From: Olsenella profusa DSM 13989
GTDB lineage: Bacteria; Actinomycetota; Coriobacteriia; Coriobacteriales; Atopobiaceae
Direction: 5' to 3'
Assembly: GCF_030811115.1 (NCBI RefSeq)
Contig: NZ_JAUSQK010000001.1
Coordinates: forward strand, 1,984,001-2,048,000
DNA length: 64,000 nt
Shown: positions 1-64,000 of the stretch, one piece after another
Numbering within the stretch: the stretch's first letter is position 1
Layout of the letters: each line of letters opens with the position of its first letter
Made by a program: the position numbers and the translations under genes
The notes under the pieces: model-generated
What the model was told of the DNA's origin: nothing
Database searches by the model: none
The model's input: only the letters and a program-made list of their open reading frames with translations

Positions 1-1
1 C

Positions 2-694
2 GTGCTCGACGACGTGAGCCTTATAGCGTCCGCCGGCGAGTTCGTGTGCATCGTAGGGCCGTCTGGCTGCGGCAAGTCCACGCTCCTGCGCCTCGTCGCC
101 GGCCTCGAGGTGCCCACCAAGGGATCCGTCCTGCTGGACGGCACCAAGGTGGAGGGCCCCAGCCCGCGTCGCGGCATGGTCTTCCAGAGGCCCACGCTCT
201 TCCCGTGGCTGACGGTGCGCAAGAACATCGCCTTTGGCCCGCGCATGTGCGGAGAGGACGGCGACCTCGAACGACGCGTCGACCGGATGCTTGAGCTCGC
301 GGGCCTCAGAGACTTCGCGGACGTCTATCCCCATCAGCTGTCAGGGGGCATGGCGCAGCGCATCGCCCTCGTTCGCGCCATCATCAACGATCCAGAGGTC
401 ATGCTCCTCGACGAGCCGCTGGGGGCGCTCGACGCCTTCACCCGCATGGGGATGCAGGATACGATCCTCGCCATGTGGCAGGACAAGAACGACGTGATCC
501 TCATGGTGACCCATGACGTTGATGAGGCCATCTACATGGGTACGCATGTCATCGTGATGTCTCCCGCCCCAACCCATGTGGCGAAGGCCATCAGGATCGA
601 CCTCGACTATCCGCGCAACAGGGCGGGTGGGGAGTTTACGGCATATCGCAACCAGATTCTGTCACTTTTGAACTTCGGGAGGGTCTCCTCGTAG
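2..694 (+). CDS. ABC transporter ATP-binding protein, SsuB/TauB-like (5' end cut by window)
   Basis: This is the ATPase subunit of an importer of the nitrate/sulfonate/taurine class. It energises uptake of a small organic anion or amine at the cytoplasmic membrane. In the visible 230 residues I see Walker A (GPSGCGKST, about residues 19-27), the signature LSGGM and Walker B (MLLDEPLGALD), followed by the switch His in VTHDVDEA. The reading frame enters from the window edge, so the true start and probably the permease gene lie upstream. A lipoprotein-type binding protein follows after about 70 bases, giving a usual ATPase-binding protein order. The substrate cannot be told from sequence. Confidence 0.9.
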   Translation: MLDDVSLIASAGEFVCIVGPSGCGKSTLLRLVAGLEVPTKGSVLLDGTKVEGPSPRRGMVFQRPTLFPWLTVRKNIAFGPRMCGEDGDLERRVDRMLELAGLRDFADVYPHQLSGGMAQRIALVRAIINDPEVMLLDEPLGALDAFTRMGMQDTILAMWQDKNDVILMVTHDVDEAIYMGTHVIVMSPAPTHVAKAIRIDLDYPRNRAGGEFTAYRNQILSLLNFGRVSS

Positions 695-766
695 CGTCGG
701 CACGCCCGTCGGCGTGCGAGCGCCTGGCGAGCAGGATCGGTCATGGTCATGAGAGGGGAGAGCAAG

Positions 767-1846
767 ATGAGCAGCATGGTGACGCGCAGGGGGTTCGTGG
801 GCGGGGCGGCCTTGGTGGGGCTTGCCCTTGTCGGATGCGGCAACACGCAGGTCGGTGCCAACGAGAACGACACGTCTGCCGCAGACGCCACCAAGGCCGT
901 CTACGAGATGTCGAGGGAGGAGGAAGAGGAGGCCATCAAGAAGGAGCCCTTCTATGGCAAGAAGCTCACCGTGGGCTACGGTGGAGGCCTCTGCCTGGGT
1001 GCCTTTGGCATCACCGAGGACCAAGGCTACAGCGCAGACGAGGGCCTCGACTGCGAGCTCATGAACGTCCAATCCAAGATCGATGCGGTCGGGTCGGGGC
1101 AGGTGCAGGTCGTGGGCACCCACATCGCCTCGCTCCTGGTGCCCGCCTACAATGGCATCGGCATGACCTTCACGCTGGGCATCCACTCGGGGTGCAAGTC
1201 GCTCTACGTTCTGACGGACGGGAGCGTGCGGTCGACCCAGGACCTTAAGGGCCAGACCATCGGCGTTCCCGAGGGCATGGGCAGCGCGGACCAGAACATC
1301 GCCATGCGCTTCCTGGGCCGCGACGAGGTGGATCCCAAGACCGACGTCGAGTGGAAGCAGGTCGCCAAGGAGGCCTGCATACAGGGGATGCAGAATGGCG
1401 AGATAGCGGCGGCGGTCCTCGAGGACCAGTACGCCATGCCCTTCGTCAGCGATGGGACCATCACCTACATCCGGTCGCTCACCTACGATGACGACTTCAA
1501 GGTCGAACCCTGCTGCATCCTCGCATTCAACAGCGACTTCGCGAAGGAGAACCCCGTGCACGTCAAGCGCTACACGCGCGCCTTCCAGAAGGCCGGCGTG
1601 TTCATCGAGCAGAACACGGAGCAGGCGCTCGACATCCTCCTGCAGAACTCCTGGGCCTCCGGGGACCGCGATGACGACCTCGCCCTCATGCAGGCGTTCG
1701 ACTACACGATCACGGAGCAGCGCACCAAGGACTCCCTGCTCGACATCATTGCCGACTACCAGAAGTACGGCGTCATCGATAGCGAGCAGAGTGCGGATGA
1801 GGTTCTGGCGAAGGTCTGGGCACCCGTCCTGGATGACGTCCAGTAG
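767..1846 (+). CDS. ABC transporter substrate-binding lipoprotein (NMT1/SsuA-like)
   Basis: This 359-residue extracytoplasmic solute-binding protein would serve the ATPase just upstream. The N-terminus has a twin-arginine stretch (TRRGFVGG), a hydrophobic segment and a lipobox ending in LVGCG, so it is probably exported and lipid-anchored. The body (LTVGYGGGLCLGAFGI, DQGYSADEGLDCEL, TIGVPEGMGSADQ) follows the SsuA/THI5/NMT1 fold. I chose the ATG at 767 because a purine-rich ribosome site (GAGAGGGGAG, 751-760) sits just before it; an in-frame ATG at 743 has no such site. A hairpin with a T-rich tail follows the gene. The ligand is not predictable beyond an aliphatic sulfonate, amine or pyrimidine-like compound. 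Confidence 0.85.
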   Translation: MSSMVTRRGFVGGAALVGLALVGCGNTQVGANENDTSAADATKAVYEMSREEEEEAIKKEPFYGKKLTVGYGGGLCLGAFGITEDQGYSADEGLDCELMNVQSKIDAVGSGQVQVVGTHIASLLVPAYNGIGMTFTLGIHSGCKSLYVLTDGSVRSTQDLKGQTIGVPEGMGSADQNIAMRFLGRDEVDPKTDVEWKQVAKEACIQGMQNGEIAAAVLEDQYAMPFVSDGTITYIRSLTYDDDFKVEPCCILAFNSDFAKENPVHVKRYTRAFQKAGVFIEQNTEQALDILLQNSWASGDRDDDLALMQAFDYTITEQRTKDSLLDIIADYQKYGVIDSEQSADEVLAKVWAPVLDDVQ

Positions 1847-1880
1847 CCGTATGTCCCACCCGCGTCATTCCGTGCGCCTT

Positions 1881-1919
1881 CGACCGGAAGCTCGATCGGT
1901 TCGTCTTCCGGTCGATTTT
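1881..1919 (+). terminator. rho-independent terminator after the first ABC operon
   Basis: The arms CGACCGGAAG (1881-1890) and CTTCCGGTCG (905-914 of the same kilobase) are perfect 10-bp complements with a 14-base loop, followed by ATTTTC. It lies 35 bases after the binding-protein stop codon. Confidence 0.75.
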
Positions 1920-2006
1920 CGTACAGCAATCAACTTATAATGCAGAGGAATATATGACGTGGGTAATCGCGGCGTCGGCCATCACCCCTGCCGATAGGAT
2001 GCGATC

Positions 2007-2117
2007 ATGTTCGACTTTGACTACTTCGTGCGGGTCATCCCCAAGGTCATGGGTGGCCTGTCGGTAACCTTGCAGCTCACCGTGGTCTCGACCGTCTTCG
2101 CCCTCCTGATCGGCATC
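2007..2117 (+). pseudogene. 5' remnant of an amino-acid ABC transporter permease
   Basis: The first 37 codons (MFDFDYFVRVIPKVMGGLSV, then TLQLTVVSTVFALLIGI) match the N-terminus of HisM/GlnP-type polar amino acid permeases, including the first membrane helix. After this point the frame loses any membrane character and becomes unrelated, low-hydrophobicity sequence. A real permease is about 210-230 residues, so only the first sixth survives. It sits between a terminator and the moaC remnant, which marks this stretch as decayed. The assignment rests on a short but typical N-terminal pattern. Confidence 0.5.
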
Positions 2118-2167
2118 CCCGATATCATGGGGCAGGCGAAGTCGAACCATCCCGGAGGGTCTCTCAT

Positions 2168-2422
2168 GTGGGCTACCGTGCCCACCAGTTCCGTCCCGTG
2201 TGGGGGCCTCGCCAGGAGAACTGTCTGCGCCTTCGGCTCGTCGCACGCACCCAGCTCCAATTTGAGCGAAACTACTACCTGCTGCCGGAGCTGGAGGCAC
2301 CCGCGCGCGACCAGAGGATCACCTGGCTCGTGCAGCGCTCCGGCTGGTCGGACCTCGATGCTCGGGGCCTGCCGGACTACCTGCGGTTCGACGAGGATGA
2401 CCTCCTCCTCCTGGAGGGGTAG
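2168..2422 (+). pseudogene. unrecognised coding remnant
   Basis: An open frame of 84 codons ends in a plausible protein C-terminus (ARDQRITWLVQRSGWSDLD and DYLRFDEDDLLLLEG), but the first 20 codons look non-coding and overlap the decay zone after the permease remnant. I do not recognise the family. It may be the 3' end of a gene whose 5' part was deleted when the permease remnant and this segment were joined. Its stop lies about 40 bases before the moaC ribosome site. Confidence 0.25.
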
Positions 2423-2540
2423 TCACTCACCTGGCCCCAGGGACCAGCGATCGAGGAGGTTTTGATGGATCGGCACGAGGAGGGGGCGCACGACGCTCCC
2501 CAGGAGTTCATGCACTTTCGATGCCAGGGGCAACGCCCGC

Positions 2541-3023
2541 ATGGTGGACGTCTCCGAGAAGGCGTTCACCTCCCGCATGGCGCTCGCCACAGGGATCATC
2601 GAGGTCTCTCCGGAGGTGTTCGACGCCATCGAGGGCAGGCAGGTGCGCAAGGGCGACGTGCTGGACATGGTCCAGATGGCCGGCATCGTGGGCTGCAAGC
2701 GCACCTCGGAGCTCATTCCCCTCTGCCACCTGCTCAGCCTCACCAACGCCACCCTCTCCTTCGAGCTGTGTCCCGAGCATCACAGCATCAGGGCATGCTG
2801 TCGCGTGCGGACGAGCGACAAGACGGACGTGGAGATGGAGGCGCTCACGGGAGTCTCTGTGGCACTGCTCATCGTCTACGACATATGCAAGGCCATTGAC
2901 GAGCGCATGGTGGTCCGCGACGTCCACCTGGTGGAGAAGACGGGCGGCACGAGCGAGAGTTTCCAGTTCTGGAAACCGTGCAGTGGTCCACTATTCATCC
3001 GTGAGATCAGTTTCATGAAATAA
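2541..3023 (+). CDS. moaC: Cyclic pyranopterin monophosphate synthase MoaC, 5' end apparently frameshifted
   Basis: MoaC makes cyclic pyranopterin monophosphate in molybdenum cofactor synthesis. The family core is clear: MVDVSEKAFTSRMA, KGDVLDMVQMAGIVG, TSELIPLCH, VEMEALTGVSVALLIVYDIC (catalytic Lys follows) and VHLVEKTGG. The conserved MoaC N-terminus (HFDARGNARMVDVS) is present but split over two frames. A good ribosome site and ATG at 2465 read MDRHEEGAHDAPQEFMHF and then need a one-base change in the TTT at about 2517-2519 to continue as DARGNARMVDV. As written, only the ATG at 2541 opens the long frame, which loses about 25 residues. The C-terminus after KTGGTSESF also runs on unusually. 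No other cofactor gene is nearby. Likely an inactive or decaying copy, unless the base is a sequencing error. Confidence 0.7.
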   Translation: MVDVSEKAFTSRMALATGIIEVSPEVFDAIEGRQVRKGDVLDMVQMAGIVGCKRTSELIPLCHLLSLTNATLSFELCPEHHSIRACCRVRTSDKTDVEMEALTGVSVALLIVYDICKAIDERMVVRDVHLVEKTGGTSESFQFWKPCSGPLFIREISFMK

Positions 3024-3054
3024 CGACAAATACGTACGGTAGAATCGTGTAAAT

Positions 3055-3066
3055 TAATCGCGATTA
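3055..3066. promoter_or_regulatory. Palindromic operator TAATCGCGATTA upstream of the DCCP gene
   Basis: The 12-base sequence is a perfect palindrome about 90 bases before the start of the double-cubane protein gene, and overlaps an AT-rich zone with a possible -10 box (TATACT, 3071-3076). The same core occurs at 13754-13765 and, with two changes, at 33349-33360. I infer a shared regulator; its identity is unknown. Confidence 0.45.
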
Positions 3067-3157
3067 GTATTATACTATTGTCCAAATAGACAGATGCACG
3101 GGATCGTGCCACACCCCAGCTTGTACGAGGTACGGTGCGGGAGAGGAAGCGCAGGCC

Positions 3158-4315
3158 ATGCCGGATACCGTCACGCTGCCCAAGACCTTCGATGAGTACA
3201 ACGACACGCGCAAGGCAAACTTCATGCGCGTGAAGGAGTTCAAGGAGGGTGGTGGTCGCCTCGCGGGCTACCTCTGCTCCTACGCACCACTCGAGGTGCT
3301 GGACGCGGCGGGCGTCTCCAGCGTGGGACTCTGTGGCACCAGTGACGAGACGGTGGAGGCCGCCGAGACGGTGCTCCCGCGTGGCCTCTGCCCGCTCATC
3401 AAGTCCACCTACGGCTTCGCCCTCACGGACAAGTGCCCCTACACCTACTTCTCCGACCTCATCATTGGCGAGACCACCTGCGACGGCAAGAAGAAGATGT
3501 ACGAGCTTCTGGATGACATCAAGCACACCTACGTGCTGCGCCTGCCCAATGGTCACGACCGTGCCTACGAGTTCGACGCATGGTACGACGAGGTCAAGCT
3601 CTTCAAGGAGCACATCGAGGAGCTGTTGGGCGTGGAGGTGACGGAGGAGAAGCTGCGCGACGCCGCCCGCAAGCGCAACCGCCTGCGGCAGGCCGTCATC
3701 GATCAAGCGGAGCTTCAGGTGAGCGAGCCTCCGATGACCTGGGGCTGCGAGATCATGAGCTCCGCCCTTGCTGGCACCTTCTACTTTGACTGCGGGGAGT
3801 ACGCCGCGAGCCTTGAGCGCAGCGTGGCCGAGCACAAGGCCGCCTATGAGGCGGGCGAGCGCCCCGTGCCCTCTACCGCCAAGCGCATCATGATCACGGG
3901 CTGCCCCACCGGTGGCGTCATCAAGAAGATTGGCGAGGTCATCGAGAAGAGCGGTGGCGTCATCGTCTGCAACGACTCCTGCAACGGCGAGCGCACGAGT
4001 CGCATGATGATTGATCCGGAGGCGCCGGACATCCTGCGGGCCCTGTCTGATCGCTACCTCAAGATCAACTGCGCCGTGATGACCCCCAACGAGGGGCGTC
4101 TGGATTCGGTGAGGGACCTCTGCGAGAAGTACCGCGTTGCCGGCGTGATCGACAACGTGCTCACAGGCTGCCACCCCTTCAACGTGGAGGGTTCGCTCGT
4201 CGAGCGCCTCTGCGATGGGATGGGCATGCCCTACATGAAGCTCGAGACCGACTACTCCGATGGCGACTCGGGCCAGCTCTCCACGCGTATCGCCGCCTTC
4301 ATCGAGATGCTATAG
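3158..4315 (+). CDS. Double-cubane cluster protein, 2-hydroxyacyl-CoA dehydratase D-subunit family (YjiM-like)
   Basis: This 385-residue protein belongs to the HgdB/BcrC/DCCP family, which carries iron-sulfur clusters and, with an ATP-driven activase, performs very low-potential reductions. Conserved cysteines are visible in GYLCSYAPLEV, SVGLCGTSDE, GLCPLIK, MITGCPTGGV, NDSCNGER and LTGCHPFNVEG. A single-subunit protein with these cysteines fits the DCCP type rather than a two-subunit dehydratase. The matching activator is encoded on the minus strand at 10175-10957. The natural substrate of DCCPs is not established; small unsaturated molecules such as acetylene are reduced in vitro by studied members. 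A palindromic operator lies upstream and no terminator is evident downstream. Confidence 0.88.
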   Translation: MPDTVTLPKTFDEYNDTRKANFMRVKEFKEGGGRLAGYLCSYAPLEVLDAAGVSSVGLCGTSDETVEAAETVLPRGLCPLIKSTYGFALTDKCPYTYFSDLIIGETTCDGKKKMYELLDDIKHTYVLRLPNGHDRAYEFDAWYDEVKLFKEHIEELLGVEVTEEKLRDAARKRNRLRQAVIDQAELQVSEPPMTWGCEIMSSALAGTFYFDCGEYAASLERSVAEHKAAYEAGERPVPSTAKRIMITGCPTGGVIKKIGEVIEKSGGVIVCNDSCNGERTSRMMIDPEAPDILRALSDRYLKINCAVMTPNEGRLDSVRDLCEKYRVAGVIDNVLTGCHPFNVEGSLVERLCDGMGMPYMKLETDYSDGDSGQLSTRIAAFIEML

Positions 4316-4447
4316 CACGGGCTTATTTGCTCGACGCTCTCACTGTTGAGGGTGCCTCTTTATAGTTGAGCCTCATTTGTCAGATGAACTGTCCTCTATG
4401 TAGTGGGGTGCGGGAATCTTTGCAGCAGTCAAGGTCGAGGGGAAGTC

Positions 4448-5230
4448 ATGGGAGTCCACATCAAGGACCTGTCGTTTGCGTACAAGGGTACTGACCGACT
4501 AATCCTCGAGCATCTTGATCTGGATGTTCAAGACGGTGAGTTCGTTTGTCTTTTGGGGCAGTCCGGTTGTGGAAAGTCTACACTCCTCAGGCTCATTGCT
4601 GGCTTGGAGACGCCAAGCACAGGTGAGATTCTCTCCGGCGGCCAGCCGATTTCGGAAGCGAGCCTAAGCAGGGGAATCGTCTTTCAGGACTATGGTCTCT
4701 TTCCTTGGATGAGCGCAGGGGAGAACATCTCTTTAGGTCTTCATCAAGAGTTTCCAGAGATAGGCAAGGCCGCACTTAGGGAGCGCGTGGAACAGCTGCT
4801 CATAGAGGTGGGACTGGATCCTTCCATCTATCGGAAGCTCCCGAGGGAGTTATCTGGTGGCATGAAGCAGCGTTGTGCGATAGCTCGCGCCTTTGGCATT
4901 GATCCCCCGACACTTCTTATGGACGAGCCATTTGGTGCGCTTGATGCCGTCACACGGGTCCGTCTGCAAGATCTTGTCATGGATCTCTGGCAGAAGGAGG
5001 AGGAGAAAAAGACTGTTTTCTTTGTGACCCATGACGTCGATGAGGCCCTGCTACTTGCCACGCGCATCTGCATGCTGGGGCAATCTCCGAGCCAAGTCAT
5101 CCTCGATGTTTCGATTCCATCGGAGCATCGTCCGGCTCGCGAGACGCAGTTCGATGATCCGTGGATCCTCAGCCTCAGGAACGACCTCGTGAAGCGCATG
5201 AACATGGATATCACCGCTCACGTCGAATGA
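4448..5230 (+). CDS. ABC transporter ATP-binding protein (SsuB/TauB-like)
   Basis: ATPase of a second nitrate/sulfonate/taurine-class importer, 260 residues. Walker A is GQSGCGKST, the signature is LSGGM, Walker B is LLMDEPFGALD and the switch region is VTHDVDEA. I chose the ATG at 4448, preceded by GAGGGGAAG, over an upstream in-frame start that has no ribosome site. The binding protein and permease follow in the same direction, making a complete cassette (ATPase, binding protein, permease). Third codon positions are less GC-rich here than in the flanking genes, which suggests separate ancestry from the first importer. Confidence 0.9.
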   Translation: MGVHIKDLSFAYKGTDRLILEHLDLDVQDGEFVCLLGQSGCGKSTLLRLIAGLETPSTGEILSGGQPISEASLSRGIVFQDYGLFPWMSAGENISLGLHQEFPEIGKAALRERVEQLLIEVGLDPSIYRKLPRELSGGMKQRCAIARAFGIDPPTLLMDEPFGALDAVTRVRLQDLVMDLWQKEEEKKTVFFVTHDVDEALLLATRICMLGQSPSQVILDVSIPSEHRPARETQFDDPWILSLRNDLVKRMNMDITAHVE

Positions 5231-5311
5231 GGTGGGGTTGTCCAATCACGCTCCCGTGGTCCTCTATGGCCTGCAATGGATTACGCGACCAGTACGAAGA
5301 AAGGAAAGAGC

Positions 5312-6418
5312 ATGCCGCACGATCTCTCTGGAAGCCTTACTCGTAGGTCCTTCTTTGGCGACCTCGCCGCCGTTGGAGCTGGTCTGGCTCTCGGTGCCTG
5401 CAACAACTCCGAGGCCAATGCGCCAACTCCTGCGAACTCGGCTGCGCACGACCTTGAAGTGGATACTATTCACTGGGGCCGCGCCAACTCTGGCAACATC
5501 TTCGTGACCCTTGCCCAGCAGAAGGGGTACTTCGCTGACGAGGGCTTGACCGTCGTTGAAGATCCCGTGCAGAACGATACCGATGCCATGACCGCTTTGG
5601 GTTCCGGTGCCATTGATATTACGTCGAACCAGGGTACCTCCGGCCCCTTGAAGCAGATGGTGACTGGCCAGGACTTCACTTTCGTGGGCGGCTACATGTT
5701 GCAGGGCATGTACCTCATTGCCAAGAAGGGTACCACGTGGAACGGAATCGATGACCTCGTGGGCAAGCGCGTTGCTCACAAAGCCCCCCAGATTCCTGTC
5801 TGCTACGCCCTAATCCAGGCTGGCTACGATCCCAACGAGGTGGTTACCTGGGTAAGTACCAACACCTCTGCTGATCGCTTGGCTGCCGTCGTTGCGGGTG
5901 AGGCCGACTATGGCTATATGTCGGGCGATATGCTCTACACCGTTAACAATTCTGATGACGTGGACATCGTCGTGTATGCGGATGAACTCATGTCCGAGTA
6001 CGGTTGCTGCCGTATGGATATGCGTACCGACTTCGTCAAGAGCAATCCCAAGACCATGCGCGCTCTCATGCGCGCCATGGTACGTGCCAATGCCTACTTC
6101 CAGGCCAATATTGACGAGTGTGTCACCATTCTTGCCAAGGAGCTCAACACCAACGAGGAGTATGTGGCTGCCTATCTCAAGAACGAGCACTACAGACCCG
6201 ATACCGATCCAGTCAAGCACAAGATTGAGGATACCTACGAGGTCATGCAGAAGATTGACCTTGTCAGTGACGAGGAAGCGGCCAACTTCAAACTTGAGGA
6301 TCATATCGACACGAGCTTCTATGAGAACGCCCTTAAGGAGATCTCCGAGGAGCATGCGGATGAGTATCCCGAGTGGTGGGCGAGCCGCAAGGAGTTCTTT
6401 GAGAATCAAAACAAGTAG
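5312..6418 (+). CDS. ABC transporter substrate-binding protein (SsuA/NMT1-like), Tat-type lipoprotein
   Basis: A 368-residue periplasmic-type binding protein. The N-terminus contains a twin-arginine motif (LTRRSFFGD), a hydrophobic core and a lipobox (LALGACNN), so it is exported and probably lipid-anchored. The fold markers are IHWGRANSGNIFVTLAQQKG, YFADEGLTV and GAIDITSNQGTSG. The ATG at 5312 is preceded by GAAAGGAAAG. It is the middle gene of a three-gene importer cassette. It is only moderately similar to the binding protein at 767-1846, so the two systems probably take different ligands. Confidence 0.87.
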   Translation: MPHDLSGSLTRRSFFGDLAAVGAGLALGACNNSEANAPTPANSAAHDLEVDTIHWGRANSGNIFVTLAQQKGYFADEGLTVVEDPVQNDTDAMTALGSGAIDITSNQGTSGPLKQMVTGQDFTFVGGYMLQGMYLIAKKGTTWNGIDDLVGKRVAHKAPQIPVCYALIQAGYDPNEVVTWVSTNTSADRLAAVVAGEADYGYMSGDMLYTVNNSDDVDIVVYADELMSEYGCCRMDMRTDFVKSNPKTMRALMRAMVRANAYFQANIDECVTILAKELNTNEEYVAAYLKNEHYRPDTDPVKHKIEDTYEVMQKIDLVSDEEAANFKLEDHIDTSFYENALKEISEEHADEYPEWWASRKEFFENQNK

Positions 6419-6454
6419 AACACTGGCGACGGAAGAGGACAGAGAGGGCGTAGC

Positions 6455-7216
6455 ATGGACAGGGTCGGCGCTTTCATCAAGAAATATTGGATTACCTTTT
6501 TGATCTTTGCTGGGCTCGTCGCCCTGTATGTCTTCATAGCAAACAACAAGCTCATCAATGCCTTCCTTTTCCCGCCTGCGGGGCAGGTTGCGGAGGCGTT
6601 CAAAGAATATAGCCAAACGATGGTCATCAACATGTTCTCCTCGTTTGGCCTTCTCGTTCCGGCCCTAGTCATCGCTAGCACCATCGCCTTGACAGTTGGG
6701 TCGATTCTAGGTATGAACAGACGCGCCCGCGAGGTGCTTCATCCGGTTATCTACACTATCAGCGTGGTTCCCTCGATTCTGCTCTCTCCCTTTGCCCTGT
6801 TGCTAGCCCCTAACTTTTGGAGTGCGTCGCTCTTCTTAATTATTTATCAGACCATATGGGCGACGCTCTTTGCAACCATCACAGGTATCCAGACCATCAA
6901 CAAGACCTATCTCGATAATGCTGCTGCCCTCGAGTTGCGGGGAGTCAAGAAATTCTTCAAGGTGATTCTCCCAGCAGCCAGTCCTTCCATTCTCTCTGGC
7001 TTCGTCACCTCTCTGCGTGGCTCGTTTGTCATGCTTGTTTATGCAGAGATGTACGGTGCAAAGTACGGTATGGGTTTCTTTGTCAAGAAGTATGCGGACT
7101 ACGGCCTCTACCCCGAAACGTGGGCCGGCTTCATTTTCCTGGTTGTTGTTCTCGTGATCGTCATGCAGATTTTCGAGCATCTCAAGAATCGTGCGCTCGA
7201 GTGGTCCATGGACTAG
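6455..7216 (+). CDS. ABC transporter permease (SsuC/TauC-like)
   Basis: An integral membrane protein of 253 residues with about six predicted helices, for example ITFLIFAGLVALYVFIA near the N-terminus and IFLVVVLVIVMQIF near the C-terminus. The coupling-helix region (YLDNAAALELRGVKKFFKVI, then LPAASPSILSGF) carries the EAA-type loop that docks on the ATPase. It completes the cassette begun at 4448. The 3' end runs close to the next gene, whose ribosome site lies 15-20 bases beyond the stop, so the mandelate-racemase-family gene may be cotranscribed. Confidence 0.9.
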   Translation: MDRVGAFIKKYWITFLIFAGLVALYVFIANNKLINAFLFPPAGQVAEAFKEYSQTMVINMFSSFGLLVPALVIASTIALTVGSILGMNRRAREVLHPVIYTISVVPSILLSPFALLLAPNFWSASLFLIIYQTIWATLFATITGIQTINKTYLDNAAALELRGVKKFFKVILPAASPSILSGFVTSLRGSFVMLVYAEMYGAKYGMGFFVKKYADYGLYPETWAGFIFLVVVLVIVMQIFEHLKNRALEWSMD

Positions 7217-7244
7217 GTGGAACTCTGAGCTCATTGGAGGCGTT

Positions 7245-8429
7245 ATGCGAATCACCAAGATAGACATCATGCATTTGCAGGAGAGGCCCACCGACAACCC
7301 CGCATGGTCTCCGGTGCTGTGCCGCATCCACACTGATGCGGGCATCTTTGGGGACGGCGAGTGTGGCATGGCCTACGGCTGTCCCTCCACCGCGGCTCGC
7401 GCGGCCCTCGAGGAGTTCTCCCGCCTCATCATCGGCCGTGATCCGCTCCAGAGCCAGCTCATCTGGCAGGACCTCTATCGCACCACCTTCTGGGGGCAGA
7501 ACGGTGGGCCCGTCATCTTCGCGGCCATGTCGGCCATCGACGTGGCCCTCTGGGACATCAAGGGCAAGCACTTTGGCGTCCCCGTCCACCAGCTATTGGG
7601 TGGCAAGATGCGCAACCAGCTGCGCTGCTATGCGAGCCAGCTGCAGTTCGGCTGGGATGACAGGAAGACGCCTGCCGTCTCCCTTGAGGACTACCGCCGC
7701 AACGCCCGTAAGGCGGTCGACGAGGGTTACGACGCCATCAAGATCGACTTCCTCACCTTCGATGAGGTGGACGGGCACCGCTTCGGCTACGAGGACACCA
7801 CGCGCCTTTTGAGCCCGCGCCTCGTGAACCTCGTGCGCGACCGCGTTGCCGCCGTGCGCGAGGAGGTGGGTCCGGACGTGGACATCATCATGGAGAACCA
7901 CTCCAACGTCGATGCGCAGTCCGCCGTCCAGCTAGGTGAGGCGGTGAAGCCCTACGGCATCTACTACTTCGAGGAGCCCTGCACGCCAACGCCCAAGGTG
8001 ACCAAGCTCATCGGCGGCAAGCTCAACATTCCCATCGCCCAGGGCGAGCGCGTGTACACCCGCTGGCAGTACGCACCGTACTTCGAGGATGGCTCTGTGC
8101 AGCTCATCCAGCCGGACCTGGGCAACTGCGGTGGCATCACCGAAGTCAGGAAGGTCGCGGACATGGCCGAGGCCTACGATGTGGGCGTTCAGGTGCACGT
8201 GTGCTCCAGCCCCCTGCTCACCGCCGCGGCGCTGCAGCTAGAGTGCACGCTGCCCAACTTCACCATCCACGAGCACCACGTGTACAACCGTTACGACTAC
8301 AACCGTCGCCTGTGCGTCCACGACTACCAGCCTGAGGACGGCTACTTCTCGATTCCGGACCTGCCGGGTCTGGGCAACGAGCTCAGCCCCTATGTGTTCG
8401 AACATGCGGAAGTGACTACGGTCGGATAG
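7245..8429 (+). CDS. Mandelate racemase/muconate lactonizing enzyme family protein (sugar-acid dehydratase-like)
   Basis: This 394-residue enolase-superfamily enzyme abstracts a proton alpha to a carboxylate using Mg2+. The capping domain is at the N-terminus (RITKIDIMHLQERPTD), followed by the barrel with metal ligands in IIMENHSN, YYFEEPCTP and IAQGERVYTR, and the later HVCSSP and IQPDLGNCGGITE motifs. The IMENHSN and HEHHVYN elements resemble the D-galactonate/mannonate dehydratase branch more than true racemases. I chose the ATG at 7245 after TTGGAGGCG. It follows the importer permease by 28 bases, so the transported compound may be its substrate or precursor. Exact substrate unknown. Confidence 0.85.
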   Translation: MRITKIDIMHLQERPTDNPAWSPVLCRIHTDAGIFGDGECGMAYGCPSTAARAALEEFSRLIIGRDPLQSQLIWQDLYRTTFWGQNGGPVIFAAMSAIDVALWDIKGKHFGVPVHQLLGGKMRNQLRCYASQLQFGWDDRKTPAVSLEDYRRNARKAVDEGYDAIKIDFLTFDEVDGHRFGYEDTTRLLSPRLVNLVRDRVAAVREEVGPDVDIIMENHSNVDAQSAVQLGEAVKPYGIYYFEEPCTPTPKVTKLIGGKLNIPIAQGERVYTRWQYAPYFEDGSVQLIQPDLGNCGGITEVRKVADMAEAYDVGVQVHVCSSPLLTAAALQLECTLPNFTIHEHHVYNRYDYNRRLCVHDYQPEDGYFSIPDLPGLGNELSPYVFEHAEVTTVG

Positions 8430-8463
8430 CAAGTCAACCAACGTATGCTTTGCTGTTGGCAGC

Positions 8464-8488
8464 CGCCGGGACTCCCCGGCGTCTGTCT
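8464..8488 (+). terminator. Possible terminator after the mandelate-racemase-family gene
   Basis: CGCCGGG and CCCGGCG form a perfect 7-bp stem with an ACTC loop, followed by a weak T-rich stretch (TCTGTCTTGT). The poor T run makes it uncertain. Confidence 0.4.
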
Positions 8489-8820
8489 TGTGTGAGAGGG
8501 AACTCCTCCCATGGACCCACTACCGCTTGGCTGCGTGGCTGTTGCCGCTCATCACAGGATTGAAAGTCCGGACTCTGCCTATCCACTACGCTGCCGGTGC
8601 CCTCGCCGCTGTCCTGGCGACTGTGACCTTTGTCGTCTCTGCGGCGGGGGAGGGCTCAGTCACTAGTCAACCCACAATCAGTACTGTTGTGGGTGTGTCT
8701 GTCGGTATCGCAGCAAACTGCTCCGCCAACCCCGCCGACGTCCTCAAGGGCGGCTGGTTCTACGATCCCGAGCATTTCTCCTCTACCATGATCTTTTCTT
8801 CCGACGAGCGCTGCTCGTAG
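8488..8820 (+). CDS. Hypothetical protein with one possible membrane helix (doubtful)
   Basis: A 110-codon frame opening with GTG, with one hydrophobic stretch (AAGALAAVLATVTFVVSAAG) and an unremarkable C-terminus. I recognise no family and see no ribosome site. It fills the otherwise empty 8430-8866 stretch, which also contains a small hairpin (CCCACAA with TTGTGGG near 8670-8695). It may be a remnant or a chance frame. Confidence 0.2.
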   Translation: MCERELLPWTHYRLAAWLLPLITGLKVRTLPIHYAAGALAAVLATVTFVVSAAGEGSVTSQPTISTVVGVSVGIAANCSANPADVLKGGWFYDPEHFSSTMIFSSDERCS

Positions 8821-8866
8821 CCTCGTCGAATGGTAGGGTGGCTCCGCATGCCGAGAAAGGGGAGAG

Positions 8867-9640
8867 ATGGCGCGCGTACGTCTGGTTCGCGAGAACAGGG
8901 TGCTCGAGTGCGCAGAGGGGGAGAACCTCTACGAGCTGCTCTCCGGGCATGGGCTCATGGATGCGCCCTGCCGGGGCCGAGGCGTCTGCGGCAAGTGTAC
9001 GGTCACCGTCGCGGCGCAGGGGACGAGCCTGGCGGACGAAGCGGGGCAGGACGTGCTCGCCTGCCAACAGGAGGTCGCTGATGACATCGAGGTCCTGACG
9101 CATCTCGTCGAGCGCCCCAAGGGCGTCGACCTCCAGCTTAGCGACGTCGAACACGACCCTGCCCCGGCGCGCACGTACGGGTTTGCCTTCGCCCTGGGTG
9201 CCGAGGAGCTGCTCTGTGCCCTCGTCGATCTTGCGCACGGGCACGCCCTGCATGTGGCGGCATTGCCTAACCCGCTGCTTGCCTATGGTGGTGGGCCCGA
9301 GGAGCGTCTCGTCTGCCCGCCCGAGGGCCTAGCGCCCAGGCGGACCCTCCTGCGTCGTCTGCTCGTGGATGCGCTGGACCTCTGCGTGCCTTCCCTAACC
9401 TATCGCCTGCACGTGGCTCCCGGGAGGGTTCGGGCCATGGTCGTCTCTGCGGACGATGTGACCCTCGGCCTGCTCCTGCAGGGGGACTCGGGAGTTCCTG
9501 AGACTGCGGCGGAACTCGGCCTCTCACATGCGGGGAAGGCGCGGTTGAGCCTACTGCCTGCACAGGGAGGGAAGGATCGCCTCGAGTCTGCCATTCGCTG
9601 CCTCTGTCTGGCGAGCGAGCGCTCGCTCCTTGCGCTTCAT
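8867..9640 (+). pseudogene. Truncated RACo-like [2Fe-2S] protein (corrinoid-activator family remnant)
   Basis: The first 75 or so residues are a plant-type ferredoxin domain, with the cluster ligands in APCRGRGVCGKCTV and a later Cys in VLACQQEV. The order matches the N-terminus of RACo/DUF4445 reductive activators of corrinoid proteins. Those proteins are usually over 500 residues and continue with an ASKHA-type ATPase domain. Here the frame keeps protein-like sequence for about 255 residues and then joins, out of frame, a YdjY-like domain at about 9630. The gene is therefore an internally deleted or fused remnant. No corrinoid methyltransferase gene is visible in the window. Confidence 0.55.
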
Positions 9641-10019
9641 AACCGAGGCGACGCCCACACAGGTGCACGACGCCCTCGAACAGATCGGGGCCACGCCTGG
9701 CAACAACATCAAGCTCGAGGACGAGACGGGCACCATCGAGGGGTCTGACCTCAAGGTGGTCATCAGGCTCGACGGCAATGACTACGACCCCATGGACTTC
9801 ATCTCCGCCTCCGACACGCGTCCGCTCCAGGTCCGCTTCGGTGGCAACAAGAAGGCCAACGAGAAGGCCGGTACGGGCTGCATCTTCTGCCTTGAGAGCT
9901 GCCCGCTCGGCATCATCAGCAATGCCTCCTACGCCTTCCAGGAGCCCATCAAGTTCGAGGCCAACTCCCAGCTTCCCGTCGCTGGCACCACCGTGCAGTT
10001 CGTGATCTCCCTGGCCTAG
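9630..10019 (+). pseudogene. YdjY-domain C-terminal fragment
   Basis: The frame reads TEATPTQVHDALEQIGATPG, then NNIKLEDETG, a motif typical of YdjY-type domains found in ferredoxin-like or maturation proteins. It has a paired cysteine motif CIFCLESCPLG and ends cleanly at 10019. No proper start codon with a ribosome site exists; only a TTG inside the upstream frame. Full YdjY proteins have an export signal and more N-terminal sequence. I read it as the 3' half of a gene fused by deletion to the RACo-like remnant. Translation by frameshift from 8867 cannot be excluded. Confidence 0.45.
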
Positions 10020-10023
10020 CGCA

Positions 10024-10058
10024 GAGGCCCTCGGCATGCGTCCGGTGGCGAGGGCCTC
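10024..10058. terminator. Hairpin terminator after the YdjY fragment
   Basis: GAGGCCCTCG (10024-10033) pairs perfectly with CGAGGGCCTC (10049-10058) around a 15-base loop. It lies five bases after a stop codon and between converging genes, so it could act in both directions. There is no clear T run. Confidence 0.55.
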
Positions 10059-10174
10059 GGAGCAAGGGGAGGGGCATGCGAGCTCGACTCGCGCACCCCT
10101 CCCCCTATTCGTTGCGTCTTGGGCCCCGTTGTGGTCAGGGCCGCCCTGCAAGCGACGGCATTCGGACCCTCGCG

Positions 10175-10957
10175 CTACGCGCTCACGGCGGCGCGGCGCT
10201 CCGCCTCCAGGGCCGCGCCCAGCGCACCGGCGTAGCGCGCCTCGGGGCAGCTGGAGACGGGGGAGTCCAGCTTGTGCGAGAGGACCTCGATGATATATGC
10301 GTTCTCGCACAGGCCGCCCGTGAGGAAGTAGGGGGCACCCTGGCCCTGCGCCGCCAGCGTGGCGATGCGACCCACCACGGAGTCGATGACGCCACGGGCG
10401 ATGTTCTCGCGCGGCTCGCCACGTCCCACCAGGGAGATGACCTCGGACTCCGCAAAGACGGTGCACATGCTGCTGATCTTCGTGTCACGCCCCGTACGTG
10501 CCATGTCGGACATCTCCTGCTGCGTGACGCCCAGGCGGTTGGCCATCACCTCGAGGAAGCGCCCCGTTCCCGCGGCGCACTTGTCGTTCATGGCAAACTT
10601 CGTCACGCGCCCATGCTTGAGGCAGATGACCTTGGTGTCCTGGCCGCCTACGTCGATGACGGTGCCCTCCTCGCCAAAGAGGGTTGCCGCTCCACGGCCA
10701 TGACAGGTGATCTCCGTCACTGCCGTCTCCGCATAGGGGACGGCAATGCGCCCATAGCCGGTTGCCACGGTGATGACGTCCGGGGACTCAACGTCGATGC
10801 GCGCCTCACGGAGCTGCCTCTGTACGGTTTCGGCCGTCTCCCTGCTGCTGTAGCCAGTGGGCATGAGCAGGAGCTTATGGGTGTCCAGTGCCTCATCCAG
10901 TACCGCCACCTTGGTGGCCGTCGAGCCGATGTCCACGCCTACGAACCATTGGGCCAT
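10175..10957 (-). CDS. ATP-dependent activator of 2-hydroxyacyl-CoA dehydratase/DCCP (BadF/BadG/BcrA/BcrD family, YjiL-like)
   Basis: A 260-residue ASKHA-fold ATPase that, as a homodimer bridging one [4Fe-4S] cluster, pushes single electrons at very low potential into its partner. Markers are the phosphate-binding VGVDIGSTATKVAVLD, VIDVGGQDTKVI, and the cluster cysteines in NDKCAAGTGRF and ISSMCTVFAESE, then GVIDSVVGRI and FLTGGLCEN. The length and cysteine pattern fit HgdC/YjiL. The partner is most likely the DCCP at 3158-4315, although about 6 kb and the opposite strand separate them; no other candidate partner is in the window. A near-perfect palindrome at 11046-11065 lies in its divergent promoter region. 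Confidence 0.88.
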   Translation of the reverse strand: MAQWFVGVDIGSTATKVAVLDEALDTHKLLLMPTGYSSRETAETVQRQLREARIDVESPDVITVATGYGRIAVPYAETAVTEITCHGRGAATLFGEEGTVIDVGGQDTKVICLKHGRVTKFAMNDKCAAGTGRFLEVMANRLGVTQQEMSDMARTGRDTKISSMCTVFAESEVISLVGRGEPRENIARGVIDSVVGRIATLAAQGQGAPYFLTGGLCENAYIIEVLSHKLDSPVSSCPEARYAGALGAALEAERRAAVSA

Positions 10958-11045
10958 GTCTCGCTGCCTTTCTCGTGGTGCCCCCGTTCGTGCACGGGAA
11001 CAACTCCTCGATTATTTTATTTCCAATTTCAGATAAAATCTGATA

Positions 11046-11065
11046 GCATAATACACGTATTATGC
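11046..11065. promoter_or_regulatory. Inverted repeat in the divergent promoter of the activator and C_GCAxxG genes
   Basis: GCATAATA (11046-11053) and TATTATGC (11058-11065) are perfect 8-base arms around CACG. The site sits about 90 bases from both divergent start codons, a natural place for an operator. Its outer CATAAT...ATTATG resembles the palindrome at 13744-13775 but with different spacing. Confidence 0.4.
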
Positions 11066-11146
11066 GGGTTTTTTTGACCTGCTGGCAACCCTGTTCACAG
11101 GAGTCCACGAGGGGGACAGGGCTCATCCGAGAGGAGAGGGAGAGAG

Positions 11147-11662
11147 ATGGCACTCGAGAGCAACGTGAAGGTGACCAAGAACGAGATCAGCCCATCCGCG
11201 ATCGGCAAGGCTGCCGAGGAGCTCTACGCCGGTGGCTTCTACTGCTGCGAGGCTGTCATGTCCGCCATACGCGACGGCTTTGGCCTGGATCTGCCCGATT
11301 CCATCATCGAGATGTCCTCCGGCATGGCCGTGGGCGTCGGCCGCTCGGGCTGCATGTGCGGGGCTGCCAACGGCGGCGTCATGGCTCTGGGCATGTTCTT
11401 CGGTCGCCACGAGCAGAACGGTCCCAAGGATCCGCGCTCCGTCAAGGTCATGGAGCTCACCCATGAGCTGCACGACTGGTTCCGTGACAACAACGGCAAG
11501 CATGCTCTGTGCTGCCGCGTCCTCACCCGTGGCATGGACATGGCCTCCGGCGAGCACAAGGCCCAGTGCATCCACTTCACCGGCCTCTGCGCCAGGAAGA
11601 CGGCCGAGATCATCTGCCGTGAGATGGAGCTCACCAACCTCGACGAGCAGGCTGCCGCCTAG
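11147..11662 (+). CDS. C_GCAxxG_C_C family (putative redox) protein
   Basis: A 171-residue soluble protein of the family named for its cysteine pattern. I see the motif in CMCGAANGGVMALG (the GCAxxG-like element), preceded by YCCEAVMSAI and followed by ALCCRVLTRGMDM and GLCARKTAEIIC. Members are thought to bind an iron-sulfur cluster or take part in thiol redox and are common in anaerobes; their reaction is unknown. GAGAGGAGAGGGAGAG precedes the ATG. A strong terminator follows, so this is a single-gene unit, divergent from the DCCP activator. Confidence 0.8.
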   Translation: MALESNVKVTKNEISPSAIGKAAEELYAGGFYCCEAVMSAIRDGFGLDLPDSIIEMSSGMAVGVGRSGCMCGAANGGVMALGMFFGRHEQNGPKDPRSVKVMELTHELHDWFRDNNGKHALCCRVLTRGMDMASGEHKAQCIHFTGLCARKTAEIICREMELTNLDEQAAA

Positions 11663-11682
11663 CACCTCATAGCGTCCCTGCG

Positions 11683-11716
11683 GGGCCACCACGCGCTAAG
11701 GTGTGGTGGCCCTTTT
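11683..11716 (+). terminator. Strong rho-independent terminator
   Basis: GGGCCACCAC (11683-11692) and GTGGTGGCCC (11703-11712) form a perfect 10-bp stem followed directly by TTTT. It ends the C_GCAxxG transcript and leaves only about 20 bases to the next start. Confidence 0.85.
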
Positions 11717-11738
11717 CACGACGAAAGGATAGGCCTCC

Positions 11739-12656
11739 ATGAGCCTGCTCAAGCGTGTCTCCATCCCCTTCGCGGGCGTGGCCCTGGGCTTTGCTGCCCT
11801 CGGCAACCTGCTTCAGAGCTACTCCGAGGTGCTACGCGGCATCTGCGGCGTGCTCTCCCTCGTCTTCATCGTGCTGCTCGTCGGCAAGCTCGTCGTCGAT
11901 GCCGCCGGCGTGCGCAAGGCGCTCGACAACCCCATCCAGGCCAGCGTCGCGGGCACCTTCCCCATGGCCCTCATGCTCCTGAGCACCTACATCGCCCCTG
12001 CCGTCCACGGCTTCGCCTTCGCGCTGTGGGTCTGTGCCGTGGCCCTGCACCTGGTGCTCATCGTGTGGTTCAGCCTCAAGTTCCTCCGCAGGCTGGAGCT
12101 CAAGACCGTCTTTGCGAGCTACTACATCGTCTACGTGGGCATCGTGGTGGCCTCGGTGACGGCCCCCGCCTTCGGCATGGAGGCCTTCGGTAACATCGCC
12201 TTCTGGTTCGGCCTGGTGTGCCTCGTCGCCCTGCTCGTGCTGGTGACGGTGCGCTACGTGCGCCTGCCCGAGGTGCCCGAGCCCGCCCGTCCGGTGTTCT
12301 GCATCTATGCGGCCCCCACGAGCCTCTGCGTGGCCGGCTACATCCAGTCCGGCCAGCCCAAGTCCCTGCCCTTCGCCCTGGTGCTGCTCGCCATCGCGAC
12401 CGTCATCTACGTCATTGCGCTCGTGAGGGCCATCCCGCTGCTGGGTGCCAAGTTCTTCCCCAGTTGGGCGTCCTTCACCTTCCCCTTTGTCATCAGCGCC
12501 ATCGCCTCCAAGCAGGTCATGACCATGGCGGCCAAGATGGGTGCGCCCCTGCCATGGCTGGGGCCCGTGGTGCTCGTCGAGACGGTCATCGCCGTGGTGC
12601 TCTGCGTGTACGTGTGTGTCCGCTTCTGCGCATCGCTCGCCCAGAAGGAGGCCTAG
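11739..12656 (+). CDS. TDT (TehA/SLAC1) family transporter
   Basis: A 305-residue membrane protein with about ten hydrophobic helices. It opens with ISIPFAGVALGFAALGNLL-type sequence (here VSIPFAGVALGFAALGNLLQ) and contains FPMALMLLSTY, both typical of the tellurite-resistance/dicarboxylate transporter family whose members pass anions such as chloride, malate or sulfite. The gene is preceded by GAAAGGATAGG and faces the DUF5714 gene, sharing a terminator. What it carries here is not visible. Confidence 0.8.
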   Translation: MSLLKRVSIPFAGVALGFAALGNLLQSYSEVLRGICGVLSLVFIVLLVGKLVVDAAGVRKALDNPIQASVAGTFPMALMLLSTYIAPAVHGFAFALWVCAVALHLVLIVWFSLKFLRRLELKTVFASYYIVYVGIVVASVTAPAFGMEAFGNIAFWFGLVCLVALLVLVTVRYVRLPEVPEPARPVFCIYAAPTSLCVAGYIQSGQPKSLPFALVLLAIATVIYVIALVRAIPLLGAKFFPSWASFTFPFVISAIASKQVMTMAAKMGAPLPWLGPVVLVETVIAVVLCVYVCVRFCASLAQKEA

Positions 12657-12693
12657 GCCCCGCCTGGGCTCTGTCTCACAGAACGCAGCCCCC

Positions 12694-12726
12694 GGCCGGC
12701 GTCATCCCTGAAGGGTGGCGCCGGCC
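12694..12726. terminator. Bidirectional terminator between converging genes
   Basis: GGCCGGCG (12694-12701) pairs with CGCCGGCC (12719-12726) and an inner CCCT/AGGG extends the stem. It lies just past the TDT transporter and overlaps the last codons of the DUF5714 gene, so it can serve both. Confidence 0.6.
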
Positions 12727-13442
12727 TCCTTCTGGGCGTGGAGAGGGCTGAAGGGGCAGTCGAGTCCCGTGCACAGGCGGTTTTGGGCGGCCCGGGTGCA
12801 CACGGGGCGCGAGGGGGTGAGCGTCACGCCCAGCTCCTCGCGCACGATGCGCGCGGCAACGAGCAGACAGAGGTAGGACTCCCGCTTGCAGCAGCGCGGG
12901 CCTCCGACCTTGGCCACGGCGGCGAGGGCCTCCGAGGTCATGTGGTTGCACAGGCCAAAGGTCCGCTCCGAGAAGGGGTTGGTGCCGGTGACGATGGACA
13001 TGAAGATGCCACAGCTCACCGCAGCCCCGCAGCAGCCCCACATGCCACAGATCCCACCCGGCACCTGCTTGCCACGGGAGAGCATCTCCTTGAGCGCCTC
13101 CCCGAGGTCCAGCTCACCGCCGGCGTTATGGTAGGCGGTAAGGAGTGCCGCCCCCACCATCGTGTGGTGCTCGGGACCGTTCATGTGACAGAAGGGCTGG
13201 CCCATGAGGTCCTCCATGATGGCGATGGGATCGCTTGTGGTCTCGGCCCTGCACACGCCCACGATGGCGTCCAGGCCCCGACGGTGGCAGTCGTCGCATA
13301 CGAAGTGCCCATGGACGCAACGGGTGTTGCTGGGGAAGGTGCGGTGGCAGATCGCGCACTCCATGGCTTCCTCGTGCTCGAGGTACTCGAGCTCCGCATG
13401 GCAGATCAGGCACTCGTCGACGTCATGCCCGCGCCTTCCCAT
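12702..13442 (-). CDS. DUF5714 domain-containing cysteine-rich protein
   Basis: A 246-residue soluble protein with several zinc- or iron-sulfur-like cysteine pairs: DECLICHAEL, CAICHRTF, CVHGHFVCDDC, GICGMWGCCGAAVSCG, GGPRCCKRESYLC and CTGLDCPFS. The second half matches the DUF5714 pattern found in anaerobes, often with SAM-dependent methyltransferases or redox genes. The N-terminal CxxC pairs look like a zinc ribbon. Function is unknown. The gene faces the TDT transporter and is divergent from the betaine-type reductase operon. Confidence 0.72.
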   Translation of the reverse strand: MGRRGHDVDECLICHAELEYLEHEEAMECAICHRTFPSNTRCVHGHFVCDDCHRRGLDAIVGVCRAETTSDPIAIMEDLMGQPFCHMNGPEHHTMVGAALLTAYHNAGGELDLGEALKEMLSRGKQVPGGICGMWGCCGAAVSCGIFMSIVTGTNPFSERTFGLCNHMTSEALAAVAKVGGPRCCKRESYLCLLVAARIVREELGVTLTPSRPVCTRAAQNRLCTGLDCPFSPLHAQKEAGATLQG

Positions 13443-13499
13443 GGAGCATCACCCTTTCGTTCGCTAGGAATTACTACCGTTGACCGTTTGCTATTGAAT

Positions 13500-13528
13500 T
13501 TGACTTACTGCGATTACTATTATATATA
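13500..13528 (+). promoter_or_regulatory. Candidate promoter with an operator half-site
   Basis: TTGACT (13500-13505) and TATATA (13523-13528) are separated by 17 bases. The spacer contains GCGATTA (13510-13516), half of the TAATCGCGATTA motif. It lies 350 bases upstream of the betaine-type operon, leaving a long leader that contains the palindrome at 13744. The rest of 13443-13878 shows no gene I can support. Confidence 0.45.
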
Positions 13529-13743
13529 GAGCCAGTCCTAGCGAAGCCATTTCCAGCCGGAAGGGAGGTGCGGCCCTACTCCATGTCTTACGATTCCTCT
13601 TTTGCGGTTCGTTTTACCTGTGCACCAAACGCTTGATGGTCCTGCCTGCTTGGCCGTGAGCCGAGTGTGGCCGCGCCCGTTGGGAGCCGAGAGGCTACCC
13701 TTCACCGACGGCCATGACCCAGCTTTGGACTGGCCTCTGGTCA

Positions 13744-13775
13744 TTAGGATACATAATCGCGATTATGTATCCTAA
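13744..13775. promoter_or_regulatory. 32-base perfect palindrome (operator) upstream of the betaine-type reductase operon
   Basis: Every base from 13744 to 13775 pairs with its mirror. The centre is TAATCGCGATTA (13754-13765) and the outer arms are TTAGGATACA/TGTATCCTAA. With no loop and no T run it is an operator-like site rather than a terminator. It ends about 100 bases before the first codon of the alpha subunit. The core is shared with 3055-3066 and nearly with 33349-33360. Confidence 0.6.
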
Positions 13776-13878
13776 ACCTTGGCCACAGCGGGCTGTGTGC
13801 GTCCACAGCCTGTCGGCGCTCTACGGTAAGGCATCTGTAGGAAGAACAGCAAAGGAAGAAGAAAGGAGCAAGAGCCGT

Positions 13879-15207
13879 ATGAAACTGGAGATTGGAAACG
13901 TCAACGTCAAGGACGTGCTTCTCGGCAGCGAGAACTCGTTCAAGGACGGCATCCTGACGATCGACAAGCAGGGCGCGATCGATTACCTCAAGGGCGAGGA
14001 CGATCACATCACCGAGCTTGACATCGTCATCGCGCATCCTGGCGACGACACCCGCATCGTCCCCGTCATCGAGACGATCGAGCCGCGTGTCCGCATGGAT
14101 GGCCGCTGCGTGTTCCCCGGTGTGACCGACGAGGTCGTGCCGGCCGGTGATGGCGAGCTCAAGGCCGCGAAGGGCACGTGCGTCACGGTCGTTGGCAAGG
14201 AGTGGGGGTCGTTCGGCGACGGCGTCATCGACATGGGTGGCGAGGGAGCCAAGCACACCTATTGGTCAAAGCTCATCAACATCTGCCTCGTAGGCGATAC
14301 CGACGAGGAGTTCGAGCGTCACGAGCAGCAGAAGTGCAACCACGCCCTTCGCTGGGCTGGACACCGCCTGGCCGAGTACGTGGGCAAGATCATCAAGGAC
14401 GTCGACGCAGACGAAACCGAGACCTACGTGTTCGACCCCGTGCTGAAGCGCGACGAGGCTCGCAAGGACCTCCCGAACGTCGCCATCGTCCTGCAGCCCC
14501 AGTCCCAGATGGAGGCCATGGGCTACAACGACCTGCTGTATGGCTGGGACATGAACCACTTCCTGCCGACCTTCTTGAGCCCCACCGAGGTGTTTGATGG
14601 GTGCATCATCTCTGGCTCGTTCATGCCCGCCTCCTCCAAGTGGTCGACGTACGAGTTCCAGAACTTCCCGCTTATCAAGGAGCTCTTCAAGCACGACGGG
14701 ATCGACTACAACTTCGTGGGCGTCATCATGTCCAACCTGAACGTCGCCCTCAACCAGAAGGAGCGCTCGGCGGTCATGGTGCGCAACATCGCCCTCAACC
14801 TGGGCGTTGACTACGCGCTCGTCACCGAGGAGGGCTACGGCAACCCCGACACCGACTACGTGCGCTGCCAGGTCATCCTGGAGGATGCCGGCATCCCCGT
14901 CGTGGGCGTCTCCAACGAGTCCGATGGCCGCGATGGCGAGGGCCAGCCGCTCGTCGTGCTCAACGAGAAGCTTACCGCCCTGGTCTCTACGGGCAACGTG
15001 GGCGAGCTTACCGAGCTTCCCGCCTGCAAGACCGTCATCGGCAACCTTGAGGCCATGAATCGCGATGGCATGTCCGGTTCCTGGGGCTACGATGAGATCC
15101 TGGGCAAGTCCGCCCGTGACGATGGCTCCATCATCATGGAGGACAACAACTGGTTCTGCGGGGACCACATCTCTGGATTCTCCGTCAAGACCATGGCAGA
15201 AGTGTAG
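13879..15207 (+). CDS. grdI: Betaine/sarcosine reductase component B alpha subunit (GrdI/GrdG-like)
   Basis: A 442-residue GrdE-family subunit of a substrate-specific protein B, which binds its substrate and hands a carboxymethyl group to GrdA. It starts MKLEIGNVNVKDVLLG and carries DGCIISGSFMPASSKWSTYE. In the glycine-type paralogue at 29203 the same place reads SGNCVSACDK, where Cys242 is the known cleavage and pyruvoyl-forming residue; here it is Phe248, so the chain should not be cleaved in this way. That fits betaine- or sarcosine-specific proteins, which are described with intact subunits. Betaine is favoured by the BCCT transporter in the same operon. The ATG at 13879 follows AAAGGAGC; upstream in-frame codons are not protein-like. 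Confidence 0.85.
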   Translation: MKLEIGNVNVKDVLLGSENSFKDGILTIDKQGAIDYLKGEDDHITELDIVIAHPGDDTRIVPVIETIEPRVRMDGRCVFPGVTDEVVPAGDGELKAAKGTCVTVVGKEWGSFGDGVIDMGGEGAKHTYWSKLINICLVGDTDEEFERHEQQKCNHALRWAGHRLAEYVGKIIKDVDADETETYVFDPVLKRDEARKDLPNVAIVLQPQSQMEAMGYNDLLYGWDMNHFLPTFLSPTEVFDGCIISGSFMPASSKWSTYEFQNFPLIKELFKHDGIDYNFVGVIMSNLNVALNQKERSAVMVRNIALNLGVDYALVTEEGYGNPDTDYVRCQVILEDAGIPVVGVSNESDGRDGEGQPLVVLNEKLTALVSTGNVGELTELPACKTVIGNLEAMNRDGMSGSWGYDEILGKSARDDGSIIMEDNNWFCGDHISGFSVKTMAEV

Positions 15208-15237
15208 GCATTCGATACAGGTAAAGGAGGTAAGCAA

Positions 15238-16566
15238 ATGAAGAAAGTCATCTACTACGTCAACCAGTTCTTCGGCGGCATCGGCGGCGAGGACAAGGCC
15301 GACTTCGAGCCCGAGATTCGCGAGGGCGTCGTCGGTCCGGCCATGGCCGCCAACCAGCAGCTGGTTGATGCCGAGGTCACGCACACCATCATCTGCGGCG
15401 ACAACTTCATGGGTTCCAACACCGATGAGGCGATCTCCCGGATTCTGGGCTTCCTCGATGGCCTCGAGTTTGACATGCTCATCGCCGGCCCCGCCTTCCA
15501 GGCCGGCCGCTATGGCGTCGCCTGTGGCAACGTCTGCAAGGCCGTGCATGAGAAGTTCGGGGTTCCCACGATCACGTCCATGAACGTGGAGAACCCGGGC
15601 GTCGACATGTTCAAGAAGGACTGCTACATCATGAGCGGTGCCAACGCGGCCGCCAAGATGCGCAAGGACCTCAAGAAGATGATCGGCTTTGCCAACAAGG
15701 TCCTGTCCGGTGCGCCCCTCATGGGTGCCGTGGCCGAGGGGTATTTCCCCCGTGGCATCCGTCACGAGATCTTCCTTGAGGACAAGTACGAGAACACTGC
15801 GGCCTTCCGCGGCGTGGACATGCTCATCAAGAAGATCAAGGGTCAGCCCTATCAGACGGAGCTGGTCATCCCCAAGAAGGACGTCGTGCCCATCGCCGAT
15901 CCCATCGTCGACCTCTCCAAGGCCAACATCGCCCTGGTGACCAGCGGCGGCATCGTGCCCGTGGACAACCCCGACCGCATCCAGTCCGCCTCCGCGACGC
16001 GCTGGGGTCGCTACGACATCTCGAGCTTGGATGCCCTTCCCAACCGTGCGTCCAATGGCTACAAGACCATCCACGCCGGCTACGACCCTGCCGCCGCCGA
16101 TGCAGACCCCAACGTCTGCGTCCCCGTGGACGCCATGCGCGCCTATGAGAAGGAAGGCAAGATCGGCAAGCTCCACCCGTACTTCTACTCCACCGTCGGC
16201 ACCGGTACCACCGAGTCCGAGGCTGCCCGCATGGCGTCCGAGATGATCCCCTTCCTCAAGGAGGATGGCGTCAACGGCATCATCGTCGGCAGCACTTGAG
16301 GCACCTGCACTCGTTGCGGTGCAACGATGGTAAAGGTCTTCGAGCGCGCTGGTTTCCCTGTCGTGCACATGTGCAACCTCGTCCCCGTCTCCACGACGGT
16401 GGGCGCCAATCGCATCGTGCCGACCATCTCCATTCCGTATCCTCTCGGCGATCCCTCTACGCCGAAGGAAGAGCAGTGGAAGCTCCGGTATCACCGAGTC
16501 GGCGTAGCGCTTGATGCCTTGGCGACTCCGATTACCGAGCAGACCGTGTTCAAGGTAAAGATCTAA
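15238..16566 (+). CDS. grdH: Betaine/sarcosine reductase component B selenoprotein beta subunit (GrdH/GrdF-like), Sec354
   Basis: A 442-residue selenoprotein of the GrdB family, the subunit whose selenocysteine takes part in cleaving the C-N bond of the substrate. The TGA at 16297-16299 interrupts the frame at codon 354 in the invariant context ST-U-GTCTRCGATMVK, giving the family UxxCxxC motif, and the same frame continues with conserved sequence (ANRIVPTISIPYPLGDPS) to a TAA. The start follows AAAGGAGG. It lies 30 bases after the alpha subunit and 28 before trxB. Standard gene callers would cut it at 353 residues and miss the active site. Confidence 0.92.
16301..16322 (+). promoter_or_regulatory. 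Candidate SECIS hairpin in the first component-B selenoprotein gene
   Basis: Directly after the TGA, GCACC/GGTGC and GCA/TGC form an eight-pair stem with a single bulged T (16306) and a CTCGT loop. A bulged U near the apex just 3' of the UGA is the usual bacterial signal read by SelB. The paralogue at 31547-31568 has the same design. Confidence 0.55.
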
Positions 16567-16594
16567 GGGCAAAGGATCGGAGGACTTGGCAGTT

Positions 16595-17539
16595 ATGGAC
16601 AAGGTATACGACGTAATCATTCTTGGCGCTGGCCCTGCGGGCCTGGCAGCGGGTCTGTATTCCGGCCGTGCGCGCCTCTCTACGCTCATCATCGAGAAAG
16701 CGCAGGATGGTGGCCAGATTGCCATCACGGATGAGATTGAGAACTATCCTGGGCAGCAGCTCGAGGGAGAGAGTGGCCCGTCCCTGGTTGCTCGTATGAC
16801 CAAGCAGGCGGAGAAGTTTGGCTGCGAACGCGTGAGCGATCTTGTGAAGAGCGTCGAGCTGGAGGGTCAGCCCAAGAAGGTCGTCTGTGCCAACGGCGAG
16901 TATCACGCAAAGGTCGTCATTCTGGCGACCGGTGCCAACCATCGTCCCATCGGCTGCAAGAACGAGGAGAGGTTCGTGGGCAGGGGCATCTCCTTCTGCG
17001 CCACCTGCGACGCCGACTTCTTCGAGGACCTTCCCGTGTATGTGGTCGGCGGCGGTGACGCGGCTGTCGAGGAGGCCATGTACCTCACGAAGTTCGCTCG
17101 TAGCGTCACGCTTATCCACCGTCGCAACGAGCTCCGTGCTGTCAAGTCCATCCAGGAGCGTGCCTTCAGGTGCAAGGGCCTCGACTTCATGTGGGATAGC
17201 GTCGTCGACGAGGTCGATGGCGACGACATCCTTCAGAAGATGGTCGTCCGCAACGTCAAGACCGGTGAGCTCACCACCGTTGAGGCTGATCCCGACGATG
17301 GTATCTTCGGCCTGTTCGGATTCATCGGCATGATTCCGACGACAGATCTCTTTGCTGGTCAGGTGGACATGGATGAGCGTGGCTACATCGTGACCGATGA
17401 TGACATGCACACCAACATCGAGGGCGTCTATGCCGCCGGTGACCTCCGCCACAAGAGTTTGAAACAGGTAGTTACGGCCTGCGCGGACGGTGCTATCGCT
17501 GCCATGCAGGCCAACGGTTACATCAGTGAGATGAAGTGA
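16595..17539 (+). CDS. trxB: Thioredoxin reductase
   Basis: A 314-residue flavoprotein that passes electrons from NAD(P)H to thioredoxin, here the electron source for the Grd system. It has the FAD site ILGAGPAGLAAGLYSGRA, the redox pair CATC in SFCATCDADFFED, the nucleotide site VVGGGDAAVEEA, and a C-terminal GVYAAGDLR. I chose the ATG at 16595, 11 bases after GGAGG; a TTG at 16586 is too close to that site. The gene overlaps nothing and is followed 11 bases later by trxA, a pairing well known in grd operons. Confidence 0.93.
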   Translation: MDKVYDVIILGAGPAGLAAGLYSGRARLSTLIIEKAQDGGQIAITDEIENYPGQQLEGESGPSLVARMTKQAEKFGCERVSDLVKSVELEGQPKKVVCANGEYHAKVVILATGANHRPIGCKNEERFVGRGISFCATCDADFFEDLPVYVVGGGDAAVEEAMYLTKFARSVTLIHRRNELRAVKSIQERAFRCKGLDFMWDSVVDEVDGDDILQKMVVRNVKTGELTTVEADPDDGIFGLFGFIGMIPTTDLFAGQVDMDERGYIVTDDDMHTNIEGVYAAGDLRHKSLKQVVTACADGAIAAMQANGYISEMK

Positions 17540-17550
17540 GGAGAGCGACA

Positions 17551-17871
17551 ATGCTGGAGCTGGACAAGAAGACGTTTGATGACGAGGTTCTCAAGGCCGA
17601 TGGCAAGGTGTTCGTCGACTTCTATGGTGACGGCTGCGTGCCGTGCGCCGCGCTGAAGCCGCATGTGGAGGAGTACGCCGAGCAGTACGGCGACAAGCTG
17701 AAGTTCTGCGCGCTCAACACCACCAAGGCCCGTCGCCTGGCTATCGCACAGAAGATACTCGGCCTTCCCGTCATGCGCATCTACGAGAACGGCGAGATCA
17801 TCGATGAGGTCGTCAAGGATGACGCCACCGTCGAGAGCATCGAGGCCATGATCAAGAAGGCCATCGCCTAG
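17551..17871 (+). CDS. trxA: Thioredoxin with a GCVPC active site
   Basis: A 106-residue thioredoxin that reduces GrdA/protein B in the glycine/betaine reductase cycle. The active site reads FYGDGCVPCAALKP, the GCVPC variant known from amino-acid-fermenting anaerobes such as Eubacterium acidaminophilum, in place of the usual WCGPC. The conserved cis-proline appears in ILGLPVMRIY. It starts after GGAGAGCGAC directly behind trxB and is followed by a GC-rich hairpin, so expression may drop before the transporter gene. Confidence 0.92.
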   Translation: MLELDKKTFDDEVLKADGKVFVDFYGDGCVPCAALKPHVEEYAEQYGDKLKFCALNTTKARRLAIAQKILGLPVMRIYENGEIIDEVVKDDATVESIEAMIKKAIA

Positions 17872-17933
17872 CTTCTGGATCCCTTGTTCCAAACGCAATG
17901 CCTGGTGCTGTGTCCTTGATGCGGCTCTATCTG

Positions 17934-17970
17934 GGGCGTGTCGCCGCGTACTCGCGCGGCACGCCCTTCT
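17934..17970 (+). terminator. Terminator or attenuator between trxA and the BCCT gene
   Basis: GGGCGTG/CACGCCC with an inner GCCGCG/CGCGGC forms a long GC-rich stem, followed by TTCT. It lies about 60 bases after trxA. Confidence 0.6.
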
Positions 17971-18016
17971 GGCTACATATACAACGTGTGTTTTCGTGAA
18001 AAGAAAGGAGAGAAGC

Positions 18017-19642
18017 ATGGCTGATTCGAGTGCGTCCGAAAAGCAGAGCAGTTGGCAAATGGTCGACAAGCAGGTCTTTGTCATCGCCGGCGTCGTCTGC
18101 CTTCTCGTCATCATTTCGACGCTTCTTTTCCCTGCCCAGGCCGCCGACGTCATCGCCGGCCTGTTCTCAGGCATGACGACGAACTTTGGCTGGTTCTATA
18201 TGCTGCTCATGGCGATATTCGTGGCGTTTGCGCTGTTCCTTGCCTTCAGTCGCTATGGCAACGTCAAGCTGGGCAAGGATGACGACAAGCCCGAGTTCTC
18301 CTTCACCTCGTGGTTCTTCATGCTCTTCTCTGCGGGCATGGGCATCGGTCTGGTCTTCTACTCCGTTGCCGCCCCCATGAGCTTCTTCATTCAGCCGCCC
18401 ACCGCCGAGCCGGGCACCATCCAGGCGGCACAGGACGCCATGCACTATACGTTCCTGCACTGGGGCCTCCACCCGTGGGCGGCGTACGTGGTGATTGGTG
18501 CGGGGCTTGGCTACTTCCAGCATCGCATGGGCAAGCCGGCCCTGCTGAGCTCCGTGTTCGTCCCACTCTTTGGCGAGAAGGCCTGCAACGGCCTGTTTGG
18601 AAAGATCGTCGACGCCCTCGCGGTCATCGTGACGGTGTTTGGCGTGACGACCTCACTGGGCATGGGCGCCATTCAGATCTCCGGTGGCCTGGGCTATGAG
18701 TTTGGCCTGCCTTCGGGCATCCCCACGATGCTCGCCGTGGTCGTCATCGCGACCATCATCTATACCGTCGCCTCCGTCTCCGGCGTCGACAAGGGCATCA
18801 GCCTCTGCGCCAACGTCAACCTGTGGATCATGATCGGCGTCATGGTGTTCCTGTTCATTGCGGGCAACACCACGTTCCTCATGGACTACTTCACCGAGAG
18901 CCTGGGCAACTACCTCACCAACATCGTGAAGGACAGCTTCTGGGTCGACGCGTTCTCCCAGACCAATGGCTGGATTGACGGGTGGACCATCTTCTTCTGG
19001 GCCTGGTGGATTGCGTGGGCACCCTTCGTGGGCGGCTTCATTGCGCGCATCTCCAAGGGTCGCACCATCCGCGAGTTCGTCATCGGTGCCCTGATCTTCC
19101 CCAGCATTCTGTCGTTCTTCTTCATGACCGTCCTGGGTGGCAACGCCATCGACCTGACGCTCAACGGTGGGGTCACGGCAATCTCCGAGGCGATCACGAA
19201 GGACGTCTCCCTGGGCCTCTTCGCGATGCTCAACCAGATGCCGCTCTCCGGTCTGCTGTCCGTGCTCTGCATGGTGCTGCTGCTCGTCTTCTTCATCACC
19301 TCGGCCAATGGAGCCACGCTCGTATGCTCGATGATGACCTCTCGTGGTGTGCAGAACCCTCCCAAGCGCATCATCGTCTTCTGGTCCCTCGTCCTCGGTG
19401 CGACTGCCGTGGGCCTGCTGCTTGCCGGTGGCCTCTCCTCGGTCCAGACCATCTCCGTCATTGGCGCCTTCCCCTTCGGCTTCATCTGCCTGGGTGTTAT
19501 CGTGGCGGTGGTGAAGGCCCTCAAGAACGAGTTCGACCCAGAGTCGGGCGCGCGGCGTTCGCTCGAGGAGACGATCGCTGCCGACCAGACCTGGTACGAT
19601 GATCGTCCTATCGAGACACGGCCCGCGAAGGAGGTCGCATAG
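18017..19642 (+). CDS. BCCT family betaine/choline/carnitine transporter
   Basis: A 541-residue membrane protein of the betaine-choline-carnitine transporter family with about twelve helices. The family signature region is visible as WTIFFWAWWIAWAPFVGGFI, ARISKGRTIREF, and the sodium/substrate-site region with GMGIGLVFYSVAAPM. It would import glycine betaine (or a related quaternary amine) together with a cation. The ATG at 18017 follows AAAGGAGAG. Its position behind the component-B and thioredoxin genes is the best indication that this operon serves betaine. Confidence 0.9.
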   Translation: MADSSASEKQSSWQMVDKQVFVIAGVVCLLVIISTLLFPAQAADVIAGLFSGMTTNFGWFYMLLMAIFVAFALFLAFSRYGNVKLGKDDDKPEFSFTSWFFMLFSAGMGIGLVFYSVAAPMSFFIQPPTAEPGTIQAAQDAMHYTFLHWGLHPWAAYVVIGAGLGYFQHRMGKPALLSSVFVPLFGEKACNGLFGKIVDALAVIVTVFGVTTSLGMGAIQISGGLGYEFGLPSGIPTMLAVVVIATIIYTVASVSGVDKGISLCANVNLWIMIGVMVFLFIAGNTTFLMDYFTESLGNYLTNIVKDSFWVDAFSQTNGWIDGWTIFFWAWWIAWAPFVGGFIARISKGRTIREFVIGALIFPSILSFFFMTVLGGNAIDLTLNGGVTAISEAITKDVSLGLFAMLNQMPLSGLLSVLCMVLLLVFFITSANGATLVCSMMTSRGVQNPPKRIIVFWSLVLGATAVGLLLAGGLSSVQTISVIGAFPFGFICLGVIVAVVKALKNEFDPESGARRSLEETIAADQTWYDDRPIETRPAKEVA

Positions 19643-19680
19643 GTCCGCTCTTCTTCTGACGGCTTGACAGGTTGGTTCTG

Positions 19681-19715
19681 GGGTGCCACCGCCCAGGCCA
19701 TGGACGATGGCACCC
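19681..19715 (+). terminator. Terminator before the V-ATPase operon
   Basis: GGGTGCCA (19681-19688) and TGGCACCC (19708-19715) form a perfect 8-bp stem followed by TTCCC, about 40 bases after the BCCT stop codon. Confidence 0.55.
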
Positions 19716-19758
19716 TTCCCACCATGGGGACGCACCTGAGGACTCGGGGGGTGATGGG

Positions 19759-20070
19759 ATGATTGAGGAAAGCATAGGCGTGGTGCAGGAGGCCGAGGCG
19801 CGTGCCGCGACCGTTGTCGCCGAGGCACAGGAGCGTGCGAAGCGGATCAGGCACGAGGCCGAGCTGCAGGCGCAGGACATCAAGGCGCAGGCGCACGACG
19901 AGGCTCGCTCCCTGCGCGCCGCGGCCGAGCTGCAGTGGCGCCGCGACGAGGCGGAGGCGCTCAGCGCCGCACGGGACACCTCGCTCGAGGATGCGGATGG
20001 AACCGGCAAGCCCTCCGATGAGCGCGTGTCAGCTGCGGTCGCTGCGGCCAAGGAGCTTGCGCTGTCCTAG
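19759..20070 (+). CDS. V-type ATPase subunit G/H-like (peripheral stalk)
   Basis: A 103-residue coiled-coil protein rich in Ala, Glu and Arg (EAEARAATVVAEAQERAKRI). It is the first gene of the V-ATPase operon, the place where the small stalk subunit (NtpF/AhaH-like) is encoded. Such subunits pair with subunit E to form the peripheral stalk. No sequence motif beyond the heptad pattern can be pointed to, so the call rests on length, composition and position. The ATG at 19759 is within GTGATGGGATG. Confidence 0.78.
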   Translation: MIEESIGVVQEAEARAATVVAEAQERAKRIRHEAELQAQDIKAQAHDEARSLRAAAELQWRRDEAEALSAARDTSLEDADGTGKPSDERVSAAVAAAKELALS

Positions 20071-20121
20071 GAGCGACATCGTAGGACATCATAGGTTGCG
20101 AAGAGAGAGGGGAGTGGTCAC

Positions 20122-22615
<2,494 letters not shown>

Positions 22616-22695
22616 CCAGCGTGCTGGAGCGCGCCGGCACGGCGTCCCCATCCGTGGTTTCTGACAAGGCCTACGCAGGAGAAGAAGGTTTATAC

Positions 22696-23292
22696 ATGGC
22701 AGGAATTGAAGCGATTGTCGCGGCTATCGCCCAAGAGGCGGATGAGTCCGCTCTGCACATCGTGGCTGACGCCGAGGATGCCGCGCAAAAGACGCTCGAT
22801 GCCGCCCATGCCTCTGCCAAGGGGGAGCTGGAGGCCGAGCGTGCCAGGCTTGCCGATGATGCCGAGCTGGCACGGCGAAGGACGAAGTCCAAGTGCGACA
22901 TGATCGTGGGGCAGCGTCGCCTTGCCAACAAGCAGGCCCTCGTCCAGTCCGTTCTGGAGAGGGCCAAGGACGAGCTGCGCTCCCTGGAACCAGACGCCTA
23001 CTTTCCCATGCTGTTGCAGTTGGTTGGGCGCTATGCGACGTCGGGGACCGGCACGCTGCTGCTCTCGGTCGCCGATGAGGCGCGCATGCCACCCGACTTC
23101 GAGGAGCGCGCGAACGCCCTCGTGCGTGAGAGGGGCGGCTCCCTCAAGGTGGAGGGCGTGGACGAGGACCTTGGCGGCGGATTCATACTGCGCTACGGAC
23201 TCGTCGACGTGAGCTGCACGCTGGACGCCCTCTTTGCCGAGCGTGCGGACGAGCTACGCGATCGTGTGGCGCAGCTGCTCTTTCAGGAGTGA
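22696..23292 (+). CDS. ntpE: V-type ATP synthase subunit E
   Basis: A 198-residue peripheral stalk subunit. The N-terminal half is an Ala/Glu-rich helix (AIAQEADESALHIVADAEDA) and the C-terminal half a small alpha/beta domain (GGGFILRYGLVDVSCTLDAL, a family signature). I chose the ATG at 22696, 81 bases after subunit K, preceded by AGGAGAAGAAGG. It ends four bases before the subunit C start. Confidence 0.9.
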   Translation: MAGIEAIVAAIAQEADESALHIVADAEDAAQKTLDAAHASAKGELEAERARLADDAELARRRTKSKCDMIVGQRRLANKQALVQSVLERAKDELRSLEPDAYFPMLLQLVGRYATSGTGTLLLSVADEARMPPDFEERANALVRERGGSLKVEGVDEDLGGGFILRYGLVDVSCTLDALFAERADELRDRVAQLLFQE

Positions 23293-23296
23293 GGCC

Positions 23297-24268
23297 ATGA
23301 GGGACTCTGACTACATATTCGCGGTCGCCAGGATTCGCGTCCTGGAGAAGGGGCTGCTGTCTCCGGAGGACATCCGGCAGCTGGTGGCACTCAAGGACAC
23401 GAGCGCGGTGCTCTCGTTCCTGAGGGGCCGCGGCTGGGGGGACGGCTCACAGGATGCCGATGGCGCCCACATGCTGAGGACCGAGGAGGCCAAGGTGGAC
23501 GCCTCTATACAAGACCTCGGTCTCGACCAGCGCCTTCTGGAGGTCCTCGACCTGCCCGAGCGCTACCACAACCTCAAGGTTGCCATCAAGGAGCTCTCGT
23601 TTGGCACCGTCGTCCCGGAGGCCTACTATTCCCTCGACGGGTTTGGGAGGGGCGAGCTCACGCATGCGATCTCCGCGCAGGAGTTCTCGCTGCTGCCGGA
23701 TGACATGGCGCGCGCTGCGCGCCGGGCCCTGGATGTCATGGCTGCGTCATCGGACGCCCAGTGGTGTGACGTCATCCTGGACAAGGCCTGCCTCCAGGCG
23801 ATGGCTGCCGCCGCGGCCTCCTCGGGAAGCGATCTGCTCGTCTCATATGTGCAGATGTTTGTGCAGAACGCAGACCTCAAGATCGTCCTGAGGGGGGCAC
23901 GCACCGGCAAGGGGCGGCGCTTCCTCGAGGAGGCGACCTGTCCCGTCGAGGGCATGGACACGAGCGCCCTCATCCGCCATGCCCTGACAGGGGAGCAGGA
24001 GCTGTTGGACTATCTCGACGATTCCGATCTTGACGCCGCCGCATCGGCCATCAGGAAATCCTCGGCCTCGTTCGAGCAGTGGTGCGAGTCGCGCCTCCTG
24101 GACGTGCTGAAAGGGCAAGGCTCCAACATCATGTCGCCCGGTCCCATCCTCGCGTTCGTCCTGAGGAGACATGCGGAGATTCGCAACGTGCGCATCCTGT
24201 TGACGGCGAAGGCGAATGGCTTTGGGGATGACGCGGTTCTCGAGAGGATGTGCATAGCGAATGGATAG
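23297..24268 (+). CDS. ntpC: V-type ATP synthase subunit C
   Basis: A 323-residue central subunit linking the rotor axle to the K ring. It is mainly helical with the family start RDSDYIFAVARIRVLEKGLL and a C-terminal FVLRRHAEIRNVRILLTAKA. The ATG at 23297 follows CAGGAGTGAGG and the gene's 3' end overlaps subunit F by eight bases. Confidence 0.9.
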   Translation: MRDSDYIFAVARIRVLEKGLLSPEDIRQLVALKDTSAVLSFLRGRGWGDGSQDADGAHMLRTEEAKVDASIQDLGLDQRLLEVLDLPERYHNLKVAIKELSFGTVVPEAYYSLDGFGRGELTHAISAQEFSLLPDDMARAARRALDVMAASSDAQWCDVILDKACLQAMAAAAASSGSDLLVSYVQMFVQNADLKIVLRGARTGKGRRFLEEATCPVEGMDTSALIRHALTGEQELLDYLDDSDLDAAASAIRKSSASFEQWCESRLLDVLKGQGSNIMSPGPILAFVLRRHAEIRNVRILLTAKANGFGDDAVLERMCIANG

Positions 24269-24584
24269 GATTGCCGTGCTAGGTGACTACGACAGCATCT
24301 ATGGCTTCGGCGCCCTTGGGCTGGAGGTCATTCCCGTCTCTCCGGACGACCCTGACGCCTCATCGAAGCTCGAGGGCCTCGTGGAGGCTGGCTACGGCAT
24401 CATCTATGTGACCGAGGAACTGGCACAGGTGCTGTCTTCGACGATCGCGGCCTATCGGGAGCGGCCGCTCCCGGCAATCGTGTCCATTCCTGGCATCAAG
24501 AACAATACCGGCAGCGGCGTCGAGGCCGTTCGGCACAGCGTCGAGCAGTCGGTTGGCAGTGACATTCTGTTTGGCAGCAAGTAA
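24261..24584 (+). CDS. ntpG: V-type ATP synthase subunit F
   Basis: A 107-residue rotor subunit with the CheY-like fold: RIAVLGDYDSIYGFGALGLE at the N-terminus, GYGIIYVTEELAQ in the middle and IPGIKNNTGSG near the end, all family features. It overlaps the end of subunit C and precedes subunit A by 18 bases. Confidence 0.9.
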   Translation: MDRIAVLGDYDSIYGFGALGLEVIPVSPDDPDASSKLEGLVEAGYGIIYVTEELAQVLSSTIAAYRERPLPAIVSIPGIKNNTGSGVEAVRHSVEQSVGSDILFGSK

Positions 24585-24602
24585 GAGGAAGGCGGCCACC
24601 CT

Positions 24603-26375
24603 ATGGGTAGCACGGGTGTAATCAAGAAGGTTGCGGGCCCCCTCGTCGTCGCGTCGGGCATGCGCGACGCGAACATGTTCGATGTCGTGCGCGTGAGCGA
24701 GGAGAAGCTCATCGGCGAGGTCATCGAGATGCACGGCGACGAGGCGTCCATCCAGGTGTATGAGGAGACGCAGGGGCTGGGTCCCGGCGAGCCCGTCGTC
24801 TCGACGGAGCGCCCACTCTCCGTCGAGCTCGGTCCCGGGCTCATCGGCTCCATCTACGACGGCATCCAGCGCCCCTTGGACAAGCTCATGGAGACCACCG
24901 GCAGCAACCTCCTGGGACGTGGCGTGAGCGTGCCGGCCATCGACGAGGAGAGGCTCTGGGAGTTCGTGCCCACCGCCAAGGTGGGCGATGAGGTTCAGGA
25001 GGGCGACGTCATCGGCACCGTCCAGGAGACCAAGGTGGTCTCTCATAAGATAATGGTCCCTACTGGAAGGCGGGGCACGGTTACCGAGATCCAGGCTGGA
25101 TCGTTCACCGTGCGTGACGTCGTTTGCACCCTTTCGCGCGATGGCGTGCAGGAGGGCCTGACGATGGCCCAACACTGGCCTGTGAGGCAGGGGAGGCCCT
25201 ACGCCACGAAGCTCCCGCCGAACATGCCCCTCATTACCGGCCAGCGCGTCATTGACGCGTTCTTTCCCATCGCCAAGGGCGGCGTGGCCGCGGTTCCCGG
25301 CCCCTTCGGGTCGGGCAAGACGGTCATCCAGCACCAGCTGGCAAAGTGGGCCGAGGCGGACATCGTCGTCTACATCGGCTGCGGGGAGCGCGGCAACGAG
25401 ATGACGGACGTCCTCAACGAGTTTCCCGAGCTCAAGGATCCCAAGACGGGCGAGTCGCTCATGGAGCGCACCGTGCTCATCGCCAACACCTCGGACATGC
25501 CCGTGGCGGCGCGCGAGGCGAGCGTCTACACGGGCGTCACCATCGCCGAGTACTTTCGTGACATGGGCTACTCCGTTGCCCTCATGGCCGACTCCACCTC
25601 GCGTTGGGCCGAGGCCCTGCGCGAGATGAGTGGCCGCCTCGAGGAGATGCCAGGCGAGGAGGGCTATCCCGCCTACCTGGGCAGTCGCCTGGCACAGTTC
25701 TATGAGCGCGCCGGCCGTGTCATCTCGCTCGGTTCCGAGGGACGTGAGGGGCAGCTCTCTATCATCGGCGCCGTCTCGCCCCCGGGCGGTGACATCTCCG
25801 AACCCGTCTCCCAGGCCACCCTGCGCATCGTCAAGGTGTTCTGGTGCCTCGACAGCGAGCTTGCCTATCAGCGCCACTTTCCGGCCATCAACTGGCTGAG
25901 CAGCTACAGCCTCTACCTTGACAACATCGGGCCCTGGTTCTCGAAGAACATCGCGGAGGACTGGATGGACATCCGGCAGAGGCTCATGAGCCTGCTGCAG
26001 GACGAGTCCTCCCTCAACGAGATCGTCAAGATGGTGGGCATGGATGCCCTGTCACCCCAGGACCGCCTCAAGATGGAGGCCGCCCGCAGCACGCGCGAGG
26101 ACTTCCTGCACCAGAACTCCTTTGACGAGGTCGACACCTACACCTCGCTTCCGAAGCAGTACTACATGATGAAGCTGGTCCTGGCATTCTACGAGGAGGG
26201 CGTTCGTGCCCTTGAGGGTGGCATGGACATCGAGCGGCTGGTGCACATGGATGTGCGCGAACGCATCGGGCGCTACAAGTACACGCCCGAGAAGGATTGC
26301 GAGCTGGAGTTCGAGGCCGTCAGGGATGCCCTCTCCACGGAGATTCAGAGCATCGCCAACGAGCAGGAGGATTAG
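24603..26375 (+). CDS. ntpA: V-type ATP synthase catalytic subunit A
   Basis: The 590-residue catalytic subunit that hydrolyses or makes ATP. The P-loop is GPFGSGKT (residues 233-240), followed by [15 protein letters not shown] with the catalytic Glu and by the large non-homologous insertion typical of A subunits. [20 protein letters not shown] is strongly conserved. It starts after GAGGAAGG and ends two bases before subunit B. Confidence 0.95.
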
Positions 26376-26377
26376 CC

Positions 26378-27751
26378 ATGGCCACGGAGTATCGCACCAT
26401 CCAAGAGGTTGCCGGCCCACTCGTCCTGGTGAGCGGCGTCGAGGGCGTCACCTACAACGAGCTGGGCGAGATCACGCTCGCCGACGGCCAGACGCGCCGT
26501 TGCAAGGTCCTTGAGGTCGATGGCACGAACGTTCTCGTGCAGCTCTTCGAGTCTTCTACGGGCATCAACCTCTCCGACAGCAAGGTGCACTTCCTGGGCA
26601 GGGCAATGGAGTTGGGCGTCTCCGGCGACATGCTCGGACGCGTCTTCGATGGCGTGGGCGGGGTCATCGACGGGGGTCCGGAGATCCTTCCGGAGACACG
26701 CATGGACATCAATGGTCGACCCATGAACCCCTATGCGCGCTCGTATCCCTCCGAGTTCATCCAGACGGGCATCTCTGCCATCGATGGCCTGAACACGCTG
26801 GTCCGTGGCCAGAAGCTGCCGATCTTCTCGGCCTCGGGCCTGCCCCATGCGCAGCTTGCCGCACAGATCGCGCGACAGGCCAAGGTACTTGGCACCGAAG
26901 AGGAATTCGCCGTCGTCTTTGCCGCCATGGGCATCACCTACGAGGAGGCACACTACTTCGAGGAGTCCTTCAAGGAGACGGGCGCTATCGATCGCACGGT
27001 CCTGTTCGTGAACCTTGCCAACGACCCCGCGGTCGAGCGCATCTCCACGCCGCGCATGGCCCTGACGGCCGCGGAGTACCTTGCGTTCGAGAAGGACATG
27101 CACGTCTTGGTCATCATGACCGACATCACGAACTATGCCGACGCCCTGCGTGAGATCTCCGCGGCGCGCAAGGAGGTTCCGGGAAGGCGTGGCTATCCCG
27201 GCTATATGTACACTGACCTTGCGCAGATGTATGAGCGGGCGGGACGTCAGCATGGCAAGAGGGGGTCAATCACGATGATCCCCATCCTGTCCATGCCCGA
27301 GGATGACAAGACGCACCCGATTCCCGATCTGACGGGCTATATCACCGAGGGTCAGATCATCCTGAGCCGCGAGCTCTACCGCTCGGGCGTGACGCCGCCC
27401 ATCGACGTCCTGCCCTCGCTCTCGCGCCTGAAGGACAAGGGCATCGGCGGGGGGAAGACCCGTGCCGATCATGCTGCGACCATGAACCAGCTCTTCGCCG
27501 CCTATGCGCGCGGCAAGGAGGCCAAGGAGCTCATGGTAATCTTGGGTGAGGCCGCCCTGACCGACATCGACCTCATCTATGCCAAGTTCTCCGAGGAGTT
27601 CGAGGCGCGCTACGTCTCGCAGGGCAACGAGACGGATCGCGGCATCCAGGAGACCCTCGACCTCGGCTGGGATCTCCTGCGCATACTTCCTCGCTCCGAG
27701 CTCAAGCGCATTCCCGATGCCATGCTCGACGAGTACTACGAGAAGGACTAG
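26378..27751 (+). CDS. ntpB: V-type ATP synthase subunit B
   Basis: The 457-residue non-catalytic nucleotide-binding subunit. It lacks a P-loop, as usual, and has the family stretches [40 protein letters not shown] and [15 protein letters not shown]. The ATG at 26378 lies behind GAGGATTAGCC. A short repeat (GAAGGACTAG twice) sits at the stop codon. Confidence 0.95.
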
Positions 27752-27825
27752 AAGGACTAGGCCCTCGCGTACCGACCACCGAGGGGCGGTACCGGGAGTC
27801 TCACGAGGCATGAAGGAGGTGGAGG

Positions 27826-28485
27826 ATGCCCGGAGCACAGGTCAACCAGACGCGCATGGAGCTCTCGCGCCAGAAGGGGCGACTGGCGACGGCCGTCAAG
27901 GGCCATCGTCTGCTCAAGGACAAGCGTGACGAGCTGATGCGCGAATTCCTCGATCTGGTGCGTGTGAACATGGAGCTGCGGCGGAGGGTGGAGGACAAGA
28001 TCGCCGATGCCAACCGCAATCTCGCCTTGGCCAAGTGCACCATGTCGGAGGAGGTCCTCAAGGAGGCCTTGATGGCCCCTAGGCAGGAGGTCTATCTCAC
28101 GTCGAGCACACGCAACATCATGAGTGTGAACGTGCCGGTGTTCTCGGTGCAGACGAGGACCTCGGACGAGAATGACATCTACTCGTACGGTTATGCGTTC
28201 ACCTCGAGCGACCTTGACGGCTCGGTGCGCATGCTCGCAGAGATCCTGCCCGACCTGCTCAAGCTCGCCGAGGTGGAGAAGTCGTGCCAGCTCATGGCTG
28301 CCGAGATCGAGAAGACGCGCCGTCGCGTGAACGCCTTGGAGCACGTCATCATCCCAGAGGCGCAAAAGAACATTCGCACGATCGGCATGCACCTCGATGA
28401 GAGCGAGCGCAGCACCCAGGTGCGCCTCATGAAGGTCAAGGACATGGTGATCAAGGATGCCCGCCGCGACAAGCACGTTGCCTGA
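27826..28485 (+). CDS. ntpD: V-type ATP synthase subunit D
   Basis: The 219-residue central shaft subunit, with two long antiparallel helices. It opens VNQTRMELSRQKGRLATAVK-like and closes with RRRVNALEHVIIPEAQKNIR, both typical. A strong GGAGGTGGAGG precedes the ATG. It is the last gene of the operon and is followed 70 bases later by a terminator. Confidence 0.93.
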   Translation: MPGAQVNQTRMELSRQKGRLATAVKGHRLLKDKRDELMREFLDLVRVNMELRRRVEDKIADANRNLALAKCTMSEEVLKEALMAPRQEVYLTSSTRNIMSVNVPVFSVQTRTSDENDIYSYGYAFTSSDLDGSVRMLAEILPDLLKLAEVEKSCQLMAAEIEKTRRRVNALEHVIIPEAQKNIRTIGMHLDESERSTQVRLMKVKDMVIKDARRDKHVA

Positions 28486-28556
28486 CGGGTCGGCTTCGTG
28501 ACGGCGTGAGATGTGCAAGGCCTACCACCGTGCCCGACTTCGTGCCCTGTCGTGTG

Positions 28557-28578
28557 GCCCCCGCTTTGGCGGGGGTTT
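28557..28578 (+). terminator. Terminator after the V-ATPase operon
   Basis: CCCCCGC and GCGGGGG make a stem around a short TTTG loop, followed by TTT. Confidence 0.65.
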
Positions 28579-28719
28579 GCGCACCCACTCGGCCATGCGG
28601 CGCTACCGCTCGTCGACTCAAATGGAAATATGGTGGCAATCGATTAGAAATGCTTCTATACATTTTCTATTCTAATGACAGTGAAGATTTCTAATATCCA
28701 AGGAGCGCACTGCAGGCAG

Positions 28720-29097
28720 ATGGGATATGTCGTGGTCACGAACAATCCACTGGTCTTGTTGGAGCTTTCGGGAGACCATACGGTTGACTTTGCTGAGCAG
28801 ACCTACCTCGAGCTGCTTGAGCGGGTACGTAGCATGGTGCACGAGGGCTCAAGGATCCTGAGCCATCCCCAGGCGGGAGGCGTTCAGTCCGGAGAGACCC
28901 CGTATCGCTCCATCCTTGTCCAACCGGTGCATGGCCCGGTGGATGTGGACTCGCTCAAGCTGATCGAGTCGGCCATAGCCGCGACGCGCAAGTTCCAGAA
29001 CAAGACGCCACTCTACAAGGAGGGCGTGAGCAGGGATTTCCAGGTTGTTGACCTTGCGCTCATCAGAAGCGGAATCGAGTCGGCCGATGCCATGTAG
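28720..29097 (+). CDS. grdX: GrdX family protein
   Basis: A 125-residue protein of unknown role, found at the start of glycine reductase operons. The family start is seen as MGYVVVTNNPLVLLEL, with RSMVHEGSRILSHPQAGGV and PYRSILVQ inside. I chose the ATG at 28720 because family members begin here. An ATG at 28675 is in frame and would add 15 residues, but no ribosome site precedes it; AAGGAG at 28700-28705 is 14 bases from my chosen start, which is longer than usual. Inverted ATTAGAA/TTCTAAT arms lie between 28643 and 28676 in the promoter region. Confidence 0.82.
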   Translation: MGYVVVTNNPLVLLELSGDHTVDFAEQTYLELLERVRSMVHEGSRILSHPQAGGVQSGETPYRSILVQPVHGPVDVDSLKLIESAIAATRKFQNKTPLYKEGVSRDFQVVDLALIRSGIESADAM

Positions 29098-29202
29098 GAA
29101 GCGTGCGCCTGGCCATCCCACCCGCTCGCGCGGCCACGAGCCAACCGGCCCACCTTTTTTCGCATGTGCCCATAGGCTCCCATAAAGGAGGAGGTAGTCA
29201 GA

Positions 29203-30483
29203 GTGAAGTTAGAGTTGGGAAGGATACACGTCGAAGACGTGGTCTTCGCAGACAAGTCAAGGATTGACGCGGGTGTGCTGTACGTCTCGAAGGATGAGCT
29301 TACGCCTATCGTGCTTTCGGACGAGCACCTTGAGGCCGTCGAGTTCGACATAGCAAAGCCCGGCGAGTCCGTGCGCGTCACTCCCGTAAAGGACGTCATC
29401 GAGCCTCGCGTCAAGGTCGAAGGTTCCGGTGGTATCTTCCCTGGGGTCATCGCAAAGGTCGACACCGTGGGAAGTGGCAAGACCTACGCCCTCAAGGGCA
29501 TGGCGGTCGTGACGGCAGGCCCCATCGTAGGATTCCAGGAGGGCGTCATCGACATGAGCGGCCCTGGTGCCGACTACACACCGTTCTCCAAGACGCTCAA
29601 CCTGGTCATGGTCTGCCAGCCGGTCAAGAACATCGAGCGGCACGAGTACGAGCAGGCAGTGCGCTTTGCCGGCCTCAGGGTGGCCACCTTCATCGGTGAG
29701 CTTGCGCGCGAGCTCACGCCCGACGAGACCGAGACCTACGAGACGCCCGACATCGTGGAGGGCATGAAGGCCTACCCGGATCTCCCACGCGTCGGCTACG
29801 TCCAGATGCTCCAGAGCCAGGGTCTCCTCCACGACACCTACGTCTATGGGGTGGACGCCAAGAAGGTCCTTCCCACCATGCTGTATCCCACCGAGGTCAT
29901 GGATGGTGCCATCGTCTCGGGCAACTGCGTGAGCGCGTGCGACAAGAACCCCACCTATGTCCACGAGAACAACGGCGTCGTGGAGGAGCTTTACAAGCAG
30001 CACGGCAAGACCATCAACTTCGTGTGCCAGATCGTCACGAACGAGAACGTCTACCTTGCCGACAAGGAGCGCTCGTCCAACCAGACCGCCAAACTGTGCC
30101 ACATGCTGGGCCTGGATGGTGTGGTCATCTCGCAGGAGGGCTTCGGCAATCCCGACACCGACCTCATCATGAACTGCAAGAAGATCGAGGCCGAGGGCAT
30201 CAAGACCGTCATCATCACCGACGAGTACGCAGGCCGCGACGGCAAGTCACAGTCCCTTGCCGACGCCGACCCGGCGGCTGACGCCGTGGTGACGGGCGGA
30301 AACGCCAACGAGGTGATCGTCCTGCCAAAGATGGACAAGGTCATCGGGACCCTCGCTTACATCAACAAGATCGCCGGCGCCTCGGAGAGCACGCTGCGCG
30401 AGGATGGGAGCCTTGAGGTCGAACTACAGGTCATCACCGGCGCAACCAACGAGACGGGCTTCGGCTACCTGAGCGCCCGATAG
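29203..30483 (+). CDS. grdE: Glycine reductase component B alpha/beta proprotein
   Basis: A 426-residue proprotein of the glycine-specific protein B. The sequence VSGNCVSACDKNPTYVHENN places Cys242 at the expected cleavage site, where the chain splits and the new N-terminus becomes a pyruvoyl group that binds glycine as a Schiff base. The GTG at 29203 follows an excellent AAAGGAGGAGG and gives MKLELGRIHVEDVVFADKSR. It precedes grdB by nine bases. It is clearly paralogous to the gene at 13879, which lacks this Cys. Confidence 0.93.
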   Translation: MKLELGRIHVEDVVFADKSRIDAGVLYVSKDELTPIVLSDEHLEAVEFDIAKPGESVRVTPVKDVIEPRVKVEGSGGIFPGVIAKVDTVGSGKTYALKGMAVVTAGPIVGFQEGVIDMSGPGADYTPFSKTLNLVMVCQPVKNIERHEYEQAVRFAGLRVATFIGELARELTPDETETYETPDIVEGMKAYPDLPRVGYVQMLQSQGLLHDTYVYGVDAKKVLPTMLYPTEVMDGAIVSGNCVSACDKNPTYVHENNGVVEELYKQHGKTINFVCQIVTNENVYLADKERSSNQTAKLCHMLGLDGVVISQEGFGNPDTDLIMNCKKIEAEGIKTVIITDEYAGRDGKSQSLADADPAADAVVTGGNANEVIVLPKMDKVIGTLAYINKIAGASESTLREDGSLEVELQVITGATNETGFGYLSAR

Positions 30484-30492
30484 GAGGTAGGC

Positions 30493-31806
30493 ATGGCAAA
30501 GTTGAGGATAGTTCACTACATCAACCAGTTCTTTGCCCAGATTGGCGGTGAGGAGAAGGCTGACTACCCCCTGGAATACCGCGATGGCAAGTACGTGGGT
30601 CCGGGACTGGCGTTCATGCAGGCATGGGGTAACGAGGCCCAGATCGTCGGCACCATCGTATGTGGCGACAGCTACTTCGGCGAGAACATCGACAAGGCGA
30701 CGTCCGAGGTCGTGGAGATCGTCAGAAAGGCCAAGCCCGACCTGTTTCTGGCTGGTCCCGGCTTCAATGCCGGACGCTACGGCGTAGCCTGCGCCACGGC
30801 CTGCGCCGCCGTCGAAGAGCGGCTGGGCATCCCCACGCTCACGGGCCTCTACGTGGAGAACCCTGGCGTCGACATGTTCCGCGACAAGATCTACATCGTC
30901 TCTACCAAGAATAGTGCCGCCGGCATGCGCGGCGCCGTCAAGGTCATGGCGCCGCTCGCGCTCAAGCTTGCCCGTCACGAGAGGATCGGCGCCTCGGTGG
31001 AGGAGGGCTACATCCCCCGCGGGCAACGCGTCAACTTCTTCGAGAGAGAGCGTGGCGCAAGGCGCGCTGTCGACATGCTCATCAAGAAGCTGGGCGGGCG
31101 TCCGTTCGTCACGGAGTATCCCATGCCCTCCTTTGACAGGGTGAATCCTGTCTCTCCCGTCACGGACCTCTCGCACACAAAGGTGGCCCTCGTGACCTCG
31201 GGTGGCATCGTGCCCAAGGGCAACCCCGACCACATCGAGAGCTCAAACGCCTCCCACTTTGGTGAATACGATATCACGGGCGTCATGGACCTCACGTCCG
31301 ATGCCTATGAGACCGCCCACGGCGGATACGATCCGGTCTGCGCCAACGAGGACGCCGACCGCGTCTTGCCTGTCGACGTCATGCGCGACCTCGAGCGCGA
31401 GGGGGTCATCGGCTCTCTTCACAACAAGTTCTACACTACGGTCGGTAACGGCACCGCCGTCGCATCCGCAAAGAAGTTTGGTGGGGAGATAGCCCAGAGG
31501 CTCAAGGAGGACGGTGTCCAGGCCGTCATACTCACCAGCACTTGAGGCACCTGCACTCGTTGCGGCGCAACGATGGTCAAGGAAATCGAGCGTGCGGGCT
31601 TCCCCGTGGCTCATATGTGCACGGTCACGCCAATCTCGATGACGGTTGGGGCAAATCGCATCGTCCCGACGATTGCGATTCCCCATCCTTTGGGCGACCC
31701 CTCCCTGGATGCCGACGACGAGAAGAAGCTCCGTCGCGAGCTCGTCGAGAAGGCCCTGGGGGCGCTTGGGACCCCCATCGACAAGCAGACGATCTTCGAG
31801 GACTAA
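30493..31806 (+). CDS. grdB: Glycine reductase component B gamma subunit, selenoprotein GrdB, Sec351
   Basis: A 437-residue selenoprotein. The TGA at 31543-31545 (codon 351) lies in TST-U-GTCTRCGATMVKEIER, the family UxxCxxC active site, and the same frame continues 87 codons to TAA at 31806 with conserved GANRIVPTIAIPHPLGDPS. Protein B activates glycine and passes a carboxymethyl group to Sec44 of GrdA. It starts at an ATG behind TAGGAGGTAGG and is paralogous to the gene at 15238. Conceptual translation stopping at the TGA would lose the catalytic residue. Confidence 0.94.
31547..31568 (+). promoter_or_regulatory. Candidate SECIS hairpin in grdB
   Basis: Same layout as at 16301-16322: outer arms GCACC/GGCGC (one A-C mismatch), bulged T, inner GCA/TGC and CTCGT loop, beginning two bases after the TGA. 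Confidence 0.5.
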
Positions 31807-31816
31807 CAGGGCCTAC

Positions 31817-31849
31817 GGGCGGCGCATCGGACAGCCTGGTGCACCGCCC
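31817..31849 (+). terminator. Hairpin after grdB
   Basis: GGGCGG (31817-31822) pairs with CCGCCC (31844-31849), with GCA/TGC inside. There is no T run, so it may only attenuate reading into the transporter gene. Confidence 0.4.
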
Positions 31850-31934
31850 GCAAGCTCTGGGCTGACCCTGACGCGTGCCCCCAAAGCTCAGCCATGTCCT
31901 GGCATGGGAGGCACAGACCTAGGAAGGAACCCAC

Positions 31935-33299
31935 ATGGATGCACTTAACAGCACGGTGCTTCAGATTTCCGATGTGATCTGGAACGGCCTTCTGCTCTGG
32001 CTGCTTGTCGGAACGGGCGTCTTCTACTCCATCCGCACCAGGTTCGTCCAGGTGCGGCGCTTTGGGGCCTCCATGAAGAGGGCGTTTGGCGACCTCAACC
32101 TCCACGGCGAGAAGGCGGGAAGCGAGGGCATGAGCTCGTTCCAGGCGCTTGCGACGGCCATTGCCGCCCAGGTGGGGACTGGCAACATAGCGGGATGCGC
32201 CACGGCGCTCGTCTCCGGCGGCCCAGGCGCCATCTTCTGGATGTGGATTGCCGCGTTCTTTGGCATGGCGACGATCTTTGGTGAGGCGGTCCTCGCACAA
32301 AGGACCAAGACGCGCGATGCCAGCGGAAGCGTCATCGGCGGACCGGTCTATTACATAGAGAAGGCCTTCAAGGGCGGGTTCGGAAAGTTCCTTGCGACGT
32401 TCTTTGCGGTGGCCATCATCCTTGCTCTTGGCTTCATGGGCAACATGGTTCAGTCCAACTCCATCAGCGCGGCGTTCAACTCCGCGCTCGACGTCCCCAC
32501 GTGGATCGTGGGCGTCATCGTGGCCGCCATCGCCGCGTTCATCTTCGTCGGCGGCATCGGCCGCATCGCGTCGTTCACCGAGAAGGCAGTCCCCCTCATG
32601 GCGGGACTCTACATTCTGGGTTGCGTCGTGGTCCTGGCCCTCAACTGGCAGGCCCTGCCCGGTGCCTTTGGTTCCATATTCGTCTGTGCCTTTGACCCCC
32701 AGGCCGCCGGCGGTGCCGTTGCGGGCATCACGGTTCGCCAGGCCATCCGCTACGGCGTCGCACGCGGCCTCTTCTCCAACGAGGCCGGCATGGGCTCCAC
32801 CCCTCACTCGCACGCCATCGCAAAGGTTGACAGGCCACAAGACCAGGGCGAGGTCGCCATGGTCGGCGTGTTCATCGACACCTTCGTGGTCCTTACCCTC
32901 ACGGCGCTTGTCATCCTGTCGTCCGGCGTACTCGACTCCATGATCGCAAGCGGCGTGACTGGCGTCGCCGTGGCGCAGGGCGCCTTCGACAACACCTTCG
33001 GGAGCTTTGGCAACATCTTCATTGCGGTGTGCCTCTTCTTCTTTGCCTTCTCGACGATCATCGGCTGGTACTTCTTCGGCGAGCAGAACATCAGGTGGCT
33101 GTTTGGTAACAAGATGGTCAAGATCTATGCCGCCATCGTCACCGTCCTCATCTTTGTGGGCTCGCTGCTCAAGGTTGAGCTGGTGTGGAACCTCGCGGAC
33201 CTCTTCAATGGCCTCATGGTCTTCCCCAACCTCCTGGCCCTGCTTGCGCTTTCGGGAATCGTGACGAAGATCGCCCACGACAGGGACGCAAAGCCGTAG
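31935..33299 (+). CDS. Alanine/glycine:cation symporter (AGCS family)
   Basis: A 454-residue membrane protein that imports glycine or alanine with Na+ or H+. Family features are TRFVQVRRFGASMKRAF, ALATAIAAQVGTGNIAGCAT (the signature with GTGNIAG) and GVARGLFSNEAGMGS. About eleven helices are visible. It lies between grdB and grdA, so it should supply glycine to the reductase. Any Na+ coupling would link uptake to the V-ATPase nearby. Confidence 0.92.
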   Translation: MDALNSTVLQISDVIWNGLLLWLLVGTGVFYSIRTRFVQVRRFGASMKRAFGDLNLHGEKAGSEGMSSFQALATAIAAQVGTGNIAGCATALVSGGPGAIFWMWIAAFFGMATIFGEAVLAQRTKTRDASGSVIGGPVYYIEKAFKGGFGKFLATFFAVAIILALGFMGNMVQSNSISAAFNSALDVPTWIVGVIVAAIAAFIFVGGIGRIASFTEKAVPLMAGLYILGCVVVLALNWQALPGAFGSIFVCAFDPQAAGGAVAGITVRQAIRYGVARGLFSNEAGMGSTPHSHAIAKVDRPQDQGEVAMVGVFIDTFVVLTLTALVILSSGVLDSMIASGVTGVAVAQGAFDNTFGSFGNIFIAVCLFFFAFSTIIGWYFFGEQNIRWLFGNKMVKIYAAIVTVLIFVGSLLKVELVWNLADLFNGLMVFPNLLALLALSGIVTKIAHDRDAKP

Positions 33300-33348
33300 T
33301 ACCGTTCGCCGCCAATCATGTTTCTTGAGCCGGTGGCAAAAGGTTTTA

Positions 33349-33360
33349 TAATCGCGATAG
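33349..33360. promoter_or_regulatory. Near-palindromic operator upstream of grdA
   Basis: TAATCGCGATAG matches 10 of 12 bases of the palindrome at 3055 and 13754. It is about 220 bases upstream of grdA, beside a possible -10 element TAGAAT (33374-33379). The remaining 33300-33582 holds no gene. Confidence 0.4.
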
Positions 33361-33582
33361 GTATTTTTTGGGATAGAATGTGCGCAAAGCAGAGGAGGGG
33401 GAGTTTTCGCAGGTTTTTTGGTGCATGGGGCGCATGAGACAACGGGACGGACACATGTGCCAGAGGACTGCGATTTGTGTCCAAGATGGGCAGGTTCTCC
33501 GCTCAGTTTGGGCTCTAGCCGGTCTGCCTGGGCTGGCTTAGGCATAGTTAACAGCAGGCTTGGTCTATGAGAGGAGGAAAAG

Positions 33583-34062
33583 ATGGGCAAACTCGATGGT
33601 AAGAAGGTCGTTGTCATTGGCGATCGCGATGGCGTTCCCGGCGAGGCAATTTCTGCCTGCGCCGAGACCGCTGGTGGCGAGATTGTGTTTTCCTCGACGG
33701 AGTGCTTCGTTTGAACTTCCGCTGGCGCAATGGATCTTGAGAACCAGAAGAGGGTCAAGGAGTTCGCAGAGAAGTACGGTCCCGAGAACGTTGTCGTTCT
33801 CGTTGGTGCCGCAGATGGCGAAGCTGCCGGACTCGCCGCAGAGACGGTTGAGAATGGCGACCCCACGTTCGCAGGTCCATTGACGGGAGTCCAGTTGGGA
33901 CTCGCTTGCTACCACGTGGTTGAGCCGAACGTCAAGGCATGGTTTGACGCCGATGTCTACGACGAACAGGTCTCCATGATGGAGATGGTCCTCGATGTTG
34001 ACGATATCGTCAGCGAGATGACCGACATTCGCTCTGAGTTCTGCAAGTATCCTCTGGATTAA
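33583..34062 (+). CDS. grdA: Glycine/sarcosine/betaine reductase component A, selenoprotein GrdA, Sec44
   Basis: A 159-residue selenoprotein that carries the carboxymethyl group between protein B and protein C. The TGA at 33712-33714 is codon 44, in the invariant [16 protein letters not shown] context, with Cys41 and Sec44 as the redox pair; codon 44 is where the family places Sec. The remaining frame runs to TAA at 34062. It begins behind GAGGAGGAAAAG. There is only one grdA in the window, so it probably serves both component-B systems. A strong hairpin follows. Confidence 0.94.
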
Positions 34063-34096
34063 GCAGGGATGGGCGTGTGCTTGTCATCCGAGGTCT

Positions 34097-34129
34097 GAGG
34101 GGGGTGGCGGTGCGTGCCGCCGCCCCCTC
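34097..34129 (+). terminator. Hairpin between grdA and grdC
   Basis: GAGGGGG with TGGCGG pairs with CCGCC and CCCCCTC in a long GC-rich stem. It lacks a clean T run; probably partial termination that leaves grdA more abundant than grdCD. Confidence 0.55.
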
Positions 34130-34277
34130 GTATTAGGTGTTTCAGGCTCCCCAGGGCTCGCACGACGCGGGGGCCTTTGCACGTTTGGCACGACGGTTCT
34201 GTTCGCATTGGAAGTCAAGTCCTGAGTCTCGCGTGCGGGCATGGGGCCCACGGCGGGAGAGGGGAGCGGAGGAGTAG

Positions 34278-35825
34278 ATGAAGAGCGTCATCAAGGGAGT
34301 GAGCTATGTCTTGGCCCACACGCCTGGCATGGTTGTCCACAACGGCACCACGCAGACGACCGAGCGTGTGGTCAACCCGGAGAGCGAGTATCTCAAGGAG
34401 CTGCCCAGCCACCTGCGATCCTTCGAGGACAACCTGAGTTACTGGCCCAATCAGGTCTACATCGGCAACAAGAACCCCAAGGAGCTCGAAGGCGTCGAGT
34501 TCCCCTACTATGACAAGCGCTGCGACGTCACGGACCGCTACGGCAAGTACGGCCAGATGATGCCCGAGGCCGAGTTCTATCTCCTCATGCAGTCCGTGGA
34601 CATGTTTGACCTCATCGAGCTCGACCGCGACTTCGTTGCCGCCCACAAGGACGAGCTCGCTGCCAACCAGGTCATCGACGAGGGCGTCATGAGGCGCGTC
34701 AAGGAGGGCGTCGAGCTCTCCAAGGTCCAGGAGATCGTGGGCAACGGCGAGGGCGAGGGCCTCTACATCGATGACACGCTCGTCGGCTGCGTGAGGCGCG
34801 CCCACGACATCGACAACAACCTCTCCGCCGAGTACATGCTCGAGAACCTCGCCACCAAGGCCAGCGATGTCCTCGCCATGCTCACCGCCATCAAGAACGC
34901 CGGCATCTCCAAGGATGACGTCGAGTACGTCATCGACTGCTGCGAGGAGGCCTGCGGCGACGAGAACCAGCGCGGCGGCGGCAACTTCGCCAAGGCCGCG
35001 GCCGAGATCTGCGAGTTCAACAACGCCACCGGCTCCGACGCCCGTGGCTTCTGCGCTGGTCCCACCCACGCCATGATCGAGGCTGCCGCCCTCGTTGCCT
35101 CCGGTGCCTACAGGACCGTCATGGTCTCCGCCGGTGGCTGCACCGCCAAGCTCGGCATGAACGGCAAGGCACACGTCGAGAAGGGCCTGCCCATCCTCGA
35201 GGACATGCTCGGTGGCTTTGCGGTCGTCCTCACCCAGGACGATGGCGTGAGCCCCTACATCGACCTCGAGCACCTCGGCCGCCACACCGTGGGCACCGGC
35301 TCCGCCCCCCAGAGCGTCATGCAGTCCCTGGTCTACGACCCCCTGGATGCTGCCGGCCTCTCCGTCACGGACGTGGACAAGTACGCGCCCGAGATGCAGA
35401 ACCCCGACATCACCAAGGCTGGTGGCGCGGGTGACGTGCCCCTGGCCAACTACAAGATGATCGCGGCCCTGGGCGTCAAGAAGCAGCAGCTCGAGCGCAA
35501 GGACATCCCCAGCTTTGCCACCGACCACGGCTTCATCGGCTGGGCCCCCACGCAGGGCCACATCCCCTCCGGCGTGCCTGCCATCGGCGTCGCCCGCGAC
35601 GAGATCATGGCCGGCAACTGGAAGCGCCTCATGCTCATCGGCAAGGGCTCGCTGTTCCTCGGTCGCCTGACCAACCTCTTCGATGGCGTCTCCTACATGA
35701 TCTGTGCCAACGACGGCCAGGCCGAGGAGAGCGGTGCCGTCTCCGAGGACGAGGTCAAGCAGCTCGTCGCGAAGGCCATGAAGGACTTCGCCGCCCAGCT
35801 CATGGCCGCCTCCGATGCTGAGTAG
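34278..35825 (+). CDS. grdC: Glycine reductase component C beta subunit
   Basis: A 515-residue subunit of protein C, which turns the GrdA-bound carboxymethyl-selenoether into acetyl phosphate. The N-terminus SVIKGVSYVLAHTPGMVVHN and the acyl-transferase-like stretch with FCAGPTHAMIEAAALVASGA are typical, and FVAAHKDELAANQVID lies between. It is FabH-like in part. grdD follows after eight bases. Confidence 0.93.
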   Translation: MKSVIKGVSYVLAHTPGMVVHNGTTQTTERVVNPESEYLKELPSHLRSFEDNLSYWPNQVYIGNKNPKELEGVEFPYYDKRCDVTDRYGKYGQMMPEAEFYLLMQSVDMFDLIELDRDFVAAHKDELAANQVIDEGVMRRVKEGVELSKVQEIVGNGEGEGLYIDDTLVGCVRRAHDIDNNLSAEYMLENLATKASDVLAMLTAIKNAGISKDDVEYVIDCCEEACGDENQRGGGNFAKAAAEICEFNNATGSDARGFCAGPTHAMIEAAALVASGAYRTVMVSAGGCTAKLGMNGKAHVEKGLPILEDMLGGFAVVLTQDDGVSPYIDLEHLGRHTVGTGSAPQSVMQSLVYDPLDAAGLSVTDVDKYAPEMQNPDITKAGGAGDVPLANYKMIAALGVKKQQLERKDIPSFATDHGFIGWAPTQGHIPSGVPAIGVARDEIMAGNWKRLMLIGKGSLFLGRLTNLFDGVSYMICANDGQAEESGAVSEDEVKQLVAKAMKDFAAQLMAASDAE

Positions 35826-35833
35826 GTGATCAG

Positions 35834-36985
35834 ATGAGCAAGCTTGAGAAGCAGGTCGCCGAGGCCTTCCTCGAGATGGCCAATGGCCTCGAGAGCGGCC
35901 AGTTCGGCAAGAGGCCAAAGATCGCCCTGACCGGCATGGGCAGCGAGCACGGCGAAGAGAACGCCATGGCCGCCGCCGTCGAGGCCGCGGGCAAGGGCGT
36001 GGACGTGTACTACATCGGGAGCCTCGAGCACGAGGGCGTCACCACCGTGCACGTGGCCAACGACGACGAGGGCCACGAGAAGATGGACGAGCTGCTCGCC
36101 TCTGGCGAGGTGGATGGTGGCGTCACCATGCACTACCCGTTCCCCATCGGCGTGTCCACCGTCGGCCGTGTCGTGACCCCGGGCTTCGGCAAGGAGATGT
36201 TCGTGGCCAACACCACAGGCACCTCGAGCGCCGACCGCATCGAGGGCATGATCCTCAACGCCATCGCCGGCATCGCGACCGCCAAGGCGACCGGCATCGA
36301 GGATCCCACCGTGGGCATCCTCAACGTGGACGGTGCCCGCCAGACCGAGATGGCGCTCAAGGAGCTCCGGGACGGGGGCTATGGCATCACCTTCGCCGAG
36401 TCCTCCCGCGCCGACGGCGGTGCCGTGATGCGCGGCAACGACGTCCTGCGTGGTACCCCCGACATCATGGTGACGGACTCTCTCACGGGCAACGTCCTCA
36501 ACAAGATGATCTCCGCCTTCACGACAGGTGGCTCGTTCGAGTCCACGGGCTATGGCTATGGCCCGGGCATCGGCCGCGGCTACGACAAGCTCGTGATGAT
36601 CGTCTCGCGTGCATCCGGTGCCCCCGTTCTCGCCAACGCCCTGGTCTTCGCCGCGCAGCTCGTGCGCAACAAGGTCTTCAGCGTGGTGGCAAAGGAGTTC
36701 GAGGCGGCTGACAAGGCGGGCCTCAACGACATCCTTGCCAAGCGCCGCGAGGCCGCCAAGCCCAAGGCCGAGGAAGAGGAGGTCAAGGCCCCCGAGAAGG
36801 AGCCCTGCGGCGCCTCCATCCTGGGCGTCGAGGTCATGGATCTCGAGGATGCCGTCAAGGTCCTCTGGAAGAACGGCATCTATGCCGAGAGCGGCATGGG
36901 CTGCACCGGTCCGGTGGTCATGATGGCCGAGGCCAACCACGACAAGGCCTATGACCTGCTGAAGCAGGCGGGCTACGTGGGCTAG
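35834..36985 (+). CDS. grdD: Glycine reductase component C alpha subunit
   Basis: A 383-residue subunit, related to phosphate acyltransferases, that completes protein C and yields acetyl phosphate. It has ALTGMGSEHGEENAM near the start, a substrate-site stretch GRQTEMALKE-like (ARQTEMALKELRDGGYG), and a C-terminal SGMGCTGPVVM with a Cys at about residue 357 that fits the essential cysteine reported for GrdD. The ATG follows GAGTAGGTGATC. A GC-rich hairpin ends the cluster. Confidence 0.93.
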   Translation: MSKLEKQVAEAFLEMANGLESGQFGKRPKIALTGMGSEHGEENAMAAAVEAAGKGVDVYYIGSLEHEGVTTVHVANDDEGHEKMDELLASGEVDGGVTMHYPFPIGVSTVGRVVTPGFGKEMFVANTTGTSSADRIEGMILNAIAGIATAKATGIEDPTVGILNVDGARQTEMALKELRDGGYGITFAESSRADGGAVMRGNDVLRGTPDIMVTDSLTGNVLNKMISAFTTGGSFESTGYGYGPGIGRGYDKLVMIVSRASGAPVLANALVFAAQLVRNKVFSVVAKEFEAADKAGLNDILAKRREAAKPKAEEEEVKAPEKEPCGASILGVEVMDLEDAVKVLWKNGIYAESGMGCTGPVVMMAEANHDKAYDLLKQAGYVG

Positions 36986-37008
36986 GCTCACCGTATCGCA
37001 GTTCGCTT

Positions 37009-37042
37009 GGAGCCCCCGTCATCACTCGATGGCGGGGGCTCC
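37009..37042. terminator. Hairpin after grdD
   Basis: GGAGCCCCCG (37009-37018) pairs perfectly with CGGGGGCTCC (37033-37042). No long T run follows, but the stem is strong and lies just past the stop. Confidence 0.65.
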
Positions 37043-37064
37043 CTCTGTCCGTTGGTGACCAGAG

Positions 37065-37096
37065 GCGCCGCTTTCGGATGCCTCCAGGAGCGGCGC
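37065..37096 (-). terminator. Hairpin after the minus-strand selenium genes
   Basis: GCGCCGCT (37065-37072) and AGCGGCGC (37089-37096) form a perfect stem about 30 bases beyond the end of the minus-strand DUF3343 gene. Confidence 0.5.
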
Positions 37097-37125
37097 TCGT
37101 GGGTCCTTGCGGGGGCTGGGCCTTG

Positions 37126-37368
37126 CTAGTCCTCGCGGGCGAAGACCTTGCGGTAGCCCTCCTCTTCCTCCTCGAAGATGCCCTCCACCTCCTCGGGCAT
37201 GGTGGGCACGGGACAGGGCCTCTCCCCCTCATAGCGCACGCAGGTGCCACAGCTGCTGCTGAGCGCCCGAGGGACGGGGCCCATCCTCGCCGACCACCCA
37301 GCCTTCTGGCACAGGCCATGAAAGCGGATTGCCCCGAAGTGGGAGTAGAAGAGGGCGACGTAGCGCAT
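37126..37368 (-). CDS. DUF3343 protein, putative Se/S carrier-like
   Basis: An 80-residue protein: RYVALFYSHFGAIRFHGLCQ opens it, and the family pattern MGPVPRALSSSCGTCVRYEG follows, with two close cysteines. Such proteins are encoded beside Sec genes and are suspected of binding selenium or sulfur; no reaction is proven. It has a run of acidic residues near its end. It is the last gene of a minus-strand trio with the TusA-like and YedE genes. Confidence 0.75.
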   Translation of the reverse strand: MRYVALFYSHFGAIRFHGLCQKAGWSARMGPVPRALSSSCGTCVRYEGERPCPVPTMPEEVEGIFEEEEEGYRKVFARED

Positions 37369-37373
37369 GGGCG

Positions 37374-37580
37374 CTACTTGGTGAGGGTGAGGGTGGTCGA
37401 GCCGTCCTCCTCGGTGGCCTCGACCGCATAGCCCTGGCTCGTGGCGAAGCGTGTCACGTTCTCCTTGGCCGCCACGGCATCGACCAGGACGGTGAGCTGG
37501 GCGGGGGAGGACTTGAGGGCGTTCCTCGTGAGGACGACGGGCTCGGGGCAGGACAGGCCGCGTGCATCGATGACATCCAT
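37374..37580 (-). CDS. TusA/SirA-like sulfurtransferase (selenium-associated)
   Basis: A 68-residue protein with the family core DARGLSCPEPVVLTRNALK, whose Cys in CPEP would carry a persulfide or perselenide. It starts at the minus-strand ATG at 37580, four bases after yedE, and ends five bases before the DUF3343 gene. In this context it probably relays selenium from import or desulfurases toward SelD, which is an inference. Confidence 0.82.
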   Translation of the reverse strand: MDVIDARGLSCPEPVVLTRNALKSSPAQLTVLVDAVAAKENVTRFATSQGYAVEATEEDGSTTLTLTK

Positions 37581-37584
37581 GGGG

Positions 37585-38676
37585 CTACTCCTTGGCTTTG
37601 CCGTAGGTGTTCGCCACGCCGATGAGCGCGACGACGACGATTCCGATGATGACCGCCACCATGCCGTTGGGGGTGGGACCCTTGCCGCTGGCGGCGAGGC
37701 CAAAGTTGTGCGCGAAGGCGGCGCCCACGAAGAGGCCGAGGATCGCCGTGGCGCTGTCGGTGTTGCCCTCGCCGGAGAGGACGAGCTGGCGCAGAGGGCA
37801 GCCGCCGAGCAGGACGCAGGCGAAGCCGGCGAGGAACATGCCGAGGGCGTTCCAGAGACCGTCGGTGTGGGCGACGGGCTGGTCGGCAAAGCCGGGGTTG
37901 AAGAGGGGCGTTCCCGTCGCAGCGCCGATGATGAGGTTGCACACGAGGGCGCTCACGAGGATGGCCACGAAGCCGAGGATGAGCTTGGTCTCGCGGAAGA
38001 GGACGAGGTCCCTGATGCCGCCCACCATGCACAGGCGCGTACGCTGCGCGAGCGCGCCCACGACGAGGCCGGCGACGAGGCTGATGGCGATGGCGGCGTG
38101 GAGGGCACCCGGGCCCTCACCGGTCGCGGTGAAGTGGATGAAGTCGGGGGCAACCACGAGCAGGACGAGGAGGGCGATGACGGCGATCGGCAGAAGACCG
38201 CCCTCCAGCTGGGGCATCCTGTGGCTGCGTCCGAGCGAGTACCCCTTGTTGAGGAAGAACACGCCACAGAGGATGCCGCAGACGAAGCCGACGAGGCCGA
38301 GGATGGCGTTGAGGTCGCCACCTGCGAGGCGCAGGATCATGCGGAAGGGGCAGCCAAGGAACATCAGGCAGCCCACCATGGCGAAGAAGCCAAGCGCGAA
38401 CCTCGTGATGGGCGCGGAGCCGCCGCGCGGGGCGAACTCCCTGTGCGCGCAGGCCATGGCCAGGCTGCCCAGGATGAGGCCGATGATCTCGGGCCGGATG
38501 TACTGCACGGCGGCAGCCTGGTGCAGGCCCACCGCACCTGCCGTGTCGCGCAGGAAGCAGGCGATGCAGAAGCCCATGTTGCGGGGGTTCCCGAACAGGA
38601 CGAGCAGCGCCGCGATGATGCCAATCACGATGCCCGCGCCGACGATCGCATACCTCTCCCTCTTTGCCGTTTCCAC
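37585..38676 (-). CDS. yedE: YedE family selenium-associated membrane protein
   Basis: A 363-residue protein with about ten helices, related to the YeeE/YedE thiosulfate-type transporters and thought to import a selenium compound. Conserved cysteines lie in MGFCIACFLRDTAG, MFLGCPFRMILRLAGGD and LLGGCPLRQLVLSGEGNTDS; the paired GCP(F/L)R motifs are the family hallmark. It leads the minus-strand trio and is divergent from the desulfurase at 38796, with a 12-base palindrome (CTTCGATCGAAG, 38686-38697) between them. Confidence 0.88.
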   Translation of the reverse strand: METAKRERYAIVGAGIVIGIIAALLVLFGNPRNMGFCIACFLRDTAGAVGLHQAAAVQYIRPEIIGLILGSLAMACAHREFAPRGGSAPITRFALGFFAMVGCLMFLGCPFRMILRLAGGDLNAILGLVGFVCGILCGVFFLNKGYSLGRSHRMPQLEGGLLPIAVIALLVLLVVAPDFIHFTATGEGPGALHAAIAISLVAGLVVGALAQRTRLCMVGGIRDLVLFRETKLILGFVAILVSALVCNLIIGAATGTPLFNPGFADQPVAHTDGLWNALGMFLAGFACVLLGGCPLRQLVLSGEGNTDSATAILGLFVGAAFAHNFGLAASGKGPTPNGMVAVIIGIVVVALIGVANTYGKAKE

Positions 38677-38795
38677 CGTTCCCTCCTTCGATCGAAGAAT
38701 TTCAACCTTGTATCAATTCTATACCTTTATTATGGATATGATTACTTTTCGTGTCCGCAGGCGGTGAGTGGGGGAGAAGCGGGGGTGGAGTGCCC

Positions 38796-39962
38796 ATGAG
38801 CATCTATCTTGACAATGCTAGCACAACATTTCCCAAGCCCGAGGTGGTGCCCCAGGCGGTCGTGGACTACATGACGCGGATGGGCGCCAACGTGGGACGC
38901 GGGTCATATGGGGAGGCCTATAGGGTCGAGTCGATGGTCTACGAGACGCGCGAGCTCATCGCAGGGCTCTTTGACGCGTCCGACTGTCGCAACGTGGCCT
39001 TCACGCGCAACGTGACGGAGGGCCTCAACGCCCTCATCAAGGGCTATCTCCACGCGGGGGATCACGTGATCGTCTCCTCCATGGAGCACAACGCCGTCAT
39101 GAGGCCCCTCGTCCAGGTGGGGCGCTGGGGCGTCTCGTTCACACGGGCGCCCTGTGACGGGACGGGTGCCCTCATCCTGGATGAGCTGGAGGGCTGCCTG
39201 CGTCCCAACACAGTGGCCGTCATCATGCTGCACGCGAGCAACGTGACGGGCACGGTCATGCCCGCCGCCGAGGTAGGCGCCTTCTGCCATGCCCATGGGC
39301 TGCGCTTCTTCCTGGATACGGCACAGTCGGCGGGGGTCATTCCCGTGGACATGGGCTCCATGGGCGTCGATGCCGTTGCCTTCACGGGCCACAAGGCGCT
39401 GCTGGGTCCCCAGGGGATAGGCGGCCTCGTGCTCGCCGAGGACCTGGTGGGCCAGCTCGAGCTGCTCGTGACGGGTGGCACGGGGAGCATGAGCCACAGG
39501 GAGGAGACACCCAGCTTCATGCCCGATCGCATGGAGGCCGGCACACCCAACCTCCCGGGCATCGCCGGCCTGCACGCCTCGCTGGGCTGGCTGCGCACGC
39601 GGGGCATCGACTCCGTGCGCGGGCACGAGCTTGCGCTGGTGGGACGCTTCCTCGAGGGCGTCCGGGCACTTGAGGCGAAGGGCCTCGTGCGTCTTGTGGG
39701 CAGGCACGACTGCGAGGGCAGGGTGGGCGTCGTCTCCGTGGCGACGCCCCAGGCGGACGCGGCCGAGGTGGCGGGTCTCATGGAGGAGCGCTTTGGCATC
39801 CTCACGCGGGTGGGTCTCCACTGCGCCCCTTCGGCGCACAGGACCTGTGGCACCTACCCCGCGGGGACCATCCGCTTCTCCTTCGGCTTCGCCAACGACG
39901 AGGACGACGTGGATGCCGCCCTCGCTGCGCTCGAGGCGTGCTGTCGGGATCAGGGCAGGTAG
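38796..39962 (+). CDS. Cysteine desulfurase-like class V aminotransferase (selenium-associated)
   Basis: A 388-residue PLP enzyme of the NifS/SufS fold, which could take S from cysteine or Se from selenocysteine. It begins SIYLDNASTTFPKPEVV, holds the PLP lysine in AFTGHKALLGPQGIGGL and the catalytic cysteine in VGLHCAPSAHRTCGT. The ATG at 38796 opens the conserved start. A paralogue is encoded at 58547 next to yedF. The neighbours (yedE, TusA-like, selD) suggest it delivers selenium for selenophosphate. Confidence 0.88.
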   Translation: MSIYLDNASTTFPKPEVVPQAVVDYMTRMGANVGRGSYGEAYRVESMVYETRELIAGLFDASDCRNVAFTRNVTEGLNALIKGYLHAGDHVIVSSMEHNAVMRPLVQVGRWGVSFTRAPCDGTGALILDELEGCLRPNTVAVIMLHASNVTGTVMPAAEVGAFCHAHGLRFFLDTAQSAGVIPVDMGSMGVDAVAFTGHKALLGPQGIGGLVLAEDLVGQLELLVTGGTGSMSHREETPSFMPDRMEAGTPNLPGIAGLHASLGWLRTRGIDSVRGHELALVGRFLEGVRALEAKGLVRLVGRHDCEGRVGVVSVATPQADAAEVAGLMEERFGILTRVGLHCAPSAHRTCGTYPAGTIRFSFGFANDEDDVDAALAALEACCRDQGR

Positions 39963-40031
39963 ACGGTGGCCCCTCGTGGGGGAGCTGTGTGGGATTGGGG
40001 GTAGGGGTAGGGTTCAGAATGTATCGGGTAT

Positions 40032-40057
40032 TATAAATGTGATTAGTAGTATTTATA
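40032..40057. promoter_or_regulatory. Inverted repeat in the selD promoter region
   Basis: TATAAAT (40032-40038) and ATTTATA (40051-40057) flank GTGATTAGTAGT. It lies just upstream of the GGAGG for selD and could be an operator or part of the promoter. Confidence 0.35.
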
Positions 40058-40076
40058 GAGGGAGGTGGGGACAGGT

Positions 40077-41129
40077 ATGTCCACAAAGGAAGTCAGGCTC
40101 ACCGAGCTGACCAAGGCGGCCGGTTGAGCCGCCAAGCTGGCACCTGGTGCCCTTGCGCAAGTTTTGCGCAACCTGCCCAACCTGCGTGATGACCGCATGC
40201 TCATCGGCTACGACACGGCGGATGACGCCTGTGTGTATCAGGTGAGCGATGACCTCGTCCTCATCAACACCGTCGACTTCTTCCCGCCCATGGTGGATGA
40301 CCCGTTCACCTTCGGCCAGATCGCGGCGGCCAACGCCCTCTCCGACGTGTGGGCCATGGGCGGCACGCCCACCATGGCCATGAACCTCCTCTGCTTCCCC
40401 AACTGCCTTGACGTGGAGGTGGCGGGCGAGATCCTCGCTGGCGGCTCCGACAAGGCCATGGAGGCGGGCTGCACCATCGCCGGAGGGCACACCATATCGG
40501 ATGACGAGCCCAAGTATGGCATGTGCGTCACGGGCTTCGCCAAGCCCGAGGAGATCCTCGCCAACGCCGGCGCCCATGAGGGTGACCTCCTCGTGCTCAC
40601 CAAGGAGATCGGTACGGGCGTCCTCACGACGGCCATCAAGGGCGGCGAGATCACCGACGAGCGCCTGGAGCGCCACGTGGTCGACAACATGCGCACACTC
40701 AACAAGTACGGTGCGGAGGCGGCTCGTGGGCTCAAGCTCCACGCCTGCACGGACATCACGGGCTTTGGCCTAGCCGGTCACCTCTGTGAGATGGCCGAGG
40801 GAGCGGGGCTCACGGCCACGCTCCATGCGAACAGGGTGCCCCTGCTGCCGCGTGCCCTCGACATGTCGCGTATGGGCATGCACCCCCAGGGCACCTATAA
40901 CAACCGTGGCTACTTCATGGACCGCGTGACGTTCGACGAGGGTGTCGACCAGGCGCGTGCGGACCTCATGTACGACCCGCAGACCTCGGGTGGCCTGCTC
41001 TTCGCCCTTCCCGAGATCGATGCCAACCTGCTGGTGGACCGCCTGGGCCTGCAAGGCATCCGCGGCGCCATCGTGGGCGAGTTCGCGCCGCGCGAGGAGG
41101 GCGCTCCCTTCGTGCGTGTGGTGCGGTAG
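40077..41129 (+). CDS. selD: Selenide, water dikinase, itself a selenoprotein (Sec17)
   Basis: A 350-residue enzyme that makes selenophosphate from selenide and ATP. The TGA at 40125-40127 is codon 17 in LTKAAG-U-AAKLAPGAL, exactly where other SelD proteins have catalytic Cys or Sec before a conserved Lys. After it come the metal/ATP motifs DDACVYQV, TVDFFPPMVDDPFTFGQIAA and ANALSDVWAMGGTP, and FGLAGHLCEMAEG. The ATG at 40077 follows GGAGGTGGGG. If the stop were taken literally the protein would begin at residue 30 without its active site. Sec-SelD makes the enzyme dependent on its own product. Confidence 0.93.
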
Positions 41130-41177
41130 CGCGTAGCATGTCTTGAGCAGGTGGAAAGGCCTGCTTGCGTTGCATGG

Positions 41178-41210
41178 GGGTCCCCGGGCGCTGACAACGC
41201 CCGGGGACCC
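41178..41210 (+). terminator. Strong hairpin after selD
   Basis: GGGTCCCCGGGCG (41178-41190) and CGCCCGGGGACCC (41198-41210) are perfect 13-base complements around CTGACAA. A weak T-rich tail follows. Confidence 0.7.
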
Positions 41211-41255
41211 GTGACGCTTCCTATTTCGGGGGGACGTGGCTAGGAAGGTGAGGGA

Positions 41256-41726
41256 GTGATCACGATAGAGGTCCCCGCACGAGGGACGCTGAGGATTTCC
41301 AAGCTGGTCCTCGACTACAACGGCACGATTGCCATGGATGGTGCCCTTGCGCGTGGCGTGAGCGAGAGGATCCATCGCCTGTCTCGTGCCATTGGGGACA
41401 TCGTCGTCGTGACCGCTGACACCTATGGTACGGTTGCGCGCGTATGTGCGGAGCTCCCGGTACGCGTCGTCACCTTCCCATCTGGGGAGGCTGCGGGCGA
41501 GAAGGCTCGCATCGTGCAATCCCTGGGCGGCGAAGTCTGCTGCATGGGCAATGGCTATAATGACAGGCTCATGTTCGACGCGGCGGCGCTCTCGATTGCC
41601 GTCATGGATGCGGAGGGGACGTCTGCGGCGCTTCTGCCCCATGCCGACATCCTGGCGCGCAGCGCAGCGGAAGCGCTCGATCTTCTGCTCAACGTCGACA
41701 GGATGCGGGCGACGCTCAGGGGGTAG
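41256..41726 (+). CDS. HAD-like phosphatase (soluble P-type ATPase-like)
   Basis: A 156-residue HAD-superfamily protein. The first motif reads LVLDYNGTIAMDG, with the nucleophilic Asp but Asn in place of the usual second Asp; the last reads CCMGNGYNDRLMFD with the metal Asp. This variant resembles the small family likened to P-type ATPase catalytic domains, whose role is unknown. It starts at a GTG after AAGGTGAGG. It is followed closely by the glycosyltransferase, so the two may be cotranscribed. Confidence 0.7.
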   Translation: MITIEVPARGTLRISKLVLDYNGTIAMDGALARGVSERIHRLSRAIGDIVVVTADTYGTVARVCAELPVRVVTFPSGEAAGEKARIVQSLGGEVCCMGNGYNDRLMFDAAALSIAVMDAEGTSAALLPHADILARSAAEALDLLLNVDRMRATLRG

Positions 41727-41733
41727 GAGGCCC

Positions 41734-42975
41734 ATGCGCATACTCAACGTGACGGCCCAGAAGCCGGACAGCACGGGAAGTGGTGTCTACCTCTCCGAGC
41801 TGGTGCGAGCCGAGGTCGCCTTGGGCCATGAGACGGCCGTGCTCTGTGGCGTCGCCGCCACCGACGAGGTGACCTCGCTGCCCACACGGACGGCGCTCTC
41901 CTGCGTGCGCTTCGAGACCGAGGGGCTGCCCTTTTCCGTCTGTGGCATGTCGGACACCATGCCCTATTCCTCGACGCGCTACCGCGACCTCACCGAGGGG
42001 CAGGCCGAATGCCTTGAGCAGGCGTTTCGCAGGGCGATCCGCAGGGTCGTGGGCTCCTTCCGGCCGGACCTCATCGTCTGCCACCACCTCTTCCTCGTGA
42101 CCTCGCTCGTGCGCGAGGAGGTGCGCTCCTGCCCGGTGGTGGGCATCTGTCACTCCACGGGCCTCAGGCAGCTGGCCCACCACGCCCTCGCCTCACGGGG
42201 CCCCTGGGGCGAGGCGCTCGAGGGGCGCATCCGCCGCGACGTCGCTGCGCTCGACGCCATCTGCGCCCTGCACCAGGAGCAGGCGAACCAGATCCAGGCC
42301 GCCTTCGACTGCGAGGCAGGCCGGGTGTACGTGATCGGCACGGGCTACAACGCCCACATATTCTCGCCGGACGCGTCCGTCGAACGCCGAGCCGGTGCCG
42401 TGGTGTATGCGGGCAAGATCTGGCGGAAGAAGGGCGTGGCCTCCCTGATCGAGGCCTGCTCCCACATCGCTCCCCACGAGCCTGCGGCGCCGCTCTCGCT
42501 GACGCTCTGCGGTGGCCGCAGCAACAACGAGGGGGAGTACGAGGGCATCGTGCGCGCCGCCGCGGTGGCACCCTGGCCCATCGAGCTCGTCGGACGGCTG
42601 AGCCAGCGGGACCTGGCCCGGCGCTATCGCGAGGCCGAGGTCTTCGTGCTACCCTCCTTCTTCGAGGGCCTGCCTCTGGTGACCATCGAGGCTCTGGCTT
42701 GCGGCTGCAAGGTGGTCATGACCGACCTTCCCGGCATCAGGCCCTGGGTCGCGGAGAACCTTGTGGATGCGCCCATCTGGTGGGTGAAGCCACCGCGCAT
42801 GGCCAGCGTGGACGAGCCCGTGCCCGAGGACCTTCCTGCCTTTGCGGGAAGGCTCAAGGCAGCGCTCCTCGCGGCTCTGGCGACACCATCCACGCCCTGT
42901 GACACCACGGCCCTCTCGTGGGAGAGCGTCTGCGAGCGCCTGCTGGGCATCGTGGGAGAGGGGCAGTCCTCATGA
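41734..42975 (+). CDS. Glycosyltransferase family 4-type protein
   Basis: A 413-residue GT-B glycosyltransferase. The acceptor half opens MRILNVTAQKPDSTGSGVYL with the Gly-rich loop. The donor half holds VVYAGKIWRKKGVASLIEA and VFVLPSFFEGLPLVTIEALA, the typical EX7E-like nucleotide-sugar motif. The substrate is unknown. The ATG follows TAGGAGGCCC, eight bases after the HAD gene, and the stop codon overlaps the start of the next permease (ATGA). Confidence 0.85.
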   Translation: MRILNVTAQKPDSTGSGVYLSELVRAEVALGHETAVLCGVAATDEVTSLPTRTALSCVRFETEGLPFSVCGMSDTMPYSSTRYRDLTEGQAECLEQAFRRAIRRVVGSFRPDLIVCHHLFLVTSLVREEVRSCPVVGICHSTGLRQLAHHALASRGPWGEALEGRIRRDVAALDAICALHQEQANQIQAAFDCEAGRVYVIGTGYNAHIFSPDASVERRAGAVVYAGKIWRKKGVASLIEACSHIAPHEPAAPLSLTLCGGRSNNEGEYEGIVRAAAVAPWPIELVGRLSQRDLARRYREAEVFVLPSFFEGLPLVTIEALACGCKVVMTDLPGIRPWVAENLVDAPIWWVKPPRMASVDEPVPEDLPAFAGRLKAALLAALATPSTPCDTTALSWESVCERLLGIVGEGQSS

Positions 42976-44597
42976 GGGAGCGACGGATCCCCTCGCGTCT
43001 GCTCTCGGTCCTCGCCTGCCTGGTTGCCGTCGGCAGCGTGCTCCTCTTCGTCGCCTACCCGCTCCTGCGCATGGTTGCGCAGGTGTTTGCGGGGGGCCTC
43101 AGCCTTGCGGACTGTGGCGAGGTCCTCTCCTCCCAGTTAGGCGTGATAGGGGGGAGCGTGGGCGTGGCGGCGCTTGCCGCCTGTGCCTCCACGGTGCTTG
43201 CCTTGGCAATCGCCCTGGTCATTGCCTTTGGCAACCGCATGCTCGGCCGCCTCATGGTGGGCGTTGCCACCATGAGCATCATCTCACCGCCCTTCGTGGC
43301 ATCGCTCGCCTACATCATGCTCTTCGGGCGGCGCGGCCTCGTCACCCACGGCATCCTCGGCCTCGACGTCTCCCCCTATGGCTGGCAGGGCGTCGTCGTC
43401 ATGCAGGTGCTCTTCTTCTCGGCGATCAACGTCCTCATGCTGGCGAGCGTCCTGCGGCGCCTCGACGGCCGCCTGCTCGATGCCGCCCGCGACCTCGGTG
43501 CGTCGGCGGGACGAGTGCTGATGGACGTCGTGCTGCCGCTTCTGGCTCCCACGATGCTCTCCTGCGCCCTGCTCACCTTCGTGCGGTCGCTCTCGGACTA
43601 CGGCACCCCGGTGGTCATCGGTGGCAGCTTCGAGACGATCTCGTCCGAGATCTACCTGCAGGTCGTGGGCTACTCCGACCTCGGCACCTCGGCTCTGCTC
43701 AACCTCCTGCTCATGGTCATCGCCATCATCGTCTTCATGGGCTACGGCAGGCTGGGCGTGCGCTCCGAGCGGCTGGTCGCGCCGGCGGGCGCCCGCTCGG
43801 CAGGGGAGGGGCGACCCCTGCGCCTGGGTGGCCCCCTGGGCGTCCTCGCCTACGTGCTGGCCCTCCTCTTCCTCGCCTTCATGGCCGTGCTCTATGCGAC
43901 GATCGTCCGCACTGCCTTCTCGAGCGGCATAGGCTGGGCTGCGCAGCCCTCCCTGGCCAACCTGGAGCACCTGGCGAGCTTCAACCTCGCAAGCCTGTGG
44001 CGCAGCCTCGCCTATGCGGGCCTTGCGGCCGCCCTTGCCACCCTGCTCGCCATGGTGATCGCCTACTTCGTGCACCGCCGCAAGGTGGTGGGCGGGGGTG
44101 TGCTGGAGTTCCTCGTCACCCTCCCCTACCTCATCCCAGGCACCTGCTTTGGCCTGGGCTACCTGCTCGCCTTCAACTCGCTGCCGCTCAAGCTCACGGG
44201 CACGGCGGCCATCATCGTGCTCGTGCTCGTCTTCAAGCAGCTTGCCATCTCGGAACAGACCTTCTCCCAGTCCATGGCGCAGATCAGCCCCGAGCTCGAC
44301 ATGGCCGCACGCGACCTGGGAGCCTCGCGCCTGGGGGTCTTTGCGGACGTGATCGCCCCCAACCTGAGCGGCGCCACCCTGGTGAGCCTCGTGAACGTGT
44401 TCTCCTCGTCCATGGTCGCCTACGGGGCGGTGCTCTTCCTGGTGAGCGCTGGCCACAAGATCGCCGTGTTCGAGCTCTTCGATGCCCTGAGCGGGGGCAA
44501 GTACGGTGCCGCGGCCATGATGTCGGTGGCCATCCTGGCCGTGACCCTTGCCGTGAACGCGGGCCTCACGCTTTCCGTCGGCACAAGGAGGAACTAG
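42972..44597 (+). CDS. ABC transporter permease, FbpB-like (fused double permease)
   Basis: A 541-residue membrane protein with two permease halves in one chain, each with about six helices, as in Fe3+ and 2-aminoethylphosphonate importers. The EAA-type docking loops appear at LLDAARDLGASAGRVLMDVV and LDMAARDLGASRLGVFADVI. It overlaps the glycosyltransferase stop by four bases and precedes the ATPase by one base, giving a tightly coupled operon. Confidence 0.9.
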   Translation: MRERRIPSRLLSVLACLVAVGSVLLFVAYPLLRMVAQVFAGGLSLADCGEVLSSQLGVIGGSVGVAALAACASTVLALAIALVIAFGNRMLGRLMVGVATMSIISPPFVASLAYIMLFGRRGLVTHGILGLDVSPYGWQGVVVMQVLFFSAINVLMLASVLRRLDGRLLDAARDLGASAGRVLMDVVLPLLAPTMLSCALLTFVRSLSDYGTPVVIGGSFETISSEIYLQVVGYSDLGTSALLNLLLMVIAIIVFMGYGRLGVRSERLVAPAGARSAGEGRPLRLGGPLGVLAYVLALLFLAFMAVLYATIVRTAFSSGIGWAAQPSLANLEHLASFNLASLWRSLAYAGLAAALATLLAMVIAYFVHRRKVVGGGVLEFLVTLPYLIPGTCFGLGYLLAFNSLPLKLTGTAAIIVLVLVFKQLAISEQTFSQSMAQISPELDMAARDLGASRLGVFADVIAPNLSGATLVSLVNVFSSSMVAYGAVLFLVSAGHKIAVFELFDALSGGKYGAAAMMSVAILAVTLAVNAGLTLSVGTRRN

Positions 44598-44598
44598 C

Positions 44599-45558
44599 AT
44601 GCTCTTGGAGATACGCGGCCTCAGGAAGGGCTTCGGCGAGCGCACCGTCATCAGGGACCTGGACCTCTCCGTCGAGCGGGGCGAGCTCGTGTGCCTGCTG
44701 GGCTCGTCGGGCTGTGGCAAGACGACCACCCTGCGCATGGTGGGCGGCTACCTGGACGCGGATGCGGGGTCCATCCGCCTCGATGGGCAGGACATCACCC
44801 GTCTGCCCCCGGAGGCGCGCCCGGTGTCCACCGTCTTCCAGTCCTACGCACTCTTCCCTCACCTCAACGTGGTGGAGAACGTCGCCTATGGCCTCAAGTT
44901 CCAGAGGCTGGGGAAGGCGGAGGCGCGCAGGCGTGCCCTGGGGATGCTCGAGGCGGTGGACATGGCAGCCTATGCCGAGGCGCGCGTGAGCGAGATCTCC
45001 GGCGGTCAGCAGCAGCGCGTGGCCCTGGCCCGCTCCCTGGTGCTCAATCCCAAGCTCCTCCTTTTGGATGAGCCCCTCTCCAACCTGGATGCCGCCCTGC
45101 GCACCCGCATGCGCGCCGAGATCAAGGGCATCCAGCGCTCCTTCGGCGTGGCCATGCTCTTCGTGACCCATGACCAAAAGGAGGCCATGACCTTGGGAGA
45201 TAGGGTGGCCATCCTGCACGATGGTAGGCTCGAGCAGGTCGCGTCTCCCGAGGAGGTCTACAATCATCCAGCCACCGAGTACTGCGCCCGCTTCCTCGGA
45301 GCGCTCAACTCGCTGGTATGGCAGGGAGAGGCCGTCCACTTCCGCCCCGAGGACGTGTGCGTGCGGACGGGTGGCTCCCTTACGGGGACGGTCGTCTCCA
45401 GCGTCTTTCTGGGCGACCGGCGCGAGTGCACGGTGGACGTGGCGGGGTCGCTCGTCATGCTGCGTACGGACAAGGACCTAGCGCCTGTTGTGGGAAATGG
45501 CATCTCCTTCGACATAGTACGGGAAACGACATGGAAGGATGGGACGCATGAGGACTGA
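44599..45558 (+). CDS. ABC transporter ATP-binding protein, FbpC/PotA-like
   Basis: A 319-residue ATPase. Walker A is GSSGCGKTT, the signature ISGGQQQR and Walker B LLLDEPLSNLD; a C-terminal TOBE-type domain (VHFRPEDVCV) fits the iron/polyamine/phosphonate importer class. Its last 11 bases overlap the start of the binding protein. Confidence 0.92.
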   Translation: MLLEIRGLRKGFGERTVIRDLDLSVERGELVCLLGSSGCGKTTTLRMVGGYLDADAGSIRLDGQDITRLPPEARPVSTVFQSYALFPHLNVVENVAYGLKFQRLGKAEARRRALGMLEAVDMAAYAEARVSEISGGQQQRVALARSLVLNPKLLLLDEPLSNLDAALRTRMRAEIKGIQRSFGVAMLFVTHDQKEAMTLGDRVAILHDGRLEQVASPEEVYNHPATEYCARFLGALNSLVWQGEAVHFRPEDVCVRTGGSLTGTVVSSVFLGDRRECTVDVAGSLVMLRTDKDLAPVVGNGISFDIVRETTWKDGTHED

Positions 45559-46657
45559 CATCTCCAGGAGGGCGCTCGTTGCTGGTGCCGTGGCGCTTGT
45601 CCCCACCCTGGGACTGGCTGCCTGCGGTGGCGCCACGACGACAAGCCCCAAGGGGGAGCAGGGCAGCGAGGATACGGGTGGCAACCCCCTCGGTCTGCAT
45701 TCCGACTCGGGCAAGACCCTCAAGGTGGTTTGCACCAACGAGACGTACAAGAAGCTCTTCGACAAGTTCACCGCCGAGGTGGGCCCGGCCGTGGAGTTCG
45801 TCTCCATGTCCTCGGGCGAGGTGCTCTCCAAGATCAAGGCCGAAGGCGGCGCTCCCACGGCCGACCTCTGGTTTGGCGGTGGCATCGACTCCTTCATGAG
45901 TGCCAAGGACCAGGGCCTTCTCGAGAAGGTGGACTTCGACGCGGCAGCCGACTTCGCCACGGGCTTCAAGGACGAGGGCAACCATTGGTTCTCCAAGGGC
46001 CTCACCATCGTAGGCTTCATCGTGAACGATGACATCCTCGCCGAGAAGGGCATGGACAAGCTCAGCTCATGGGCGGACCTCACCGACACGAGCCTCAAGG
46101 ATGAGATCCTCATGTCCACCCCGGCCGTCTCGGGCACCAACTACGCGGCGGTTAACGCCCTCCTGCAGAACATGGGCGAGGATGCGGGATGGAGGTATCT
46201 CGCTGCCCTCAACGAGAACATCCCCTACTACACCAAGCGTGGCTCCGATCCCTCCACGCGCGTCGCTGCCGGCGAGGCCGCGGTGGGCATCACCTATATC
46301 GATCACACGCTCGATGAGACCCTTGCGAGCGGCAGCCTCGAGCTCGTCTATCCCAGCGAGGGGCTCCCATACATGCCCGACGGCGTGGCGGCCTTCGCGG
46401 GTGCCGACGACCTGGACGATGCCAAGCTCTTCATCGAGTGGCTCTTCTCGAGTGACGAGAACCTCCAGACCCTCGTGGCGATCGACCAGAAGAGTACCAT
46501 CCTCTCGGTGCTGCCCAAGACCTCGGGCATCGAGGCGGACTACAGCTCCGAGCAGCTCATGCGGGAGGACCTCTCGCTCTTTGGGTCACAGCGCGACGAC
46601 ATCCTGGCCAAGTGGTCCGAGATGACCTCGGGCAAGGAGGTCAGGAGCGACACGTAG
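45548..46657 (+). CDS. ABC transporter substrate-binding lipoprotein, FbpA/PhnS-like
   Basis: A 369-residue binding protein with a lipoprotein signal (ISRRALVAGAVALVPTLGLA then ACGG) and a twin-arginine start. The mature part (LKVVCTNETYKKLFDKFTAE, TADLWFGGGIDSFMSAKDQG) fits the bacterial iron-binding type fold, which also includes phosphonate binders. I see no clear run of Tyr ligands that would settle iron. It completes the importer that starts at 42972 and is closed by a strong terminator. Confidence 0.87.
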   Translation: MRTDISRRALVAGAVALVPTLGLAACGGATTTSPKGEQGSEDTGGNPLGLHSDSGKTLKVVCTNETYKKLFDKFTAEVGPAVEFVSMSSGEVLSKIKAEGGAPTADLWFGGGIDSFMSAKDQGLLEKVDFDAAADFATGFKDEGNHWFSKGLTIVGFIVNDDILAEKGMDKLSSWADLTDTSLKDEILMSTPAVSGTNYAAVNALLQNMGEDAGWRYLAALNENIPYYTKRGSDPSTRVAAGEAAVGITYIDHTLDETLASGSLELVYPSEGLPYMPDGVAAFAGADDLDDAKLFIEWLFSSDENLQTLVAIDQKSTILSVLPKTSGIEADYSSEQLMREDLSLFGSQRDDILAKWSEMTSGKEVRSDT

Positions 46658-46698
46658 GGGGGCGATTCCGAGCGGGGAACACCCTCAACCCTGATGTA

Positions 46699-46735
46699 GG
46701 GACCGGCCACACGAGCTGTGGTCGGTCCCTTCTTT
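46699..46735 (+). terminator. Strong rho-independent terminator
   Basis: GGGACCGGCCACA and TGTGGTCGGTCCC pair almost perfectly (one mismatch pair) around CGAGC and are followed by TTCTTT. Confidence 0.88.
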
Positions 46736-46739
46736 GCGG

Positions 46740-47403
46740 GTCCGTAAAACAAGAACAAAGAACAGATCTAGTCACATTCTTCTTCTCGCTGCCCAAACTA
46801 CTGCTATCTGAATTCTATCCTGGTCATTTTCGATGTTGAGGGCTTCTGGGACTACTGACATTATCGCCCCTGCTGCCATACCCATAATGGCTCTGCCATC
46901 CGGTCCCGCGACTCCGGGGGCGCAGGGTCCGGGTCGCTTGATGTGGCTACTGCTAGGTATGTAATGGTTTGGATTATAAAACAACAGCTATAAATGTATA
47001 TCGTGTGGAGAGCAGTCATCATTCAGGCACCGTTGAGGTGAGATTTCACCCACGCTTGGCGCGAAGCTCCAGCTCACAGGACAGAGCTTTGGCAAGTTGA
47101 TTTAGAGTATCTATGACGATTCGAAAAAGCTATCTGTCCGTCTTGGCCCTGGGCGGGTTTCCGCAATGAGAGGGCGTCGGGCACATCAGCTCTGACTCGC
47201 CAGCGGCCCGTTCGGTCGACGGGCGCCACGAGACGGATCTGACGGAAACCCCAGGCGCACCTGTCCGCCAAAAGGCGAGAGAGGTCAGCATCCGATTGTC
47301 TGTCGTGTCGAGAGAGACGGAAGGGGGGCGCGGCCAATCCAGACGCTATCGAGATGCATCCTTTGAGCATGCAGCCTATGGAGAGAGTCAGGAGGAGGAA
47401 TCA
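46740..47403. other. Gene-poor stretch of 660 bases
   Basis: I find no supported gene between the Fbp-type operon and the DUF5058 gene. Small frames on the minus strand (46772-46984 and 47074-47370) have no ribosome site or recognisable family, although the second has a protein-like stretch (CAWGFRQIRLVAPVDRTG). The AT-rich zone at about 46970-47010 could hold a promoter for the downstream operon, with a long leader. That leader contains the inverted-repeat structure at 47148-47255. Confidence 0.5.
47148..47255. promoter_or_regulatory. Candidate structured leader RNA upstream of the DUF5058 operon
   Basis: CCTGGGCGGGTTTCCG (47148-47163) pairs with CGGAAACCCCAGG (47243-47255) through 9 plus 4 base pairs with one 3-base bulge. 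Inside are GGCGTC/GACTCGCC (about 47173-47201, one bulge) and GCCCG/CGGGC (47206-47224). Together they would make a three-way junction about 150 bases upstream of the start codon. It matches no riboswitch class I know. It could also be a decayed element, and pairing is cheap in GC-rich DNA. Confidence 0.3.
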
Positions 47404-48129
47404 ATGGACTATAAGGTGCTTGCAAACTCATGGCCACTATGGCTTGCCGTGATTCCTGTTGCGCTCATAGAGATCTATCAGGCATATATGTTTGCGAAGA
47501 GGTCGCGCGAGGCGGGTCCGGCAGTGGGACTCTCGAAGAAGGAGGCCGACGAGGCGTTCAAGGTCGGCATGCGTTCTGCCATCGGGCCTGCACTGGGTGT
47601 CTTTGCGGTCATGCTTGGTCTCATGGCCGCCATCGGTGTGCCGCTTGCATGGCAACGCCTGTCGATCATAGGTGCCGCACCGACCGAGCTTGCCGCCGCA
47701 ACGATGGCCGCAAAGGCCCAGGGCGTCGAGCTTGGCAGTGAGGGCTACAGCGCCATCAACTTCGCAAATGCCGCCTGGGTCATGGCACTTAACGGGAGCG
47801 CATGGCTTCTCACCTCCGGGCTCTTTGCTGACAAGCTGGACAAGGTCTCCAAGAGGGCTATGGGCAACAATGCCAAGACACTTGGCATCTTTACTATCGC
47901 CGCAACGACGGGTGCCTTCAGTTACATGTGCTTCAGCCAGGTTATTACCGGTCTGGATCCGGCGAAGCGCGAGGTCCTTGCCTCGGCGGTTGCAAGCTTC
48001 TTCATCATGATAGTGCTGGAGAGGATCGCCAAGAACCATCCCAAGCTCGGAGAGTGGACGCTTGGCATAGCCATGTTCTCCGGCATGGCCATCGCCGTCA
48101 TCTTCAAGCATCTCGTGATGGGAGCTTAG
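47404..48129 (+). CDS. DUF5058 family membrane protein
   Basis: A 241-residue protein with about six hydrophobic helices: WPLWLAVIPVALIEIYQAYM, then AIGPALGVFAVMLGLMAAIG and FSYMCFSQVITGLDP. The family is uncharacterised and is usually encoded beside a second membrane protein and M20 peptidases, as here. I infer a two-part transporter for a compound cut by those hydrolases. The ATG follows AGGAGGAATCA. The next gene begins two bases after its stop. Confidence 0.75.
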   Translation: MDYKVLANSWPLWLAVIPVALIEIYQAYMFAKRSREAGPAVGLSKKEADEAFKVGMRSAIGPALGVFAVMLGLMAAIGVPLAWQRLSIIGAAPTELAAATMAAKAQGVELGSEGYSAINFANAAWVMALNGSAWLLTSGLFADKLDKVSKRAMGNNAKTLGIFTIAATTGAFSYMCFSQVITGLDPAKREVLASAVASFFIMIVLERIAKNHPKLGEWTLGIAMFSGMAIAVIFKHLVMGA

Positions 48130-48131
48130 AT

Positions 48132-48857
48132 ATGGACGAGAAGAGTGTGACCACCCAAGCGGGCGGTGCCGACGATTCTGTGGGGAGTACGTTCGACGAG
48201 CAGTACACGCGGTCAATCATTCGGTATGGCCGTGCGACGAACCTCATAGCCATCGCGCTATGCTTCATACCTGCCATAGTCATATGGTTATACTACGGCT
48301 ATCTTCCGCCCCTCAATGACATACTCTCGGGCTGGGGTCTTATCGCATCAATTTATCTGGTGTTCTCATTCATCGAGCCCATATCGTACTATCCGGTCGT
48401 CGGTCTCTCCGGTGTGTACATGGTGTGTCTCTCGGGCAACATAGCCAACGTGCGGATCCCCTGTGCGGCCATGGCACAGAAGGTCCTCGGCACCACGCCG
48501 GGGACGCGTAAGGCCGAGTTGGTGTCCACCTTGGGCATCGCGGGGTCGATTATCACGAATCTGCTCCTCACGACGCTTGCCGCGATTGCGGGCGCAGCCA
48601 TAATGTCAGTGCTCCCGTCCGTCATCATCGAGGCGCTTGGCTATGTGGCACCGGCGATTTTTGGCGCGATGTTCGGCATGCAGGCCGCGAAGAACATCAA
48701 GTATGCCGCCTTTGCCGCCATTGTCGCCGTCGTGGCGCTTGGGATTCTTAACGTACCAGCTTACGTCGCAGTTCCTCTCCTGGTTTTTGGGACGGTTGCC
48801 TTTGCGATGCTTACCGACAACAGAAAAGGGGAGAGCGTGGGGAAGGGGGCAGTATAA
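48132..48857 (+). CDS. Uncharacterised membrane protein, partner of the DUF5058 protein
   Basis: A 241-residue protein with about seven helices after a hydrophilic N-terminus (MDEKSVTTQAGGADDSVGST). Helical stretches are LIAIALCFIPAIVIWLYYGY and IITNLLLTTLAAIAGAAIMS; VGLSGVYMVCLSGNIANVRI and FGAMFGMQAAKNIKYA are striking Gly-rich segments. I cannot name a family. The tight spacing, two bases from the upstream gene and overlap (TAATG) with the peptidase gene downstream, shows one operon. Confidence 0.7.
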   Translation: MDEKSVTTQAGGADDSVGSTFDEQYTRSIIRYGRATNLIAIALCFIPAIVIWLYYGYLPPLNDILSGWGLIASIYLVFSFIEPISYYPVVGLSGVYMVCLSGNIANVRIPCAAMAQKVLGTTPGTRKAELVSTLGIAGSIITNLLLTTLAAIAGAAIMSVLPSVIIEALGYVAPAIFGAMFGMQAAKNIKYAAFAAIVAVVALGILNVPAYVAVPLLVFGTVAFAMLTDNRKGESVGKGAV

Positions 48858-50041
48858 TGCTTCGGGCCGAGGAGATCAGGCAAGAGGCCAAGGATGTGAT
48901 GAAGGAGGTCATCAGGTGGCGCAGACATCTGCATGAACGCCCGGAGGTGGGGTTTGATCTGCAGGGTACCATCAGATTCGTCTGCTCGGTGCTCGATGAC
49001 AATGGCATTGAGTACGATGCATGCCCAGAACGCTCGTACGTCGTTGCCTACGTCAACAGAAGCGGCAAGGGCAAGGTGGTTGCTGTCCGTGCCGACATGG
49101 ACGCCCTCCCCGTGCAGGAGGAAACGGGGCTGGCCTTTGCGTCCAAGGTGGCCGGCAGGATGCATGCCTGTGGCCATGATGCGCACACCGCGTGCCTGCT
49201 AGGGCTGGCAAAGCTCCTCAACAAGCACAAGGACAACCTGAATGGGTGCGTCAAGCTTCTGTTCCAGCCTGCCGAAGAGCTGGGCACAGGCTCTCCCGTC
49301 CTCATCGAGGATGGCGTTCTTGATGACGCCGATGAGATCATTGGCATGCACAACGGGAATCTCGGTGATGGGGCGACACCGGGTGACATGATCTTCTCGG
49401 ATGGCCCAATGATGGCGACGATGGACAAGTTCACTCTGACCGTCAAGGGGCAGGGTGCCCACGGGTCGACGCCCCAGCACTCGGTTGATCCCATCACTAT
49501 CACCTCGTATGTCATCGCGGGGCTGCAGGAGATCGTCTCGCGCGAGATTGACCCGCGCGATCCGGCTGTCATCTCGGTGTGCTCGATACATGCCGGGAAG
49601 ACGTTCAATGTCATTCCCGATTGCTGCGAGTTGGCAGGTACCACCCGCGTCTTCACGAACGAGATACGCGACTACGTCGAAAGAAGGATCGGCGAAGTGG
49701 CCGAGACGGTAGCCAGGGCATATCGGGCAGATGTCGAGTACAGGTTCTTCCGCCAGCCGCCTCCCCTCGTCAATGACAAGGGGGTTTCAGACAGGCTCAT
49801 CGAGGTATCACGCGAGCTGTATCCGGATAATACCCTCACCATGCAGAGACTCTGCATGGCGGGAGAGGACTTCGCCTGGTACCTGCAGAAGGTGAGGGGG
49901 TCGTTCTTCTTCCTCTGCAATCCGCTGTCGATTGAGGGTAAGTGTTGGCCGCATCATAGCTCGAAGTTTGCCATCGACGAGCAGTACCTCGATAGGCCTT
50001 TGGGCGTCATGGCCGGCTTCATCATGAGGGAACTGCAATAG
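48857..50041 (+). CDS. M20 family metallopeptidase/amidohydrolase
   Basis: A 394-residue enzyme of the M20D type, which hydrolyses N-acyl amino acids, small peptides or similar amides with a metal pair. Metal ligands show in RMHACGHDAHTACLLG, FQPAEELGTGSPVL and AGEDFAWYLQKV; the dimerisation domain has GQGAHGSTPQHSVDP. Its start codon overlaps the previous stop. A close paralogue follows immediately. Confidence 0.9.
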   Translation: MLRAEEIRQEAKDVMKEVIRWRRHLHERPEVGFDLQGTIRFVCSVLDDNGIEYDACPERSYVVAYVNRSGKGKVVAVRADMDALPVQEETGLAFASKVAGRMHACGHDAHTACLLGLAKLLNKHKDNLNGCVKLLFQPAEELGTGSPVLIEDGVLDDADEIIGMHNGNLGDGATPGDMIFSDGPMMATMDKFTLTVKGQGAHGSTPQHSVDPITITSYVIAGLQEIVSREIDPRDPAVISVCSIHAGKTFNVIPDCCELAGTTRVFTNEIRDYVERRIGEVAETVARAYRADVEYRFFRQPPPLVNDKGVSDRLIEVSRELYPDNTLTMQRLCMAGEDFAWYLQKVRGSFFFLCNPLSIEGKCWPHHSSKFAIDEQYLDRPLGVMAGFIMRELQ

Positions 50042-50062
50042 GCCTCGGGGAGATGATATGGC

Positions 50063-51234
50063 ATGGATGTCAAGTCAGAGGTACGGGACGTGATGAGCGA
50101 GGTCGTCAGCTGGAGACGCCACCTCCACGAGCATCCCGAGACGGGGTTCGATCTGCAGAGCACCCTACGATACGTGCATGAGCAGTTGGACGACATGGGC
50201 ATAGAGAACGCGGTGAACGCGGGGCATTCGTATGTCATAGGTTGGATAAACAAGGATAAACAGGGTAAGACCGTAGGGCTCAGGGCCGATATGGATGCCT
50301 TGCCCGTGCAGGAGGACACGGGGCTCCCCTTTGCCTCCAAGGTGGCCGGCAAGATGCATGCATGTGGGCATGACTCCCACACTGCAATGCTGCTCGGTGT
50401 CTCCAAGGTGCTCAATATGCACAGGAACGAGCTCGATGGTCGTGTCAAGCTGATCTTCCAACCAGCAGAGGAGCTGGGCACTGGGGCCAAGGTCCTTTGC
50501 GAGGATGGCGTCGTGGATGATGTGGACGAGATCATCGGCCTGCATGGCGGCAATATAAGCGAGGAGGCCGCTCCCGGTGACCTGGTTTTCTCCACGGGTC
50601 CCATGATGGCGACGATGGATCGCTTTACCATCAAGGTGATGGGTAGGGGCGCGCATGGATCCACTCCACAGGACTCTGTCGACCCCATCGTGGTTTCTGC
50701 GCACATCATCATGTCCTTGCAGGTAGTCATCAGCCGCGAGAAGGACCCACGCAACCCCGCAGTCATCTCGCTTGGCGTCATCAACGGCGGCACTGCGTTC
50801 AACATCATTCCCGACATCGTGGAGATCGAGGGCACGGCACGTACGCTCACAAACGAGGACCGCGACTTCATCGAGAGGAGGATAGGCGAAGTCGCGGAGG
50901 AGGTTGCGAAGGCCCTTCGTGCCCGGATTGAATACACGTTCTTTCGTCAGCCGCCTCCCGTCATCAATGACCGGAAGTCGCCCAGAAGCTGATCGACGTC
51001 TCTAGGGATCTCTATCCCGATGATACGCGCATCATGTCCCGCCCAGTCATGGGTGGCGAAGACTTCGCGTGGTATCTAGAGAGGAAGCCGGGCGCGTTTT
51101 TCCTCCTTGCGAATCCTCTGGAGGTGAATGGAAGACTCTGGCCGCAGCACAGCTGCCACTTTGCCCTCGACGAGAGCCTATTCCACAGGGGAATGGAAGT
51201 GATGGTCGGTTTTGTAGAGAGGGAGTTGACTTAG
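50063..51234 (+). pseudogene. M20 family metallopeptidase, frameshifted near the 3' end
   Basis: A paralogue of the upstream peptidase with intact motifs MHACGHDSHTAMLLG, FQPAEELGTGAKVL and GRGAHGSTPQDSVDP in the first frame. After VINDRK (about 50975) that frame ends at 50992, while the neighbouring frame continues as AQKLIDVSRDLYPDD and RPVMGGEDFAWYLERKPGAF to 51234. Loss of one G near 50970-50980 (GACCGGAAGTC where GACCGGGAAGTC would restore DREVAQKL) explains this. Without the C-terminal metal-site region the product should be inactive. The same frameshift is in the duplicated copy at 53342-53845. Confidence 0.85.
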
Positions 51235-51378
51235 ACGCCACCTTATGCATTACCTTTTGTCAACTTTGTCGCCGGAAGCACGCTCGTGCCTGATGTGATC
51301 GATACGCATGGAAGTGCTCACGCCACCGGCGAAGAATCTGCTCGATTGTCGTCGCAGGGCTTATGATGACCATGGTAA
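50875..51378. repeat. 504-bp direct repeat, copy 1
   Basis: This segment, holding the last 360 bases of the M20 pseudogene and 144 bases beyond it, recurs without a difference that I can see at 53342-53845 (offset 2467). Its right edge is the first base before the IS element. Confidence 0.95.
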
Positions 51379-53341
51379 CCCATTTTCCGCAGCTAGATAG
51401 CAAAGACAGTACTGGTTAGCTGCGGTTCTGTTGATGGGTGGCTGACTATCCTCTGTGTTGGAGCGTTAGCCTATTTGCCTTAGCTAAGACCTGTTTGGCC
51501 TGCTTGGTTGTGAGGAACTTGAGCTTGAGCTCCTCGAGGCCACAGGAGGCGGCCAGGGCGTCAGACTCGTCCGTCCTGTGGTCGAACACCCACCAGTTGG
51601 AATCGAAGTTCGTGGCTGACATGGCCTTGATCTCACGTCTTATGTGGGCCGCGGGGACACCCGTCTGGCACTGCAGGATCCGAAGGATCGTGAGGGCCAC
51701 GAAGCACGTGAGGAAGTGGGCCTCTATATGGGCGTCCGTCCAGACGTAGACGGGCCTGGTCCTGAGCTCTGACTTGGTGAGTTTGAAGGACTCCTCTATC
51801 CGCCAGAGCTCCCGGTAGGCATCGAGTATCTTCTCGTCCTGCCAGTCTGTCTCGCTTGTGACGACGAGGTAGTAGCCGTCCAAGTCCTCTGCCTCCCTGA
51901 TGGCATCCTCATCCAGGGAGAGCTTGCGGGCATCGGCAATAGTGCCCGTGTCCCTGTCGAAGGTGAGGCCCCTCACGTACTTTGCCGCCCCATGGGCCTC
52001 ATGGGCGCTGAAGGCGGCGGGGCTTTTAATGAGCGTGCGTGCCCTCTCGATCACCTTGGCCCTGTCGTGGCGGGCACGCTCCTGGTACTTCCTTGACCAG
52101 AAGCCGACGTACTTCACGGGAATCCTTATGTCCTTGGGCTTTCCGCCCTTCGTATCCCCTGCCTTGATGTGGCAGGCCTTGAAGCCCTGCTTGCTCTTGA
52201 TCTTGAAGTCGTCTCCCATGTGGCGGTAGCCCTGGTCGTCCGTGAGCCACCTCTTCAGGGCGGCGTCCGACTTGGTGCCGCGTGCCGACTGGGAGAAGAC
52301 GAAGCCGTCCCCCCTGGCCACGGCCGCCGCTATGTTGTCCGACGAGTTGAGGCCCTTGTCGGCGACGGCTATGAGCCTGTCCATCCCGTAGTCGCGCTTG
52401 AGGTCGGAGAGCACGGGGATCATGGTCTGGGCGTCTGGGGTGTTGCCCGAAAACTTCCTGTAGCAGATGGGGATGCCCCTCTCGTCCTGCAGGAGCCCCA
52501 TCTGCACGATCGGGCTCCTCCTGTTCTCCTTGGAGACCCCGCGCTTCCTCAGCTCGTCCTGGGCGTCGCTTTCGAAGTAGTAGTTGGTGACGTCGTAGTA
52601 GACGCAGGACATGTCCCTCATGCCCGCGGCCGCTATCCGCCTGTTCATGGAGGAGACGACCTTGTCCTTGGCCCTCGCGAGCTCGTCTAAGGCCCTGTAG
52701 AGATCATCGTCCGTGAAGTCGCTCTTGAAGAAGTACCTCTCCCTGTTCTGCCAGGCTGCGCGCTTGGACCCTGGCCCTAGGATCCGCTCTGTCACGAGCA
52801 GCCTCGTTACGCTGTTGAGGTCGTATGCCACGCTCCTGCCGCGCAGGTAGTTGCGCAGCACTTGCTCGATCCCCAGGGCGCTGTAGACGGCAAGCGCGAT
52901 CGCGCACCCCAGGTTCTTCCTGTTGGTCCCCCTCCTGTCGATCTTCTCCAGGGGGTGGATCTCGAGGGGAAGAGCCTGCTCGCCCTCTTTCTTCTCGCGA
53001 GTCATCTCAAGGGCCTGGGCCCGTCCCCACTCGATGGGGTCTTGATGCTCCTCCTCGAGCTCGTCGATATAGCCCAAAGACCTCACTTGGCGCTGCTTGG
53101 TCTTCTTGCCGACCCGGTAGCTCTCACATACAGAGAGCTTCACCCGTCCGTTCCTCTGTGGGGTCCTCTTCAGAAACATCTTCCGCCCCTCCGCTCTCGA
53201 AGGCCACCCCATATATTAGCACATACAACACAATACAACGCGCATAACATTCTATAAACTTGACAAAAAAGTAAAGCCCATCCGGGCTGCTTGGAGTAGG
53301 TGTCCTGCGCTCTATTCAGGATTTGTTGCTGCGGAAGAGTG
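51379..53341 (-). mobile_element. IS1634-family insertion sequence, about 1963 bp
   Basis: The element contains one transposase gene on the minus strand and fills the gap between the two 504-bp repeats exactly. The outer ends form an imperfect inverted repeat: CCCATTTTCCGCAGC at the left and, read inward from the right, CCACTCTTCCGCAGC (11-12 of 15 identical, with TTCCGCAGC perfect). Normal IS1634-family target duplications are only a few bases, so the long flanking repeat is abnormal. Confidence 0.85.
51446..53179 (-). CDS. IS1634 family transposase
   Basis: A 577-residue DDE transposase. The N-terminus MFLKRTPQRNGRVKLSVCES and the later YRVGKKTKQRQVRSLGYI are typical of IS1634/IS1549 enzymes. 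Catalytic acids are in CVYYDVTNYYFES, IAVADKGLNSSDN and YRELWRIEESFKLTKSEL, so it looks intact. The ATG at 53179 has GGAGGGGCGGAAG before it; an upstream in-frame ATG at 53212 has no such site. Codon use is similar to the host. Confidence 0.93.
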   Translation of the reverse strand: MFLKRTPQRNGRVKLSVCESYRVGKKTKQRQVRSLGYIDELEEEHQDPIEWGRAQALEMTREKKEGEQALPLEIHPLEKIDRRGTNRKNLGCAIALAVYSALGIEQVLRNYLRGRSVAYDLNSVTRLLVTERILGPGSKRAAWQNRERYFFKSDFTDDDLYRALDELARAKDKVVSSMNRRIAAAGMRDMSCVYYDVTNYYFESDAQDELRKRGVSKENRRSPIVQMGLLQDERGIPICYRKFSGNTPDAQTMIPVLSDLKRDYGMDRLIAVADKGLNSSDNIAAAVARGDGFVFSQSARGTKSDAALKRWLTDDQGYRHMGDDFKIKSKQGFKACHIKAGDTKGGKPKDIRIPVKYVGFWSRKYQERARHDRAKVIERARTLIKSPAAFSAHEAHGAAKYVRGLTFDRDTGTIADARKLSLDEDAIREAEDLDGYYLVVTSETDWQDEKILDAYRELWRIEESFKLTKSELRTRPVYVWTDAHIEAHFLTCFVALTILRILQCQTGVPAAHIRREIKAMSATNFDSNWWVFDHRTDESDALAASCGLEELKLKFLTTKQAKQVLAKANRLTLQHRG

Positions 53342-53845
53342 GAGGAGGATAGGCGAAGTCGCGGAGGAGGTTGCGAAGGCCCTTCGTGCCCGGATTGAAT
53401 ACACGTTCTTTCGTCAGCCGCCTCCCGTCATCAATGACCGGAAGTCGCCCAGAAGCTGATCGACGTCTCTAGGGATCTCTATCCCGATGATACGCGCATC
53501 ATGTCCCGCCCAGTCATGGGTGGCGAAGACTTCGCGTGGTATCTAGAGAGGAAGCCGGGCGCGTTTTTCCTCCTTGCGAATCCTCTGGAGGTGAATGGAA
53601 GACTCTGGCCGCAGCACAGCTGCCACTTTGCCCTCGACGAGAGCCTATTCCACAGGGGAATGGAAGTGATGGTCGGTTTTGTAGAGAGGGAGTTGACTTA
53701 GACGCCACCTTATGCATTACCTTTTGTCAACTTTGTCGCCGGAAGCACGCTCGTGCCTGATGTGATCGATACGCATGGAAGTGCTCACGCCACCGGCGAA
53801 GAATCTGCTCGATTGTCGTCGCAGGGCTTATGATGACCATGGTAA
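53342..53845. repeat. 504-bp direct repeat, copy 2 (3' end of the M20 pseudogene)
   Basis: Second copy of 50875-51378. It carries the orphan 3' end of the M20 gene (53501-53701 in the shifted frame) with no promoter or start of its own. Unique sequence resumes at 53846. Confidence 0.95.
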
Positions 53846-53980
53846 TATTATTATGACGGATGGATTTCAGAACAGTTCGGAAGGGAAACCGTAGGGGCGT
53901 GCCGCTGGCCACGTCATGAAGAGGTTGACCGTCGGCGAACCTGGTTCCATTCGTTCCCCTTTCTTTGGGCCATTGGTGGA

Positions 53981-54010
53981 TTGACAGTGTCAAAGAGCGT
54001 GAACTACCAT
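53981..54010 (+). promoter_or_regulatory. Promoter of the tRNA-Sec gene
   Basis: TTGACA (53981-53986), an 18-base spacer and TACCAT (54005-54010) lie about 30 bases upstream of the tRNA 5' end, a good fit for a housekeeping promoter. Confidence 0.6.
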
Positions 54011-54041
54011 TTCGCCATGGCCTAAGGCAGCAAGGCTGACT

Positions 54042-54136
54042 GGGAGTAGATGGGTGACTGGTGTGCCCTCTGGTCTTCAAAACCAGTATGGGCAGGAAAC
54101 TGCTCGGGTGGGTTCGATTCCCACATGCTCCCGCCA
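54042..54136 (+). tRNA. selC: tRNA-Sec (anticodon UCA)
   Basis: A 95-base tRNA. The anticodon stem-loop CTGGT-CTTCAAA-ACCAG contains TCA, which reads UGA. The long variable arm GGGCAG-GAAA-CTGCTC, the T arm GTGGG-TTCGATT-CCCAC, and an acceptor stem of seven to eight pairs (GGGAGTA with TGCTCCC, then G and encoded CCA) mark it as tRNA-Sec rather than tRNA-Ser. It precedes selA by 84 bases and has its own promoter and terminator. Confidence 0.95.
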
Positions 54137-54145
54137 TATGCGAAG

Positions 54146-54180
54146 GGGACGCTGAACGCCTGGGGTTCGGCGTCCCTTGC
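54146..54180 (+). terminator. Terminator after selC
   Basis: GGGACGC (54146-54152) pairs with GCGTCCC (54170-54176), with GAAC/GGTTC inside, followed by TTGCTCT. Confidence 0.6.
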
Positions 54181-54220
54181 TCTATCCCGACACGTCCGTC
54201 ACGAGATGAGGGGTACACGG

Positions 54221-55630
54221 ATGGTGGACCACAACCTATTGCGCAGGATTCCCAAGATGGACGTGGTGTTGGGGCAGGAGTGCATCGCCCAGCTCCTTAC
54301 GGAGGCCTCCCCGGAGCAGGTCAAGGCCTTCGTACGTGACGAGCTCGAGGGTCTGCGCAGGCGAGTGCTCGCAGGTGAGGTCACCTCCGTGTCCGAGCCC
54401 GACGACCTCTGCGAGGTCATCGCCCGTGACTTCAAGCGCAGGGGACCCTATCACCTGCGTCGCGTCATCAACGCCACCGGCATCGTGCTGCACACCAACC
54501 TCGGTCGCGCTCCCCTCGGCCGCGAGGTGGCCGAGCACGTGGCGGATGTCGCCTCGGGCTACTCAAACCTCGAGTACGACCTCGACGCCGGCGAGCGCGG
54601 CTCGCGCTACACCCACCTCGAGCGCCTCATCTGCGAGCTCACAGGTGCCGAGGATGCGATGGTCGTCAACAACAACGCCGGTGGCGTCTTCCTCATGCTC
54701 GACACCCTCTGCAAGGGGGAGGGCGTGGCCGTCTCCAGGGGCGAGCTCGTGGAGATCGGCGGCTCCTTCCGCGTGCCCGACATCATGGCTCGCAGTGGCG
54801 CCCGTCTCGTGGAGGTGGGCACCACCAACAAGACGCACCCGACGGACTACGAGCACGCGATGGCCGAGCAGGGCGTCACCACCCTGCTCAAGGTTCACAC
54901 CTCGAACTTCGTGATGCGTGGCTTCACCGAGAGCGTCTCCGTGACCGAGCTCGCGGACCTGGCACGGCCCTCCGGCGCCCTCGTCCTCTACGACGTGGGG
55001 TCCACCTTCCTCTTCCCGGGCGAGGCCTTCGGCATCCCGGGCGCCCAGACGGTGCGCGGCGCCCTCTCCGAGGGGGCCGACCTGGTGAGCTTCTCGGGCG
55101 ACAAGCTGTTGGGCTCTGCCCAGGGCGGCCTCATCGTCGGCCGCCGCGCGCTCATCGAGAGGATCAAGAAAAACCCCCTCACGCGCATGCTCAGGATCGA
55201 CAAGCTCTCGCTGGCCGCGCTTGAGATGACGCTGCAGCTGAGCCGCAGCGAGCGCAGCGCCAAGGAGCAGGTGCCCACCCTCAGGATGCTCGCGATGACG
55301 CGCGAGGACTGTCACCGGCGGGCGCGCGCCCTCGCCGAGGCGCTTGAGACGGGGGTCCCTACCGCCGAGGTAGAGGAGGTCGAGCTCGAGGACGAGGCGG
55401 GTGGCGGGTCGCTCCCGGGCGTGGAGCTGCCCGGGGCTGGTGTGGCCGTGAGCCTCCCGGGCCTCTCCGCCCGCGAGCTCGAGCTGCGTCTGCGCGGGAG
55501 CGCCACGCCCATCATCGTACGCGTGAAGGATGGGCGCGTGTGCCTGTCGGCGCGCACCCTCCTTTCGGGCGACGTGGAGGAGGTCATCCCCGTGCTCGCC
55601 GACATCGCCCAGGGGGTGGAGCGGCCATGA
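54221..55630 (+). CDS. selA: L-seryl-tRNA(Sec) selenium transferase
   Basis: A 469-residue PLP enzyme that converts seryl-tRNA(Sec) to selenocysteyl-tRNA with selenophosphate. Family stretches are RRVINATGIVLHTNLGRAPL, GYSNLEYDLDAGERGSRYTH and SFSGDKLLGSAQGGLI. The Lys in that last motif is residue 295, the same number as the PLP lysine of the E. coli enzyme, which supports the ATG at 54221 (preceded by GAGGGG). Its last four bases overlap selB. Confidence 0.95.
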   Translation: MVDHNLLRRIPKMDVVLGQECIAQLLTEASPEQVKAFVRDELEGLRRRVLAGEVTSVSEPDDLCEVIARDFKRRGPYHLRRVINATGIVLHTNLGRAPLGREVAEHVADVASGYSNLEYDLDAGERGSRYTHLERLICELTGAEDAMVVNNNAGGVFLMLDTLCKGEGVAVSRGELVEIGGSFRVPDIMARSGARLVEVGTTNKTHPTDYEHAMAEQGVTTLLKVHTSNFVMRGFTESVSVTELADLARPSGALVLYDVGSTFLFPGEAFGIPGAQTVRGALSEGADLVSFSGDKLLGSAQGGLIVGRRALIERIKKNPLTRMLRIDKLSLAALEMTLQLSRSERSAKEQVPTLRMLAMTREDCHRRARALAEALETGVPTAEVEEVELEDEAGGGSLPGVELPGAGVAVSLPGLSARELELRLRGSATPIIVRVKDGRVCLSARTLLSGDVEEVIPVLADIAQGVERP

Positions 55631-57522
55631 AGCACGTCATCATCGGCACGGCGGGCCACGTGGACCACGGCAAGACCTGGCTCACGAAGGCGCTGACGGG
55701 CACCAACACCGACAGGCTCAAGGAGGAGCAGGAGCGGGGCATCACCATCGACATCGGCTTTGCCCAGCTCATGCTCCCCAACAACCAGAGCGCAAGCATC
55801 ATCGACGTGCCGGGGCACGAGGGACTCGTGCGCAACATGATCGTGGGCGCCACGGGCATGGACCTTGTGCTCCTCGTGGTGGCCGCCGACGAGGGCTTCA
55901 TGCCCCAGACGCAGGAACACCTGGAGATCCTGCAGCTCCTTGGCGTGGAGACGGGCATCGTCGTGCTCACGAAGTGCGACGCCGTGGACGGGGAGTGGCT
56001 CGAGGTCGTGGAGGCCGACGTTCGCGACCATGTCGAGGGGACCTTCCTTGAGGGGGCGCCCATCGCCCGCGTCTCCGCGCTCACGGGGGAGGGCATCGAT
56101 GACCTCAGGCAGCTCATCGCCCAGATGGTGGAGCACGCCGTCCCCAAGAACACGGAGCGCGCCTACCGCCTGCCCATCGACCGGAGCTTCTCGAAGAAGG
56201 GCTTCGGTACGGTCGTGACGGGCACGCTCGTGGATGGCACGCTGCGGGTTGGCGACAAGCTCGAGGTCTATCCCACCCATGTGATGACGCGCGTGCGCGA
56301 CCTGCAGAACCACAACGAGTCCGCCCGAGAGATGTATGCGGGGATGCGCGTCGCGGCAAACCTCACGGGGGTCGAGCGTGCCGACGTGCGTCGCGGACGC
56401 ATCATCGCACAGCCTGGCACCGTTGAGGTCACCAGGCGTGTCACCGTCCAGCTGCAGCTTACGAGCGATGCCCCCTTCTCGGTCAAGAACTCCTCGTCCC
56501 TGCACTTCTTCACGGGCACGCAGGAGGTCGTGGGCAGGGTGCGCCTGCTGGAGACGGACGAGATGCAACCGGGTGAGACGGGCTTTGCCCAGCTCTCGTT
56601 CGACGAGGACGTCTCGGCTCGCAACCATGACCGCTTCATCGTGCGCTTCTTCTCGCCCATGGTGACCGTGGGAGGCGGCAGCATCCTGGACATGGCCTCC
56701 GGGAGGCTGAAGCGCAACAACGAGGATGTCATCGCACGCCTGCGCTCCCTTGCGGGAAGCGCCACGCAGCGGGTCGAACAGCGGGTGATCGACGCCCGTC
56801 TCGCGCCCCTGCCACGGCAGGCGCTGTCGGTGATGGAGAACCTCTCTGCGGCCGAGACCGACCAGGTCCTTTCGCCCCTGCTCGACGAGGGCCGCATCCT
56901 TGCGGTGGGAGAGGGGCTCATCTCGGCCGTCTGGTTCGATCGCCTGAGGGACAACGTGCTCGACGTCCTGCGTGGCTACCATGCCGCCCACACCCTCGAG
57001 AGGGGCATCCGCCTGGGCGAGCTGCGCGAGCGTGCGTTCTCGAGCTGTCCCGAATCCGCGGATGCCCTCATCGCCCGGTTCAGGGACGAGGGCCTCATCG
57101 AGATGGGCGGTGGCTGCGTGTGGCTGGCGGGCTTCGCGCCGAGCTTCAGTGCGGAGCAGAGCAGGCTCTACGAGCGTGTGAAGGCGGCCTTTGACGAGAC
57201 GGGGTACGAGGCGCGGGGCAACGACGAGGTCAGGGTCGCGCTGGGCGTTGACGCGCAGCCCTTTGCCGAGGTGTTCGCCCGGTTGCTGGCCGATGGGACC
57301 ATCGTTGCCGTGACGAGCGACTCCTCGGTGGGTGGCGATGCCTATCGCCGGGCGCTCCAGACGTTCCGCTCGATGTTCGAGTCCGATGATCGGGTCACCA
57401 TCGCCCAGTTCAGGGATCGCCTGGGCATCTCGCGCAAGTTCGCGCAGCTGCTCTTGGACTCCTTCGACAAGGCGCGCATCTCCAAGCTCGTGGGGGACGC
57501 CCGCGTCCTGTTGGGCTCATAG
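55627..57522 (+). CDS. selB: Selenocysteine-specific elongation factor SelB
   Basis: A 631-residue GTPase that brings Sec-tRNA to UGA codons marked by a SECIS hairpin. G motifs are GTAGHVDHGKTWL, DVPGHEGLVRNM and TKCD, followed by EF-Tu-like domains (GTVVTGTLVDGTLRVGD) and a C-terminal set of winged helices (TIAQFRDRLGISRKFAQLLL) that binds the mRNA hairpin. Overlaps selA by four bases; yedF follows after 52 bases. Confidence 0.95.
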   Translation: MKHVIIGTAGHVDHGKTWLTKALTGTNTDRLKEEQERGITIDIGFAQLMLPNNQSASIIDVPGHEGLVRNMIVGATGMDLVLLVVAADEGFMPQTQEHLEILQLLGVETGIVVLTKCDAVDGEWLEVVEADVRDHVEGTFLEGAPIARVSALTGEGIDDLRQLIAQMVEHAVPKNTERAYRLPIDRSFSKKGFGTVVTGTLVDGTLRVGDKLEVYPTHVMTRVRDLQNHNESAREMYAGMRVAANLTGVERADVRRGRIIAQPGTVEVTRRVTVQLQLTSDAPFSVKNSSSLHFFTGTQEVVGRVRLLETDEMQPGETGFAQLSFDEDVSARNHDRFIVRFFSPMVTVGGGSILDMASGRLKRNNEDVIARLRSLAGSATQRVEQRVIDARLAPLPRQALSVMENLSAAETDQVLSPLLDEGRILAVGEGLISAVWFDRLRDNVLDVLRGYHAAHTLERGIRLGELRERAFSSCPESADALIARFRDEGLIEMGGGCVWLAGFAPSFSAEQSRLYERVKAAFDETGYEARGNDEVRVALGVDAQPFAEVFARLLADGTIVAVTSDSSVGGDAYRRALQTFRSMFESDDRVTIAQFRDRLGISRKFAQLLLDSFDKARISKLVGDARVLLGS

Positions 57523-57574
57523 GTGCTAGCGTGTCATAGGCTGCCTGCGGGCAGCATAACGAGAGGAGAATGGT

Positions 57575-58192
57575 ATGGCACAGAAGATTTCGGTTGACGC
57601 GATGGGGAAGGAGTGCCCGATTCCCGTCGTCATGACCCTCAAGGCCATGAAGGGGCTCACCGAGGCCACGACGGTCGAGACGATGGTCGACAACAGGACG
57701 GCGGTGGGGAACCTGCAGCGCCTCGCCGAGGAGAAGGGCTGCACCTGCTCGGTCGAGGGGGACGATGGCGCCTTCACCGTGAGCATCGAGGTGCCCGAGG
57801 GCGGCATCAGCGAGGGCGACGACCAGGCCTTCGTGGCCTCCTGCACCCCCCAACGCAAGAACGTCGTGGTGCAGATCGCCTCCGACACCATGGGCATCGG
57901 CGCCGATGACCTGGGCAAGCAGCTGCTCAAGGGCTTCATCTACGCCCTCGCCCAGCTCGATGATCCTCCCGCGACCGTCCTGCTGTACAACGGCGGCGCT
58001 CACGTCTCCTGCGAGGGCTCCGACTCCCTCGAGGACCTCAAGGCCCTCGAGGATCGTGGTACCGAGATCCTCACCTGCGGCACCTGCCTCGACCACTACG
58101 GCATCGCGGACAAGCTCAAGGTGGGTGGCGTGACCAACATGTACACCATCACCGAGAAGCTCGCCCAGGCGAGCCTCATCATCCGCCCCTAG
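57575..58192 (+). CDS. yedF: YedF, selenium-associated sulfurtransferase-like protein
   Basis: A 205-residue two-domain protein. The N-terminal TusA-like domain has VDAMGKECPIPVVMTLKAMK with the carrier Cys, and the C-terminal DsrE-like domain ends GTEILTCGTCLDHYGIADKL with two cysteines. Such proteins occur in Sec-using bacteria and are thought to pass selenium to SelD. The ATG follows GAGAGGAGAATGGT. It lies between selB and a DUF3343 gene. Confidence 0.9.
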   Translation: MAQKISVDAMGKECPIPVVMTLKAMKGLTEATTVETMVDNRTAVGNLQRLAEEKGCTCSVEGDDGAFTVSIEVPEGGISEGDDQAFVASCTPQRKNVVVQIASDTMGIGADDLGKQLLKGFIYALAQLDDPPATVLLYNGGAHVSCEGSDSLEDLKALEDRGTEILTCGTCLDHYGIADKLKVGGVTNMYTITEKLAQASLIIRP

Positions 58193-58203
58193 GCGGCCGC
58201 CGC

Positions 58204-58443
58204 ATGGCGATACGGAGAAGGCCCCAGCTGGTGATCTCGTTCGCGACCACGACGGCCGCCATGGCCGCCGAGGCGTACTTCAAGGAGCAGGGGCTGCCGG
58301 GGCGGATCATCCCGCTTCCCCGCGAGGTGTCCGCAGGCTGTGGCCTCTCCTGGAAGGCCGACCTCGCCGACGAGGCCACGCTCACCGAGGCGCTCGATGT
58401 TGCGGGCATCGCCTTCTCCGGCGTGCACCACGTCACCATCTAG
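58204..58443 (+). CDS. DUF3343 protein, putative Se/S carrier-like
   Basis: A 79-residue protein. It has LVISFATTTAAMAAEAYFKE and RIIPLPREVSAGCGLSWKAD, the family pattern, but only one cysteine where the paralogue at 37126 has two. Encoded 11 bases after yedF. Role inferred only from context. Confidence 0.8.
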   Translation: MAIRRRPQLVISFATTTAAMAAEAYFKEQGLPGRIIPLPREVSAGCGLSWKADLADEATLTEALDVAGIAFSGVHHVTI

Positions 58444-58453
58444 CTCGCCCATG

Positions 58454-58490
58454 GTGCCGGCTGCCTGCGGTCTTTGCAGGCAGCCGGCAC
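58454..58490 (+). terminator. Hairpin between DUF3343 and desulfurase genes
   Basis: GTGCCGGCTGCCTGC (58454-58468) and GCAGGCAGCCGGCAC (58476-58490) are perfect 15-base complements around GGTCTTT. No T run follows, so it may attenuate or stabilise the upstream mRNA. Confidence 0.65.
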
Positions 58491-58546
58491 GTCCCTCGTG
58501 CCATCGGGCGCGCTGGTGCTCTCACCCAACCTGAAAGGTGGATCCC

Positions 58547-59692
58547 ATGATCTATCTCGACAACGCCGCGACCACGATGCGCAAGCCCGATTGCGTGGTT
58601 GAGGCCGTGACCAGGGCGCTCACCACCATGGGAAATGCTTCGCGCGGGTCGCACGGCGAGGCCCTCGCCGCCTCGCGGGTTGACTTTGCCTGCCGCCAGC
58701 AGCTTGCGCGCCTGTTCGGCTGTCCCCGTCCCGACCACGTGGCCTTCGCCCCCAACTCCACCGAGGCCCTCAACGTGGCGCTCATGGGCACGCTGAGGCC
58801 GGGCGATCACGTGATCACCACGGTGACGGAGCACAACTCGGTCCTGAGGCCCCTCTACCGCCTGCAGGCGGAGCGCGCGGTCGAGCTCTCCTTTGTGGGC
58901 GTCGACGAGTTGGGGCGGGTGCGGCTGGAGGAGTTCGAGCGGCTCGTGCGTCCCAACACGCGCGCCATCGTGTGCAATCACGCCTCCAACGTGACGGGTA
59001 ACCTGCTCGACCTCGCACCCGTGGGCCGGGTGGCCCGCGAGCACGGACTCCTCCTCATCGTCGACGCCTCCCAGACGGCCGGCGTCATCCCCATCGACAT
59101 GGATGCCATCGGCATCGACATCCTCTGCTTCACGGGCCACAAGGGGCTCATGGGCCCCCAGGGCACCGGTGGCCTCTGCGTGAGGGAGGGCGTGGAGATC
59201 GAACCCCTCAAGGTGGGTGGCACGGGCGTGCAGTCCTACTCCAAGATCCAGCCCAGGGAGTATCCCACCCGCCTGGAGGCCGGCACCCTCAACAGCCATG
59301 GGTTGGCGGGCCTCTCGGCAGCCCTGGACTACCTCGAGGAGGTGGGGCCCGACACCATCGCGCGCCACGAGCGCGCCCTTGCGGAGTCGTTCTATGAGGG
59401 CGTGCGCGCCATCGAGGGCGTCCGGGTGTACGGGGACATCGTGCTGCCCGACCATGGGCCGCGCTGTGCCGTGGTGGCCCTCAACGTGGGCGACTACGAG
59501 TCCGGCGAGGTCTCGGACGCCCTGGCCCAGGACTATGACATCGCCACGCGCCCCGGCGCACACTGCGCCCCCCTCATGCACGAGGCCCTCGGTACCGTGG
59601 AGCAGGGCATCGTGCGCTTCAGCTTCTCCTGGTTCAACTCCTCCGACGAGGTCGAGGCGGCCGTGCAGGCGGTCGCGGAGATCGCGGGATAG
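58547..59692 (+). CDS. Cysteine desulfurase-like class V aminotransferase (selenium-associated)
   Basis: A 381-residue PLP enzyme paralogous to 38796-39962. It starts MIYLDNAATTMRKPDCVVEA, has the PLP lysine in CFTGHKGLMGPQGTGGL and the catalytic Cys in RPGAHCAPLMHEALGTVE. GAAAGGTGG precedes the ATG; a GTG nine bases upstream is a less likely start. It closes the selC-selA-selB-yedF cluster, so delivery of selenium from cysteine or selenocysteine is the likely role. Confidence 0.88.
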   Translation: MIYLDNAATTMRKPDCVVEAVTRALTTMGNASRGSHGEALAASRVDFACRQQLARLFGCPRPDHVAFAPNSTEALNVALMGTLRPGDHVITTVTEHNSVLRPLYRLQAERAVELSFVGVDELGRVRLEEFERLVRPNTRAIVCNHASNVTGNLLDLAPVGRVAREHGLLLIVDASQTAGVIPIDMDAIGIDILCFTGHKGLMGPQGTGGLCVREGVEIEPLKVGGTGVQSYSKIQPREYPTRLEAGTLNSHGLAGLSAALDYLEEVGPDTIARHERALAESFYEGVRAIEGVRVYGDIVLPDHGPRCAVVALNVGDYESGEVSDALAQDYDIATRPGAHCAPLMHEALGTVEQGIVRFSFSWFNSSDEVEAAVQAVAEIAG

Positions 59693-59716
59693 GCCCGCAG
59701 GCGGAGGCGCCCTACG

Positions 59717-60391
59717 TCAGGATGCCGGGCGCCGGTCCAGCCCCAGGATGAGCACGACCGCATCCAGGACTCGCTCCGTGAGGCTCTGGATGCGCTGGTC
59801 GGTTGGCTCTGTCCCCATCAGGCCCGTGAGGACATCATGGTAGTAGCTCACCGTGATGTCGTTCATGAGCTCGATGCGCTCCTGGCTGATGCCCAGATCG
59901 CTCGCGCAGGGCTCGAGCACGCTCAGGTTGCGCTCATGGAGGTTCCCCGAGAGGACCATTGAGAGGACGGCTCCGCTGAGGTGGTCGAGCTGGTTGGGAT
60001 AGATGGAGTAGTAGCGCTTGACCACCTCGTCCAACATCGAGCTGCTGGCCCCGAAGAAGAGGCTGTTGAAGATCTCAGGCTTGCGGAAGGTGAAGAGGCA
60101 GAACTGGCGCCAGCTCCAGAGGTAGGTCTCGAGGGGCGTGTCATGGGGGATGTCGTTGTCAACCAGCGACCGGCAGTAGCTCTCGAGATATCCCACGAGC
60201 GAGAGCTGCACGAGCTCGTCCAGGTTCTGGAAATAGAGGTAGAGCGTGGCGCTGCTATAGCCGGTGCCATTGGAGATCTTCCGTATGGAGACGTTGGCGA
60301 TGCCGTCTTGGTCTATGGCCTTGCGCGTCGCGCTGATGAACGACGCGATGATGGCGCGACGCTCCTCTTCGGTGTAGCTTGTTCTGCCCAT
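59717..60391 (-). CDS. TetR family transcriptional regulator
   Basis: A 224-residue regulator. The N-terminal helix-turn-helix is ISNGTGYSSATLYLYFQNLD preceded by SIRKI, typical of TetR/AcrR proteins; the C-terminal part is helical and would bind an unknown ligand. It faces the desulfurase gene. Upstream of it, TAATCGTTA (60480-60488) resembles half of the TAATCGCGATTA palindrome, so it is a candidate, no more, for the regulator of those sites. Confidence 0.85.
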   Translation of the reverse strand: MGRTSYTEEERRAIIASFISATRKAIDQDGIANVSIRKISNGTGYSSATLYLYFQNLDELVQLSLVGYLESYCRSLVDNDIPHDTPLETYLWSWRQFCLFTFRKPEIFNSLFFGASSSMLDEVVKRYYSIYPNQLDHLSGAVLSMVLSGNLHERNLSVLEPCASDLGISQERIELMNDITVSYYHDVLTGLMGTEPTDQRIQSLTERVLDAVVLILGLDRRPAS

Positions 60392-60657
60392 GATTCGTCT
60401 GCCTGTACGTTTCTCGGGATGTCCGGTCGTAGGTTCAAGGTACTTCGCTAGCTTCTTATGTCGTCATGTATGTTAATTGTAATCGTTATAGAAAAATATA
60501 ATGCAACCGGGGCTCATGACCTCTCCGTTTCGACCATCCACACACTTTGATGCCACGAACTACCGGCCACTCTATATCATAAGCATGTTTGTGGTCCGTG
60601 AGAGCGCGATTGGGCGCCCACCGCTCTGGTGGCGCGTGAGCAAGAGGGAGCTGGCCT

Positions 60658-61269
60658 ATGACTACGACCCCAACGATGTCCTCACACCAGACTCCGGACG
60701 TCGTCACCTGCTGGACGCGTCAGGTGCCCCAGGTGGTGGAGGAGATCGAGAGGACGGGCCGCTATGTGGTGCGCGAGGAGTACGTGCGTGCCAAGAACGA
60801 CACCATATCCGACTATTACCTGGGGCTATATCGGTGGTACACCCACGGGTGCCGGCGCCTCGTCGACATTCCCGCCGACGCGGACCTCCCCATCTGGCTG
60901 GCGCTCACCCCATCGGGACGTCTGGGCATGGTGGAGGGAACCGTGTCCCTTACGCTTGCGGTGCCACGCGACCACCTCTTCGTCCTGGACTATGACAAGT
61001 GGGGCTATCGTGTGAACGACTGGTACGTGCCGTTGGACGAAGCCGACGAGCAGCGCCACAACGAGGAGCTCGCCCGCGTGGGCGTCACCAACGAGTCGCT
61101 GCTCTTCACCAGCGACAAGGGCAACTTCTATCCTGCGCTCAAGCGGAAGATCGAGGCAAGCTGGCAGCGGGTGTTCTCCTCCGCGAACGAGGACATGGAA
61201 AAGAACGTGGGAACGATCTGGGAGATGCGGAAGGAGTGGGTCATCGATGTCGAGCGATGGCATGGGTAG
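60658..61269 (+). CDS. DUF3841 domain protein
   Basis: A 203-residue soluble protein of unknown function: TCWTRQVPQVVEEIERTGRY, YLGLYRWYTHGCRRLVDIP and FVLDYDKWGYRVNDWYVPLD show the family pattern, rich in aromatic residues. A second possible start is the ATG at 60676. Its end overlaps the next gene, a paralogue. The 266-base gap upstream, shared with the TetR gene, contains AT-rich promoter-like sequence (GAAAAATATAATG, about 60491-60503). Confidence 0.78.
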   Translation: MTTTPTMSSHQTPDVVTCWTRQVPQVVEEIERTGRYVVREEYVRAKNDTISDYYLGLYRWYTHGCRRLVDIPADADLPIWLALTPSGRLGMVEGTVSLTLAVPRDHLFVLDYDKWGYRVNDWYVPLDEADEQRHNEELARVGVTNESLLFTSDKGNFYPALKRKIEASWQRVFSSANEDMEKNVGTIWEMRKEWVIDVERWHG

Positions 61270-61897
61270 CGAGGCGCATGGCGCCTCTGCCACGAAGGCT
61301 GACACCATACGCCTCTGGACCGCCCAGGCGCAGGTCGTGCTTGACACGCTCGAGCGCGAGGGTGTCTATCGCGTGAAGATGCGCTTCGTGGACCAGAAGT
61401 TCGGCGACACGGCGTGGATCTTCAGGAAGGCGTACCAGTTCTACGTGCATGGCGCAGAGCGACTCGTGCCGCGTCCCGAGGGCAGCGAGTCGGCTATCTG
61501 GTGCTACCGCAACGCGCGTTGGGCGACGATGGACGAAAACTGCACGCTCCTGCAGCTTGAGGTCCCACGTGACCAGGTGGTGCTCTTCGACCTCAGGAGC
61601 TGGAACCGGATCCTCAACCTTCAGTACATCCCCCTGGACGGCGAGGACGAGCACCGCTGGCGGCATGAGCTCAAGGAGCAGGGCATCACCAACATGAACA
61701 AGGTGTTCCAGACGCCCATGTACCCGTTCCTCAGGCGCAAGGTCGAATCCAGCTGGGAGCGCCTCTTCACGTCCGCGCAGCACTGTGAGGACGAGTACCT
61801 CCAGGCGGGGCTGTGGGAGCTTCGCCCCGAGTGGATCGTGCTCAGGGTGGGCTTTGGGGGAGACTTCACCCCCTATGCCCAGGGGCATGGAGCATAG
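61247..61897 (+). CDS. DUF3841 domain protein, paralogue
   Basis: A 216-residue protein similar over its length to the one before it: RLWTAQAQVVLDTLEREGVY, FRKAYQFYVHGAERLVPRPE and VLFDLRSWNRILNLQYIPLD align with the first copy's motifs. The start at 61247 overlaps the upstream gene by 23 bases; an ATG at 61262 is an alternative. Tandem duplication is likely, but the two have diverged a lot. Confidence 0.78.
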   Translation: MSSDGMGSEAHGASATKADTIRLWTAQAQVVLDTLEREGVYRVKMRFVDQKFGDTAWIFRKAYQFYVHGAERLVPRPEGSESAIWCYRNARWATMDENCTLLQLEVPRDQVVLFDLRSWNRILNLQYIPLDGEDEHRWRHELKEQGITNMNKVFQTPMYPFLRRKVESSWERLFTSAQHCEDEYLQAGLWELRPEWIVLRVGFGGDFTPYAQGHGA

Positions 61898-62050
61898 GTG
61901 CGAAGCGCGTGGAGGGGCTGGTTCTCAGGTGGTGCCACAACGATGGCAGCATATCGGACGAGCTGTGTCTATACTTATCCATATCCAGTTGATTGACGGC
62001 CCTGCATGGCCTGGGCCCCCATAACCGTCGGCGGAAGGGTATAGGCATCC

Positions 62051-62956
62051 ATGGATTTCAAGCAGCTCCAGTCCTTCGTGACGGTCATCCGGTACGGGAG
62101 CTTTACGAAGGCGGCGGAAAGCCTCTCCATCTCGCAACCCACCATCTCCACCCATGTCCGTGCCCTTGAGGAGGAGCTGGGAACCCCCTTGGTGCTTCGG
62201 ACGGCCAAGCATGTGGAGCTTACCCCCCAGGGCAATCGCGTGTTCGAGCAGGCCGTCACGATGCTCGCCATGCGCGACCGCATGCTCGAGGTCATGCAGA
62301 GCCGCGAGCGCAATGCCATCTATCTGGGCACCTCCTCCATTCCCTCGGCATACATCCTGCCGGAGGCGCTGCCGGAGTACGCGCGCCTGCACCCAGAGAT
62401 CCGCTTCCTGATATACCAGCATGACAGCCAGGACATCGTCAGTGGGCTGACCGAGGGCGTGTACGACGTGGGCCTCACGGGCATGCCAGCGGACGAGCCA
62501 TCGCTCGAATGCGTCGCCTTCTGCAAGGATCACATGGTCATCGTCACCCCTCCCGACGAGCGCTTCTCAGCGTCGCAGGGCGCCCCGATGGAAGTCGCCC
62601 AGAGGCTTCTGACCACGGAGCACATGGTCATTCGCAATGAGGGGAGCGGCAGCCGCGCAACCATGGACAGCATCCTCGACGGCATGGGCATCACAGACGA
62701 GGCGCTCGACATCGTGGCGCGCGTGAACGACCAGGAGACCATCAAGAACCTGGTCGAGAGCGGCTTTGGCATCACCGTGGTATCGTCGCGCGCCGTGCGC
62801 GACCGTGTGGCCGCAGGGCGGCTCCTCCAGTTCGAGATTCCGTGTCCCGCCGCGGAGCGCATGCTCTATCTGGCCTATCGCAAGAACTCGCTCTTTGACG
62901 AGCACGCCCAGGACTTCGTGACCTTCCTGCGTCTCCACTATGCCAGCGAGGGCTGA
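62051..62956 (+). CDS. LysR family transcriptional regulator
   Basis: A 301-residue regulator. The N-terminal winged helix reads MDFKQLQSFVTVIRYGSFTK, then AAESLSISQPTISTHVRALE; the effector domain follows (IYLGTSSIPSAYILPEALPE). The pattern resembles CysB/CysL-like members (selenium metabolism regulators have this form too), but the target cannot be told. GAAGGGTATAGGC precedes the ATG. Confidence 0.9.
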   Translation: MDFKQLQSFVTVIRYGSFTKAAESLSISQPTISTHVRALEEELGTPLVLRTAKHVELTPQGNRVFEQAVTMLAMRDRMLEVMQSRERNAIYLGTSSIPSAYILPEALPEYARLHPEIRFLIYQHDSQDIVSGLTEGVYDVGLTGMPADEPSLECVAFCKDHMVIVTPPDERFSASQGAPMEVAQRLLTTEHMVIRNEGSGSRATMDSILDGMGITDEALDIVARVNDQETIKNLVESGFGITVVSSRAVRDRVAAGRLLQFEIPCPAAERMLYLAYRKNSLFDEHAQDFVTFLRLHYASEG

Positions 62957-62993
62957 GGGGCCGTGGGGCGTCCCGTGCGCCTCTCGCCAGGTC

Positions 62994-63230
62994 TTATGGG
63001 TCCATCACCCAGAACGTCGTGCCCAGCGTATCGAAGGCCACCTGCACGTGACGTGCGGCAAAGAACGCCTTGATCCTCTCCTTTGCCCCTGAGAGGTCCT
63101 CGGGGCCAGCCTCGAGGGAGAAGGTCTGCCCACCACAGGCATCATGCAGGTGCACGGTAACGGCAGGAAACGTTCCCGCCAGGGACTTCTTGAGATCGAT
63201 GACGTCGTCGAGGGGAATGACTCTACGCAT
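62994..63230 (-). CDS. Small RDAC-like protein of unknown function
   Basis: A 78-residue protein, MRRVIPLDDVIDLKKSLAGT at the start and VHLHDACGGQTFSLEAG in the middle, which resembles the small RDAC-type proteins of Gram-positive anaerobes (HDAC here in place of RDAC). GAAGGAGGGTC precedes the ATG on the minus strand. It faces the LysR gene. No function is known to me. Confidence 0.6.
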   Translation of the reverse strand: MRRVIPLDDVIDLKKSLAGTFPAVTVHLHDACGGQTFSLEAGPEDLSGAKERIKAFFAARHVQVAFDTLGTTFWVMDP

Positions 63231-64000
63231 GACCCTCCTTCTCGTGGGTTGGGATGTGGGGGTTCTACCCGTTCGCGATGCCTGCTAAGCTGGTGACGGA
63301 TCCGATGCCACCGTCCCCGTCCGTCCCGTGCGCGTCTGGGTGCGCGTTTGGGCCCCAAGTGCGTGCTGCCTCGACTCGTCCTATGGCGTCCGTACCGCTC
63401 ATGCCCTTGTCTAGGGTGCCATTGACCGGTTTTTTGGTTTGTGAGGCGCGGAATCCTGGTGCTCAGGGCGAAGACACCGCGCACTTCGGGCCTTATCGCT
63501 CCCATGGGGTGGCCTTTGCGCGGGCGCGGGTGGGTTCTGGCAGATGAGTCATGGTCCTGTCATGGTTCTCATGGGGCGGCTCACGCGCTTTCGTCAGCGG
63601 CCTTGCCGTGTACGCTAGGGGGTGCTTGGAACAGGACGATGGGAGGCATGTGGGCGCGTGCGAGGAGATGAGGGCGACCTGTCACGTGGCGCGCTTGGGA
63701 TGCCCATCGTCAACCTCCGTCCCGTTGGCCTGGGACCCCTTGCGGGGTCCTGAGCGCTGGGTGGCCCCTGCAGGCGCTGGACCTCTTTGGCGGCGAGATC
63801 GAAGCGCACATCATCAGGAGGCAGTGCCCGGTGGGAGAGCTCAGGGCACCTGTTCGCCGAATATGTCGGTACGAGCGGGGGTGGCCAGGAGGGGCACGTG
63901 ACGCACCGGGTCGTGTGCAAGCTGTGAGCGCTTGACTTGAGCTGGGCGGATGCTACAGTAGTCACATAGCAGGATCGTAGTCGTAGGAAGTGGGGCAGAA
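63231..64000. other. 770 bases without a supported gene
   Basis: Frames of up to 116 codons occur on both strands but have no ribosome site, recognisable family or sensible hydrophobicity pattern. GT-rich, repetitive-looking sequence suggests decayed or intergenic DNA. Confidence 0.5.
63932..63959 (+). promoter_or_regulatory. Candidate promoter for a gene beyond the window
   Basis: TTGACT (63932-63937) and TACAGT (63954-63959) are separated by 16 bases, near the right end of the window. Confidence 0.45.

Follow-up and report, generated by a model that had tools for sequence, protein, structure and literature searches.

Proteins of the DUF3343 family (PF11823) were proposed as chaperones for the trafficking of selenium, or sulfur, by Lin et al. 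(2015, PMC5322559), who described two clusters in Slackia heliotrinireducens. One comprises Shel_25110 (DUF3343), 25120 (SirA-like) and 25130 (YedE), and the other Shel_25430 (DUF3343), 25440 (Sec lyase) and 25450 (YedF). The same authors noted DUF3343 in organisms lacking SelD and saw no clear selenium branch in the family (PMC5322559). Its present Pfam name, 'Putative Se/S carrier protein-like', is a prediction, and a full-text literature search yielded no experimental study of DUF3343. YeeE, a relative of YedE, imports thiosulfate. The TusA-type protein YeeD is its essential partner, docking on the transporter and taking the substrate on the cysteine of its CPxP motif (PMC11073785). For YedE itself, the transcript in Methanococcus maripaludis increased by 5.3 log2 units on selenium depletion, and a deletion mutant showed no clear phenotype with regard to selenium; as of 2024, no transporter dedicated to selenium had been proved (PMC11097638). 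Bacteria have to hand over selenide, which is toxic and rare, to SelD and at the same time keep it apart from the far commoner sulfide.

Two gene sets and one selD

The window, ie the whole stretch of 64,000 nucleotides of Olsenella profusa DSM 13989 analysed here, contains two parallel sets of genes, each with a DUF3343 protein, a TusA-type domain and a desulfurase. Profile scores confirmed both sets, gene for gene and in position, as the sequence-only reading had laid them out. The features are as follows.

30493-31806, GrdB of glycine reductase; Sec351, TGA at 31543
33583-34062, GrdA of glycine reductase; Sec44, TGA at 33712
37126-37368, minus strand, set-1 DUF3343 (PF11823, Se_S_carrier), clade A, SSSCGTC motif, 80 aa; Pfam 52.1 bits
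37374-37589, minus strand, set-1 stand-alone TusA-like protein, CPEP motif; PF01206 65.4 bits
37585-38676, minus strand, YedE, predicted selenium-compound transporter; TIGR04112 501.8 bits, curated cut-off 200
38793-39962, plus strand, divergent from yedE, set-1 PLP cysteine desulfurase / selenocysteine-lyase-like protein; TIGR01977 412.8 bits, curated cut-off 377
40077-41129, plus strand, selD, selenide water dikinase; selenoprotein with Sec17 at the catalytic Cys/Sec position; TIGR00476 380 bits reading through one TGA, cut-off 125
54042-54136, plus strand, tRNA-Sec (selC), anticodon UCA; ARAGORN
54221-55630, plus strand, probable selA, selenocysteine synthase, identified from its sequence and its position relative to selC and selB; start inferred, as an ORF starting at 54050 runs through selC
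55618-57522, plus strand, selB, Sec-specific elongation factor; TIGR00475 367.7 bits
57575-58192, plus strand, set-2 YedF, TusA domain (CPIP) and DsrE-like domain (CGTC); TIGR03527 197 bits, PF01206
58204-58443, plus strand, set-2 DUF3343 (PF11823), clade B, AGCGLSW motif, single Cys, 79 aa; Pfam 79 bits
58547-59692, plus strand, set-2 PLP cysteine desulfurase / selenocysteine-lyase-like protein; TIGR01977 418.2 bits, curated cut-off 377
62051-62956, plus strand, selenium-metabolism-associated LysR regulator (LysR_Se); NF040786 296.5 bits, curated cut-off 250

In set 1 the genes for YedE, the stand-alone TusA-like protein and DUF3343 are packed end to end on the minus strand. The desulfurase, which contains the catalytic-cysteine motif HCAPS, is encoded divergently from yedE, and selD comes after it. 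The TusA-like protein scores 26 bits against TusA itself and higher, at 61.3 bits, against the YedF model, of which it matches the TusA half only; the latter score does not reach the TIGR03527 cut-off of 110. The set-1 DUF3343 protein contains four cysteines in total, rather than the two first counted, and scores 119 bits against the clade A model described below, of which its own sequence is a member row. Set 2 lies directly after the tRNA-Sec, selA and selB genes on the plus strand. Its YedF passes the same cut-off of 110 with a match over all 194 positions of the model (1-194), and its DUF3343 is 100% identical to the protein of Olsenella profusa F0195. The two PF11823 scores are both above the Pfam gathering score of 25 and are the only matches in the host genome, a single contig of 2.6 Mb. 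Both lie in the window, and other genera as well as Clostridia have each of the two arrangements, which argues against chance.

The demand for selenium at this locus is real, since SelD is itself a selenoprotein and the selenoproteins GrdA and GrdB are also encoded within the window. An in-frame TGA at 40125 specifies Sec17 of SelD and the true start is at 40077, so the listed ORF at 40164 (356.9 bits with TIGR00476) is only the 3' part of selD. The first 29 residues will be missed by ORF callers, and grdA and grdB are both split under standard ORF calling. RNA folds after the TGA codons of selD and grdB were no better than those of shuffled sequences (z = -0.9 and -1.4); no SECIS element is therefore claimed from folding, and selenocysteine was read instead from the conservation of codon position.

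Several neighbouring genes were also noted. A small HAD-like protein with similarity to the phosphatase domain of P-type ATPases (38 bits) is encoded just after selD (41256-41726), and two adjacent DUF3841 proteins (60658-61269 and 61247-61897) lie beside the selenium locus. Another full-length YedF-like protein, also above the cut-off at 125.5 bits, is found about 16 kb before the window, at 1967179-1967772 of the contig. Elsewhere in the genome there is a stronger match to PF00266 (446 bits) than the two desulfurases of the window, presumably the housekeeping enzyme.

Subfamilies, partners and distribution of DUF3343

DUF3343 was first compared with selD across genomes, using P-values which throughout ignore phylogeny. 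In the class to which the window belongs, and which also includes Slackia heliotrinireducens, 107 of 149 genomes contain both DUF3343 and selD, six DUF3343 only, 11 selD only, and 25 neither. In the window's order (68 genomes) 48 contain both and 20 contain neither, with no discordant genome (Fisher 1.2e-17, ignoring phylogeny), and four genera (g2, g4, g11 and g17) include genomes of both kinds. The 48/20 division holds equally for full-length YedF. YedE is found in only six of the 48 selD-positive genomes. Set 2 is present in 48/48 and set 1 in six.

The picture in 216 Clostridia is different for the family as a whole. DUF3343 is present in 151 and selD in 54, with both in 51, ie three selD-positive genomes lack DUF3343 and 100 of the 162 selD-less genomes contain it. 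Family membership was accordingly rejected as a marker of selenium use. The sequence-only reading had named a common occurrence of DUF3343 without selD as the result that would count against its proposal; this is what the family shows, but it does not hold for the two subfamilies present here.

Those subfamilies were defined in a quick tree of 161 DUF3343 domains, built on 76 columns only. Clade A (10 rows, SH-aLRT 99) includes the set-1 protein and is characterised by SHFGA...SSSCGxC, with one cysteine in some members. Clade B (52 rows, SH-aLRT 99) includes the set-2 protein and is characterised by SAGCGL[SA]W. The DUF3343 sequences of selD-less Clostridia fall outside A and B, in clades of their own. 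When the 216 Clostridia were searched with a model of each clade, the clade A model gave at least 80 bits in 15 genomes, all 15 of them selD-positive, the next match being at 53 bits; the clade B model gave at least 40 bits in 47 genomes, of which 46 were selD-positive. Both thresholds were picked after the scores had been seen, and some model rows came from the genomes counted (4/15 for clade A and 7/46 for clade B). A cysteine after a PxP sequence is invariant in the alignments of both clades. In the CGxC motif of clade A the first cysteine is invariant and the second is present in 10 of 21 clade A proteins (4/15 among those from Clostridia), so a functional signature of two cysteines versus one was rejected.

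The subfamilies keep fixed company. The set-1 order, with the desulfurase divergent from YedE-TusA-DUF3343, is found in 15/15 clade A Clostridia. DUF3343 adjoins selD in three loci (L157, L160 and L164), with selD directly 3' of it in the clade A loci L157 and L160. A quick tree of the desulfurases (102 rows, 384 columns) divides in the same way. The set-1 enzymes of Coriobacteriia and Clostridia form one group across both phyla, joined only by L165, and the set-2 enzymes form a clade at 98, which includes the L003 copy matching the set-2 desulfurase of the window. As the tree splits by set, the two desulfurases of the window are not recent duplicates. The two sets are, on this evidence, distinct inherited modules common to the window and to distantly related Clostridia. 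The original view, which assigned these DUF3343 proteins to selenium loci and coupled them with a desulfurase and a TusA-type partner, is borne out.

The pairing with a desulfurase extends beyond selenium users. DUF3343 lies beside a TIGR01977-type desulfurase in 15 of the 29 loci fetched from selD-less Clostridia, and the three such enzymes scanned gave 410-478 bits with that model; in the tree, desulfurases adjoining DUF3343 in these genomes mostly form a third group. The pairing alone is therefore no proof of selenium. Nor is DUF3343 indispensable, as eight selD-positive Clostridia are without a clade B match of at least 40 bits and eleven selD-positive Coriobacteriia are without any PF11823 match.

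Predicted models of the two proteins (pLDDT 89 and 94) place the conserved cysteine between strands 2 and 3, in the segment that links them. The clade B protein has a small, ferredoxin-like predicted fold of strand-helix-strand-strand-helix-strand, with Cys46 in this link, and in the clade A model a hairpin replaces the second helix. A sequence search found no solved relatives. Metal-handling proteins and PII/CutA-like proteins are among the known structures closest in fold; matches to ferredoxin-like metal chaperones (UreE, Atx1) have Z of 5.7-6.8, with no Foldseek E below 0.001. These are generic, and no function is read from them.

Other forms of the family were observed. In Coriobacteriia outside the window's order (L092, L109, L103, L070, L084, L100 and L107) a DUF3343 protein of about 180 aa follows YedE-TusA. 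It has a C-terminal extension (GGGCPDIPYLN...TLCGLMLDRA), with no Pfam match in the one member scanned. A further clade (SCGMS/CCGIS), some members of which end in RRDxYC, follows a 2-hydroxyglutaryl-CoA dehydratase-like protein (PF06050; L144:5079-5330 and L018:9422-9751). The next gene in L144 encodes a BadF-type ATPase (PF01869), possibly a low-potential reductase partner. In selD-less Clostridia DUF3343 is also found fused to a radical-SAM/BATS protein (L126:3914-5245 and L140:5003-6370), and nine loci (L113, L116, L118, L119, L123, L128, L131, L132 and L136) have DUF3343, mostly of a GGCSYxLRF type, followed by a desulfurase, possibly a sulfur version of the pair.

Candidate routes of selenium to SelD

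Both gene sets probably catch selenium and hand it over to SelD. On balance we favour two parallel selenium-handling modules serving one SelD, with set 2 for core delivery, set 1 for accessory uptake, and both acting through DUF3343. In set 2 the desulfurase would free selenium (or sulfur) from selenocysteine or cysteine, and the cysteine-bound per-selenide would pass to the CPxP cysteine of the YedF TusA domain, then to the single conserved cysteine of DUF3343 and finally to SelD. Set 1 reads, by analogy with YeeE-YeeD, as an uptake relay. A selenium compound would be brought in by YedE, the TusA-like protein at its cytoplasmic mouth would take the selenium atom, in the way that YeeD takes thiosulfate at YeeE, and the clade A DUF3343 would carry it to SelD. 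Set 2 is the apparent core route because it is found in all the selD-positive genomes of the order, in only six of which set 1 occurs, and because it lies beside selC-selA-selB. It had been suggested that one set serves import and the other recycling. Import by set 1 is plausible given YedE, despite the lack of a clear phenotype in the M. maripaludis deletion (PMC11097638), but recycling by set 2 is not supported, given its presence in 48/48 genomes.

An alternative which we regard as rather unlikely is that DUF3343 is a generic acceptor of sulfane sulfur or selenium for TIGR01977-type desulfurases, any specificity for selenium residing in its partners. The adjacent genes and high desulfurase scores in selD-less Clostridia are as this would predict, and a function in either selenium or sulfur is allowed by Lin et al. 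(PMC5322559) and by the Pfam name. Against this, the proteins of selD-less genomes occupy their own clades in the DUF3343 and desulfurase trees alike, and members of clades A and B come almost exclusively from selD-positive genomes. The frequency of the pairing in selD-less loci does favour a general chalcogen-acceptor role for the family, with selenium specialisations. A wider proposal we offer only tentatively. Across bacteria, DUF3343 may be a small acceptor dedicated to the TIGR01977 desulfurases, from which selenium users would have specialised relays (YedE-TusA-clade A for uptake and YedF-clade B as the core), each with its own desulfurase, inherited as units across phyla and bringing protein-bound selenium to SelD, such that free selenide is never released.

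Two further explanations are both improbable in our judgement, and about equally so. DUF3343 might sequester or report reactive selenium, in detoxification or regulation, and not be obligatory for delivery to SelD. Its absence from eleven selD-positive Coriobacteriia and three selD-positive Clostridia would then be expected, and PII/CutA-like and metal-handling proteins are among its nearest folds, if only at the generic level. The strict coupling of its gene to those of TusA or YedF and the desulfurases, its position next to selD in three loci and its lack of a regulatory domain all speak against this. Alternatively, YedE might export excess selenium, a possibility raised by Lin et al. (2015, PMC5322559), and set 1 would be a detoxification module. 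Import of thiosulfate by the related YeeE with its TusA-type partner (PMC11073785) and the induction of yedE by selenium depletion in M. maripaludis (PMC11097638) speak against export.

With two modules that can be separated, and whose subfamilies and signature motifs are defined, the question of selenide delivery can be approached directly. The four small proteins, the two desulfurases and the single SelD could be purified for assay.

Comparison with described systems

The closest precedent is the selenium-homeostasis model of Lin et al. (2015), with which this locus shares the four candidates (YedE, YedF, LysR_Se and DUF3343), the two clusters and the idea of trafficking. All four candidate genes are within the one window. 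The relay was at first thought to be undescribed; in fact that paper (PMC5322559) had already proposed a DUF3343 selenium chaperone and shown both clusters in Slackia. What is new here is the two selenium-linked subfamilies with fixed partners, the co-inherited desulfurases, which split in parallel with them, and the pairing of DUF3343 with a desulfurase in selD-less genomes. As in YeeE-YeeD (TsuA-TsuB), the set-1 YedE belongs to the same transporter superfamily and has a TusA-type cytoplasmic partner. However, YedE scores only 22-33 bits on TsuA models, and set 1, which lies next to selD, has DUF3343 and a desulfurase in addition. Both window desulfurases resemble the selenocysteine lyase SclA (NF040779), with 373 and 357 bits, but as the curated cut-off is 525 neither is assigned to it. 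In the IscS-TusA and DsrE/TusA relays a desulfurase passes sulfur to the CPxP cysteine of a TusA protein, and YedF is itself a TusA domain joined to a DsrE-like one; the sets described here differ in their link to SelD and in that DUF3343 would stand in for the usual acceptors or act after them.
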